Assembly (NCBI GenBank): GCA_003155655.1
Contig: PMDS01000107.1
Span: 1 to 50,080 of the forward strand
DNA length: 50,080 nucleotides
Direction of reading: 5' to 3'
From: Melioribacter sp.
GTDB lineage: Bacteria > Bacteroidota > Ignavibacteria > Ignavibacteriales > Melioribacteraceae
A program made the position numbers and the translations under genes. Within the stretch, counting starts at the first letter, position 1, and the number at the start of each line of letters is the position of its first letter. Below the pieces are notes generated by a model. The model was given only the letters and a program-made list of their open reading frames with translations, searched no databases and was not told where the DNA came from. Below are positions 1 to 50,080 of the stretch, in pieces.

Positions 1-34
1 ACACAGCCTCTTTACGGTGGGGATAAGAGATTAC

Positions 35-57
35 AAAAAAGAAAAGGGCTTTAGCCC
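35..57 (-). terminator. Candidate minus-strand terminator (GGGCT/AGCCC hairpin plus U-run)
   Basis: On the minus strand GGGCTAAAGCCC (57-46) is followed by TTTTCTTTTTT (45-35). This is a five-pair GC-rich stem, a two-base loop and a U-rich tail, the form of an intrinsic terminator. No minus-strand gene is visible between here and glgA. It would therefore end an unannotated small RNA, or be part of a mobile-element end. Similar GGGCTTTAGCCC palindromes are common in repeated elements, so the call is tentative. Confidence 0.35.
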
Positions 58-120
58 AAATAAAGATAGATGATGAAGTAAGCTAATAACGAAATTATGC
101 TTACATTGAACAAAGAGTTG

Positions 121-168
121 GGCTTGGCGCAGCCATTCCTTCGGGAAAAGCCAAAAACTTTTATTTTT
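121..168 (+). ncRNA. Candidate structured RNA: three-way junction with UUCG tetraloop
   Basis: GGCT (121-124) pairs with AGCC (149-152). Inside lie two hairpins: TGGC-GCA-GCCA (125-135) and TTCC-TTCG-GGAA (136-147), the second closed by the exceptionally stable C(UUCG)G tetraloop. The sequence then continues AAAAACTTTTATTTTTAT, a T-rich tail. Such a compact fold is unlikely by chance in AT-rich intergenic DNA. I do not recognise the RNA family. It could be the 3' end of a small RNA, a transposon-end structure, or a leader element of glgA. Confidence 0.3.
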
Positions 169-485
169 ATCTATTCAACTTCTTAAAAGTCGTGGTTATA
201 AATTAAATTATGCGTAAAGTAAGTCTTTAACTATTTGATTCGGCGGGTTACCAAAATACGTTTTCAATTACACTTTATAGCTTCTTATTAATTTATGATC
301 CACTACAAAACTTCTTTGTTTTTCTAAGTTAGGAATGAAATATGGCATTAATATGTTGTTTTCAAACATAAAAGCGTTTATTAGTCTCTATTTGAGCCAG
401 TAGCCGGTCAAGCATATTTCTTTCCCCCTTCGGTATTCTTTTTCTTTATTTTTGCATTAATAATTTTTTATTAGAATTTAATCCA

Positions 486-1955
486 ATGAAAATTGCTTTT
501 GCTGCAAGCGAAGTTTACCCATATGCAAAAACAGGCGGACTGGGAGATGTTATCGGAACACTGCCTATAGAGCTTTCTAAGCTGGGTCACGAGGCATTAG
601 TTTTTTTGCCTAGGTATAATACTATCACAATTGAAGATTATAACCTTAAATTATGTGATGACATTGGAGAAATTCCTATCCGCATAGCATCAAATATTTA
701 CAAGGTGCAGGTTTATACAACAACATTGCCCGTTTCAAATGTAATTGTATATTTTATTGACTGCCCGCATTACTTTTGCCGTTTTGAAATTTATACTAAA
801 GATAATGATGAAGACGAACGGTTCATTCTTTTTTCGAAAAGTATTATTGAAACCCTTCAGCGACTTAAATACGCACCTGATGTAATTCACTGCAACGACT
901 GGCATACGGGCTTGCTGCCGGTTTTGTTAAAAGAAAATTATGGGTGGGATAAACTTTTTCACAATACGGCAACTGTGTTCACTATTCATAATATAGCTTA
1001 CCAGGGAATATTTACAAAAGATACATTTAGAAAGGCAGACATTAATCCCGAACATGCCGCACCCGGTGAAATTGGGGAATACTACGGCAACATAAATTTT
1101 CTTAAAACTGCGATTCTAACATCAGACATTATCAATACAGTAAGCGAAACTTATGCAAAAGAGCTCTTAACCGAAGAATTTGGCGCAGGAATGGAAAATT
1201 TTCTTAAAAGACGCGAAAAGGATTTTTTTGGAATACTAAATGGGGCTGATTACAATATCTGGAATCCCGGGAAAGATATTTACATCCCCAATCAATATAC
1301 ATCCTCTGACCTTTCAGTAAAATTAAAAAACAAGACAGCCCTTCTTAAAAGAGTGAATCTTCCTCAGGATAAGAACAAACCATTAATAGGAATTATATCG
1401 AGACTTGTTGAACAAAAAGGTTTTAATCTTTTTGAGGATTCTGCCGAACAGCTAATGAAACTTGATGCCCTCTGGGTTGTTCTTGGCAATGGTGAACCTA
1501 AGTATGAAGAAATGTTTTCCGCCCTGGTGAAAAAGTATCCAGAAAAAATTTCTCTTTACCTTGGCTATTATGACGAGCTTTCTCATTTGATTGAAGCCGG
1601 CTCGGATATATTTCTAATGCCTTCACGTTTTGAGCCATGCGGGCTCAATCAAATTTATTCTTTAAAATACGGTACTGTGCCTGTAGTCCGCAAGACAGGC
1701 GGGCTTGCCGATACGGTTGAAGATTGGGATGAATCTCTTAGTAATGAAATACAATCGGGAACGGGTTTTTCTTTTAAAGATTTCTCGCCTCAAATGTTGA
1801 TTGATACTCTTCAAAGAGCAATAACTTATTACAAAAACAAGCCAACTTGGAAAAAAATTCAGCTAAATGGAATGTGCAAAGATTATTCATGGAAGAAGTC
1901 TGCCGAAAAATATGTTACACTTTATGATAAGGCCCTTAAAAAATATGTCGGCTAA
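486..1955 (+). CDS. glgA: Glycogen synthase (ADP-glucose type, GT5)
   Basis: GlgA transfers glucose from ADP-glucose to the growing alpha-1,4-glucan in the cytoplasm. The 489-residue length fits bacterial GT5 enzymes. The N-terminal signature KTGGLGDVIGTLP (residues 15-27) is the conserved ADP-glucose/glucan-binding KTGGL motif. The Rossmann-type C-terminal half carries SRFEPCGLNQ, containing the conserved catalytic glutamate, followed by the usual RKTGGLADTV sugar-nucleotide loop. The ATG at 486 places the KTGGL motif at the usual distance. There is no Shine-Dalgarno sequence, as for most genes here. No other glycogen gene is adjacent; the next gene, 75 bases downstream on the same strand, is a phosphoesterase. 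The call is secure. Confidence 0.96.
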   Translation: MKIAFAASEVYPYAKTGGLGDVIGTLPIELSKLGHEALVFLPRYNTITIEDYNLKLCDDIGEIPIRIASNIYKVQVYTTTLPVSNVIVYFIDCPHYFCRFEIYTKDNDEDERFILFSKSIIETLQRLKYAPDVIHCNDWHTGLLPVLLKENYGWDKLFHNTATVFTIHNIAYQGIFTKDTFRKADINPEHAAPGEIGEYYGNINFLKTAILTSDIINTVSETYAKELLTEEFGAGMENFLKRREKDFFGILNGADYNIWNPGKDIYIPNQYTSSDLSVKLKNKTALLKRVNLPQDKNKPLIGIISRLVEQKGFNLFEDSAEQLMKLDALWVVLGNGEPKYEEMFSALVKKYPEKISLYLGYYDELSHLIEAGSDIFLMPSRFEPCGLNQIYSLKYGTVPVVRKTGGLADTVEDWDESLSNEIQSGTGFSFKDFSPQMLIDTLQRAITYYKNKPTWKKIQLNGMCKDYSWKKSAEKYVTLYDKALKKYVG

Positions 1956-2030
1956 AATTAAAGAACCGGGCTGTTTTTAATTATTAACACTAAGTTTAAA
2001 CCCAACTAAAATATATTTGTCTAAATTAAT

Positions 2031-3185
2031 ATGAAATTATCTCAACAGCTTATTTTCTTTGGAATTGTATTAACCGTTTATGGATTAGTCAACTTCTATA
2101 TTGTACGCCGCGCTATTTCCGTTGTACCGGAATCTTATAAAAATTTATTCATTACCACGTCGATATTTTTAATTTGTTCATTTATTGCTGGAAGAGTTGT
2201 TGAACATTTCATGGTCAATATTTTTAGCGACACACTTATCTGGATAGGGTCGTTTTGGCTGGCTTTCATGTTTTACTTTTTCTTATTACTCATCTTAATA
2301 GATTTTCTACGACTTATAAACCACTTTATTCCATTCTTTCCTGCATTTGTAACTATTAATATTGAAAAGACTAAAAGAATTGCTGCCCTTATAGTCCTTC
2401 TATTAACATTAATTACCGTTGTGGGTGGGTATATAAACACAAAAATGATTCTAACAAAAACCTATAATTTTAGAATCAAAAAGAATGCCGGCGAACTAAA
2501 GTCTCTTAATGTAGTAATGGCCTCTGATCTTCATCTAGGAAATATCTTAGGAAAATCTTTTCTTTCAAAAATAAAAGACCAGATAAATCAACTACAGCCA
2601 GATATTATTTTTTTTGCCGGAGATATTATTGATGAAGATATTTCTGCGGTTATAAACAATAATGTTGGCGAAGAGCTGCTACAGCTGAAATCAAAATACG
2701 GCGTTTACGCAATTACCGGAAATCACGAATACATCGGCGGTGTAGAAGAGGCGTGCAAATATTTAACCGGGCACGGAATAAATGTTATAAGGGATAGTGT
2801 TGTAAAAATCCAAAATTCGTTCTATATAATAGGAAGAGAAGACTGCTCAATAAGGCAATTTGAAGGAAAACAAAGAAAAGATTTGCAATTGTTGCTTAAA
2901 GATGTAGATAAATCACTTCCATTGCTTATGATGGATCATCAGCCTTTTGGGTTAAAAGAAGCAGTAGAAAATGGTATTGATTTCCAGATGTCCGGTCATA
3001 CACATTATGGTCAGTTATGGCCCATTAATTTTATTGTTGAAAAAATCTACGACCTTGCCTGGGGTTATGCTGTTGATGGAAAAACTCACTATTACGTTTC
3101 ATGCGGGGTTGGCGGCTGGGGCCCGCCGGTCAGAACCGGAAGCCGCCCGGAAATATTAAATTTCAAAATAAAATTTGGGAAATAA
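2031..3185 (+). CDS. Membrane-anchored metallophosphoesterase (YkuE-like)
   Basis: Residues 1-140 contain about four hydrophobic segments, followed by a calcineurin-like metallophosphoesterase domain. Its metal-binding motifs are all present: DLHLG (D166, H168), GD at 197-198, GNHEY at 230-234 and GHTHYGQ near 321. Family members of this layout (YkuE/YaeI-like) hydrolyse phosphodiester or pyrophosphate bonds of lipid-linked substrates at the membrane; the substrate here is unknown. TATATTTG at 2012-2019 resembles the -7 element used elsewhere in the window but lacks a partner TTG, so the gene may be read through from glgA. Its stop codon abuts that of the convergent subtilase gene with no base between. 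Confidence 0.88.
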   Translation: MKLSQQLIFFGIVLTVYGLVNFYIVRRAISVVPESYKNLFITTSIFLICSFIAGRVVEHFMVNIFSDTLIWIGSFWLAFMFYFFLLLILIDFLRLINHFIPFFPAFVTINIEKTKRIAALIVLLLTLITVVGGYINTKMILTKTYNFRIKKNAGELKSLNVVMASDLHLGNILGKSFLSKIKDQINQLQPDIIFFAGDIIDEDISAVINNNVGEELLQLKSKYGVYAITGNHEYIGGVEEACKYLTGHGINVIRDSVVKIQNSFYIIGREDCSIRQFEGKQRKDLQLLLKDVDKSLPLLMMDHQPFGLKEAVENGIDFQMSGHTHYGQLWPINFIVEKIYDLAWGYAVDGKTHYYVSCGVGGWGPPVRTGSRPEILNFKIKFGK

Positions 3186-6005
3186 TCATTTCATGAAGAT
3201 CATTTTCTTTACAGCCGAAAAATCACCTGCCTGAATTCTATAAAAATATACCCCGCTGCCTACAGGAAAATTCTGGGATAAGAATCTAGCATTATGTATT
3301 CCCGCCTGCTGAAATTCATCAATCAATGTGGCAACTTTTCTACCAAGAATATCATATAATTTAATTGTTACCTGAGTACTTCTCGGTAGATAATAGTTAA
3401 TTATAGTTCCCGCATTGAATGGATTGGGATAATTTTGATAAAGCATAAAATCTGACGGCAGAATTTCGGGGATCCAGCCGGTTGTATCTTTGAATTTTAT
3501 TCTGCTTTGCCTTATCGCTGTCTTTAATTCTGCAAGAGACGAGCCGGCGGCAATTGAAAATGCAACCTCTAAATTACCATTTGTCTCAATGCTAAATGGA
3601 CCTCCGGATACAACAAGTGAAATATCTGTTGAGCCCACGGGTTTATTTTTTATCCCGCTGGAAAGCGTTATCCATTTTTCCGCATCACTAAAGCCGTTAA
3701 CGTCATTCATAACTACATCGCCGCTTGTTGCATCATTATCAATCGGGTAATATCCATATTTATCGGATGAAATTAATGCCGTGCCTACAAAAGCGTTTGA
3801 GCTCCCTGTTTCATCTAATGCCACTGCAAAATTATCTGTTGTATCAAAATAAGTTGAGTCAGTTACGGGGTTGTCCTGCGGTAAATCCCAATCAATATAA
3901 AATCCAACATATAAATTCGTTATATTCTTCTGAGTGGTGTTTTTGAGAAACATGTCTAAAATGGCAAAATTATCGTTTGGCGCTTGCCCGTATGTATTTG
4001 ATGTTAAATGAGTCTCAATTCCAAGAGCGTTTGTAAGCGCACCGGCGTCCGAAAAAACAGTTGATCCCTGTTGATCGCTTCCAACATTTTTAATTTTAAA
4101 CGGAGTAATTGTAGTAAAACTTGTATTCTGATTCTCTAAAACTCTTGACTCACTCATCACTTTATTTTGAGTGGTGCCATACATAAGCGCGCCTTCAAAC
4201 ATCAGGTTATCTCCGTTTGCAAATTTGAATCCATCCCCTAATAAATTTGTTGGATAGTCATCAAAGGCAAGAGTGCCTTTGCTTGTAACGGTCATTGTTA
4301 TTCTACCAACATTGTGTGTGCCGTATGTTGGATTAATACGTGCTGTTATCCATTGAAAATCTGAATAATTATTTCCTGAATATTTTATTAAAAAATTTAC
4401 GTCGTGATTAATAGGGGCGCCTGGGTTGATCTTGAATCTAAATTTATTAGCCTGGTTGCCAATAGTTCCAAGCGTTAAAACAGCTCCTGTTTGAAAAATT
4501 GAGTTTAAAATTGTAACCGCATTATCACTTGTCTCTAGAGATATTGTAACGTTTGAAATGGGATTTAAATAATTAGTAAAATTTATTTCGATTGAAGCAT
4601 TCTCATTTGATTCAAGTAAACCGTTTCCATTTCCTTCATCTATAAATTTGACATCAACTGCCCTAACGGAAATTTTATTTGTCGCTCTTACAGCATGGTT
4701 TGCATTAATTCTTCCTCTACCAAGAAGATATTTCAGGGTATCAGTATTATATGGCTCAATATTGTCCGCTGTAACTCTAATTTGTTCTGCAACCTGAAGC
4801 GGAGTATAGTTTGGAAATCTTGAAAAGACAAGACCAGCCAGTCCGGCAACTAGCGGAGAAGCCATTGAGGAACCGCTAATTGAATTGTAGAGCTGTCCCG
4901 AAATTCTGGGCCAGGTAGATAAAATTAAACTGCCCGGCGAGAATACATCTACCAGCCTTCCAAAATTTGCCGCACTGGAAATTATATCGTCGTTTGTATC
5001 AAGCCATCCAACTGCAAGAACGCCTTTATAACATGCCGGATAAAAGTTCTCCAGCTTTCCATCGTTCCCGGCTGCGGCAACTACAAGCGTACCTTTTGAA
5101 ACCGCATAGTCAATTACTAATTGCTCAGACAGGGAATATGCTGATCCTCCCCAGCTGCAATTGATAACTTTAGCACCGTGATCTACCGCCCATTTTATTC
5201 CTTCAAAACCATAGTAAATATATGGTGTACCATTGTCATCGCGTTTATCATCTCTTGCGACTTTAACAGGAATTAATGTGCACTTAAACCCAATTGATGC
5301 AATTCCAATTCTGTTATCCGTAACTGCATCGGCAATTCCCGCAACATGTGTACCATGATACCTGTTTAAAGGAGAATAATCTTCCGATGGATCATTATCC
5401 GGTGTTCCATTAAGCCCGCCTAAATCATAACCAACAAGATTCCCGGATTTATCTTTTAAAACATTTGAGGCCAGGTCTGGATGATTCCAGTCTACACCGG
5501 TATCAACAATTCCTATATGAATTGATGTATCGCCTATTGTTACGGCCCATGCAGAATCAGCAAAAATGCGTTGAAGATTTTTTTGCAGCGAACGAACGTA
5601 AAGAGAATCATTCGGAGTATATGTAACCCTGCGGATATATTTTGGTTCCACCCATTCAAAATTACCGGTTTTTGAAATCTTGGCTGCCAGTATTGTTGGA
5701 TCTTCGGAAGAATTAAAACTAAGCAAATAAATTTTACTTAGCTGCGTTGCTTCTTTATTTAAGACCGGCTGTGCAGGAAAAAGCTGCTTCATTCCCCTTA
5801 AAACAAAATTAGGAATTGTTTTATTTAGAGTTTTTGGTAATCCAGTATAATTATCTTTTACCTTTACAACCAATGTATTGGAAAGGTAATATAAATTTCC
5901 TTTGTGTATTATTTCTTCCTGGGCAAAGGAAATAATTTGAAGAAATAATACTAGCACTATTGTAAGTGATTTTATTTTCAAGAATTTATTAGTTTTTATT
6001 TTCAA
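3186..6005 (-). CDS. Secreted S8 subtilisin-like protease with T9SS sorting domain
   Basis: A 939-residue exported serine protease. An N-terminal signal peptide (hydrophobic core about residues 13-27) precedes a propeptide-like region (about 35-130) and an S8 catalytic domain. Catalytic residues: D168 in GIVDTGVDW, H217 in HGTHVAG and S380 in GSSMASP, with oxyanion asparagine N314 in AAGNDG. About 400 residues of beta-rich sequence follow. The last ~85 residues form a type A type IX secretion sorting domain (YQNYPNPFN, then LYDILGRKVATL, ending KKMIFMK). By family knowledge it is exported by Sec, then carried across the outer membrane by the type IX system and anchored or released. It probably degrades extracellular protein. 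No T9SS structural gene lies in this window. Confidence 0.93.
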   Translation of the reverse strand: MKIKTNKFLKIKSLTIVLVLFLQIISFAQEEIIHKGNLYYLSNTLVVKVKDNYTGLPKTLNKTIPNFVLRGMKQLFPAQPVLNKEATQLSKIYLLSFNSSEDPTILAAKISKTGNFEWVEPKYIRRVTYTPNDSLYVRSLQKNLQRIFADSAWAVTIGDTSIHIGIVDTGVDWNHPDLASNVLKDKSGNLVGYDLGGLNGTPDNDPSEDYSPLNRYHGTHVAGIADAVTDNRIGIASIGFKCTLIPVKVARDDKRDDNGTPYIYYGFEGIKWAVDHGAKVINCSWGGSAYSLSEQLVIDYAVSKGTLVVAAAGNDGKLENFYPACYKGVLAVGWLDTNDDIISSAANFGRLVDVFSPGSLILSTWPRISGQLYNSISGSSMASPLVAGLAGLVFSRFPNYTPLQVAEQIRVTADNIEPYNTDTLKYLLGRGRINANHAVRATNKISVRAVDVKFIDEGNGNGLLESNENASIEINFTNYLNPISNVTISLETSDNAVTILNSIFQTGAVLTLGTIGNQANKFRFKINPGAPINHDVNFLIKYSGNNYSDFQWITARINPTYGTHNVGRITMTVTSKGTLAFDDYPTNLLGDGFKFANGDNLMFEGALMYGTTQNKVMSESRVLENQNTSFTTITPFKIKNVGSDQQGSTVFSDAGALTNALGIETHLTSNTYGQAPNDNFAILDMFLKNTTQKNITNLYVGFYIDWDLPQDNPVTDSTYFDTTDNFAVALDETGSSNAFVGTALISSDKYGYYPIDNDATSGDVVMNDVNGFSDAEKWITLSSGIKNKPVGSTDISLVVSGGPFSIETNGNLEVAFSIAAGSSLAELKTAIRQSRIKFKDTTGWIPEILPSDFMLYQNYPNPFNAGTIINYYLPRSTQVTIKLYDILGRKVATLIDEFQQAGIHNARFLSQNFPVGSGVYFYRIQAGDFSAVKKMIFMK

Positions 6006-6167
6006 TCAATAAGTTTATTAATCCTGTACGAGAATAACAAGGCTAATGTTTTAATCCAATTTCGTTAAACTAAAACTTGTTTTGTGTTTTAACAGTTTTG
6101 AATCTATTTAAGATTGCTGCCGGCATTCTCACTAAACGAGTTGTTCTACAAAGCTACTTTAGCGCTT

Positions 6168-8075
6168 CTATTTTACCTCTAACACATTATTCTTTGGATT
6201 AGCGTCCGGAACTGTTTTTGTGTTTAGTTCAATTTTCTTTATTTCTTTGACAGGTTTGAATTCCACTTTTATTTCTTTAGCCCCCGTTTTCCAGACAGTA
6301 ACATTTCTGTAAACTGATTCTGTAGTTCCATCTGAATGAGTAACTATTAAATCAATGGGGACAGGAACGTTGCCAATTTTTTCAACTGTTACTTCTGCTT
6401 TTCCATTTTTTACTTTCACATCCTTCAAGCCCAGATCAGGGAAGCCCCTGTCAAAATACCATGGATTCCAGAACCAGCTTAAATCTTCTTTAGCAACATC
6501 GTTAAATGTAAAAAAGAAATCCCATGGTAACGGATGTTTTCCATTCCATCGAGCAATGAATTCATGCAAACATTTTTTAAATAGCTCTTCTCCTAATGCA
6601 TCCATCAACATTGCATAAGAAATAGATGCTTTGGGGTAAGACGCAAAACCCAGCATCGGTCCACGTGCTATTACTGAAGGTGTAATCGTTGGAAGATCGT
6701 TTTCAACACCCATCATTGTTCCAACCATAGTTATATTACCGGTGTACTCGTCTGCATCCGCTACTAAATTTTTTAATTGCGCTGAAGTAAAAAATGTTGC
6801 CCAGCCTTCATCCATCCATGCATATTTTCTTTCATTAATACCCATATAAAACGGAAAATAAGTATGTGCAATCTCGTGCATAGTTACACCAGCCTGCCCT
6901 GCTCTTGTTGGATAAACCCCATCATTGCACATCATAGGAATCTCCATTCCACCGCCGCCAAATTGTTCCCCGTTAAATGTTGTAATTTTTGGATATGGGA
7001 ATGGAACACCCGGTAAATTTTTTGAAAGACTTTCAACCGTTTGTTTAGCAAAACCTGCAACTTCTTCAAACGATTTTTGACCTGGCGGGTAAACAGCATC
7101 CGTCAAAACACGTCTTCCGCTTGCGTCAACTTCTGCACTAATACCATCCCAGATATATCCATTGCTTGTTGCAAATGCAAAGTCTGTAACATGTTCCGCT
7201 TTTATTTTCCAGGTGGTTTTGTCTTTGGATTTAGTTGCCCCTGTTTTCAAGTCTTCTTCTCTTACAATTCTAATCACACCATCAGATTCCAATGCTTCTT
7301 TGTAACGGGAATAAATTTCCGGTTTTAAAAGTTCCTGCAGGTTTTGATATTCTCCGGTACCCCAAACTAAAAATTTTGCCGGTACCGTTATATTCACGTC
7401 ATAATTATTGAAATCATTGTAGAATTCTACAGCCCCTCCATATTCATTTCTATCCCATCCATCAACATCATCATAAACTGCAACCTGCGGATACCAATAC
7501 GAAACGTATAGAGTAGAATCGTTATAAGAGCCCATTCTAATTCTTGTCTCCCTGGGAATAATTACAGACCACGATATCTCTATGGATATAGACTTCTTCG
7601 GCGCAAGCGGTTGTGGAAGGCTTCTTAAAACTAAATTAGTTGCTGTTCTATATGCATTGTTTCTTGCGTTTAGACTAACCCCTTTACCATTTAAAAGAAG
7701 AGTATCTATTTTCACACCATCTGTTTCATCCTTAGGAGAAATTCTTTCATCGCGGGAATTTCCTTTTTTCATAATATCCTGGTATAGACGAAAGGTCAAT
7801 TGATGTAGCGTGTCGGGACTTTCGTTGTAATAAGTGATTTGCTCTACGCCTTTAACTATTCTCTCTTTAGGAAAAACTTCTGCCTGAATTTTATAATCCG
7901 CATGATTGATCCAGTAATTCGTTCCTGGTTTCCCATCATAAGAGCGGGTTCCTTTTTCATACGCTTTTACTATGTTACGTGGGACATAAATTGAAGAGCT
8001 TTGACCATAAGTGATAGATGCCAATAAAATTATTGCTGCAAAAATATAGATTAAATGTAATGTGGTCTTTTTCAT
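6168..8075 (-). CDS. Secreted M1-family metallopeptidase (gluzincin), copy 1
   Basis: Predicted exported zinc aminopeptidase-like enzyme. The zinc site HEIAH is at 408-412 (counted from an upstream ATG at 8099), and the third ligand E431 sits in WMDEGWA, exactly the HEXXH-X18-E spacing of M1. The substrate-anchoring GAMEN motif is replaced by GGGMEIPM (381-388). I prefer the start at 8075 because it gives a compact signal peptide (MKKTTLHLIYIF...); an in-frame ATG eight codons upstream is possible. It lies 36 bases downstream of a clear paralogue on the same strand; both share the block TYFPFYMGINERKYAWMDEG. They look like a tandem duplication in one operon, perhaps with differing peptide preference. 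Confidence 0.88.
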   Translation of the reverse strand: MKKTTLHLIYIFAAIILLASITYGQSSSIYVPRNIVKAYEKGTRSYDGKPGTNYWINHADYKIQAEVFPKERIVKGVEQITYYNESPDTLHQLTFRLYQDIMKKGNSRDERISPKDETDGVKIDTLLLNGKGVSLNARNNAYRTATNLVLRSLPQPLAPKKSISIEISWSVIIPRETRIRMGSYNDSTLYVSYWYPQVAVYDDVDGWDRNEYGGAVEFYNDFNNYDVNITVPAKFLVWGTGEYQNLQELLKPEIYSRYKEALESDGVIRIVREEDLKTGATKSKDKTTWKIKAEHVTDFAFATSNGYIWDGISAEVDASGRRVLTDAVYPPGQKSFEEVAGFAKQTVESLSKNLPGVPFPYPKITTFNGEQFGGGGMEIPMMCNDGVYPTRAGQAGVTMHEIAHTYFPFYMGINERKYAWMDEGWATFFTSAQLKNLVADADEYTGNITMVGTMMGVENDLPTITPSVIARGPMLGFASYPKASISYAMLMDALGEELFKKCLHEFIARWNGKHPLPWDFFFTFNDVAKEDLSWFWNPWYFDRGFPDLGLKDVKVKNGKAEVTVEKIGNVPVPIDLIVTHSDGTTESVYRNVTVWKTGAKEIKVEFKPVKEIKKIELNTKTVPDANPKNNVLEVK

Positions 8076-8111
8076 CTTCAAAATTCCTTTAATTTTCATT
8101 TACCCGTTAAT

Positions 8112-10007
8112 TTATTTGAATTCAACTACATTATCGTTCAAATTTACATCCGGAATTTGTGTTGTACCAAGTTCAACTTTCTTAACTTTTTTAAGAATAT
8201 TGATCGTTGTTTGAATACTTGTTTTTCCGTCTTTCCACTCATCTGCATTTTTTTGATAAACAACTTCTTTTGTACCATCCTCATAATAAAATTTTATTTT
8301 TACAGGAAGAGGCATACCCCCTTTATTCAGAACTTCTATCTTAACCTCTCCATTCACCAGCATTGCAGATAACGACAGGTCGGGATATTTAGTTTCAAAG
8401 TACCAGGGTTTAAAATACCAATTAAGATTTTGTTCAGCTGTTTCGCTAAACGTATTAAAAAAATCAAGCGGAACCGGATGTTTTCCATTCCAGTCTTTTA
8501 TATACTCATGAAGGCATTTAAGAAAGAGCTCATCTCCAAGAAATTCCCTTAAAAAGCCATATGCCAGTCCCGGCCGGCGGTAAGATGCCGTTCTATACGA
8601 AGGACCTCTTAGTTCATAAGATAGAACAATCGGGGGAATATCCTGTTCTGTTCCTGCTAACAAAGAGTAATCTCTAGCATTAAGAGTTCGCGGGTCATAA
8701 CCCGGCGCATGTGATGTTTCAAAATCAAAAGGAAGCATTGTAGCCCATCCTTCATCCATCCATGCATACTTTCTTTCATTAATCCCCATATAAAATGGGA
8801 AATATGTATGGCAGATTTCATGAGAAGTTAGATGAATAGTTCCCGGATACTCTTCCACAGATGAATTATTGACCATCATAGGAAATTCCATTCCGCCCTG
8901 CCCGTTGAAAACTGTCATCTTGGGATAGGGAAATGGATAGCCGGGAATTTGGGTTGAGAAATATTCAATTACGTTTCGTGCAATTAATGCTACATCATAA
9001 AAATCTTTAGAGGATTTATTATAGGCCGCATCTATAAAAGTTCTGCGTCCTGTACTCTTATCAACTATTAAACTTGACCCGTCCCATAAATAATGATCGC
9101 TTGTTGCAAATGCAAAATCCAAAACATTCTCTGCCTTAAATTTATATACTACTTTTTCTTTGTTTGCAGTAACCAGCCCTTTTTGATAATCTTTTGCTTC
9201 AACTATATTTTTTATAGTATTAGAACTTTGCGCTTCTTTAAGACGCTCAAGAATATTTTCCGCGTATACTTCTTCCGGATTTTGAAGAAGCCCTGTTCCC
9301 CATACGAGAAAATTCTTAGGAACAGAAATTTCAACTGTATAGTTTGAAAAATCATTGTATGTTTCAACCTGTCCGGTGTAGTTCAAAGTATCCCAGCCGT
9401 CAATATCATCATACACGGCAACCTGTGGAAACCAATAAGCAACAAAAAATGTAGTTTCATCATACGCGCCCATTCTTATTTTTGTTTCTTTTGGTATTAC
9501 AAAACTCCATTCAAATTTTAATTCAACTTTTGTTTTAGGAGTTATTCCTTTTTGTACAGGAATAAAAAGATTTGTTCCTTCCCGTCTTACTGAATTTTGT
9601 GATCCGTCAATTTTAATTTCTTCGTTATTAAAAAATATCTCGGACAAAATTACACCATCTGTTAAATCACCGGGAGAAATTTCAAAATCGTGCGGGGTGC
9701 TCTTACGGTAAATATCCATAAGAATTTTTACAACGAGCTGCTTTAGAGTATCCGGACTGTTGTTATAATAAGTAATTACTTCTTTTCCGTTGATTGTGCG
9801 GGTAGCCGGTTCAAGTTCTGCTTTGATATTATATTCTGCTGTATTTTGCCAATAATTAGATCCCGGCTTGCCGTCAACAGTACGGGTCCCCTTATCAATT
9901 GCTTTTTTGATATTTAATGGGATTTGATATGAACCGCTCTGGGCGTTAATTAAAAAATTAAAGAATAGGCTACATAGAACTGCATAAAGGATGTTTTTAG
10001 ATTTCAT
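8112..10007 (-). CDS. Secreted M1-family metallopeptidase (gluzincin), copy 2
   Basis: Paralogue of the adjacent downstream gene and of similar length (631 residues). The signal peptide covers about residues 1-22. The zinc motif is HEICH (396-400) with E419 as third ligand, again 18 residues apart. The exopeptidase motif is GQGGMEFPM. Homology runs along the whole length, from the N-terminal NYWxNxAxY block to a C-terminal domain ending in TTQIPDVNLNDNVVEFK. A Bacteroidota-type promoter lies just upstream (10047-10077), so this gene is probably first in a two-gene transcript. The physiological role is inferred to be extracellular or periplasmic peptide turnover. The second zinc-site variant (cysteine in HEICH) is tolerated in the family. 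Confidence 0.88.
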   Translation of the reverse strand: MKSKNILYAVLCSLFFNFLINAQSGSYQIPLNIKKAIDKGTRTVDGKPGSNYWQNTAEYNIKAELEPATRTINGKEVITYYNNSPDTLKQLVVKILMDIYRKSTPHDFEISPGDLTDGVILSEIFFNNEEIKIDGSQNSVRREGTNLFIPVQKGITPKTKVELKFEWSFVIPKETKIRMGAYDETTFFVAYWFPQVAVYDDIDGWDTLNYTGQVETYNDFSNYTVEISVPKNFLVWGTGLLQNPEEVYAENILERLKEAQSSNTIKNIVEAKDYQKGLVTANKEKVVYKFKAENVLDFAFATSDHYLWDGSSLIVDKSTGRRTFIDAAYNKSSKDFYDVALIARNVIEYFSTQIPGYPFPYPKMTVFNGQGGMEFPMMVNNSSVEEYPGTIHLTSHEICHTYFPFYMGINERKYAWMDEGWATMLPFDFETSHAPGYDPRTLNARDYSLLAGTEQDIPPIVLSYELRGPSYRTASYRRPGLAYGFLREFLGDELFLKCLHEYIKDWNGKHPVPLDFFNTFSETAEQNLNWYFKPWYFETKYPDLSLSAMLVNGEVKIEVLNKGGMPLPVKIKFYYEDGTKEVVYQKNADEWKDGKTSIQTTINILKKVKKVELGTTQIPDVNLNDNVVEFK

Positions 10008-10046
10008 CTGGCCGTCCCTCTAAAACGATATAATTCAGGAATGTGG

Positions 10047-10077
10047 CAAAAATAGGGTGAAGGTTGAATTAATACAA
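10047..10077 (-). promoter_or_regulatory. Bacteroidota-type promoter for the M1 peptidase pair
   Basis: On the minus strand TTG (10077-10075), a 20-base spacer and TATTTTTG (10054-10047) match the TTG-N19/20-TAnnTTTG promoter described for Bacteroidota. Transcription would start about 5-7 bases downstream, giving a leader of roughly 35 bases before the ATG at 10007. The same arrangement recurs at four other genes in the window. Confidence 0.65.
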
Positions 10078-10178
10078 ATTATTTATAAAGAAGTTTTGGC
10101 TGATTCAAGTTTATTATTCTGCCCACAAATTAAAATTTTGGTTCAATATTATCGTTAGAAATAATCCTGTTTCCGCCA

Positions 10179-11366
10179 CTAAGAAATTTTAGAAAGCGCC
10201 TGTTCAAGATCTTCAATTATATCGCTAACATTTTCAATTCCAACCGAAAGACGCACAAGACCTTCTGTAATTCCCGCTGCTTTGCGAGCTTCTGCTCCCA
10301 TTGATAAATGAGTCATGCTGGCTGGATGCTGAATTAAAGTCTCTACTCCTCCAAGGCTGACGGCAAGGGTGCAAAACTTTACGCTGTCCATAACTTTTTT
10401 ACCAGCGCTGAACCCGTCGTTTAATTCGAAAGAAAGCATGCCTCCAAAATCTTTATGCTGCTTTAAGCCAATTTCATAATTTGGATGGTCTTTTAAACCG
10501 GGATAACGCACATATTTTACCTGGGGATGTTTTACTAAATAATCAGCAACAACTTTTGTATTCTCGCAATGCTTCTGCATTCTAACCGCAAGGGTTTTCA
10601 AGCCGCGGTGCACAAGAAACGCATTGAACGGATCGATAACCCCGCCGTGCTGATTTAAGATTTTTCTCGTTGACTGATACGTGGTTTCATCCTTAACAAT
10701 AATAATCCCGCCAACAACATCAGCATGACCATTTAAATATTTTGTCATGCTGTGTACAATAACATCCGCGCCAAAATTAAAAGGCTGTTGAAGAGCCGGG
10801 CTCATAAATGTATTATCTACAATTAATAGCGCATTATTTTTGTGTGTAACGTCTGCCGCCTTTTCAAGATCGGTAATAGATATCATTGGGTTTGCGGGGG
10901 TTTCAACATAAACAATTTTTGTGTTAGGTTTTATAGCCCGCTCAATCTCTCCTTCAATATCCGTATCAACATCAGTGGTTTCTACATTAAACTTGCTCAT
11001 AACATTTTGAAGAAGCGTTAATGTTGGCCCATAAACAGATTTTGAACAAACAACATGATCGCCCGCTTTAAGAAATGCCATAAAGACCGCGCTTATTGCA
11101 GCCATGCCGCTTGCGCAGCCAAGGGATTTATATCCGCCTTCAAGTTCGGCAACAGCGTCTTCCATTGCTTGTATTGTAGGGTTGAGCATACGCGTGTAAA
11201 TGTAACCCTCTATTTCACCTTTGAACAATGCAGCGCCTTGATCTGCATTGTCAAACTTAAAAGTTGAAGTTTGATAAATTGGCGGAGTAACCGGGCGGTG
11301 TTCATAACTGCCCATTCCGGAATGAACACACAATGAATCAAAATTTATTTTTTTATTGTTAGACAT
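10179..11366 (-). CDS. PLP-dependent Cys/Met metabolism enzyme (cystathionine gamma-synthase/lyase or methionine gamma-lyase type)
   Basis: A 395-residue fold-type I PLP enzyme of the Cys/Met metabolism family. The Schiff-base lysine is K209 in HSMTKYLNGH. D184 (IVDNTF) should contact the pyridine nitrogen, and the phosphate-binding segment is CASGMAAI at 84-91. YIYTRMLNPT (55-64) is the family's conserved subunit-interface motif. Family members perform gamma-replacement or gamma-elimination on homoserine esters, cystathionine or methionine. The position equivalent to the reactive cysteine of methionine gamma-lyases reads VYGPTLT, without cysteine, which argues mildly against a classical methionine gamma-lyase. 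Sequence alone does not settle the reaction. It lies 60 bases downstream of gyrA on the same strand. Confidence 0.85.
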   Translation of the reverse strand: MSNNKKINFDSLCVHSGMGSYEHRPVTPPIYQTSTFKFDNADQGAALFKGEIEGYIYTRMLNPTIQAMEDAVAELEGGYKSLGCASGMAAISAVFMAFLKAGDHVVCSKSVYGPTLTLLQNVMSKFNVETTDVDTDIEGEIERAIKPNTKIVYVETPANPMISITDLEKAADVTHKNNALLIVDNTFMSPALQQPFNFGADVIVHSMTKYLNGHADVVGGIIIVKDETTYQSTRKILNQHGGVIDPFNAFLVHRGLKTLAVRMQKHCENTKVVADYLVKHPQVKYVRYPGLKDHPNYEIGLKQHKDFGGMLSFELNDGFSAGKKVMDSVKFCTLAVSLGGVETLIQHPASMTHLSMGAEARKAAGITEGLVRLSVGIENVSDIIEDLEQALSKIS

Positions 11367-11426
11367 TTTTTACCTTAATTGTTTAATACCATCTTGTCAG
11401 CTCTCTTTGCCAATCAAGGGTATGAA

Positions 11427-13865
11427 TTATTCTTCTCCTTCTTCTTCAGGCACAACACGTGCAATATCAGCAATTTCATCTTTGTCATTTAATCTGATCA
11501 ATCTAACGCCTTGTGTGTTTCTTCCCATAGTACGCAATTCTTTAACTGATTGACGAATTACCATTCCGCCTGTTGTTATAATTACAAGTTCATCGCTGTC
11601 ATTTACTTCTTTAATTGCAATCAGCTTTCCGTTTTTATCTGAAGTTTTAACAGTGATAACGCCTTTGCCGCCGCGCTTGGTCAGTCTGTAATCTTCTATT
11701 TCAGAACGCTTTCCGAATCCTCTATCTGTTACAACCATTAACGTTGTTGCATTGCGGACGACTATCATTCCAATAACAACATCTTTCTTTGCAAGTCTTA
11801 TTCCGCGCACGCCTGTTGCGGTTCTTCCCATATCGCGCACATCCTTTTCATTAAAGCGGATTGCCATACCGCCCTTTGTGCCTATGATTATATCATTCTT
11901 TCCTTCGCTCAGCTTGGCTTCTATCAAACGGTCTCCGGCGGCAAGCTTGATTGCGTTAATTCCTCCCCGGCGGATGTTTGAGTATGCAGAAAGAACCGTT
12001 TTCTTAACAGTGCCTTTCTCTGTAGCCATCACAATGTATTTATCGTCCGTAAACTCTTTAACTGTAACAAAGGCTGTGATGTTTTCTTCTTTATCTTTTT
12101 CTATAAGATTAAGAATCGATCTTCCTTTTGTTGCTCTTCCTCCTTCGGGAATTTCATGAACTTTCAGCCAGTAGCATTTTCCTCGGTCTGTAAAGAACAT
12201 GATATAATGATGGGTTGATGCAACAAACATGTGTTCAATAAAATCTTCTTCTCTAGTGCCTGCGCCGGTTACACCCTTGCCGCCGCGTCCTTGTTTTCTG
12301 TAACCGCTTACCGGAAAACGTTTAATAAACCCTGCATGAGATATTGTAACAACAACATCTTCCTCGGCAATTATGTCTTCCAAATTAAATTCTTTTAGCT
12401 CCCGTTCAATAGAAGTTCTGCGTTCATCCGCATACCTTTCTTTCAAAGTTAGAAGCTCTTCTCTAATTATTTGCCATCTTTTCTTTTCGTTTGTTAAAAT
12501 GCCTTTAAGTTTTTCAATGAATTTGATTACTTCTTTGTACTCATCTTCTATCTTCTGTCTTTCTAATCCTGTTAAGCGCTGCAGCCTCATATCCAGAATT
12601 GCTTTAGCCTGAATTTCCGATAGCTTAAACTTCTTCATCAAATTAACTTTTGCAGTCTCAGCGTCCCTAGATTTTTTTATTGTCTGGATTACTGCATCAA
12701 TGTTATCAAGAGCAATGATGTAGCCTTCCAAAATGTGTGCGCGTCTTTCGGCTGCATCAAGGTCGAACTTTGTACGCTTGATAAGTACATCCATCCTGTG
12801 TTCAAGGAAGTACTGCATCATCTGCTGAAGTGTTAAAACTTTCGGCACACCGTTAACAAGCGCAAGCATAATAACGCCAAAAGTTACCTGCATCTGAGTA
12901 TGCTTGAAAAGCTGGTTCAGTGTAAGTGCGGGCTGACCGTCGCGTTTTAATTCAATTACAATGCGCATTCCATCGCGGTCGGATTCATCCCGTATGTTTG
13001 AAATGCCGTCTATCTTTCCATCGCGGACAAGTTCAGCAATTTTTTCTATTAACGTTGCTTTGTTAACCTGGTATGGTATTTCGGTGATAACAATATTTTC
13101 GCGGTCATTTTTCAGTACTTCAATGTTTGCTTTAGCGCGAATAACAATTCTTCCGCGGCCTGTAAGAAAAGCTTCTTTTACTCCTTCATAACCGTAGATA
13201 ATTCCACCCGTTGGAAAATCCGGCGCTTTAACATACTTCATCAATTCTTCCGGCTTCAGCTTGGGATTATCAATTATTGCTACCAGTCCGGTAATAATTT
13301 CGCCAAGGTTATGCGGGGGAATATTTGTTGCCATGCCAACTGCAATTCCGCTGGCGCCATTAACCAGCAAGTTTGGCAGATAAGATGGAAGTACTGTTGG
13401 CTCCTGTAGTGATTCATCAAAGTTGTTAACAAAGCTTACAGTGTTCTTGTCAAGATCGCGCAGCATTTCATCTGCTATGCGGGCAAGACGCGCTTCAGTG
13501 TAACGCATTGCAGCGGGTGAATCGCCATCAACCGAACCAAAGTTTCCCTGCCCATCTACCAGGGGATAACGCAAAGAAAAATCCTGCACCATGCGCACCA
13601 TTGAATCATAAACGGCGCTGTCTCCATGCGGGTGATACTTACCGAGCACTTCACCAACTATACGCGCGGATTTTTTATATGGTTTATTATGCGGAACACC
13701 AAGCTCATGCATTCCAAATAGAACGCGGCGGTGAACAGGTTTAAGACCATCTCTTACGTCCGGCAATGCGCGTGCAACTATAACGCTCATTGCATAATCG
13801 ATGTAGGATGATTTCATTTCTTCTTCCAGTGAGACGGGGACTACTTTTTCAAAAATTGTGGTCAT
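11427..13865 (-). CDS. gyrA: DNA gyrase subunit A
   Basis: The breakage-reunion subunit of gyrase, which introduces negative supercoils together with GyrB. The catalytic tyrosine is Y122 in AAMRYTEAR, the same number as in E. coli. The quinolone-determining region [15 protein letters not shown] carries S83 and D87, the usual susceptible residues. The C-terminal pinwheel domain contains the GyrA box as QGRGGKG, which separates it from ParC. Length is 812 residues, complete, ending in an acidic tail (VVPEEEGEE). The gene lies only 28 bases downstream of the HepT-like toxin gene on the same strand, so gyrA may be cotranscribed with the defence-type cluster. gyrB is 3.4 kb upstream in the same direction. 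Confidence 0.97.
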
Positions 13866-13893
13866 GATTTCTATTGATTATTGAATAATTCTG

Positions 13894-14247
13894 TTATTTG
13901 TTTTTAATCGCTTTTAATAGTGCTTTAATTTGTGTTTTCAGCGCCGGTAATTGTTTTTTTGTAATAAACCAGACATTTTCAAGATCGATTGAAAAATATT
14001 TATGTATAACAATATTTCGAAATCCAATAATATTCTTCCAGGGAATATCCGGCGCAAGTTTTCGTATTTCTGCCGGAATATTTTTTGCGGCTTCTCCTAT
14101 AATTTCATAAAACTTTATTACCGCCATGTTAATGAGCTCGTTCTCTATAAATTTCTTTTGGGAGAACCCTTTTGTATACTTTTCAATTTTTTCAATTGAG
14201 TCAATAATGTCAAGAAGAAATAGATCATAATTTCTCTTCTTAGACAT
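13894..14247 (-). CDS. HepT-like HEPN (DUF86) ribonuclease toxin
   Basis: A small HEPN-fold protein of the DUF86/HepT family. Its active-site motif is RX4HXY: R81, H86 and Y88 in RNIVIHKYF (numbered from an upstream ATG at 14259). In the characterised HepT-MntA type VII system, HepT is an RNase, and the MntA nucleotidyltransferase silences it by adding AMP to the tyrosine of this motif; all required residues are present here. I chose the ATG at 14247 because MSKKRNYDLFLLDI is a typical N-terminus. The gene overlaps the end of the preceding nucleotidyltransferase gene by 8 bases, the normal antitoxin-toxin arrangement. It stands directly upstream of gyrA. Activity is inferred, not shown. Confidence 0.85.
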   Translation of the reverse strand: MSKKRNYDLFLLDIIDSIEKIEKYTKGFSQKKFIENELINMAVIKFYEIIGEAAKNIPAEIRKLAPDIPWKNIIGFRNIVIHKYFSIDLENVWFITKKQLPALKTQIKALLKAIKNK

Positions 14248-14533
14248 ATATAACCTCATTTTTTATATGTTTCCACAGTTTTTTATTTCTTACGATTCCC
14301 TTCTTCATCACAAGATCCACTTTAACACCTAATAATTTTTGCAGGTGTTCTTTCAGGTCAACAACGTTCCATCCAATTGGTTTGCTAAAATCTACAAGTA
14401 TATCCAGGTCACTTTTCTTTGTCTGCTCATTCCGCACGTATGAACCAAACAGTCCTATTTCTTTTACGTGATATTTCTTTTCGATTTCAGATTTATTTTT
14501 AGTCAACTCTTTTTTAATGCTATCCACGCTCAT
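14240..14533 (-). CDS. MntA-like minimal nucleotidyltransferase (antitoxin A)
   Basis: A 97-residue minimal nucleotidyltransferase of the MNT superfamily. The catalytic signature GSX10DXD is intact: G30-S31, ten residues, then D42 and D44 (FGSYVRNEQ...SDLDILVDF). Family members paired with HepT AMPylate the toxin's active-site tyrosine. The overlapping downstream gene is a HepT-like HEPN protein, so this one is the most likely direct antitoxin. It overlaps the end of the second nucleotidyltransferase gene by 14 bases, showing tight translational coupling. Confidence 0.82.
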   Translation of the reverse strand: MSVDSIKKELTKNKSEIEKKYHVKEIGLFGSYVRNEQTKKSDLDILVDFSKPIGWNVVDLKEHLQKLLGVKVDLVMKKGIVRNKKLWKHIKNEVIYV

Positions 14534-14864
14534 ACAAAATCCTTCCTTCTTTTATGCTTTGTGCGATAATGTGATTAATAGAGTCTTTCCAGTTTTCAAA
14601 TTCATTTTTATCGTAAATCAATATATCCTTTGGTATCCTATACTTTGAAAGAGCCTGGCGGATTTTATGAATTTCTTTTCTGCGCGAACGCTCTTTTGTA
14701 AATGGTTCTTTCTCTATGATTAAAATATCCAAATCAGAATTCTCGTTTTCTTCTCCACGGGCATAAGAACCAAACAGAATTATTTTTTCAGCGTTGGCTT
14801 CTTTTAGAATATCACTAACAATATTTTGTAAAATTTTGTCAGACACAGACACCATCCTTTTCAA
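14520..14864 (-). CDS. MNT nucleotidyltransferase (B) without an adjacent partner
   Basis: A 114-residue minimal nucleotidyltransferase with GSX10DXD: G32-S33, D44, D46 in FGSYARGEE...SDLDILIIE. Its C-terminal part (DILIYDKNEFENWKDS..., then a helix ending in GRILYE) differs from the shorter A and C proteins. It resembles the group that usually precedes a PF05168-type HEPN gene. No such partner follows; the next gene is nucleotidyltransferase A. An ATG three codons in (14855) is an equally good start. It overlaps gene C by 26 bases. The role may be antitoxin-like or a leftover of a second module. Confidence 0.75.
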   Translation of the reverse strand: MKRMVSVSDKILQNIVSDILKEANAEKIILFGSYARGEENENSDLDILIIEKEPFTKERSRRKEIHKIRQALSKYRIPKDILIYDKNEFENWKDSINHIIAQSIKEGRILYERG

Positions 14865-15132
14865 CTTCTTCTAAAAACCGCTTCTTTATGGTTGAATGTT
14901 TTCGAACTATACCAACTTCACGTTTAAATTCTTTTTCAAAGAATTCTTTTAATTCAAACAGCTTGTCATAAACCGGGGGCATTTCAACAAAGAAATCTAT
15001 ATCGCTTTCCTCCGTTTCTTCGCCACGCGCGTAAGAACCAAAAAGAGAAATGCTGGTTACTCCGTACTTCTCACGCAGGAATTCTTTTTTGCTTCTAAGT
15101 AGTTCTATTATGTAATTCTTATCTAACTTCAT
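14839..15132 (-). CDS. MNT nucleotidyltransferase (C)
   Basis: A 97-residue minimal nucleotidyltransferase with an intact catalytic signature: G32-S33, D44, D46 in FGSYARGEE...SDIDFFVEM. It is the third such gene in a row. B and C share the block FGSYARGEE but diverge elsewhere, so they are old paralogues or separately acquired genes rather than a recent duplication. The start lies 12 bases after the AbiC-like gene and the end overlaps B, so the whole cluster is probably one transcript. A typical partner would be a HepT-like protein; only one such gene exists in the cluster. Confidence 0.75.
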   Translation of the reverse strand: MKLDKNYIIELLRSKKEFLREKYGVTSISLFGSYARGEETEESDIDFFVEMPPVYDKLFELKEFFEKEFKREVGIVRKHSTIKKRFLEEVEKDGVCV

Positions 15133-15144
15133 TTATTCGTCTAT

Positions 15145-16134
15145 CTATGAAACAAGATCGTCTAACGATTTAAAGAGAATGGCGTCATATTTAATTCCAC
15201 TAATAGTATCACCATTATACATCCTTGAATGGTTTTTCTTAATCAAGTAATCAATTGCTAGATTTTCCAAAAATTTATATTTATATATCAATTCTTTCAT
15301 ATTTTTAAAGCAAAGACCATTAAAAAACAACACAAACAATTCTGCGGACGAAAGCTCGGACTGTACAATATCAGCATAAACTTTAAAATTCCTCTCAACA
15401 TCCTTTTTGTCTGACTCTTTTTCAGCTTTAACAGAAGAATATTTTTCATTATCAGCTATATACTTAAGTATATGGTATAAATGCCGAAAGTAATGCCCAA
15501 TTTGTCTATGATAATTATAAAAGATCACAAGGTATATTTGTTTTAATTTTTCAAATTCATTTTTTAAATTTTTCTTTTTAAGCATTTCAATTGCAAAAGC
15601 TGTTTTCTCCCTATGATTTCCGTTACCAAAATTTTTAGGCCAATAATTATGAACGTATTTATCGGTAAATAAAAAGAGTAATTGTTGGCCATTTTTATGT
15701 TTTTCGTTAATTGGTCCTATAGAATCTAAATCCGAAAAAATCTCATACAAAAAACCAATATCTCTTTCAATACTAACAAATATTTCTCGTCCGTAATATT
15801 CCTTATTTATGTAGTTTTTATATGATAATTGTTCTATTATTTGTCGTTGTGCTTCTAGTAAATTAAATAGCCCACTTTCAAAATTTTGTTTTTCAGAATC
15901 CTTTTTATTTTGCGCAATTTGCTTGGCTTGATAATATATTGTTATTAATAACCCAGCAAATGCAAGTCCAGCAAATAATGCATTTAATGCTCCGAACATT
16001 TCACCAAATGCACTCTTTTCATTATCCAGATGAAATTTTGTTCCCATCCAATACCAATATATAAAGAACAATACAATTATAATTGCAAATGGAATTGTTC
16101 TATAAATGTATTCACTATATTTTTTCGGTATCAT
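15145..16134 (-). CDS. AbiC-like membrane protein (putAbiC, putative phage abortive infection)
   Basis: A 329-residue protein with two N-terminal membrane segments (about 13-31 and 49-66) followed by a charged helical cytoplasmic domain. The pattern matches the putAbiC family: membrane anchor, then FESGLFNLLEAQRQII, then HYFRHLYHILKYI, then YADIVQSELSSAELFVLFF. Members are annotated as putative phage abortive infection proteins; the mechanism is not known. The ATG sits directly against a diverged copy of the mgtE 3' end (16135-16173). It is first in a tight same-strand series with three nucleotidyltransferases and a HEPN toxin, consistent with a small defence cluster. Function is inferred from family resemblance only. 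Confidence 0.65.
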   Translation of the reverse strand: MIPKKYSEYIYRTIPFAIIIVLFFIYWYWMGTKFHLDNEKSAFGEMFGALNALFAGLAFAGLLITIYYQAKQIAQNKKDSEKQNFESGLFNLLEAQRQIIEQLSYKNYINKEYYGREIFVSIERDIGFLYEIFSDLDSIGPINEKHKNGQQLLFLFTDKYVHNYWPKNFGNGNHREKTAFAIEMLKKKNLKNEFEKLKQIYLVIFYNYHRQIGHYFRHLYHILKYIADNEKYSSVKAEKESDKKDVERNFKVYADIVQSELSSAELFVLFFNGLCFKNMKELIYKYKFLENLAIDYLIKKNHSRMYNGDTISGIKYDAILFKSLDDLVS

Positions 16135-16173
16135 TTTATATAATTAGTGTTGCCAGTTCCATGTAAAATTATT
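16135..16173 (-). repeat. Diverged second copy of the mgtE 3' end
   Basis: Over 38 aligned bases it matches the true mgtE end (16247-16284) at 32 positions. Read in the mgtE frame it gives FYMELATLII-stop against FYMGLATLIL-stop. Two of the differing codons are synonymous leucine changes (TTG to CTG, TTG to CTA). The copy ends exactly at the ATG of the AbiC-like gene. It is separated from the intact gene end by the hairpin at 16172-16247. Confidence 0.75.
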
Positions 16174-16247
16174 CTTACTCTTATTCATAATCTTAATCAT
16201 ACTCTTTTGAACGCGAATAAGATTAAGAGTAAGATTATGATTAAGAT
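16172..16247. repeat. 33+10+33-nt inverted repeat placed exactly after the mgtE stop codon
   Basis: The left arm 16172-16204 and right arm 16215-16247 are complementary at 25 of 33 positions around a 10-base loop. The arms consist of variations of ATTAAGA, GTAAGA and ATTATGA words. The right arm ends at the base before the mgtE stop codon (16248-16250), and the left arm runs into the duplicated gene end. The word GATTAAGAGTA also occurs in the repeat on the other side of mgtE (17285-17295). It might act as a terminator or RNA-processing hairpin. Its placement between two versions of one gene end suggests an inserted element. Confidence 0.7.
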
Positions 16248-17240
16248 TTATAAAATCAATGTTGCCAATCCCATGTAAAATAATATTGTGCAAACATCCG
16301 TCAGCGCAAGTGTAATTGGTCCGGCAGAGACTTTCAGGTCCAGCTTCATTCTATGAAGAATAGTTGGGACGCTGAAGCCCCAGATAACCGCGCTTAGCTC
16401 CACAAATACAATGCTTACGCCTATCATTACCGCATGAATAAAATCTCTTTTCCAGAGTTCCACTACCACAGAAACAATTGCTCCGCATGCAATTCCCAAA
16501 AGCAATGCTGTTTTAATCTCGCGCAGCAAATTATTAAAATACCATTTAATTGTCGGCTGTGTTGAGTGAAGCGCCTGCACCGCAACTGTCATTGATTGAA
16601 TACTTACACTCTCACCAAGACCAAGCACCAATGCCAGAAAGAACGCAATAATTAAACTCTGCTCAATAGTTGCATGAAAGATTCCGGTAAAGAGCGCTGC
16701 AATTGTTCCGCTAATAATCGTAACAAGCAGCCAGGGAAAACGTATCTTCCATGCTTTTATTGGTGAAGCATTTTTTACTTCATTAATTCTAAAACCAATT
16801 GTTTCAAATACTGCATCATACTGTGCCGGTTCCGTGCTTTCATCATCTTCTCCAAGCAGCTCATCAGTAAAAAGGTTTATGTCTACTATGCCAATCAATC
16901 TTTTTTCTTCATCCACAATTGGGAAAGCTAAAAATTTATACGTTACAAAGAACTCGCATGCGTCATAAACAGTTGCAGTTTTTGGAAGCGCTGCAACACG
17001 TTTAACCATCAGCTCTTCTATTTTTTGATCCGCTCTACCAGTTAACAATCTGCGTGTCGGAAGTACTCCCACAAGCCTTTTCTCATCATCAACTACATAG
17101 AAATAAACTATTCTTTCACCAAGACCGACTTCCCGGATTTTCTTCAGGGTTTCATCAACTGTTAAATCTTTTTCCAGCGCAGTATAATCTTTACGCGCAT
17201 GGTCTATAACCGGCTGATGATATGTATGCTTGTCTTGCAT
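16248..17240 (-). CDS. mgtE: MgtE-family magnesium transporter, short form with CBS pair
   Basis: A 330-residue divalent cation channel/transporter. Residues about 25-130 form two CBS domains, which in MgtE sense cytosolic Mg2+. About 165-330 form the five-helix pore domain with the conserved tail GPITLALTDVCTIL, whose D315 corresponds to the pore magnesium-binding aspartate. The family's N-terminal helical N domain (about 100 residues) is missing, so gating may differ from the full-length proteins. It lies between gyrB and the defence cluster in the same direction. Both of its flanks carry word-rich inverted repeats, and its 3' end exists in a second, diverged copy downstream, so it looks like a target of small inserted elements. 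Confidence 0.88.
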   Translation of the reverse strand: MQDKHTYHQPVIDHARKDYTALEKDLTVDETLKKIREVGLGERIVYFYVVDDEKRLVGVLPTRRLLTGRADQKIEELMVKRVAALPKTATVYDACEFFVTYKFLAFPIVDEEKRLIGIVDINLFTDELLGEDDESTEPAQYDAVFETIGFRINEVKNASPIKAWKIRFPWLLVTIISGTIAALFTGIFHATIEQSLIIAFFLALVLGLGESVSIQSMTVAVQALHSTQPTIKWYFNNLLREIKTALLLGIACGAIVSVVVELWKRDFIHAVMIGVSIVFVELSAVIWGFSVPTILHRMKLDLKVSAGPITLALTDVCTILFYMGLATLIL

Positions 17241-17258
17241 TGCTGCTTTTGTTCTTTT

Positions 17259-17310
17259 TCTTAATCTTAATCATCATCAACCAAGATTAAGAGTATGAGT
17301 AAGATTAAGA
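17259..17310. repeat. Inverted word-rich repeat between gyrB and mgtE
   Basis: TCTTAATC words (17259-17272) face GATTAAGA words (17285-17292 and 17303-17310), so the strand can fold back on itself. The sequence shares GATTAAGAGTA with the hairpin downstream of mgtE. It starts eight bases after the gyrB stop codon. Unlike the downstream locus, no second copy of the gyrB end is visible. Confidence 0.55.
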
Positions 17311-17317
17311 TTTTAAA

Positions 17318-19324
<2,007 letters not shown>

Positions 19325-19333
19325 TTATTCCTT

Positions 19334-19633
19334 CTACAAAAACTTTATAGTTTTTATTATGCTTTGGTTGTAATGCTTGTTAATTTTTTCAATTATTAAA
19401 TTCTTGTTAAAATTAAGTTCACTTTTCCATACTGAGTTTTCCACGCGTAAATACAAAACATTCTTTTCTACTTTTACTGCTTCAGCAATTATTTTTAAAT
19501 CCGGAAACATTTTTTCAAATTCATCAACTATCTTGTAGTTCTTAAGCGATTCCCTAAGATTGATAAATTCTTTTTCCGTGTTCAGAATTTCTTCAACCGT
19601 TTTAAAACTGCTAAGCGTATGCTGCCGTGCCAT
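19334..19633 (-). CDS. DUF721 / DciA-like protein
   Basis: A 99-residue DUF721 protein. The family includes DciA, the helicase-loading partner of DnaB in bacteria that lack DnaC or DnaI. The body LRVENSVWKSELNFNKNLII matches the conserved KH-like core, where a tryptophan or similar residue precedes the helix. It overlaps the end of recF by 23 bases and is followed by gyrB, the same recF-dciA-gyrB order known from other phyla. This context supports a role at the replication fork. The protein is short compared with many DciA proteins and appears to be mostly the core domain. The function is inferred from family and position. Confidence 0.8.
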   Translation of the reverse strand: MARQHTLSSFKTVEEILNTEKEFINLRESLKNYKIVDEFEKMFPDLKIIAEAVKVEKNVLYLRVENSVWKSELNFNKNLIIEKINKHYNQSIIKTIKFL

Positions 19634-20723
19634 TATTAACTTTTATTAAAATGTTTTCTGTATCGCCATTTAAGTTTTCTGTTTTTGTTAGGTCAGTCAT
19701 AGTTATAAATGCCTGACCTATTTTTGAAAGATACCTGCTAATTCTTCCGGCACGGTATATATCCAGCTCGCCGAAAACATCATCCATTAAAAAAATAGGC
19801 GTCTTATTTAATTTTTCTTTTATAAAAAAGAACTGCCCAAAGCGCAAGGCTATTTGAAAAGTTTTGTGCTGACCTTGTGAGCCAAATCTTTTTAATTCCA
19901 TATTGTTGATAGAAAAAATAAAATCATCCCTGTGTGGACCCACAAGGTTAGTGGCGCGTCTTAGTTCATCCTCTCTCATTACATCCAGTTCCTCTCGAAA
20001 TCTGGAGGCAGCATTCCCTTCTTCTACTCCTGTAATAGAGTCATAAATTATCACGGGGTCTTCCGCTTGTTCAATAATATTATTATAAGCTTCTTTCAGG
20101 TATGTATTAAATTCTTTAACAAAACGAATTCTGTGTTTTATAATTTCTGCTCCGGTAGTAATCAGCGCTTCCGTCCAGGCATCCAGCTGGCTGTATAAAT
20201 TTTGGTTGCGGTTTTCTTTTATTTGAGACAGCAAAGAAGAGCGCTGGCGTAATGTTTTATTATATTCTAAAAGAATATCTAAATATGCGCGGCTTGCCTG
20301 TGAAATTACCGAATCTACAAATCTTCTTCTGTCGGCTGGAGATCCCAAAGTAATTGCATGGTCTGATTGTATTAATGATACTATAGGAAATTTTCCTATG
20401 ACGGAAGATCCGTTAAAAATTTGTTTGTCGTCCAAAAAAAAATTCTTTTTTCCTTTAGCAGTTTCAAAAAATATTCTAGTTTGATTTTCCGTCAAATCAG
20501 TAAAGTTTCCTCTGGCATCAAAGTATTGTTCGCCAAACATTACTACATCGCTTTCGCTTGCTGAATTTAAATTTTTAGTTGTGCACAAATAATAAATTGC
20601 CTCTAAAATAGAAGTTTTTCCCTGTCCGTTCCCCCCAACTATTAGGTTAAGCTTGTTGGAAAATTCCAATGAAGTGCTTTTATGAAGCCTGAAGTTTTGC
20701 AATTCGATTTGCTTGAGAACCAT
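19611..20723 (-). CDS. recF: DNA replication and repair protein RecF
   Basis: An SMC-like ATPase that helps load RecA at gaps. Walker A is GGNGQGKTS near residues 30-38, the signature region is RFGSQGQHKTFQIAL, and Walker B is PIFLMDDVFGELD. LVGPHRDDF precedes the signature, as in known RecF. Length is 370 residues, complete. It begins one base after the dnaN stop and overlaps the DUF721 gene at its end, so translation is coupled. Confidence 0.96.
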   Translation of the reverse strand: MVLKQIELQNFRLHKSTSLEFSNKLNLIVGGNGQGKTSILEAIYYLCTTKNLNSASESDVVMFGEQYFDARGNFTDLTENQTRIFFETAKGKKNFFLDDKQIFNGSSVIGKFPIVSLIQSDHAITLGSPADRRRFVDSVISQASRAYLDILLEYNKTLRQRSSLLSQIKENRNQNLYSQLDAWTEALITTGAEIIKHRIRFVKEFNTYLKEAYNNIIEQAEDPVIIYDSITGVEEGNAASRFREELDVMREDELRRATNLVGPHRDDFIFSINNMELKRFGSQGQHKTFQIALRFGQFFFIKEKLNKTPIFLMDDVFGELDIYRAGRISRYLSKIGQAFITMTDLTKTENLNGDTENILIKVNNGTAAYA

Positions 20724-20724
20724 T

Positions 20725-21855
20725 TTATGTGTTTAATCGCACCGGCATCAATAACATCATTAAATCCAAATTTTCTTTTTTATTTACCGGTTCTATAATT
20801 ACCGCTTTTGTTGCAGAATGAAGTTTAAAAATAATCTCTTCTTCATTACCCAAATGACTAAGTACATCATTAACATAAGCCGAGTTGAACCCTATTTCTA
20901 ATTCATCTCCCTTGTACTCGCACTTTACTTTTTCTTCTCCGGATGCACCTATATCAAGATCTTCTGCGGAAATTTCCAGTTGATTTTTTTTGATAGAAAA
21001 TTTTACTCGCCGTGTGCTTGATGTTGAAAACAACATCATTCTTTTTATCGAATCATGAATTTCACTAGTGTTCACTTTCATCAGGAATTCATTTTCTAAT
21101 GGGATAACGCTTGCATAGTCAGGATATTTTTGAGCAATCAGTCTGGTGATCAATTCGATATCGTTTAACTTAAAAGACACATAAGCTTTAGAAAGATTAA
21201 TCTTTACATCTTTTTCATCTAAAATTTTAGCTAATACGGAAACTGCTCTTTCCGGAATAACATATTGTTGATTGAAAGCTGCATTTATATTTTTATTCAA
21301 AATATTAACAAGGCGGTGGCCATCTGTAGTAACAAATCTTAATCCTTCATCAGTGAATTCAAAAAGGGTACCCATCATTGCGGGGCGCATTTCTTCCTTG
21401 CTCATTGCAAAAGCACATTTATCAAATGCATGGCGTAATTCTGCTCCGTTAATTATTACCTGGTTAATGTCTTTAACATTTTTATCTGCTTCAATAGACG
21501 GGATTTCGGGAAATTCATCAGCCTCTAAATAACTGATTGTGTATTTTCCCATATCGGTTACAATATTTATTTTTTTATTTGCAAGCAGTTTAAAATGAAT
21601 TGTTGTGTCTTTTAACGAACGCACTACATCATTTAATAAACGGGCTGGAACAACTATTTTAATATTTTCTTCTGAAACAATATTGAGGGAGGATTTTAAC
21701 GAAATTTCCAGATCTGTTGCGTAAATGGTTAATTGTCCGTTCTTAACTTCGAATAAAAAATTTTCAAGTATCGGCATAGGAGTGCGTGTTGGAACAGCGG
21801 GAATGATTTTCCCAAGAAGTTTTTCTAGCTCTTTGCTGTTAACTTTGAATTCCAT
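20725..21855 (-). CDS. dnaN: DNA polymerase III sliding clamp (beta subunit)
   Basis: The beta clamp tethers DNA polymerase to DNA. The 376-residue length and three repeats of the clamp fold fit. Recognisable stretches include PILENFLFEV near the N-terminus, TDGHRLV in the middle domain and the C-terminal LMMLLMPVRL, matching the conserved MPMRL tail. It has its own Bacteroidota-type promoter (21876-21906) and is the first gene of the dnaN-recF-DUF721-gyrB series. The 314-base gap to dnaA carries DnaA boxes and an A/T-only stretch. Confidence 0.97.
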   Translation of the reverse strand: MEFKVNSKELEKLLGKIIPAVPTRTPMPILENFLFEVKNGQLTIYATDLEISLKSSLNIVSEENIKIVVPARLLNDVVRSLKDTTIHFKLLANKKINIVTDMGKYTISYLEADEFPEIPSIEADKNVKDINQVIINGAELRHAFDKCAFAMSKEEMRPAMMGTLFEFTDEGLRFVTTDGHRLVNILNKNINAAFNQQYVIPERAVSVLAKILDEKDVKINLSKAYVSFKLNDIELITRLIAQKYPDYASVIPLENEFLMKVNTSEIHDSIKRMMLFSTSSTRRVKFSIKKNQLEISAEDLDIGASGEEKVKCEYKGDELEIGFNSAYVNDVLSHLGNEEEIIFKLHSATKAVIIEPVNKKENLDLMMLLMPVRLNT

Positions 21856-21875
21856 AATTCCTCTCTAAGTTAAAT

Positions 21876-21906
21876 CAAAAATATCAAAAATTGGTGCAAC
21901 TTTCAA
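21876..21906 (-). promoter_or_regulatory. Bacteroidota-type promoter for dnaN
   Basis: On the minus strand TTG (21906-21904), 20 bases, then TATTTTTG (21883-21876). The predicted transcription start near 21870 leaves a leader of about 15 bases before the dnaN ATG. It would drive the dnaN-recF-DUF721-gyrB series separately from dnaA. Confidence 0.65.
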
Positions 21907-21929
21907 TTTGTCTTTTCAGTAGTTGTTAA

Positions 21930-22075
21930 CAGTATCAACAGCCTTATTATTATTATTTCTTATAATATTATAAATTAATTATAATAATAAAGCATGTGAA
22001 TATGTTGATAAGTGTCATATTATTACTTTGCAAGCTGTTTTAGCAAGAAAAGATTTTTTTTACTTGTTGATAACT
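21930..22075. other. Candidate replication origin part 1: dnaA-dnaN intergenic DnaA boxes and A/T-only stretch
   Basis: Within the 314-base gap between dnaA and dnaN there is a stretch of about 47 bases made of A and T apart from a single C (21944-21990), a good candidate for an unwinding element. Next to it are DnaA-box-like 9-mers: TTATCAACA on the minus strand at 22003-22011 and 22065-22073, ATATTCACA (minus) at 21995-22003 and GTATCAACA (plus) at 21932-21940. TTATCAACA, one base off the consensus TTATCCACA, also occurs upstream of dnaA, so this lineage may use it as a regular box. The rest of the gap shows nothing else I recognise. Confidence 0.55.
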
Positions 22076-22169
22076 TAAAGATAACAATTACTTACACTCC
22101 AAGACGTTATTAAAGGATATATATTAACAGAGAATCAACAGGTTGTAAACAGGAAATAAACACAAAAAA

Positions 22170-23576
22170 TTAAGTGATGCTCATCTCTATTTTGTTTTTC
22201 AATGTTTCTAATGTTTCCCTGAGTTTTGGGTCCAGCGCAGATAATTGTTCAATAGTTGTCTGGGCATGAATAACTGTAGAATGATCTCTTCCTCCAAAGT
22301 GAAGCCCGATAGTTTTGAGAGAGGATTTAGTTAATTGTTTGGAAAGGTACATAGCCACTTGTCGTGCAAGCACGACTTCTTTGTGGCGGTTTTTTTCACG
22401 AAGTTTATTTTCTTCTACGTTAAAATAACCACACACTACTTTTGTAATTAATTCAACGGAAATATTAACCTGTTTATTTGTTGAAACATCCCGGACTGTT
22501 TTTTTAACCAGATCAAAATTAATTTCTTTAGAATTAAGAGATGAGTTTGCTAAAAGTTTAATAAGACAACCCTCCAACTCTCTAATATTGGAAGTTATAT
22601 TTTGAGCAATATAATCTATAATTTCACGTGAAAGATTTATTCCATATACCTCGCTTTTATTTTTAAGGATTGCAACACGGGTTTCAAAATCAGGCGGCTG
22701 GATGTCTGCAGAGAGACCCCATGAAAATCTCGAAATTAATCTTTCATTCAATCCTTTTAAGTCTTTTGGTGGTTTATCACTTGAAAGAATAATTTGTTTA
22801 CCGGATTGATGAAGGGTATTAAAAATTTGGAAAAAGAGGTCTTGCGTTTTTTCTTTTCCTACTAAAAATTGAATGTCATCGATAATTAACGCATCCATAC
22901 TTTTATAAAAGCTGGAGAACTCATTTACTTGATCGCTTTGAATAGCCTCTACGAACTCAACAGTAAAAGCATCAGAAGATATGTAGATAACCCTCTTTTC
23001 GGGATTGCGCTCTAAAATTTTATTTCCTATTGCATGAATCAAATGAGTTTTACCAAGCCCAACCCCGCCATAAACAAACAAAGGATTAAAAGAGGTTTGA
23101 CCTGTATTTTCTCCAATAGCAAAAGCAGCAGCCCGGGCTAATTGGTTTCCTTCACCTTTAATAAAATTTTCAAAAATGTATCTTGGATTTAGAAAAGTTT
23201 CAAATTCTCTAGGTTTTAATTGAACAAGAGCAGGAGAATTTCCATTAATAAGAACTTGTTTTTCTTGTTCAGGTTCTTTCTCCTCGTAAATAACATAAAG
23301 AAGTTTGCCTTGCGGGCCAAGCACCTGCAAAATTGTTTTATTAATTAGCGTATTATAGTGTTCTTCAATCCATTCAATAAAGAAAGTATTTGGAACGTAA
23401 ATTTTTAAAGTAGAATTTTCCAATTCAAAAGGTTTAATGGGGAGAAACCAGGTGTTGTAAGTGATAAAAGGAACATTCTCTTTAATAATACTTAAACACT
23501 CTTTCCATATATCTTTTGCATGGGCATCAAAATGTTGATGTTGAAGACTCTCGGCTGTGTTTTGTATTTTATCCAC
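22170..23576 (-). CDS. dnaA: Chromosomal replication initiator DnaA
   Basis: DnaA binds origin boxes and melts the origin. Domain I is KDIWKECLSIIKENV..., typical for helicase and partner contacts. Domain III has Walker A GGVGLGKTH and Walker B ALIIDDIQFL. Domain IV has the DNA-binding signature GRDHSTVIHA. The frame opens further upstream at a TTG (23609), but that would add a hydrophobic leader (MFFLSIPIFLI) not expected in DnaA. The in-frame GTG at 23576 is the more likely start. That GTG lies inside a perfect DnaA box (23569-23577), which suggests autoregulation. No Shine-Dalgarno sequence is seen at either start. It is separated from dnaN by the origin-like gap. Confidence 0.95.
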   Translation of the reverse strand: MDKIQNTAESLQHQHFDAHAKDIWKECLSIIKENVPFITYNTWFLPIKPFELENSTLKIYVPNTFFIEWIEEHYNTLINKTILQVLGPQGKLLYVIYEEKEPEQEKQVLINGNSPALVQLKPREFETFLNPRYIFENFIKGEGNQLARAAAFAIGENTGQTSFNPLFVYGGVGLGKTHLIHAIGNKILERNPEKRVIYISSDAFTVEFVEAIQSDQVNEFSSFYKSMDALIIDDIQFLVGKEKTQDLFFQIFNTLHQSGKQIILSSDKPPKDLKGLNERLISRFSWGLSADIQPPDFETRVAILKNKSEVYGINLSREIIDYIAQNITSNIRELEGCLIKLLANSSLNSKEINFDLVKKTVRDVSTNKQVNISVELITKVVCGYFNVEENKLREKNRHKEVVLARQVAMYLSKQLTKSSLKTIGLHFGGRDHSTVIHAQTTIEQLSALDPKLRETLETLKNKIEMSIT

Positions 23577-23814
23577 AATAAGGAAGATTGGAATTGATAA
23601 AAAAAACAATTATTTATAAAAAAAAACGAACTAATTAAAACAATGTTAACAAATTATTCACATTAACTTGTGCCCGTAAAATATTATACTATAAAGAATT
23701 TATAAAGACATTTGTCTAGAACAAACACACAAACCCGGATAAATAGCGTAATCAATATCTCAATTAGAGGTGTGAAACGTTCCACAAAATCAAGTTATCA
23801 ACAATCTATGCACA
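23569..23814. other. Candidate replication origin part 2: DnaA boxes upstream of dnaA
   Basis: Boxes read on the plus strand: TTATCCACA (23569-23577, perfect consensus), TTATTCACA (23654-23662, perfect for the TTATNCACA form), TTATCAACA (23795-23803) and CTATGCACA (23806-23814, one mismatch). They occupy the dnaA start and the first 200 bases of the 382-base gap to the asparaginase gene. Together with the boxes on the other side of dnaA this gives a two-part arrangement, as known for Bacillus and Helicobacter. They may serve dnaA autoregulation, origin function or both. The remainder of the gap (to 23918) is AT-rich with no gene. Confidence 0.6.
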
Positions 23815-23918
23815 TCTAATTTTTGCCCTTCTACCGTGTGACAAAATAGTTTGCAAAAGCTAATTGTGCAAATTATTTTTAAAATAAAATGAAAAATCTT
23901 TTGTGTGAAACAAATACA

Positions 23919-23948
23919 TTGACTCTAAGTTTACTAGAGCTAATTTTG
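23919..23948 (+). promoter_or_regulatory. Bacteroidota-type promoter for the asparaginase gene
   Basis: TTG (23919-23921), a 19-base spacer and TAATTTTG (23941-23948) match TTG-N19-TAnnTTTG. The transcription start is expected near 23954, about 38 bases before the ATG at 23992. Confidence 0.65.
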
Positions 23949-23991
23949 TGCCTGTAAATATTATAAAGCAATTATCTTACAGAAGAAAAAT

Positions 23992-24960
23992 ATGAAAAAT
24001 ATATTGATTGTTTTTACCGGTGGAACGTTTTCTATGAGAATAGATGAAAAAACGAAATCTGCTGTGCCTTTTTTTCATGGGGAAGAGCTTTTAAGGTTAA
24101 TTCCAGACCTAAATAAGCTTGCAAATATTTCTGTTTACGAATTTGGAAACTACCCGGGTCCGCATGTTACTCCGGAATTGATGCTGGAGCTTTCAAAAAA
24201 GGTCAAGACTCTAATAGGAGATGGTAATTTTGACGGCGTAATAATTACACATGGAACAGATACGTTGGAGGAAACAGCATACTTTCTGGATCTTACAATT
24301 AAAACTGAAATGCCTGTAGTTCTAATTGGAGCAATGAAAACAAGCAGTGAACCCGATTGGGATGGACCACGTAATCTTATAGATGCAATTCATATTTGTA
24401 ATAATCCAAATAGCCGTGATTTGGGCGTTTTAGTCTGCTTAAATGGAGAAATAAATGCAGCAAGCGAAGTTACAAAAACGCATACGGAAGATATAGAAAC
24501 GTTTCACAGTTTGGATTTTGGCGCGCTTGGTTTTGTAGAGAAAGGAAAAGTTGTTTATAACAGACTTCCCAGAAAACTGGAAACAATCGTTACAGAAAAA
24601 ATAAATTCTAACGTAGATCTAATAAAAGTTTACGCAGGAATGAACGAAAAATTTTTCAAATTCTCGGCAGATAGTAATGTTGATGGGGTCGTGGTTGAAG
24701 CAATGGGAGTGGGAAATGTACCTCCGGCAGCTTTTGAAGGAATAAAATACATTGTTGAAAAAAATATTCCTGTTGTTTTAGTCTCCCGTTGCCAGGCAGG
24801 GGAGACTCTTGATATATATGGTTATCCCGGCGCTGGAAAATGGCTAAAAAAAGCGGGGGTTATTTTTTCAGACTATCTCAACGGGCAAAAAGCACGCATC
24901 AAGCTAATAATTTGCCTTGGTAAAACAGGAGACCTTCAAGAACTGAAAAAGATGTTCTAA
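23992..24960 (+). CDS. L-asparaginase (type I, cytoplasmic)
   Basis: Hydrolyses asparagine to aspartate and ammonia. Both catalytic threonines are present: T12 in FTGGTFSM near the N-terminus and T89-D90 in THGTDTLEE. There is no signal peptide and the length is 322 residues, consistent with the cytoplasmic type I (AnsA) group rather than the exported type II. The C-terminal domain has SRCQAGETLD, typical of the family. It has its own promoter upstream and is transcribed away from dnaA. A small membrane-protein gene follows after 8 bases, probably in the same transcript. Confidence 0.92.
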   Translation: MKNILIVFTGGTFSMRIDEKTKSAVPFFHGEELLRLIPDLNKLANISVYEFGNYPGPHVTPELMLELSKKVKTLIGDGNFDGVIITHGTDTLEETAYFLDLTIKTEMPVVLIGAMKTSSEPDWDGPRNLIDAIHICNNPNSRDLGVLVCLNGEINAASEVTKTHTEDIETFHSLDFGALGFVEKGKVVYNRLPRKLETIVTEKINSNVDLIKVYAGMNEKFFKFSADSNVDGVVVEAMGVGNVPPAAFEGIKYIVEKNIPVVLVSRCQAGETLDIYGYPGAGKWLKKAGVIFSDYLNGQKARIKLIICLGKTGDLQELKKMF

Positions 24961-24968
24961 AAATAATT

Positions 24969-25523
24969 ATGAAGAATCTTAATTACCGGAAGGAAAAATC
25001 TTTTTACAAATTTTTTAAACCCTGGATTTTTTCTATTCTGCTTTTACCCTTTGCAATTTATTATACAATCAATGGAGGTAAATTTACATTTATAGATTAT
25101 GTTAATTTGCTGATACATGAAGGGGGGCACGGTATATTTAAAATTTTTGGCCGGTTCGTTTATACTCTTGGCGGCTCTCTGATGCAGGTAATAATACCCG
25201 GGATGTTTGTTGTATTTTATGCAATAAAGAAAGTGAGAATAGGATTACAAATTTTTATGTTATGGCTGGGAGAAAACTTAATTAATATTAGCGTTTATGT
25301 ATCCGATGCGCGCGCACGCAAACTGCCACTGCTTGGGGGACACAAAGTTTACCACGATTGGCATTGGCTTCTTGGTGAAATGGGGCTTCTGGATTATGAT
25401 GAACTATTGGGGCAAATGCTTTTTATGATTGGTATTGTAATGTTTATACTTTGTTTGCTTGTTCCTCTATTTATTAAAGAAATTGAACCTGGGGATAAAG
25501 CGCAAATAGATCTTACTTTGTGA
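24969..25523 (+). CDS. Small membrane protein with HEXXH motif (possible membrane metallopeptidase)
   Basis: A 184-residue integral membrane protein with about four hydrophobic segments. I do not recognise a named family. The HEGGH motif (H50-H54) sits just after the first membrane helix in YVNLLIHEGGHGIFKIFG, resembling the first zinc motif of site-2/M50-like intramembrane proteases. A later conserved-looking block, ARKLPLLGG followed by YHDWHWLLGEMGLLD, could supply further metal ligands (H or D). It follows the asparaginase gene by 8 bases and ends 24 bases from the convergent spermidine-synthase-like gene. Protease activity is a hypothesis from the motif only. Confidence 0.6.
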   Translation: MKNLNYRKEKSFYKFFKPWIFSILLLPFAIYYTINGGKFTFIDYVNLLIHEGGHGIFKIFGRFVYTLGGSLMQVIIPGMFVVFYAIKKVRIGLQIFMLWLGENLINISVYVSDARARKLPLLGGHKVYHDWHWLLGEMGLLDYDELLGQMLFMIGIVMFILCLLVPLFIKEIEPGDKAQIDLTL

Positions 25524-25547
25524 TATAGAATAGAAAAGCAGTAATTA

Positions 25548-28500
25548 TTATTTTACTATCATTAAATCCCAGGCTAATAGCCGGCGCACCCTAAACAGAC
25601 TTTCGTAATTTGGGTTATTATTTAATAAAGCGACATAATATGCAAAGACCTTTTCATATTCCTTTTGCCCTACGTTTATCATTACCCCGGTATAACAGAA
25701 ATCATCTGCTTTTATTCCCTTTATAAGATTTGAAGAGCCCCTTAATAAACTCTCTGCGCTATTAAGCATAAGAGCTGCTTTATCCAGCTGGCTGTTTTGT
25801 AAAAAAACTTTTTCAAGCTGGAAAAAGGTGGATAACTGAGAAATACTATCTGGTTTGGTGGTTCTTATAAATACGCCTGCCTCTTTATCTAAAGGAAAGA
25901 TATTTAAAAATGTTGCAGCATTTACCTTTTCCAGGATTTTAATGTTGTTGTAATCTTTCATTATCTGAAGCGAGTCGGGAAATAAGTTAGTTAATTTTTC
26001 CAAAGATTCTTTTCTGGCAATTGAAATGCCCAATTTTTCCAAAGCGATAGAGTAAAGCAAGTTTGTTTTATAATCATTAGGATAAAGCCACGATAAAAAT
26101 TTAGATAAGCCATAAGCGAAGCGAAAATTTTTTGTTACATAAATGTTATGTTCAATTGTGTTAATTAAATCTTCCTTGCTTGGCTTGTATAATTTAGAAA
26201 AGGCTTTAACAAACAAACCGGTAGAAAGAGTATCAAACTTTTCATCAATCGGAGTTAGATAATTTGACGGTTTACCGACATAAAAAGATTTTGGCGCCAG
26301 GAATTCAAGAAGCGGGTGCAGCTCAGAATTAATGGGATAATCTGTTGTGATGGAAAAAAATCCACGAGGAGAAATGGTTTGGCCAGTTAAAAACGTGAAG
26401 GGATTCAATATACCTATTCGTTTAAAGTCATCATTTACAGCCCTAACATTGAAATTTTTTATAAACAAATCAGGATCCAGCACTATTTGTTTTTTAGTCC
26501 CAACCAAAATGATATCATTGGCCGCACTGCTCCATAACTGGGAGTATTTGAACACCGAGGCGAAAGTATTTAAAACTAATTTCAAAACCTCATCGTCTAC
26601 CGCATAAAGATGAAACCACTGTACCATTATTCCAGTTGAATCGAGCTTTGCGGCACATTTTTCAAAATATTCCTTGGAAAATAAATTACCAATGCCGGCA
26701 ATCCATGGATTAGATGGTTCGGAAATTATAACATCATATTTTTCTTTTGATAATTTAAGTAAAGTTAAAGCGTCCTCATTGTAAATTTTCAAACGGGGGT
26801 CTTTTATGCAGTTTCTGTTTTCTTTAACAAATAAGTCAGCAGCATTAATCACTTCCTTTGATATTTCTGCACAAGTAACTTTATCTACCGGATGTGTAAG
26901 AACGGAGCCAATTGTAGTTCCACTGCCAAAGCCGACTACAAAAATATTTTTAGGATTTGGATGAAGCATCATAGGAATTTGACCTAACAGCACCTGCGTG
27001 GGCATGTCAAAAAATGTGCTTGCATCGGGCTTGCCGTTTATAATCAATCTTTTATTTGCAGGATTGCTAATAGACTGTACCACAGCAACAGTTGCATTCT
27101 GTCCTTCTTTGTAAAAAACAATTTTGTCATCATCAAATAATTTGGTGAATTCTTCAAATGAATTTGGCGGCACCGAGTCAAACGATCTAAACACGCCGCT
27201 CAAAATAATCTTTTCATTCCAAGATGGATGAAGAAATACATATCCAGTAAAAACAAAAACTGAAATCACAACAAAAGAGATTTTTTTAAAAAGAGAATAT
27301 TGTTTAATATTAAGAGCAAGCAGCACAGCAGTAAAGAGATTTAATGCAATTCCTATTTCAAATGCCCCCTTAATTCCTAAAAGAGGAATAAATATCAGTC
27401 CGGTAAAAATAACGCCAGCTACAGTGCCAAGAGTGTTAACAGAAAAAACGCGTCCGACTGAAAAACCAACTTTATTGTTTGAACCTGAGACTATTTCCGA
27501 AGCAATTGGAAGCGACATTCCCATGAATGTTGTTGGCAGGAACAACAGAATAAAACAAATTAAAAATTCCACAGCGAGAAATATTTCAAAAGATTGTGAA
27601 GATTTTGAAAACAGGGCAGCAATCTTCCAAAGAAAATAGGGGAGGCGCTCGTAGAATATTAAAACCAGCATTGTTGAAACGGCTATAGCTGACTGCGTAA
27701 AAGCAAGAAGTTTAAAAAGATTAAATTTTTTAATAAAATTTTGAGAAACAATTAAACTCCCGGTAGTTATTCCTCCTATAAAGGCCATAAGCATAATTGA
27801 GAATGCATATGTTGACGATCCAAAAAAGTTGATTAGCAGTCTTACCCAAACCATTTCATATAAAAGCGCGGCAGCTCCCGAGAGCCCTGCGGATAGAATG
27901 ACAATAGCAGCCTGCCTTTTTGTAATTTCCGGTAAGCGGGCAGGAGGACTAGCCCCATCAACAGCCGGCAATATAATAGTAATGTGCTTTGCCTTCCTTG
28001 AAAGAATGAAACCCGTTAAACCAGCTGCAATATTTAAACAAGCAGTAGCATAGATAGTAATATTCAATCCAAAACTTTTTATTAAAACAAAACCTGACAA
28101 AACAATTCCTACAACAGCACCAAATGAGTTTAAGAAATAAAGAATGGCAATTTCTTTTCTTGCATCTTGAAGTTTATCAACAAAAAATTTACTTAGAACC
28201 GGAAGCGTTCCGCCCATTGCTGTAGTCGGGGCAAATAATAATATGAATGCAGTTAGAAATCTTAAACAGTTGAAAAGAAAGCCCTGTGAATATAAATCTA
28301 ATCCGGCTGCAGTGGTTAAAAAGAAATTACCGGCAAAACGGCTTATTGCAGGATAAAGCAAACAGTAGAATCCAATAAACAATTCAAGAAGAGAATAAAT
28401 AAGCACGGGGTTATTTAATGTATCTGCCTTTTTCCCGAATAAATAATTTCCAAATGCAAGCCCTCCAAGAAAAGCAGCAAGAACAGTCATTTGAGCATAG

Positions 28501-28625
28501 GTTGTGTTTCCTAAAAACAAACTCAAATATTTGAACCATACTATTTGATAAATTAAACCCGCAATTCCGCTTATAACGAAGAGCAAAGAGATTGCGGTTT
28601 TCAAGCTTTGTTTTTTTTCATCCAC
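25548..28625 (-). CDS. Membrane-fused spermidine-synthase-like protein
   Basis: A 1025-residue fusion. Two similar blocks of membrane helices (about 8-205 and 230-450) begin with matching motifs, SGIAGLIYQIVWFKYL and SGAAALLYEMVWVRLL, showing an internal duplication. A spermidine-synthase-type Rossmann domain follows (about 490-750), with a glycine-rich loop FVVGFGSGTTIGSV, an acidic residue in CAEISKEV and SEPSNPWIAGIGNLFS. The last ~250 residues are helical and TPR-like. Known SpeE-like membrane proteins of this layout have an unproven substrate; aminopropyl transfer is not assured. It is last in a same-strand series after the antiporter gene (45-base gap). Confidence 0.82.
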   Translation of the reverse strand: MDEKKQSLKTAISLLFVISGIAGLIYQIVWFKYLSLFLGNTTYAQMTVLAAFLGGLAFGNYLFGKKADTLNNPVLIYSLLELFIGFYCLLYPAISRFAGNFFLTTAAGLDLYSQGFLFNCLRFLTAFILLFAPTTAMGGTLPVLSKFFVDKLQDARKEIAILYFLNSFGAVVGIVLSGFVLIKSFGLNITIYATACLNIAAGLTGFILSRKAKHITIILPAVDGASPPARLPEITKRQAAIVILSAGLSGAAALLYEMVWVRLLINFFGSSTYAFSIMLMAFIGGITTGSLIVSQNFIKKFNLFKLLAFTQSAIAVSTMLVLIFYERLPYFLWKIAALFSKSSQSFEIFLAVEFLICFILLFLPTTFMGMSLPIASEIVSGSNNKVGFSVGRVFSVNTLGTVAGVIFTGLIFIPLLGIKGAFEIGIALNLFTAVLLALNIKQYSLFKKISFVVISVFVFTGYVFLHPSWNEKIILSGVFRSFDSVPPNSFEEFTKLFDDDKIVFYKEGQNATVAVVQSISNPANKRLIINGKPDASTFFDMPTQVLLGQIPMMLHPNPKNIFVVGFGSGTTIGSVLTHPVDKVTCAEISKEVINAADLFVKENRNCIKDPRLKIYNEDALTLLKLSKEKYDVIISEPSNPWIAGIGNLFSKEYFEKCAAKLDSTGIMVQWFHLYAVDDEVLKLVLNTFASVFKYSQLWSSAANDIILVGTKKQIVLDPDLFIKNFNVRAVNDDFKRIGILNPFTFLTGQTISPRGFFSITTDYPINSELHPLLEFLAPKSFYVGKPSNYLTPIDEKFDTLSTGLFVKAFSKLYKPSKEDLINTIEHNIYVTKNFRFAYGLSKFLSWLYPNDYKTNLLYSIALEKLGISIARKESLEKLTNLFPDSLQIMKDYNNIKILEKVNAATFLNIFPLDKEAGVFIRTTKPDSISQLSTFFQLEKVFLQNSQLDKAALMLNSAESLLRGSSNLIKGIKADDFCYTGVMINVGQKEYEKVFAYYVALLNNNPNYESLFRVRRLLAWDLMIVK

Positions 28626-28670
28626 GAAAACACCTCATCAAAAAGAAAGTATTCCAGCCACAAAAAGTAA

Positions 28671-29981
28671 TTAGTGAATAAAAAGAAGCTGAATTAATAT
28701 AAAAATTGGCAAAAGCACGATTAATGAAAATTTTAAAATGTAAGCAAAGAAATGCGGCATCTTTATATTATTCTCCTCTGCCACCGCTTTTACCATAAAA
28801 TTAGGTACATTGCCAATATAAGTTATGCCGCCAAATAATACACTGCCAACAGAAATTGCCTTCAACAATCCTTCGGGAATTCCAGCTACAAGAATTGCCG
28901 CATTATTTTCTAATCCTAACGCAAGCGAATGAAATGTTACGGCAGCAGGAGTACTATCTAAAAAACTGCTCAGCAATCCGCAGAAATAATAAAATTGATG
29001 CGGCATCACAACACCCAGAGTTTTTGCATTGTATTCAAGATAAAGTATGCATGGAACCATCGTTATAAAAATTCCAAGAAAAAGATATCCAACTTCTTTT
29101 ATGGGTTCCCATGTAAAGTTGTTTGATACGCGCACAGGTTTTGTTGTAAATAACAGAGACAAAATTGCCATAGCAAGAATAACAACCTCGCGTAAAAATT
29201 TGTAGTAGTGGTTTTGTTGGATAAAAGGAATGAATTGTTCGTTCAAAAAGGCAACGGCAAACACAACCCCAATTAGCCAGATAAAGTTTAACGTTCCTTC
29301 AAGTTTAATTGGGCTTATCATGCGCTTATCCATTTCAAGTGCAGCTGAGGATTCTTTTTTATGATAATATAAATCACAGAGATAATAAATAGTTAGGAGA
29401 AGAAAATTAGTTACAAACCATTCAGGCAAGAGTTTAAGAAACCATGTAAAGTGTGCGCCGCGCAAGTACATCATAAATAAGGGCGGATCACCAAGAGGAG
29501 TTAATAATCCGCCGCAGTTTGCAACAATTGCAATAAAGAAAAGAATAGTATGCACTTTAAGATTGCGTTCTTTATTGGTTTGGATTAATGGTCTGATCAA
29601 GAGCATTGCCGCACCGGTAGTTCCTATGAAAGAGGCAATAACCGCACCTATGCCAAGAAATGTTGTATTTACAAGCGGGGTTGCCTCAATATCTCCGGCG
29701 ACAAATATTCCACCGGTTATTGTGAAAAGAGACCCGAGTAAAATAATAAACGGGATGTAATCAAAAATAATAGTCTCATAAAGGCGCTCACTTAATCCGG
29801 CAGCAAAAAGATAAATTATTGTTGGTATACTGATAATAACAGCTACAATTAATTTGTTTTCATTCTTCTCCCAATAGCGATTCCCAAAAAGCGGAAAAAG
29901 CGCAATTGAGAACAGCATTAATACAAAAGGTATGGTACAGACTAAAGGAATCTGAGTAAAACTTTCACTCATAGAAAACAT
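28671..29981 (-). CDS. Putative Na+/H+ antiporter or citrate-type transporter (CitMHS_2, ion transporter superfamily)
   Basis: A 436-residue protein with about 12 membrane helices, of the ion transporter superfamily. The N-terminus PLVCTIPFVLMLFSIALFPL and the motifs GGLLTPLGDPPLFMMYLRG and SFLDSTPAAVTFHSL fit the CitMHS_2/NhaD-like group, whose members are annotated as sodium:proton antiporters or putative citrate transporters. The GDPP and STPA loops resemble the two re-entrant loops of this superfamily. It is 24 bases downstream of mscL and 45 bases upstream of the spermidine-synthase-like gene. An ion-homeostasis role alongside MscL is plausible, but the transported ion is not shown. Confidence 0.8.
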   Translation of the reverse strand: MFSMSESFTQIPLVCTIPFVLMLFSIALFPLFGNRYWEKNENKLIVAVIISIPTIIYLFAAGLSERLYETIIFDYIPFIILLGSLFTITGGIFVAGDIEATPLVNTTFLGIGAVIASFIGTTGAAMLLIRPLIQTNKERNLKVHTILFFIAIVANCGGLLTPLGDPPLFMMYLRGAHFTWFLKLLPEWFVTNFLLLTIYYLCDLYYHKKESSAALEMDKRMISPIKLEGTLNFIWLIGVVFAVAFLNEQFIPFIQQNHYYKFLREVVILAMAILSLLFTTKPVRVSNNFTWEPIKEVGYLFLGIFITMVPCILYLEYNAKTLGVVMPHQFYYFCGLLSSFLDSTPAAVTFHSLALGLENNAAILVAGIPEGLLKAISVGSVLFGGITYIGNVPNFMVKAVAEENNIKMPHFFAYILKFSLIVLLPIFILIQLLFIH

Positions 29982-30005
29982 TCCGCAAGATTTAATAAAG
30001 AAAAA

Positions 30006-30398
30006 TTATTTTTTTAACAGGTCTCTTATCTCTGCAAGAAGAACAACCTCTTCTTTTTGTACTATAACGGGTTTTTCCTCCTCTTTGTTTTTTAATGAAT
30101 TGATAGCTTTAATCAACATAAATATCGCAAAGGCAACAATCAAGAAATCTATTATATTGTTTATAAATGCACCATACCTTATTACAACGGCAGGAGCATT
30201 TACGGTTGCAGCTTTTACTGTAACTGCAAAACTGCCAAAATCAACTCCTCCCAGTAGTAAACCAATAGGTGGCATAATAACATCATTTACAAAAGAGGTA
30301 ACAATTTTGCTGAATGCTGCGCCAATTATAATGCCAACAGCAAGATCAACAACGCTTCCCCGCATTGCAAATTTTTTAAATTCCTGAATTAAATTCAT
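30006..30398 (-). CDS. mscL: Large-conductance mechanosensitive channel
   Basis: MscL opens under membrane tension to release solutes during hypo-osmotic shock. The N-terminal segment [20 protein letters not shown] with the pore-lining glycines and alanine is diagnostic. Two membrane helices are present (about 15-45 and 75-98), and the C-terminal helix ends AEIRDLLKK. The 130-residue length is normal. It lies 16 bases downstream of the esterase gene and 24 bases upstream of the antiporter gene, so a shared transcript is likely. Confidence 0.96.
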
Positions 30399-30414
30399 TT
30401 TATTTCTCCCGGGT

Positions 30415-32226
30415 TTATTTGTCTATAAATTTTTGCAGCCATTTTTGAATAATTTCTTTTGACTCGTAGTTTCCGTGACCGGCGCCTTCGATTCTTTTAT
30501 AGGTGATATCGTAATTAAGAGCCTGTAATTTTTTTATAAATGAATCGGTATAAGAAATATCAAGGGAATTATCGTTAGTTCCATGCAGTACAAGGTAGGC
30601 AAGTTTTTTTTCTTTTTTTATAATATTATTCATGTCATATTCATGTTTTTCATCGCGCGGGTTAAAAGGAATTCCGGAAGCAACAATAGCCGCATCAAAC
30701 AGTTCGGGGTAAAGCAATCCAAACCGCCAGGCGCCATAACCGCCCATTGAAAATCCATACAAAAAGGATTTGTCTATTTTAAAAACACTCTTAATATTTT
30801 TAATTAAATCGACAACGTCTTTTTCTGTAGTCCCGGTGTACCAGTCGCTCAAACCGCGGCCGCGCGGGGCAACGAGTATAAAATTATTTTGTGCAAACAT
30901 TTTTGCAGCATATTTAATATACTCTACTTCGTCTACGCCGCTGCCGTGTAATGCAAATAACAGGTTATGTTTTTGGCGGGGGTTAAAGTTAGCCGGCAGC
31001 ATTATCGAAAATGGCTGCGGCGATAAATCGATTTGAGATTTGAAAGCTGCCAGCAAATAGCCTTCTTTATTGAAAATTGTTTTGTCTTTCATGAAGATTT
31101 TTAAAAGAGAAGTAAATGTTTCTATTTGGTTTTGCAGCTCCTCCAGGTTTTTTCTCTCATCAAAAGAGGCTATTTCATTTTCTATAATATTGAGTTGATA
31201 ATAAAGAGTTGTAACGCTTAATGATGAAGCGGCATTATCGTCAGAGGCAAGAAGATCAATTTCTTTTTTTGATTTTGAAATAAACGAGGAATCATAAATT
31301 AAAAAATTGTCATTATGTATTAGTGAGTCGTTAAGAGATATGGAGATTTTATAAAGTCCGGGAATCATCATTAGATCAATTTTGTCCCTAAAATTATCTT
31401 TTCCACTAATTAATGGCGTGGAAAAATCATGGGAATTTAATAAAGACTGATTTTTAAAAATTCTAACTTTGAAATCAGAGTTAACTATTCCCGGTGAAAA
31501 AACAAAGTAGCTAATTATCAACGGACTTTTGATAACAAGTTTTGGTTTTGGAGCAAATGAAAATTGCAACCTGGATTTATCAGACTGGCGAAAACGAACA
31601 GGGATATATTTTCTAAAATTGGTGCTTTCCGTATCGTAGTTGTCATAAATGAGCATATTTATTTTGCGGGAACGATCATCATTTTGACTGATGTAAACAA
31701 TATTAATACCTGCAAGACTGTCTCTCAAAGGGTTGAACGGATAAATATTTTCCCATGGAATTTTTATAAAGTAATCGGCAGTCTTTAGGCTGTTATTAAT
31801 CTTTATTTCGGGAACGGGAGGAGAGGAAATTTTCGGAAAATATTTTCCGTCTTTGTTAACAACAAAAGCAACCGGTTTGCCATCCTGTATTGAAAAGCCG
31901 AAAGAATAAAACTTATTTGAGCTATCTGTGCCGTTATTAAAAGGAGTAACAAAGTTTACAAAAAAACCGTCACCATATCTCCAACTTCTATCGCCATCCT
32001 TAAAGTGGTTATCCTTTACATTAGCCTTAATAATCAGTTCGCTTCTATTGAGAGTCAGCGCTAATTTGATTTCCGGGAAACCGGATTCGTCTTTCAAATT
32101 TGTATTATAATACGAGCCTTCTGAAAGGATAATTTCTTTTATTGGTCCATTCTGCGCAAATTGAATACAGTTTAGAATAAACAGGAAAAAAATAATTTTT
32201 GAAAATGCGCGTATCATAAGAATCAC
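30415..32226 (-). CDS. Secreted alpha/beta-hydrolase esterase with N-terminal sugar-binding-like domain
   Basis: A 603-residue exported protein. A signal peptide (about 1-24) precedes a beta-rich domain resembling CBM9 (about 28-200), with [17 protein letters not shown] as its characteristic block. The C-terminal ~220 residues form an alpha/beta-hydrolase of the PHB-depolymerase/feruloyl-esterase type. The nucleophile is about S493 in GFSMGGYG, the acid D552 in HGTNDNS and H584 in GAGHGNYE; the oxyanion region is FALHGSG. It probably cleaves esters on polysaccharides or related polymers outside the cytoplasm; the substrate is not determined. It heads a same-strand series with mscL and the antiporter. 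Confidence 0.8.
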
Positions 32227-32333
32227 CTTTTAAATTTAGCGGAATAATTTTTAGAACAATTTAAACAAAAAAGAGAGAGAATATTTGGGAAAAAATGTTA
32301 AAAAGTTGATTGATACAATGAAATGATGGATTG

Positions 32334-32696
32334 TCAAGTTAAAAGGTCTTCATCACGATAGAGAATAAGTATTGCAGCTTGAGAGACAATCACAAATTTT
32401 TCATTTTCAATTTCGACTTCTATTGCGTCTTTACGCAAGAAGAGAGCAAAATCCCCTTCACGTGCCTGCAAGGGTATATATTTTGTATTTTTCTTTTCGC
32501 GCCATGGTTCGTCGTCATCAACGGGCATACCTATCGGGTATCCGGGACCGGACTTAATTACATACCCGCCCTGAACTTTTTCTTTTTCCTGAACCCCCGG
32601 AGGTAGATAAAGCCCGCTGTTTGTTTTGTTGATGTTTTCCTCCGGCCGGATGAGAATGCGGTCGCCCACGATTATTATTTTTTCAGTGTTAATCAA
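32334..32696 (-). CDS. Cpn10 (GroES)-like protein without adjacent GroEL
   Basis: A 120-residue protein with the GroES fold pattern: IIIVGDRILIRPEE, then a mobile-loop-like segment SGLYLPPGVQEKEKVQGGYV, then SGPGYPIG. In authentic GroES the loop contains an IVL-type tripeptide that contacts GroEL; here it reads LYL, so contact is possible. An extra segment (PVDDDEPWREKKNTKYIPLQ) lengthens the roof region compared with the usual ~97 residues. No groEL is nearby. It has its own Bacteroidota-type promoter and is divergent from the TetR gene. It may be a specialised co-chaperonin or a structural relative with another job. Confidence 0.75.
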   Translation of the reverse strand: MINTEKIIIVGDRILIRPEENINKTNSGLYLPPGVQEKEKVQGGYVIKSGPGYPIGMPVDDDEPWREKKNTKYIPLQAREGDFALFLRKDAIEVEIENEKFVIVSQAAILILYRDEDLLT

Positions 32697-32718
32697 ATTG
32701 AACCATTCCTCTTTATAT

Positions 32719-32749
32719 CAAAAATAATAAACAAGAAGGACAGCAACAA
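32719..32749 (-). promoter_or_regulatory. Bacteroidota-type promoter for the Cpn10-like gene
   Basis: On the minus strand TTG (32749-32747), 20 bases, then TATTTTTG (32726-32719). A second TTG three bases closer (32746-32744) gives a 17-base spacer. The predicted start lies about 15-20 bases before the coding start at 32696. Confidence 0.6.
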
Positions 32750-32834
32750 GTTATTTGAAGTGAGCTTAAAGAAAGGCGCTCCAAATTTGCTTAAAACGCC
32801 ACAAATTTTTATTTTGGAAACCAGAAAAACAATA

Positions 32835-33464
32835 ATGGTTTCCATGGGTCTTGTATTGAAGGATAAAGAAAAAATAGTAGTAAAAGTATCGGAAAGATTT
32901 CTGTGCGACGGATTCTATAAAATAACAATGAGTGAAATTGCTTCGGAATTACACATCAGTAAAAAAACAATCTATAAATACTTTCCTACAAAAGAAGCCC
33001 TTGTAGAATCAGCGATAGATTTTTTCACGGGAGCCGTAAGAGCAGATGTGGAAAAAATTGTAAACAGTAAAGAAAATTCAGTGATAAAATTCTGCAAGCT
33101 GATAGAAAGAATCTGGAACATATTTTTAAAAGTGAGCGACAAATGGTTAAATGAACTTCACACGTTTATGCCTGAAACATGGAAAAAAGTGGATGATTTT
33201 AGGGCAAAAATGATATTCAAGAATATTACTAAATTAATTGAGCAGGGCAAGAAGGAAAAACTAATTAATGATTATCCAACGCCAATTATTATGAATGTTT
33301 TTCTCAGTTCGGTACGAGCAACAGTAAATCCCGAGTTCGTAATAAATAACAACTTTTCACTTTTGCAGGCCATAGATAGTACGTTTGAAATTCTTCTTAA
33401 CGGTATTCTAACTGAAAAAGGTAAAAAAACATATAAAAGTTTTAAAAAGAGGATAAAGCAATGA
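32835..33464 (+). CDS. TetR-family transcriptional regulator of the efflux operon
   Basis: A TetR-type repressor. The helix-turn-helix is clear: ITMSEIASELHISKKTIYKYF, with the family's invariant YKYF/YYHF end of the recognition helix. The remaining ~150 residues form the helical ligand-binding and dimer domain. The frame opens at a GTG (32760), but ATG 32835 (or 32844) places the HTH at the normal distance from the N-terminus. Its stop overlaps the start of the HlyD gene by 4 bases, so it is the first gene of the efflux operon and probably controls it in response to an exported compound. No operator palindrome is obvious to me. Confidence 0.87.
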   Translation: MVSMGLVLKDKEKIVVKVSERFLCDGFYKITMSEIASELHISKKTIYKYFPTKEALVESAIDFFTGAVRADVEKIVNSKENSVIKFCKLIERIWNIFLKVSDKWLNELHTFMPETWKKVDDFRAKMIFKNITKLIEQGKKEKLINDYPTPIIMNVFLSSVRATVNPEFVINNNFSLLQAIDSTFEILLNGILTEKGKKTYKSFKKRIKQ

Positions 33465-34429
33465 AAAGAATATTTTTACTTATCTGGCTGTTAAGCAGCA
33501 TTATCTTTTTTTCATGCAGCAGTAATGGCGGCAGAAAAACAATAGAAGAATCGGGCACCATTGAAGCTACAGAAGCAACAATAAGTTCGCAAGCCACAGG
33601 GAAAATAATAAAAATAATAAAAGATGAGGGTGCGCAAATTGCCACAGGTGATACAATTCTAATCGTTGACCACGAATTGCTGGGATTTCAATTGAGCCAA
33701 ATGGAAGCTACGCGCGATATTGCAAAAGCGCAGCTAGATCTTCTTATAAAAGGTTCACGCAAAGAAGATATACAGCAGGCTGAAGAGGTACTTAACCAAG
33801 CGGAGGCAAATTTTGAAACAGCGAAATCCGACAAAGATAGAATGGATGCGCTTTATAAAACCAACTCCGTAACAAAAAAACAATTTGAAGACGCATCCTC
33901 AAGGTTTGATGTAACACAAGCACAATTGAGCGCCGCTAAAGAAAATTTAATTAAGATTAAAAACATTGCGCGCCCTGAAGAAATTGCACAGGCAAAAGCT
34001 AATTATCAAAAATCAGAAGCGGCGGCTGAATCAATTAAAAAGAATATTAGAGATTGTTACGTAGTTTCACCAACCAATGGTTTTGTAGTTAAAAAATTTG
34101 TCGAACTTGGAGAGACGGTCTCAATGTTGTCGTCATTAGTAAAAGTTGCGGACCTTTCAAAAGTTAAGCTTGTTGTATACATATCCGAAAAAGACCTTGG
34201 TCTGATAAAATTAGGTCAGAAAGTTGAAGTTACAGTTGATTCATATCCGGGCAAAAACTTTGGAGGAAGTGTAATATATATTTCTCCCGAGGCAGAATTT
34301 ACTCCGAAGACAATTCAAACAAAAGATGAGCGTACAAAACTTGTCTTTGCTGTAAAAATAGAAATATCTAACCCCGGTTTTGAATTGAAAACCGGCATGC
34401 CTGCAGATGCAGCGATAATTGTTCAATAA
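33461..34429 (+). CDS. HlyD-family membrane fusion protein (efflux adaptor lipoprotein)
   Basis: Periplasmic adaptor linking an inner-membrane ABC exporter to an outer-membrane channel. The signal peptide ends in a lipobox (IIFFSC, Cys about 19), so it is a lipoprotein. A biotinyl-lipoyl-like half (GTIEATEATISSQATGKI) leads into a long coiled-coil hairpin (about 80-180) rich in AEEVLNQAEANFETAKSD-type heptads. The second lipoyl half and beta-barrel domain follow (VVSPTNGFVVKKFVELGETV). The layout matches YbhG-type adaptors. It overlaps the TetR stop and precedes the two ATPase genes. No TolC-type outer-membrane gene is found in the operon. Confidence 0.9.
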   Translation: MKRIFLLIWLLSSIIFFSCSSNGGRKTIEESGTIEATEATISSQATGKIIKIIKDEGAQIATGDTILIVDHELLGFQLSQMEATRDIAKAQLDLLIKGSRKEDIQQAEEVLNQAEANFETAKSDKDRMDALYKTNSVTKKQFEDASSRFDVTQAQLSAAKENLIKIKNIARPEEIAQAKANYQKSEAAAESIKKNIRDCYVVSPTNGFVVKKFVELGETVSMLSSLVKVADLSKVKLVVYISEKDLGLIKLGQKVEVTVDSYPGKNFGGSVIYISPEAEFTPKTIQTKDERTKLVFAVKIEISNPGFELKTGMPADAAIIVQ

Positions 34430-34461
34430 GAATAAATAAAGGGCAGCTTAAACAGGCTAAC

Positions 34462-35376
34462 ATGGAACAAATAATTCAAATAGAAAATCTTGAAAAATCC
34501 TATGGAACAATACATGCGGTTCAAAACATTTCCCTATCTATAAATAAAGGAGAAATGTTTGGCCTGGTAGGTCCGGATGGCGCCGGTAAAACTACAACTA
34601 TAAGAATTTTATGCGGACTGCTTTTAAAGGATAGCGGCGATGTAAAAGTTGTTGATAAAGATATTTCTAAGTATAGAAAAGAAATTCAAAAAAGCATTGG
34701 CTATCTTTCACAAAAATTTAGTTTGTACGGCGATCTTACAGTAGATGAAAACATGGAATTCTTTGCAGAGATTCATAATGTAAAAGATTATAAAGAACGC
34801 CGCGACGAGCTTTTAGAATTCACAAGACTTAAATCATTCCGCAGCCGCCTTGCAGATAAACTTTCCGGCGGAATGAAACAAAAACTTGCCCTTGCCTGCA
34901 GTCTTATTCATAAGCCGCAAATTATTTTTCTTGATGAACCAACTACAGGCGTAGACCCGGTTTCAAGAAGAGATTTCTGGAAAATACTTTCAGGGTTACT
35001 CAAAGAGGGAATGACAATTTTCATGTCCACGCCATATCTTGATGAAGCGGAAAGGTGTAACAGGGTGGCATTAATGAATGCCGGCAAAATTATTGCACTT
35101 GATACTCCTCAAAAAATAAAAGAACACATGGATAATTTTGTTGTTGAAATAGTTTGTACTCCTGTAAGGAAAGCATACGAGTTGATTAAGGGTATTACGG
35201 AATTAGAGGTACAAATGTTTGGCGATAGAGTAAATGTAATTGTTAAGAATTATGAAAAGGAAATACCGGTTGTTAAAAAATTACTTGAGAAAAATTCGGT
35301 TGAGATACTTGATAATAGAATAATTACCCCATCACTTGAGAATGTTTTTATGCATCTGATTAAGGAAGCGTCTTGA
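34462..35376 (+). CDS. ABC transporter ATPase 1 (efflux), with altered switch loop
   Basis: A 304-residue ABC-2-type exporter ATPase. Walker A is GPDGAGKTT (an Asp replaces the more common Asn), the signature is LSGGMKQ, and Walker B is IIFLDEPTTGVD. The switch (H-loop) segment reads MSTPYLDEAE where the family usually has THYLDEAE, so the hydrolysis-supporting histidine is replaced by proline. The same substitution is frequent in the N-terminal half of fused YbhF-like ATPases. With the next gene it probably forms an asymmetric heterodimer. It is 32 bases downstream of the HlyD gene. Confidence 0.9.
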   Translation: MEQIIQIENLEKSYGTIHAVQNISLSINKGEMFGLVGPDGAGKTTTIRILCGLLLKDSGDVKVVDKDISKYRKEIQKSIGYLSQKFSLYGDLTVDENMEFFAEIHNVKDYKERRDELLEFTRLKSFRSRLADKLSGGMKQKLALACSLIHKPQIIFLDEPTTGVDPVSRRDFWKILSGLLKEGMTIFMSTPYLDEAERCNRVALMNAGKIIALDTPQKIKEHMDNFVVEIVCTPVRKAYELIKGITELEVQMFGDRVNVIVKNYEKEIPVVKKLLEKNSVEILDNRIITPSLENVFMHLIKEAS

Positions 35377-35378
35377 TT

Positions 35379-36305
35379 ATGAACAGTATTGTTGTTAAAA
35401 ATCTCACAAAAAAATTCGGCAGTTTTACGGCAGTAGATGAAGTTTCCTTTGAGGTTAAACGCGGAGAAATTTTTGGTTTCCTGGGGGCTAATGGAGCCGG
35501 TAAATCCACAACAATAAAGATGCTTTGCGGGATTTTAGAGCCAACATCAGGGGATGCGTTAGTAGGCGGGTTTAGTGTTGCAAAAGAGCCTGACAAAGTA
35601 AAACAAAATATCGGCTATATGTCACAGCGCTTTTCTCTCTATAATGATTTAACGGTAGAAGAGAATATAGATTTTTTTGGCGGTATATACGGACTTGAAG
35701 GCAATTTATTTGAAGAACGTAAAAAATGGGTTTTGCATATTGCAAATTTGGAAGGAAAAGAAAAACTTCTAACCAGCTCATTACCGGGGGGCATTAAACA
35801 AAGGCTGGCGCTAGGCACCGCAGTTATTCACAAACCGCAAATAGTTTTTTTAGATGAACCGACCAGCGGAGTGGATCCTATTTCACGAAGAAACTTCTGG
35901 GATTTAATCAACAGTCTTTCAGCAGAAAATATTACCGTTCTGGTTACAACACACTATCTGGAAGAAGCAGAATACTGCAATAACATTATTTTAATAGATG
36001 CAGGGAAACTTATAGCAGAAGGCAGCTCAAAACAGTTAAAAACTAATTATATCAAAGTCCCAATTTTTGAAATTGAGTGCAGTAACGTTGTTGAAGCTAT
36101 GGAGCTTTTAGAAAAGCAGGATTTTGTTGGGGAGACATCAATTTTTGGAAACAACATTCACGTTATTACAAATGAAAAATTTAAAGATGAATCACAAATT
36201 CACAATCTCTGCAAATCAAGCTCTATAAATGTGAAAAGGATAAATAAAATTATTCCAACACTTGAGGATGTTTTCATACATCTTTTAGAAAAAGGCAAGA
36301 AATAA
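35379..36305 (+). CDS. ABC transporter ATPase 2 (efflux)
   Basis: Partner ATPase of the exporter. Walker A GANGAGKSTT and Walker B IVFLDEPTSGVD are canonical, and the H-loop is intact (VTTHYLEEAE). The signature reads LPGGIKQ, not LSGGQ, a mild deviation. The frame opens at a TTG overlapping the previous stop, but the ATG at 35379 is preferred. The stop and the next start share bases as TAATG, so translation is coupled to the permease. The combination of one ATPase with an altered switch and one with an altered signature suggests one degenerate and one active nucleotide site. Confidence 0.9.
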   Translation: MNSIVVKNLTKKFGSFTAVDEVSFEVKRGEIFGFLGANGAGKSTTIKMLCGILEPTSGDALVGGFSVAKEPDKVKQNIGYMSQRFSLYNDLTVEENIDFFGGIYGLEGNLFEERKKWVLHIANLEGKEKLLTSSLPGGIKQRLALGTAVIHKPQIVFLDEPTSGVDPISRRNFWDLINSLSAENITVLVTTHYLEEAEYCNNIILIDAGKLIAEGSSKQLKTNYIKVPIFEIECSNVVEAMELLEKQDFVGETSIFGNNIHVITNEKFKDESQIHNLCKSSSINVKRINKIIPTLEDVFIHLLEKGKK

Positions 36306-37432
36306 TGTTTAACAGGATAAAAGCGATTTCAAAAAAGGAAACCAAGCAGCTTATACGAGATGTTAGAATGATGGCGGTGATTTTTTTATTCCCTGTTTTT
36401 CTGCTTGGGATGTTTGGTTATGCAATAAATTTTGACGTTCATCACATTAAAATTGCAGTTTATGACCAGGACAAATCTTCTGTAAGCAGGGAATTTATTA
36501 ATTCACTTTTAAGCAGCGAGTATTTTGATCTTGCGGGTTATTTAAATTCCGACAAACAAATAAAACAAAACCTTGATGAAAAATTAGCGCAGTGTGTTGT
36601 TGTAATCCCATACAATTTCTCACGTGAATTTTATGCAAACAGGCCTTCTAAAATTCAATACCTAATTGATGGCGTAGACGGCAATACGGCAACAGTTATT
36701 ATGAATTATGTTAATGTTGCCACAATGAGCCATTCGAGCAAGCTAACAGCAGAAATCCTGGCAAGAAAGGGAATGAATGTGTTTGCCCTCATTCAACTGG
36801 AACCCCGCTTTTGGTTCAATCCCGAATTAAACTCAACAAGATTTTTACTTCCGGGACTTATAGGAATGATATTAATAGTAGTCTCTGTAATAACAATTGC
36901 TTTATCTATTGTGCGGGAAAAAGAAAGAGGAACAATTGAGCAGATAAACGTCTCACCTCTTTCAACTATAGAAATGATGATTGGCAAAACAATACCTTAC
37001 ATTGTAATTGCACTTATAAACGCCGGGTTGATTTTACTTGCGGGCTTTATACTCTTTGGAATAACAATTAAGGGAAGTATTCTCTGGCTTATAATAAGCA
37101 TTTTAATTTTTCTTTTTTCCTCCCTTTGTCTAGGACTTTTGGTTTCAACAATTGCTGATTCACAGCAAGTCGCTTTCCAAATTGGCACATTGATTTCAAT
37201 GATTCCTTCATTGCTGTTATCAGGATTTATATTCCCGATTGAAAGCATGCCGCCCATCGTTCAAATAATAACAAATATAACTCCGGCAAAATTTTTTATA
37301 GTGTGTTTGCGCTCAATTCTTCTTAAAGGAGAAGGAGTTGCAGTTTTCTGGCAGCAGCTTGTGTTCATGATGATATTTGCATTTGCAGTTCTTGCGATTG
37401 CAACGAGGAGGTATATTAAGAAAGCAGTATAA
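36305..37432 (+). CDS. ABC-2 type permease 1 (efflux)
   Basis: A 375-residue ABC-2 permease of the YbhS/YbhR kind. One N-terminal membrane helix is followed by a large periplasmic domain (about 45-175), then five helices. The conserved post-periplasmic segment REKERGTIEQINVSPLS is present. It is paralogous to the second permease downstream, with which it should form the membrane heterodimer. Its last codons (IATRRYIKKAV-stop) recur in a diverged copy 96 bases further on (37493-37544), just before the four-helix-bundle gene. The operon is therefore interrupted between the two permease genes. Confidence 0.9.
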   Translation: MFNRIKAISKKETKQLIRDVRMMAVIFLFPVFLLGMFGYAINFDVHHIKIAVYDQDKSSVSREFINSLLSSEYFDLAGYLNSDKQIKQNLDEKLAQCVVVIPYNFSREFYANRPSKIQYLIDGVDGNTATVIMNYVNVATMSHSSKLTAEILARKGMNVFALIQLEPRFWFNPELNSTRFLLPGLIGMILIVVSVITIALSIVREKERGTIEQINVSPLSTIEMMIGKTIPYIVIALINAGLILLAGFILFGITIKGSILWLIISILIFLFSSLCLGLLVSTIADSQQVAFQIGTLISMIPSLLLSGFIFPIESMPPIVQIITNITPAKFFIVCLRSILLKGEGVAVFWQQLVFMMIFAFAVLAIATRRYIKKAV

Positions 37433-37544
37433 AGTATAAGTATAAGGAGTAAGTAGAAAGTTGTAATTCTTTAATATCTTTTAATTCTTGTAATTGCAAC
37501 AAAGAAGTATATCATAAAGCAGTTTAAAGTATAAGTATAAGGAG
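37397..37544 (+). repeat. Two diverged copies of the permease 1 gene end plus AAGTATAAG words
   Basis: Copy 1 (37397-37449) spans the last 11 codons and stop of permease 1 and continues TATAAGTATAAGGAG. Copy 2 (37493-37544) repeats this with about 45 of 53 positions matching and one missing base. In the permease frame copy 2 reads IATKKYI-KAV-stop, with synonymous third-base changes (ACG to ACA, ATT to ATC, GTA to GTT). Between them is a 43-base spacer. The second copy ends in AGGAGG, which serves as a strong ribosome binding site for the four-helix-bundle gene. Confidence 0.75.
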
Positions 37545-37549
37545 GATAA

Positions 37550-37909
37550 ATGGAAAAGACTTCCAAATTTACAGATCTGATTGTTTGGCAGAAAGCGCAT
37601 CAATTAGTCTTGGATATTTATTTAGCGACAAAATCGTTTCCCAAAGAGGAGCTTTATGGATTAGTATCTCAACTAAGAAGAGCTGCAGCTTCAATTCCGG
37701 CAAATATTTCTGAGGGCTATAAGAAAAGAAGTTTTCTGGACAAAATTCGCTTTTTGAATATAGCCGAATCATCTCTTGAAGAAGCAAAATATTATTTAAT
37801 TCTGGCAAATGATTTAAAATATACTGATACAACAAAATTATTAAACACTTCCGAGGAAGTAGGAAGATTAATAAATGCATACGTAAATGGAATTGAAAGA
37901 AACAAATAA
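37550..37909 (+). CDS. Four-helix-bundle protein (23S rRNA intervening-sequence / S23 type)
   Basis: A 119-residue four-helix-bundle protein. FTDLIVWQKAHQLVLDIY, SFPKEELYGLVSQLRRAAAS and IPANISEGYKKRS are hallmarks of the family first seen encoded within intervening sequences of 23S rRNA genes. The function of the family is unknown; it is structurally related to the Avd accessory protein of diversity-generating retroelements. It has an unusually clear Shine-Dalgarno sequence (AAGGAGG, 37539-37545), whereas its neighbours do not. It splits two permease genes of one exporter and is flanked by duplicated and complementary sequence, so it looks like a small mobile cassette rather than a transporter component. 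Confidence 0.88.
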   Translation: MEKTSKFTDLIVWQKAHQLVLDIYLATKSFPKEELYGLVSQLRRAAASIPANISEGYKKRSFLDKIRFLNIAESSLEEAKYYLILANDLKYTDTTKLLNTSEEVGRLINAYVNGIERNK

Positions 37910-37914
37910 TTCAT

Positions 37915-37945
37915 CTCCTTATACTTTATACATTATACTCTAGAC
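37915..37945 (+). repeat. Inverted counterpart of the AAGTATAAG flank after the four-helix-bundle gene
   Basis: CTCCTTATACTTTATAC (37915-37931), followed by ATTATACTC, is complementary to the TAAAGTATAAG/TATAAGGAG words in front of the gene (37525-37544 and 37429-37449). The cassette thus begins and ends with sequence that can pair into a stem, as in intervening sequences of 23S rRNA. Confidence 0.65.
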
Positions 37946-37955
37946 GGAAAAGACG

Positions 37956-39083
37956 ATGAAGATAGTTATCCATTTTATTAAAAAAGAGTTTCAGCAATTT
38001 AAGCGCGATCCTAAAATGTTTGCGATGGTTCTTATTGCGCCAATACTTCAATCTATCATACTTGGGTATGCGGCAAATCTTGATATAAATAATATTAATC
38101 TTATAGTGTTTAACCAGGATCAATCCAGGCTCAGCAGAGATTATATAGACAAGTTTACGCATTCCGGGTATTTCACAATAACTAAAGATGTTAACAGTTA
38201 TGATGAAATGACAAAAGATATAGCAGCCAGTAAGGCATTAATTGGAATTGTTATCCCGCGAGATTTTGAGAAGGACATTAGTAATAACAGAACTTCACAC
38301 GTTCAAATTTTAGTTGATGGTTCTGACGGCAACAAAGGATCAATTGCGTTTGGCTACACGCAGGGAGTAACATCAAATTTTTCCCAACAGATTATTCTTG
38401 AGTCAGCTGCCCGCAGAGGAATAAAAACTTCAGCCGGATCAATTACCCCGGAAGTGAGAATCTGGTATAATCCTGAACTTAAAACAAGAAATTTTATGGT
38501 TCCAAGCATTACAGCGCTAATTCTTCTGTTGACGACTACTTTGCTGACTTCTCTAGCTGTTGTAAAAGAAAAAGAACTTGGAACGTTAGAGCAGCTTATA
38601 GTTACGCCAATAAAACCCTGGCAGATGGTTTTGGGAAAATTAATTCCGTTCGTAATTCTTGGTTTTGCAACAATGGCGCTTGTAAATTCAATTATGATTT
38701 TTTGGTTTGGAATACCAATTAGAGGAAGCATAATCTTTTATCTCTTTTCATCATTTTTATATATTTTATCAACATTAGGATTAGGGCTTTTCATTTCAAC
38801 AATTTCCAAGACGCAGCAGCAGGCAATGATGGTCTCTATCTTTGGCGCCATGATGCCTATGATTTATCTTTCCGGGTTTGCGTTCCCGATAGAAAATATG
38901 CCAAAGATAATTCAATACATTACCTATGCAATTCCCATGCGTTATTTTATTACAATTATAAGAGGTGTAATTCTTAAAGGAATTGGCTTTGCTGATCTAT
39001 GGCGCGAAGCGCTGATGTTGTTTATTATGGGGATAACAATTTTATTCTTGAGCTCGCTTAGATTCAAGAAAAGGCTGGAATAG
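37956..39083 (+). CDS. ABC-2 type permease 2 (efflux)
   Basis: A 375-residue paralogue of permease 1 with identical layout: helix 1 (about 22-42), periplasmic domain, five C-terminal helices. The segment VKEKELGTLEQLIVTPIKPW corresponds to REKERGTIEQINVSPLS of the first permease. The LSGFAFPIENMPKIIQ block is also conserved between them. It completes the TetR-HlyD-ATPase-ATPase-permease-permease exporter, which resembles E. coli YbhGFSR. Its natural position directly after permease 1 is broken by the four-helix-bundle cassette. A word-rich inverted repeat begins at its stop codon. Confidence 0.9.
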   Translation: MKIVIHFIKKEFQQFKRDPKMFAMVLIAPILQSIILGYAANLDINNINLIVFNQDQSRLSRDYIDKFTHSGYFTITKDVNSYDEMTKDIAASKALIGIVIPRDFEKDISNNRTSHVQILVDGSDGNKGSIAFGYTQGVTSNFSQQIILESAARRGIKTSAGSITPEVRIWYNPELKTRNFMVPSITALILLLTTTLLTSLAVVKEKELGTLEQLIVTPIKPWQMVLGKLIPFVILGFATMALVNSIMIFWFGIPIRGSIIFYLFSSFLYILSTLGLGLFISTISKTQQQAMMVSIFGAMMPMIYLSGFAFPIENMPKIIQYITYAIPMRYFITIIRGVILKGIGFADLWREALMLFIMGITILFLSSLRFKKRLE

Positions 39084-39180
39084 TAGCGAGTGTAGAGAGT
39101 AGAATGAAGAACGTAGAGTAAAACACCCGATCAAGAAGTATTAATTCGCCCATCACTCTGCGTTCTACACTCTGCACTAC
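39083..39180. repeat. Imperfect inverted repeat with GTAGAGTGTAGA words between convergent genes
   Basis: The left arm 39083-39119 (GTAGCGAGTGTAGAGAGTAG... ending ACGTAGAGT) faces the right arm 39155-39180 (ACTCTGCGTTCTACACTCTG...). The arms use repeated GTAGA/AGAGT words and can form an imperfect long stem. It starts at the last base of the permease 2 stop codon and ends five bases before the stop of the convergent DUF5916 gene, so it could end transcription from both sides. Its style matches the repeats near mgtE and permease 1, with a different word. Confidence 0.6.
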
Positions 39181-39185
39181 AAGAG

Positions 39186-41834
39186 TTACATATTAAACCA
39201 GTAAGAGAATTTAACCAAGAAAACACTATCTCCATCTGAACGCCAAAGATTTTTAAAATCCCTGCCGAAAGAAAGATTACCAGCATCATCAGAGTTTGAT
39301 TGATTGCGCGACCAGACAAAATAGAATATTGAACCAGGCATTGCTTCCCATCTTAAAACAACATTACCTCTAAGAGATTTGTAGTTAAAATCCGGATTAG
39401 AGATTTGGAATGACTGCGCCGGTCCATTTCCATCCGGATCAATATTATATTCCCCGGCCGCTTCGTCATAGGAAATAGTTGATCCGTTTTGTCCATAAAT
39501 ATTAAGATCAAGTGTTCGTGGTTTTGCAACCTCCTTAAAATCTTTGTAATGTCCTACAGAAATAAACGGCTGAAGGAATAGCTGAAGGCTTAATGTTGGT
39601 GTAAAAGTCCAGTTTAGTCTGATATTTGCTGCTATTGTTTTCTGATCAAGGGTTGCAAATACATATCTGTTACCGTAAGTGTTAACAGCAGTTGGATCGG
39701 AATAATTATCAACCCACTGGCGCGTATCGAAGTTAAATTCGTAAGACGGGCCTATACTTAAGCTTAATTGGGAATTGGGTTTCCATTGAATACTGGGATA
39801 GTAACCATTGAAGATACCGCCAATCTTGTTTTGTGAATGATCGAACTCAAAGTACATAATTACTTTTTCTTTATTGTTTGAATTGACATAAACGCCTACA
39901 TAATAACCAGAGGGATTTAAAATCATTGGACCTCCGCGTGTTGCAGTTGCGCTGTATGTTTCTAAATTATAATTTCCATAAGCACCCATTTCCCAGAAAT
40001 TCATAAATTGAAAATATGCGTTTGCCCATAGAAAATTGCTTATTGAATTTCCTTCGAAATTGAGACTACGTGCATATGCCGCATAAACAGTTTTCTGTCT
40101 GAAAAATCCATCCGGTTCAAACCATCTGTAACCAAGCACTGTGTGGAAATTTATTCTGTCTGCAAACGACTGAAAGCCAAGATCATTAAATTCAAAGCCG
40201 GGGCTTATAGCGCCAATGGCAGAGTTAATATAAAAATTTCCACTTTGTTTGTTTAACATTATGCGCCCGTAATAACCGGAAAGAGAAGTTCTGGAAGAAT
40301 CCAAAGTTTCGTAAGTAGCATCAGGCCGCTGATAGTATCTATATGGTTTTTGCTGCAATAATTGTAAATATTGTTTAGAGCCCTCAACGTAAGAACCGGC
40401 AGCGGCAGCGGCTATAACATAATCTTTATTGTCATCCAGGAAAGTATATCCATCCAACCCAAACGTAAAAGCATTTTTTGCAAGATGGTTTTTTAAACTA
40501 TCATAATCCAAAGCTCTATTTACAGTAGTAAACATCAGTCCAAGAGACTGACGTCCATCGTTAAATTCTTTTCTAGTTCTGAGTACGCCATAGTGTGCTA
40601 ATGGTTCAACCTCTTCTTGTGTTTGAGTGCCTGCATTAAAAAGTTTTGCATAAGTTCTCTCTGTAATAGCGCTTACCGCAGAAATGGAAGTGGTTTCATC
40701 TAATTTTCCAGTCAACTTTGCAGCGCCAAGAATTTTTGTTTCAGTTGGATAGTCAACATAATCAGCAGAGGATGTTGCCCCACTTGGCGCTTTTCCAATT
40801 CTTCTAGAGTAAAAAAGCTCCGGCCAGCCAAAGTTAAATCCCCAATTATTATTAACTCCGCCAATTCCAAAGTAAAAAGTAGTAGCTCCTTCAACAAAGA
40901 AAGGTCTCTTTTCCTGGAAATAGGATTCAAAGGCTGTAAGATTTATAACGGCAGGGTCAACTTCAACCTGTCCAAAATCCGGGTTGATTGTCGCATCAAC
41001 GTTTAAATTGCTTCCAATACCAATTTTTAAATCTGCACCAAGTGTTGTTCTGTATTGATTTGATTTATAGAAAGGATCAGCTTCATCATGTTTTAAGAAT
41101 TGTGCTTTCTGAACAATATAAGGAAGAACTTCAAATCTTTGTTTGGGCTGAACTCCTTTTATGCCGTCAAGCTCTGCAAACCTTGAAACAAAACCACTTT
41201 CCTTTTTGGGAACCATTACATAATAAGATCTTTCATTTTTCCTTTGTATTTCCCTTGCAAAGTTAATTCCCCAAGTCATTTCACTAGCTTCTTTAAATCT
41301 CATTTGAGAAAATGGGATTCTCATTTCAATGCTCCATCCTTTTTCGTCAACAGAGGTTTTAGCTTCCCAAACACCATCCCACGAATTATCATCCCAGCTA
41401 TCATTAAAAAGAGTGCCGTCCATCATTGTTCCCCCGGCATTTACACCAAAGTAAAAACCAGTTTTTTTATCATTATAAGGATCTACATAAAAAATAAACC
41501 AATCAGACAAATAATAATTATCTCTTCTTGCGATGCTTCTATCGATTAGTTCTGACTTAGAATCAAAACAACGAGCTGCTACGTATATATAATTATCATC
41601 ATAGGCTATCCACGCATTGGTGGTTTCTGATGCAGGAGAGCCTTCGTTAGGATCTCTTTGTGTGAAATTTGAAATGGGAGGGTTCTGCCAGACGGGCTCG
41701 TCTAACTTTCCATCAAGTATTATTGTAGTTTGTTCTACTTTGAAAGCAACAACAGGGCGGGGAGCGGCAGGTTTTCCCTCGGCCATAAGTATAATAGGGG
41801 CAACGATATAAAACAGTAACATTATTCTTTTCAT
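39186..41834 (-). CDS. DUF5916 outer-membrane protein with CBM9-like N-terminal domain
   Basis: The N-terminal part after a signal peptide (MKRIMLLFYIVAPIILMAEG) is a CBM9-like domain: ILDGKLDEPVWQNPPISNF, WIAYDDNYIYVAARCFD and GWSIEMRIPFSQMRF. The large C-terminal DUF5916 region (about 240 to the end) is rich in alternating aromatic strands and ends in KFSYWFNM, as expected of an outer-membrane beta-barrel. The frame opens 17 codons earlier, but the start at 41834 gives a normal signal peptide. The function of the family is unknown; substrate binding or uptake at the outer membrane is likely. It is convergent with the efflux operon. Confidence 0.85.
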   Translation of the reverse strand: MKRIMLLFYIVAPIILMAEGKPAAPRPVVAFKVEQTTIILDGKLDEPVWQNPPISNFTQRDPNEGSPASETTNAWIAYDDNYIYVAARCFDSKSELIDRSIARRDNYYLSDWFIFYVDPYNDKKTGFYFGVNAGGTMMDGTLFNDSWDDNSWDGVWEAKTSVDEKGWSIEMRIPFSQMRFKEASEMTWGINFAREIQRKNERSYYVMVPKKESGFVSRFAELDGIKGVQPKQRFEVLPYIVQKAQFLKHDEADPFYKSNQYRTTLGADLKIGIGSNLNVDATINPDFGQVEVDPAVINLTAFESYFQEKRPFFVEGATTFYFGIGGVNNNWGFNFGWPELFYSRRIGKAPSGATSSADYVDYPTETKILGAAKLTGKLDETTSISAVSAITERTYAKLFNAGTQTQEEVEPLAHYGVLRTRKEFNDGRQSLGLMFTTVNRALDYDSLKNHLAKNAFTFGLDGYTFLDDNKDYVIAAAAAGSYVEGSKQYLQLLQQKPYRYYQRPDATYETLDSSRTSLSGYYGRIMLNKQSGNFYINSAIGAISPGFEFNDLGFQSFADRINFHTVLGYRWFEPDGFFRQKTVYAAYARSLNFEGNSISNFLWANAYFQFMNFWEMGAYGNYNLETYSATATRGGPMILNPSGYYVGVYVNSNNKEKVIMYFEFDHSQNKIGGIFNGYYPSIQWKPNSQLSLSIGPSYEFNFDTRQWVDNYSDPTAVNTYGNRYVFATLDQKTIAANIRLNWTFTPTLSLQLFLQPFISVGHYKDFKEVAKPRTLDLNIYGQNGSTISYDEAAGEYNIDPDGNGPAQSFQISNPDFNYKSLRGNVVLRWEAMPGSIFYFVWSRNQSNSDDAGNLSFGRDFKNLWRSDGDSVFLVKFSYWFNM

Positions 41835-41936
41835 ACAATCCCTTGTTTGTGTGATTCTGGAAATAAATATGCTCATTAGACTCACAAACAGATAAAATGT
41901 TACCCGAAAAAGTGATAATGGTGGAGGGATTTATTT

Positions 41937-41961
41937 TAGCCCGGTATTTTAAGCCGGGCTA
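41937..41961. terminator. Perfect 8-bp hairpin between DUF4252 and DUF5916 genes
   Basis: TAGCCCGG (41937-41944) and CCGGGCTA (41954-41961) form a GC-rich stem with a nine-base loop. It lies downstream of the sigma/DUF4252 series (minus strand) and upstream of the DUF5916 gene. Neither side has a strong U-run, so it is a possible terminator or RNA-stabilising hairpin rather than a textbook intrinsic terminator. Confidence 0.45.
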
Positions 41962-41992
41962 TTATAAATTTAAGTTTTAATCTTCTTTATTT

Positions 41993-42559
41993 TTAAAGTT
42001 TATCCAAACCAGGAATATTATACATCTTTGATATCTTCCATAAAGAACTAAAGTCTATTTTACCAACGATGTTAACCAAAGTTACTTTACCACTTCCCTT
42101 TTCTGCTTTCTCATTAGAAATATGCATGGATAGAACAACAAGTCCCGCAAACTCACCATTTTGATCACGCTTAACATAAATGTTATCGACATTATTTTTA
42201 TGCTTTGAGCGAATAATTTTGTCCCACTCTTTTGTTTGCAGTGTTTTGCCTATGGATTCAAGGATATTTTCAGTTGCCTCGAAATTTTTTAGTTCCAGAT
42301 TATATTCATTAACCTTGATGAGTTTTAGACCCTCTATCATCTTACCCATTCCTTCATTATTTTTGTCGGTCAATTTGACGATCATCTTCAGCATTGGTTC
42401 TTCAAGATTAATTTCTGTTATCGGCTCGGTATTTTTGAATTGTGATATATCTTTGAATTCAAAATAGCCTGGTTCCTTTGATAAATCTGTTGTTTGCTGA
42501 GCAATAAAAACAGAGCCCGATACCAGAAAAAGAACGATAAGTAATTTAATTGGTTTCAT
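41993..42559 (-). CDS. DUF4252-like exported protein
   Basis: A 188-residue exported protein with a signal peptide (MKPIKLLIVLFLVSGSVFIA). The body fits the DUF4252 family: a mixed alpha/beta fold with a central LIKVNEYNLELKNFE block and a C-terminal VTLVNIVGKIDFSSLWKIS. The function is unknown. In Bacteroidota such proteins are often encoded beside an ECF sigma factor and its membrane anti-sigma, exactly the order here; it overlaps the anti-sigma-like gene by 14 bases. It may be a regulon member or a surface sensor. Confidence 0.72.
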   Translation of the reverse strand: MKPIKLLIVLFLVSGSVFIAQQTTDLSKEPGYFEFKDISQFKNTEPITEINLEEPMLKMIVKLTDKNNEGMGKMIEGLKLIKVNEYNLELKNFEATENILESIGKTLQTKEWDKIIRSKHKNNVDNIYVKRDQNGEFAGLVVLSMHISNEKAEKGSGKVTLVNIVGKIDFSSLWKISKMYNIPGLDKL

Positions 42560-43115
42560 TTTTTTCTCCTCTTAATAGATTATTTACAATTCCTACACTT
42601 TCTTTGATTGGCTTAGTAACTTTTTCTCCAAGTATTTCATTCTGCAAGGTTAAATTTGTCTGCTTGAAAATATTATCAACAATTGTGAATGCATATTTTG
42701 CCTGTTCCCGGGCTTGTAAAATTTCTGATTCGTTATAACTGCTCTGAACCGGTTTATTCAATATTAGGGCAGCAGCAATTGAAGCAATAAGAACTATTGT
42801 TGTAACGGAAGAAATAATTGGACGGGCAAATACAATTGATAAAAAATCATATATAAATGAATTATTGTTTTTCGCGGCAGGAATATTTTCTTGAGTTAGA
42901 CGTGAGACAAAATCATTAGTGAAATTTTCTTCTTTAATCTGCTTTACCTCAGCAGCTGTCCACATATATGAAGCATATAGTTTTTTTGCGTCCGGGTTTT
43001 TTGCAACAGCCTGCATCACCCGCAATTTATCCAGCAGATTAGCCTCTCCGTATGCAGCGGATATAATTTTATTATGCAGTTCTTCGGTTAATTCAAAAGA
43101 TTTCTTGCGGTTCAT
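42546..43115 (-). CDS. Single-pass membrane protein, probable anti-sigma factor
   Basis: A 189-residue protein with a cytoplasmic helical N-terminal part (about 1-90), one membrane helix (about 97-118, around TTIVLIASIAAALIL) and an extracytoplasmic tail. There is no zinc-finger CXXC or HXXXC motif, so it is not a classical ZAS anti-sigma. It overlaps the sigma factor gene by 23 bases, and its order after an ECF sigma gene suggests it holds that sigma factor at the membrane. The role is inferred from topology and position. Confidence 0.62.
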   Translation of the reverse strand: MNRKKSFELTEELHNKIISAAYGEANLLDKLRVMQAVAKNPDAKKLYASYMWTAAEVKQIKEENFTNDFVSRLTQENIPAAKNNNSFIYDFLSIVFARPIISSVTTIVLIASIAAALILNKPVQSSYNESEILQAREQAKYAFTIVDNIFKQTNLTLQNEILGEKVTKPIKESVGIVNNLLRGEKNETN

Positions 43116-43626
43116 ATTTTTTTAATTCCTCTTGTAATTTTTTGCGCGCTCTAAGTAAATATACTTTTACAGAATTTAGAGGCAGATCAAGCGCCAAACT
43201 GATTTCTTTGTACTTCATACCTTCAATTTCATAAAGAATGAATATCCCTCGGAGATTTTCGGGTAAATTTTTAATCGCTTCTTTAACTTCAGATGCCGCC
43301 AGTTTAAAGTGAGTGGTTAAGTATGGATTATCTTTGCTGCTGTTTGTGCTGTAAGTATCTTCGAAGAGATCATCAATTTCTAATTCGCGTTTCGAAGCTG
43401 CAGAACGTCTTCTCAGATAATCGATGCACAGATTATTTGTAGTTTTAATGATCCAGGTTTTAGCCGCAGCCATTTTGAACTTATCCATATTTTTCCAAAT
43501 TCTAATCAAGACTTCCTGTGTAACGTCATCGGCGTCCATTTTGTTTTTCAGCATGTACAGTGAGAACGTGTAAATTTTATTCTTGTATTGCTGAATTAAA
43601 AAGCGATATTTCTGTTCTTCTAACAT
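43093..43626 (-). CDS. ECF-type sigma-70 factor
   Basis: A 177-residue extracytoplasmic-function sigma factor. Region 2 shows DVTQEVLIRIWKNMDKF and the -10-binding helix AAAKTWIIKTTNNLCIDYLR. Region 4 shows YKEISLALDLPLNSVKVYLL, the -35-binding helix-turn-helix. Regions 1.1 and 3 are absent, as expected. It is the first gene of a three-gene series with a probable anti-sigma and a DUF4252 protein. The series probably answers an envelope signal; the signal is not known. About 200 bases of gene-free sequence separate it from the divergent TPR-like gene. Confidence 0.92.
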   Translation of the reverse strand: MLEEQKYRFLIQQYKNKIYTFSLYMLKNKMDADDVTQEVLIRIWKNMDKFKMAAAKTWIIKTTNNLCIDYLRRRSAASKRELEIDDLFEDTYSTNSSKDNPYLTTHFKLAASEVKEAIKNLPENLRGIFILYEIEGMKYKEISLALDLPLNSVKVYLLRARKKLQEELKKYEPQEIF

Positions 43627-43827
43627 GTTTGATTTTCTACATTACAGACGAACTAAATTCTTCAAATGTTACATTGTTTTATTAAAAGTTAAGGATTATT
43701 TTCACTGTAAACCTAAATACACATTCTCAAATTGGAAAAAGAACCGAATTATGGCTGAATAATTATAATTCCAAGAAGAACACTCAAGATAATCCTGGTA
43801 AAGTTTAATAAGATTTGAGTTAATACA

Positions 43828-44370
43828 ATGAGCATCGGGGAAATTAACAAAATAGAAGATGTATTCCGCAATTCAACATCCGTAGATGAATTATTTGATT
43901 CATTTCAGGAAGCGCTGAAGTATGCGTTTAAAGATATAGAACTCTACAAGATTTTACTTTCGAACTCTGCTCTTTCATCAGATGAGATAAAGCTTTTTAC
44001 TCAAAAACTAATTAAGGTGTTTCCGCAGGATGCCTTTGACTTATTGATGTGGGCGGCCAGCATATTTGAAAGTTGTGTTGACGACCGCTACGGACCAGAG
44101 AATGCATTTCTATATTATTCAAATGCCATTCAGGTAAAACCAGATTCACATAAGCCTCTTCTAGCCATTTTGGGTTTGTATAATTATGACGCGGAGGTTC
44201 TGTCGAATCAAAAAGTTATTGATGTAATAGTGTCGAACATCCAGGCGGTTCATCTCAAGAGTAAAGTATATTTTGCCCTTGCAGAACATTACAAAAAAAA
44301 CGGCAATTATGTAATTGCTTCAAAATATTTTGAGATGGGAGAAAAAGCGGCAGAAAGAGAGAATGAATAA
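43828..44370 (+). CDS. TPR-like helical repeat protein
   Basis: A 180-residue soluble helical protein with no signal peptide. The C-terminal half shows two TPR-like units: AFLYYSNAIQVKPDSHKPLL and KVYFALAEHYKKNGNYVIAS followed by KYFEMGEKAAE. I cannot assign a function; TPR proteins usually hold partner proteins. It is transcribed on its own, with its stop 11 bases from that of the convergent patatin gene. Confidence 0.65.
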   Translation: MSIGEINKIEDVFRNSTSVDELFDSFQEALKYAFKDIELYKILLSNSALSSDEIKLFTQKLIKVFPQDAFDLLMWAASIFESCVDDRYGPENAFLYYSNAIQVKPDSHKPLLAILGLYNYDAEVLSNQKVIDVIVSNIQAVHLKSKVYFALAEHYKKNGNYVIASKYFEMGEKAAERENE

Positions 44371-44381
44371 GTAGTTTAATG

Positions 44382-47120
44382 CTAATAATAAAAGCCGATT
44401 GTAAAATAAAAAAGTGTTGGTCCCCATACGATCGTATTATTAGAAAGACTGTTTTTAAAATAAAAACTTCTTCCCATAGAAAAATCCGCGGGACCGATTG
44501 GGGTTTTTATAGATAAAGATGCACCAACCCCGTGTCTTAGATCTGCAAAGCGAATTTCATCGCGGTTGACCCAGGTAGAACCAAGATCATATCGAGCCTT
44601 TAAATAAGAATCAAAAAATAACTGGAAGGGCAGTTTGTAACGATATTCTATAGAAGCCGTTAGAATTTGTCTGCCGCGGTATTCATAATCGTGCATTCCG
44701 AAAAAAGAATTTTGTCCGCCTAAAGAAAATTGTTCGCTAAGCGGCAGCGTATTATCTCCAAAACCGATAGCTCCCTTGAATGTTAATACGTGATCGTTTA
44801 AAGAGCTTAAACTCAGAATACTTTTATATTCATAAGAAATTTTTGAATAGCCAACGTCTCCGGCAAGGGCAGTCAGAGCAGTTTCATAAAGTCCTTTCAT
44901 AAAAATGCCTTTGGTAGGGTACGGATAATCATTTTGAGAATCGATCAAAAAAGAAAAGCGCAGGCTGGAGATAGCCGATTTATAAATAGGTCCGGTGTAG
45001 TTATCCTTGTCTCGAACCTCATCCCACTGATAACGAGCCTCAACAAAAAGATTTCCGAATTTTTCTACCTGTTCGCCAATGCCAAAGGAGAATCCGTAGA
45101 AGAGTTGGCGATACTCTCCAACCCTGCTCCTTGAATAAGAATTATAGCTAACAGAAGAATCATTTTTATAAATATTCACATCGTTAAAGTCATAATATAA
45201 GCGCACCTTATAATTTAAGTAAGAATCAAAAACCCTGTTAGCTTTTTGTTCAAAGCTGAGCGACCGGTTCCTGATTCCGCCGGAGGCAATTGCCCCTATT
45301 TCTGTTCCGGTGCCGTTAAAGTTTTCGTCTCGAGCATCAATTGATACTTGAGTTTGATTTTCATTGTCGTATATAAATCCAAATCTTATTATGTCGGAAA
45401 CTTTTTCACTTACTTTTAATTTAATTTCATTCCCGTTGCTTTGCGGAATAATAATTAGGTCAATTTGATCAAATAAATTTGTGCTTCGTAAGTTTGTTAG
45501 CCCCCTTTCAGCAGAATCGTATTTGAAATAATCACCTTCCTGAAACGGCAGCTCCCGTGTTAGAATTCTTTCCCTTGTTTTAGTGTTTCCCTCAAGAGTT
45601 ATTTTACTTATCAGCCCTTCGCTGACAGAAAAAGAAAGTATTCCGGAAGACTCATCAAAAGAAATTTTCTCAATTTGGGCTAAAGAGTAACCATTGTTTT
45701 TAAATATACGCAAGACATCTAATGCCGCCTCAAACGTATTGTGAGGGTTATATGGTTTATTTAATAGTTGTGATAATCTTTTATAAAGAATCTCTCTGCT
45801 GAATACAGTAACACCATTTAATTCAATTTGAGAAACGGCCGGATTTTCTACAGCATTTATTTCTAGAATACATTTTCCGTTGTTGTCGTCAAGGCTCATT
45901 GAAATGTTTTTAAAATCACCCTGTCTGTAAATTTTGTAAAGTTCAAAGAGCAACTCTTTATTTGTAACAGTATCCCGCCGGGAAAGATTTATAAATAAAA
46001 ATCTTTCAAGTTCAGATGGGTTTTCTTTTGTAGTTAAGTTTGAATAAATTTTTTCAGGCTCGTCAGTGTTTAACTCAAACAATCTTTTAAACTCACGCTC
46101 AACTTTTTCTACGATGGGTTTAGCAGAATCATACCCGCTTTTAATAACATTAAATAAAAAGGAAAAGTCTGTATTTTTTCTTCCGCCCAAAATAGGTTCA
46201 ACAACAAAATCAGCCTCTTCAAGCTGCTGTTCATTTAATATTTTCATCGGGATGCTTACCAGTTGATCAGCAATTCGCCAGGGTAGGTTTAATTCTACAT
46301 CCTGATATAGCGGGCTGGCTGTATTGACAGCAACAACAATGTCGGCACCGAGGTTTCGGGCTTCTCTTGCCGGAATGTTAGCAACCAATCCGCCATCAAC
46401 AAGAAGCAGAGAATCTTTTTTAACCGGAGGAAGCAGAAGTGTAACACTTGAACTAGCGCGCATAGAAAGACCGAGCGAGCCTTTATCAAGAATTATTTCT
46501 TTCCCGGAAATAAGGTCGGAACTTACAGCCCTGAATTTAAATCGGAAGTTATTGTAGTCTTTGTCAGATTGGATTGGTGCGTTGATTGAAAGGAGATTTA
46601 AAAAATTACTAACTCGCTGTCCCGAGCTAATTGAAGTTGGAATAATAATTTTAAATCCATCCATTCTTAAAGAAAGGATAGCCCGGTCTTCAGTCACTTT
46701 TTGATCAACGAACAAATCATTGCGGTTTGATTGCTGTGGAGAGAAAAAATCATTCCAGTTTGTGCTTTGTAAAACCGAATCCAGATCATTGATTGAATAT
46801 CCTGCAGAATACAGGCCCCCAATAACACTGCCCATACTTGTACCAACTATGAACTCAATAGGGATATTTTTTTCTTCAAATGCATGCAGAACGCCAATTT
46901 GAGAAATTGCACGCGCACCGCCGCCGCTTAATGCCAATCCAACCTTAGGTAAATATGCAGGAACCTTTTCAACCAGACCAAAGGGTAGTAATTTTTCCAC
47001 AAGGTCAAGCTTTAGAACGGTTTTACTCTGAGCATCAATTTCAACTGCAAAAAACAGAATTCCCAGATAAATGATTATAAAGAATAATTTTTTCACAAAA
47101 TTTAAATTACAGCAATTCAC
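44382..47120 (-). CDS. Patatin-like phospholipase fused to POTRA and Omp85 barrel (PlpD-like)
   Basis: A 912-residue type Vd autotransporter-like protein. The signal peptide lies in residues 10-30. The patatin domain (about 60-260) has the oxyanion glycines SGGGARA (65-71), nucleophile S95 in GTSMG and D242 in VDGGLVANIP. A region with POTRA-like units (about 400-570) follows (VFSREILYKRLSQLLNKPYN, then TLEGNTKTRERILTRELPF), and the last ~330 residues are a 16-strand-type barrel with LSEQFSLGGQNSFFGMHDYE. By analogy with PlpD it is a surface phospholipase. It lies 35 bases downstream of yidC on the same strand. Confidence 0.9.
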   Translation of the reverse strand: MNCCNLNFVKKLFFIIIYLGILFFAVEIDAQSKTVLKLDLVEKLLPFGLVEKVPAYLPKVGLALSGGGARAISQIGVLHAFEEKNIPIEFIVGTSMGSVIGGLYSAGYSINDLDSVLQSTNWNDFFSPQQSNRNDLFVDQKVTEDRAILSLRMDGFKIIIPTSISSGQRVSNFLNLLSINAPIQSDKDYNNFRFKFRAVSSDLISGKEIILDKGSLGLSMRASSSVTLLLPPVKKDSLLLVDGGLVANIPAREARNLGADIVVAVNTASPLYQDVELNLPWRIADQLVSIPMKILNEQQLEEADFVVEPILGGRKNTDFSFLFNVIKSGYDSAKPIVEKVEREFKRLFELNTDEPEKIYSNLTTKENPSELERFLFINLSRRDTVTNKELLFELYKIYRQGDFKNISMSLDDNNGKCILEINAVENPAVSQIELNGVTVFSREILYKRLSQLLNKPYNPHNTFEAALDVLRIFKNNGYSLAQIEKISFDESSGILSFSVSEGLISKITLEGNTKTRERILTRELPFQEGDYFKYDSAERGLTNLRSTNLFDQIDLIIIPQSNGNEIKLKVSEKVSDIIRFGFIYDNENQTQVSIDARDENFNGTGTEIGAIASGGIRNRSLSFEQKANRVFDSYLNYKVRLYYDFNDVNIYKNDSSVSYNSYSRSRVGEYRQLFYGFSFGIGEQVEKFGNLFVEARYQWDEVRDKDNYTGPIYKSAISSLRFSFLIDSQNDYPYPTKGIFMKGLYETALTALAGDVGYSKISYEYKSILSLSSLNDHVLTFKGAIGFGDNTLPLSEQFSLGGQNSFFGMHDYEYRGRQILTASIEYRYKLPFQLFFDSYLKARYDLGSTWVNRDEIRFADLRHGVGASLSIKTPIGPADFSMGRSFYFKNSLSNNTIVWGPTLFYFTIGFYY

Positions 47121-47155
47121 TTTCTAATATCCAAAATTTCAACCAGTATAAAGAG

Positions 47156-49009
47156 TTATCTTTTTTTCTGAGAAGACTTTCTTTGATCCTGTGCTTGTTT
47201 TTCGGCAGCCTCCATCATTCTACCAAAAAACCCTTTCTTCTTATTTGGATTTGCCACAGGCACAAGCTCAACGTTATCGTGCTTAATGTTAATATAATAT
47301 TGCTGCCCAATTGAAAGCAGGTTGAACATAAAATAATAGAGATTCAACCCGGACGGAAAACTCATGAACATAAGGGTCATCATTACCGGCATAACATAAA
47401 CCATTGCTTTCTGTGAAGGATCTTTTATTGTCATCTTCTGCTGAAGAAACATTGTAATACCCATGAGCAATGCAAGACCGCTTATAAGATCAACATTGAA
47501 CAATGGAATTTTAAAGGGCAGTCTATAAATAATATCAGGTGAAGAAAGATTTGTCATCCACAACATAAACGGCTGCTGGCGTATCTCAACAGAAACGTTG
47601 AACAAACTCCAGAGAGCAATTAATATTGGCATTTGCAAAAGCATGGGTAGACAACCGCCCATCGGGTTAATTCCATAGGTCGAATAAAGCTTCATTGTTT
47701 CTTGCTGAACTTTTTGCGTATTGTCTTTATACTTTTCCTTTAACTCGTTAATCTTAGGCTGAAGCATCTGCATTTTCTTCATTGATTTCATGCTTTGCCG
47801 GGTTAAAGGATGAAGAGCGAATTTTATAATAATTGAGAAAAGAATTATTACCAAACCGAAATTTGAAATAAAGCTGTTTAGAAATTTGAACAACGGAAGC
47901 ATTATATATTCGGAAATGGGGCGGATGATAAATTTTAATCCAAAGAAGCTTCCAAATTCAAAAATGGATTGGAAATTTTTTCCATAAGATTTTAGAAGCG
48001 AATAATCAATGGGACCAAAGAACAGCGTAAACGAATCTTTTTGAATTTTTTGATTCTTGAAAGGAATTTTCAAACTGGCGCTGTAAATTTCTTTTGTGCC
48101 ATAGCTGTTTATTATACGATTTCCTTCAAAGTAGGCGCCGCCCTCTCCGCTTGGATTTTCCGGGGCAAGAATCATAGCAAAATATTTATCGCGTATAGCA
48201 ACCCAATCAACTTTACCATTAATATCCTTGGTGATTTTTTCGCCAACTTTGCCTGCATCAATTATAACCTGTTCATCGCCGGAAAAAGCACTTGCATTAG
48301 CATGGTTTGCTTCATCAACTGAATTTTCCTCAACGAAGTTTACACCATTAGACCACTCAACATCATAACGGTAACCGCTTATAACCTCATTCATGTTATC
48401 AAGTTCAATATCAATTTTTGAAGCATAGTTATCCCCAAAGAAAACGAAAGTCTTTTTAATAGCTTTTCCATTATCGGAGGCGAAGACATAACTAATAGCA
48501 AGGGAGTCTTTATCTCTTAATCTGTAAAAATAATTTGCCGCATCGGATTTAAAATCTATATTCGAAGTATTAACCCGCTTCCCGTCCTTAGTTCCAAAAA
48601 TGATGTTGAGATCTCCGCCGTTGGCGGCTGTATTCACTAACTGAACGTGCTGGTTGTAAAATGTTGTGTCTTTAATTTCATTATGGTACCATGTCTTGTA
48701 TTGTTTTAGAAAGAATCTTCTTATCCTTGCACCCTTGCTCGTCAATTCAATTTTTGCAAGATCGGTTTCAACTGTAATTATTTTTTCCGGTTGAGAGACA
48801 TTTCCAAAAGGAGAAGAATCGTATTGTGGGGTGGATTCTGTTTTTTGTATAACAATTGGCTTTGCTGCGGCAGTGTCTTTTTTCTGAACTGCAGTTGTAT
48901 CTGCCTTTTTTGGCGGCTGTTTCGGCGGCTGTGTTGAACTGCTAAAATAAAGCCATGTTATTAAAATTATTCCTATTAAAACGAAGGCGATCGAAGTTTG
49001 TTTATCCAT
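47156..49009 (-). CDS. yidC: Membrane protein insertase YidC
   Basis: YidC inserts and folds inner-membrane proteins, alone or with SecYEG. The N-terminal helix (TSIAFVLIGIILITWLYF) is followed by a linker rich in P, K and T and a large periplasmic beta domain (about 65-350), the Gram-negative form. The C-terminal 60 kDa-inner-membrane core has the conserved LTRQSMKSMKKMQML coiled region, PMGGCLPMLLQMPILIALW and PSGLNLYYFMFNLLS. Length is 617 residues, normal for Bacteroidota relatives. The basic tail (SSQKKR) can contact ribosomes. It belongs to the conserved rpmH-rnpA-yidD-yidC order. Confidence 0.97.
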   Translation of the reverse strand: MDKQTSIAFVLIGIILITWLYFSSSTQPPKQPPKKADTTAVQKKDTAAAKPIVIQKTESTPQYDSSPFGNVSQPEKIITVETDLAKIELTSKGARIRRFFLKQYKTWYHNEIKDTTFYNQHVQLVNTAANGGDLNIIFGTKDGKRVNTSNIDFKSDAANYFYRLRDKDSLAISYVFASDNGKAIKKTFVFFGDNYASKIDIELDNMNEVISGYRYDVEWSNGVNFVEENSVDEANHANASAFSGDEQVIIDAGKVGEKITKDINGKVDWVAIRDKYFAMILAPENPSGEGGAYFEGNRIINSYGTKEIYSASLKIPFKNQKIQKDSFTLFFGPIDYSLLKSYGKNFQSIFEFGSFFGLKFIIRPISEYIMLPLFKFLNSFISNFGLVIILFSIIIKFALHPLTRQSMKSMKKMQMLQPKINELKEKYKDNTQKVQQETMKLYSTYGINPMGGCLPMLLQMPILIALWSLFNVSVEIRQQPFMLWMTNLSSPDIIYRLPFKIPLFNVDLISGLALLMGITMFLQQKMTIKDPSQKAMVYVMPVMMTLMFMSFPSGLNLYYFMFNLLSIGQQYYINIKHDNVELVPVANPNKKKGFFGRMMEAAEKQAQDQRKSSQKKR

Positions 49010-49114
49010 TAAAAATCCTTCTGGTTATCTTTTAGACGTAAGTATACGTTGTTTGTATTATTTTTTAAATAAGATTTCGGTGAAACCTATATTTTTATCG
49101 GCAATGTAAGATTC

Positions 49115-49324
49115 TTATTTAACCGGGTCAAACCCGCCTTTATTAAACGGGTTACATCTTAATATTCGCCAAGCTGCTTTTGCTCCGCCTTTGAACGCGC
49201 CATATTTTGTAATTGACTGAACAGCATATTCAGAACAAGTAGGATAAAACCTGCAGACAGGAGGAAACATGGGCGAAATAAATCTTTGATAGAGTGTTAT
49301 TAATTTTACAAATAAAAATCTCAT
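49115..49324 (-). CDS. yidD: Membrane protein insertion efficiency factor YidD
   Basis: A 69-residue small membrane-associated protein. The diagnostic [11 protein letters not shown] and [12 protein letters not shown] motifs are both complete, with the three conserved cysteines. It assists YidC-dependent insertion. It lies one base downstream of rnpA and 105 bases upstream of yidC. Confidence 0.95.
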
Positions 49325-49325
49325 A

Positions 49326-49724
49326 TTACAATACCGCTCTTATCAGGTTTAACAGCTCAATAATTTCGGGCATAACATCCTTCAAAGAAAGTTTTGGATC
49401 GTGCTTTTGGTTAATCGAGTTAGAAGAAAACACAATGATCAAATTCAAATTTTTAAGATTAGCAGCCGAGCATAATTCAGATTTATTAAGCCTGAACGAT
49501 TCTCGGAGTAATCTTTTAACCCTATTTCTCCAGACAGCTGTACCCAATTTCTTCGATACGGCAAAAGCCGCTTTAATTCCGCAAATGCCGCAATCGCGTT
49601 GAATAAGTAAAACAGCTTTAAATTTATGAGAGGAAGAAAATAAAAACTCTCCGTTGGAATAAACCAGGTCAAATTCTTTTTTGCTTTTGATTCTTTCTTT
49701 AGCGGAAAGACCAAATTGTTTCAA
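49326..49724 (-). CDS. rnpA: Ribonuclease P protein component
   Basis: The protein subunit that helps the RNase P RNA mature tRNA 5' ends. The RNR signature is present as [15 protein letters not shown], preceded by [13 protein letters not shown]. Length is 132 residues with a high basic content. It sits between rpmH and yidD, the classical order; the RNase P RNA gene is not in this window. Confidence 0.94.
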
Positions 49725-49812
49725 ATGAACCTCCTCGCAATTTATAGCGAGGCGTCTATAATTCTAATGTTTGAAAGAGCAGCCACACAAAAATAGCCCA
49801 GCATTTGGGGGA

Positions 49813-49959
49813 TTAGGCTTCGTCGCTAACAGTTAATTTTTTTCTTCCTTTAGCTCTTCTGCGCGCAAGAACTTTACGTCCATTTTTGGTTGCCATTCTT
49901 TCGCGAAAGCCATGTTTATTTTTTCTTTTTGTCCTGCTCGGTTGAAAAGTACGCTTCAT
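49813..49959 (-). CDS. rpmH: 50S ribosomal protein L34
   Basis: A 48-residue ribosomal protein, [18 protein letters not shown]... followed by [19 protein letters not shown]. This is the L34 consensus, highly basic; the tail (KKLTVSDEA) is slightly longer than in E. coli. It lies 88 bases upstream of rnpA and has a Bacteroidota-type promoter at 49988-50018. Confidence 0.97.
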
Positions 49960-49987
49960 TTTATAATCCAATACGTTTGAAAGTGTG

Positions 49988-50018
49988 CAAAATTAAAGAT
50001 TTTGTAAGTAATAACCAA
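49988..50018 (-). promoter_or_regulatory. Bacteroidota-type promoter for rpmH
   Basis: On the minus strand TTG (50018-50016), 20 bases, then TAATTTTG (49995-49988). The transcription start is expected near 49982, about 23 bases before the rpmH ATG. It probably drives rpmH-rnpA-yidD-yidC. Confidence 0.65.
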
Positions 50019-50080
50019 AGTTATGGTTGAAATTAGGTGCGTTTAAATAATTTTGGCACATCTGTCCAAAACGATAAAAA

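Follow-up and report, generated by a model that had tools for sequence, protein, structure and literature searches.

What is a gene of the PF05635 family, which is mainly known from inserts in rRNA genes, doing between two permease genes of an exporter operon? The question is raised by a 50,080-nucleotide stretch of a Melioribacter sp. contig (hereafter the window), in which a four-helix-bundle ORF of 119 amino acids (37550..37909, forward strand, as are the permease genes, the repeat copies and the arms described below) lies between the genes of ABC-2 permease 1 (36305..37432; PF12698, E 1.3e-55) and ABC-2 permease 2 (37956..39083). The ORF matches the 23S rRNA intervening-sequence protein models PF05635 (E 1.9e-36, 124.9 bits against a curated cut-off of 33.8) and TIGR02436 (E 5.4e-35, 119.9 bits against 24), and both adjoining genes match ABC-2 permease families. 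This confirms the sequence-only reading that a four-helix-bundle gene splits the two permeases of an exporter. A solved homologue was found by sequence (PDB 2gsc, E 2.4e-16), and the solved relatives 2gsc and 2rld contain five chains each. The protein is also homologous to the four-helix bundle Avd of diversity-generating retroelements (PHROG Avd, E 1.2e-8; Pfam bAvd, 7e-8, under the bAvd cut-off), but it falls short of the Avd NCBIfam cut-off (29.1 vs 80 bits). Avd is described, in the available part of one paper, as needed for retrohoming together with a reverse transcriptase (PMC10053308); no PF00078 reverse transcriptase was found on the window contig (C25), and the sole match in the genome lies on contig C11.

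The ORF is enclosed by complementary arms: (i) an outer left arm (37427..37451; inverted repeat I1); (ii) an inner left arm directly 5′ of the ORF (37522..37544; inverted repeats I2 and I4); and (iii) a right arm complementary to the left arms (37907..37931; inverted repeats I1–I4). The complementarity noticed in the sequence-only reading on the two sides of the gene (37427–37451 / 37907–37931) is borne out by its cis score of 38; the 156 cross-locus pairs of the 13 same-genome copies average 20.4 and reach at most 31. Among 40 window ORFs scored, one other is as high (16248–17240, score 42). Of 187 ORFs scored over 250 kb of the same genome, 13 score above 25 and three above 31, the window gene being counted among the three. 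That other window ORF is an MgtE/CBS gene flanked by gene-less hairpin-like repeats with AAGATTAAGAGTAAG-type words (16179–16249 and 17250–17313), whose pair score exceeds that of the window cassette. The window arms themselves mix units of six and seven bases. The predicted RNA fold of 37400–37960 closes on the arms and pairs the outer left with the right arm; with a z score of −1.5 and equal stability in 8 of 100 shuffles, the predicted fold of the unit as a whole is unexceptional. No target-site duplication could be assigned at the window copy, no terminator-like site was found at the locus, Rfam gave no matches in 36000–39500 and PADLOC gave no match.

The sequence comparison also upholds the claim that the end of permease 1 is repeated in diverged form in front of the gene. 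A direct repeat consists of copy 1, i.e. the permease-1 end plus the outer left arm (37389..37449), and copy 2, i.e. the diverged permease-1 end plus the inner left arm (37485..37544), which align over 61 columns with eight mismatches and one gap and are identical in their final 20 bases. As a general feature of the family, the duplicated gene end had to be rejected. Ten loci were read from the group whose upstream direct repeats are strongest (L093, L103 and L111 also belong to this group but lie outside the reading); only the window copy carries a duplicated gene end, and in the other nine it appears to be arm or repeat sequence that is repeated. We take the copied permease end most readily as a scar that a single recombination or duplication event left at the window copy.

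We then asked how far the arms extend across the family. The genome itself (4.62 Mb, 137 contigs) contains 13 family loci, five of them with internal stops. Nine of these have an upstream flank that, when set against the reverse-complemented downstream flanks of all the loci, fits the one from its own locus best (with a second place in one direction for one of them); the other four copies (L007, L009, L012 and L013) have no clear arms. The wider set of 190 loci comprises 99 loci of the order (20 genomes), 80 named-genome loci (the best 80 of 562 candidates) and 11 viral-contig loci. The latter were kept from 18, of which four were dropped as repeats of other loci and three because their matches were short and partial. 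Loci L012 and L013 are outside the 99, having no seed-model match, L014 is a repeat of L009, and L015–L017 are pattern hits. Scoring included the ORF end and excluded two loci whose flanks were too short. In 143 of the 188 scored loci the cis score exceeds the 95th percentile of trans scores (about nine expected) and in 96 the 99th percentile, with means of 34.4 in cis and 18.3 in trans. The counts above the two percentiles are 74 and 47 of 99 in the order, 60 and 41 of 78 in the named genomes, and 9 and 8 of 11 in the viral loci; in a same-locus control with the upstream flank shifted away they fall to 7 and 3 (n = 179). These counts are of non-independent events, because the loci are kin to each other. 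Flanking arms, whose absence at other copies of the family would have spoken against the sequence-only reading, are found at the majority of the scored copies. Three of nine plasmid loci score low (22, 22 and 16), and in these the right arm overlaps the ORF end. One ORF with a chance arm score (L305) was discarded, as it has no family match.

When orthologous insertions are compared group by group, pairing in cis does not exceed that in trans (34.6 vs 33.7; cis higher in four of eight groups), and therefore no compensatory change was detected in them; this speaks against a constraint on the arms as RNA. Orthologues with near-saturated synonymous change nevertheless retain arms that match each other, and this persisting match speaks for some constraint on the arms or their renewal. 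A scan of 250 kb for solo hairpins gave no hits at a strict threshold (control, one) and 18 at a loose one (control, 12). Gene-less hairpins are thus not demonstrably frequent.

If the gene is an insertion, homologous junctions should exist without it, and the sequence-only reading had named its constant presence there as a refutation. Permease matches were found in 17 relatives, 11 of which were read (the match in G008 is at a contig end). The gene is absent from all 12 permease 1–permease 2 junctions read in these 11 relatives, where the gap between the aligned permeases is 23–129 nt compared with 532 in the window. In five genomes with distant permeases (G001, G002, G005, G006 and G010; 34–37% identity), the coordinates put two permeases 2–5 nt apart, so that the gene cannot fit. 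The empty exporter junctions of G003 and G007 contain short palindromes similar to arm ends. At distances of no more than a few kb from exporters of this type, G009, G011, G013 and G017 also carry family copies (L024, L030, L031, L067 and L095; junctions judged by eye).

Other junctions show a similar mixture of filled and empty states. At the nuoD junction, four of 20 genomes are filled (G017 as judged from its nuoD side), two have apparent arm remnants (clear in G002, less so in G006), 13 are otherwise without ORF or remnant (seven with a compact gap after nuoC and six with a short spacer), and one has another neighbour. The hemB junction is filled in seven of 19 genomes, in two groups by arm word, and the junction at an aconitase-type gene in ten of 19, by cassettes with several different arm words; the pair that fills it in G010 and G011 belongs to a divergent family branch. 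At some of these junctions the space is occupied by another palindrome with words like ACACGGATGACAC and ATCAGCGTTC (L271, L274, L295 and L299). Before the aconitase-type gene of G013, a broken GIY-YIG-like ORF (L297, 2026–2211, minus strand; PF01541, E 0.00075, under the cut-off) is enclosed by arms with GTCATTGCGA / TCGCAATGAC, and may represent another class of armed cassette that uses this junction. Among 19 orthologous pairs of family copies, dN/dS is 0.04–0.27 in 17, 0.58 in one and undefined in one, with several dS values near saturation; these ratios support purifying selection on the family protein.

Movement is most directly visible on plasmids. A plasmid protein search returned 45 records, 39 of them cyanobacterial by their listed names, and four plasmid junctions were compared with relatives without the gene. 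At site A, in a conjugation region of plasmids of ∼98% identity, two genes are 13 nt apart when the site is empty and 441 nt apart when it holds the cassette; plasmid C of Trichormus variabilis ATCC 29413 is an example of a filled site A, and a plasmid of Tolypothrix sp. PCC 7601 of an empty one. The corresponding distances at site D are 3 nt and 420 nt. Both insertion ends have a 5-mer in common at two of the four sites, GTAAT at site A and TTCTA at site D (where one base differs beside TTCTA, and the relative L327 is without the 5-mer), and none is shared at sites B and C. The shared 5-mers at sites A and D suggest target duplication. Decay and nesting are also seen: L317 has arm-like repeats on both sides and no ORF, L323 retains the left arm and part of the ORF, and L328 carries an insertion within a family ORF.

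Related cassettes occur at unrelated sites. The ORFs at sites A, D and E are ∼77–82% identical, are without flank homology and have arms with TCAGAAG/TCAGGAG. More generally, 117 of the 187 ORF pairs with at least 70% DNA identity are without flank homology (blastn). For these flank-unrelated pairs we asked whether one arm or both are more similar than in 95% of random pairs. This holds for 19 of 21 pairs at ≥75% ORF identity, 19 of 32 at 72–75% and 31 of 64 at 70–72%, and for 8% of random pairs. The arms thus seem to be carried along with the gene and to diverge afterwards. Joint movement of gene and arms is indicated both by the related cassettes at unrelated sites and by the ∼98% identical cyanobacterial plasmids with and without the cassette. 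Within the genome of the window, no pair of copies reaches 70% identity, the threshold for counting as moved, and the family protein L002 had no match in a phage collection at E 1e-5.

The link to rRNA was then considered. Intervening sequences of 23S rRNA are cut out by RNase III, and Ralph and McClelland reportedly described in 1993 such sequences with a PF05635 ORF. According to the accessible portion of a study of CPR bacteria, the family also occurs in insertions of their 16S and 23S genes, and the protein of rRNA intervening sequences is there termed functionally uncharacterised (PMC11270868). One of our loci, L238 of Azospirillum lipoferum 4B, lies inside a 23S rRNA gene, as the Rfam LSU_rRNA_bacteria match spans both of its sides (798–3996); its arms score 47, are heptad-like and have the same architecture as those of the operon cassettes. 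The record annotates no gene here, and a clear start codon was not seen. A blastn search with the rRNA of L238 found matching flanks in none of the other 313 loci, and L238 is the sole family copy found within 23S rRNA. The window unit shares with 23S rRNA intervening sequences the protein family and the complementary ends enclosing an ORF, but differs from them by sitting between ABC-2 permease genes rather than in an rRNA gene. The like arms of L238 and the junctions without the gene support the proposal that the same kind of unit as in rRNA sits here in an operon.

The reading that we favour, and consider probable, is that the window unit is an intervening-sequence-type mobile cassette, consisting of a four-helix-bundle ORF and two complementary arms, that was inserted in sense orientation into an operon gap. 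We favour it because (i) the cassette is absent at homologous junctions; (ii) gene and arms appear as one unit at new junctions; (iii) selection on the protein is purifying; (iv) cassettes decay in place, leaving broken ORFs and arms behind; and (v) the copy in rRNA has like arms. The complementarity of the arms in cis across the family, their heptad period and the position of the cassettes between co-directional genes speak for it too. Counting against it are the lack of a cis excess among orthologous insertions, the unexceptional fold of the window unit, the four of 13 copies without clear arms and the single strict heptad array among 11 loci in the window genome, the 5-mers shared at two of four plasmid sites, the reverse transcriptase match on another contig and the lack of any pair of copies in the window genome that counts as moved. 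Mechanistically, the arms would pair in the transcript and set the ORF apart as a hairpin domain, which an RNase III-like enzyme may cut; a hairpin domain that can be cut would make the unit tolerable in an rRNA helix and between cistrons alike. By homology to Avd, the protein may bind the hairpin nucleic acid and aid movement. We know of no enzyme activity for the PF05635 family, and catalysis of movement would probably come from something other than the four-helix-bundle protein.

A different view, possible but rather doubtful in our judgement, is that the cassette is a MITE-like element acting at the DNA level, with arms that are terminal inverted repeats for a transposase acting in trans, a protein that is a DNA-binding helper, an operon position that reflects tolerance, and no RNA step. 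The common 5-mers at two of four insertion sites, the ORF-less spacer of L317, the nested insertion of L328 and the lack of a compensatory signal in orthologous groups would all fit such an element. Its difficulty is that the cassettes track the transcript. Both neighbours are co-directional in 134 of the 161 loci with readable neighbours, and the median gaps to co-directional neighbours are 59 and 48 nt; taken separately, upstream neighbours are co-directional in 160 of 172 cases and downstream neighbours in 151 of 175, compared with 214 of 277 other neighbour pairs. The arms are also strand-polarised: on the coding strand, 157 of 190 5′ flanks are richer in G than in C, and 142 of 190 3′ flanks are richer in C than in G (the mean G skew of the family ORFs themselves is 0.12). 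The copy within rRNA likewise argues against a purely DNA-level element. Stop codons in all frames of the 5′ arm are a weak signal, occurring in 31 of 64 periodic arms, compared with 20 for the reverse complement.

The arms are frequently degenerate seven-base repeats whose word varies with lineage. At the 99 order loci, self-match at a lag of seven reaches 0.359 in one flank and 0.351 in the other, compared with 0.258 at 500–1000 nt, with peaks also at 14 and 21. Strict period-7 arrays occur within 160 nt of the ORF in 21 of 99 order loci and 26 of 91 named-genome and viral loci, and at 1 kb in one locus of each set. Other strict periods are rarer (period 8 in four and ten loci; periods 4–6 and 9–12 together in four and two). 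A looser test finds 143 of 380 flanks periodic, with 104 distinct units; a strict heptad array is present in one of 11 loci of the window genome. Less probable than a DNA-level element is that the heptads came first, as ordinary slippage repeats of intergenic gaps in or beside which the gene lands. Heptad arrays without a family gene do exist, both in the window genome (L307 at 8843 and L311 at 11030) and, in the accessible text of two papers, in other bacteria (PMC4679880, PMC4692102), as this alternative would have it. However, only these two were found in 250 kb of the window genome, and the arms of moved cassettes are alike, in 19 of 21 pairs at ≥75% identity. Moreover, where plasmid sites A, C and D or the nuo junction (in seven genomes) are empty, they are compact and free of repeats and arm-like palindromes, which likewise led us to reject growth of the arms from the target site.

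That the gene is instead a resident serving its host operon, e.g. in exporter regulation, is very improbable: purifying selection on the protein would suit it, as would the five genomes with family copies inside or close to exporters of this type, but only one of 13 permease 1–permease 2 junctions read (the window's own included) is filled, related cassettes adjoin nuo, heme, aconitase-type, conjugation and cas genes, and five of 13 copies in the window genome carry stops.

If the favoured mobile-cassette reading is extended, one widespread class of RNA-level selfish cassette might invade both rRNA helices and operon gaps, with arms built or renewed as heptads, decay that seeds scattered heptamers (STRR, TAACTGA and GGGNATC) and copies in cas operons that are the same unit; we offer this broader proposal tentatively, as plausible rather than probable. 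The STRR of cyanobacteria are seven-base repeats. Arrays of the TAACTGA heptamer are described in other bacteria without this gene, in the part of the report available (PMC4679880). GGGNATC heptad repeats of Xanthomonas and Nostoc lie, according to the sections seen of another, preferentially between aligned ORFs, within 50 bp past the stop (sense strand) or within 50 bp ahead of an ORF (antisense), and in Xanthomonas form inverted pairs in part (PMC4692102). All three heptamers have seven-base units in common with the cassette arms, and the GGGNATC placement given in these sections is like that of the arms (PMC4692102). The PF05635-type gene family is unmentioned in the text searched of both papers (PMC4679880, PMC4692102), and among the matches listed from the open-access literature, with subscription journals mostly outside, we recognised none that joins this family with heptad arms.

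If PF05635-type genes do form the heart of a mobile cassette found in ordinary operons, many of the genes now labelled ‘S23 ribosomal protein’ or ‘four helix bundle protein’ are inserted and do not belong to the cas, nuo or exporter systems around them, and the scattered heptamer repeats would acquire a possible source. Plasmids with filled and empty versions of one junction make excision, RNase III cutting and movement testable. In the passages available of a survey of cas loci, 23S_rRNA_IVP genes are found within them and are counted among CRISPR-Cas-associated functions (PMC3936711). As in the window, this places the same family within one operon, and arms suggest an inserted cassette. On cyanobacterial plasmids, two armed family copies (L237 and L239) separate cas6 from cas4 in type I-D systems, and their arms score 50 and 57.
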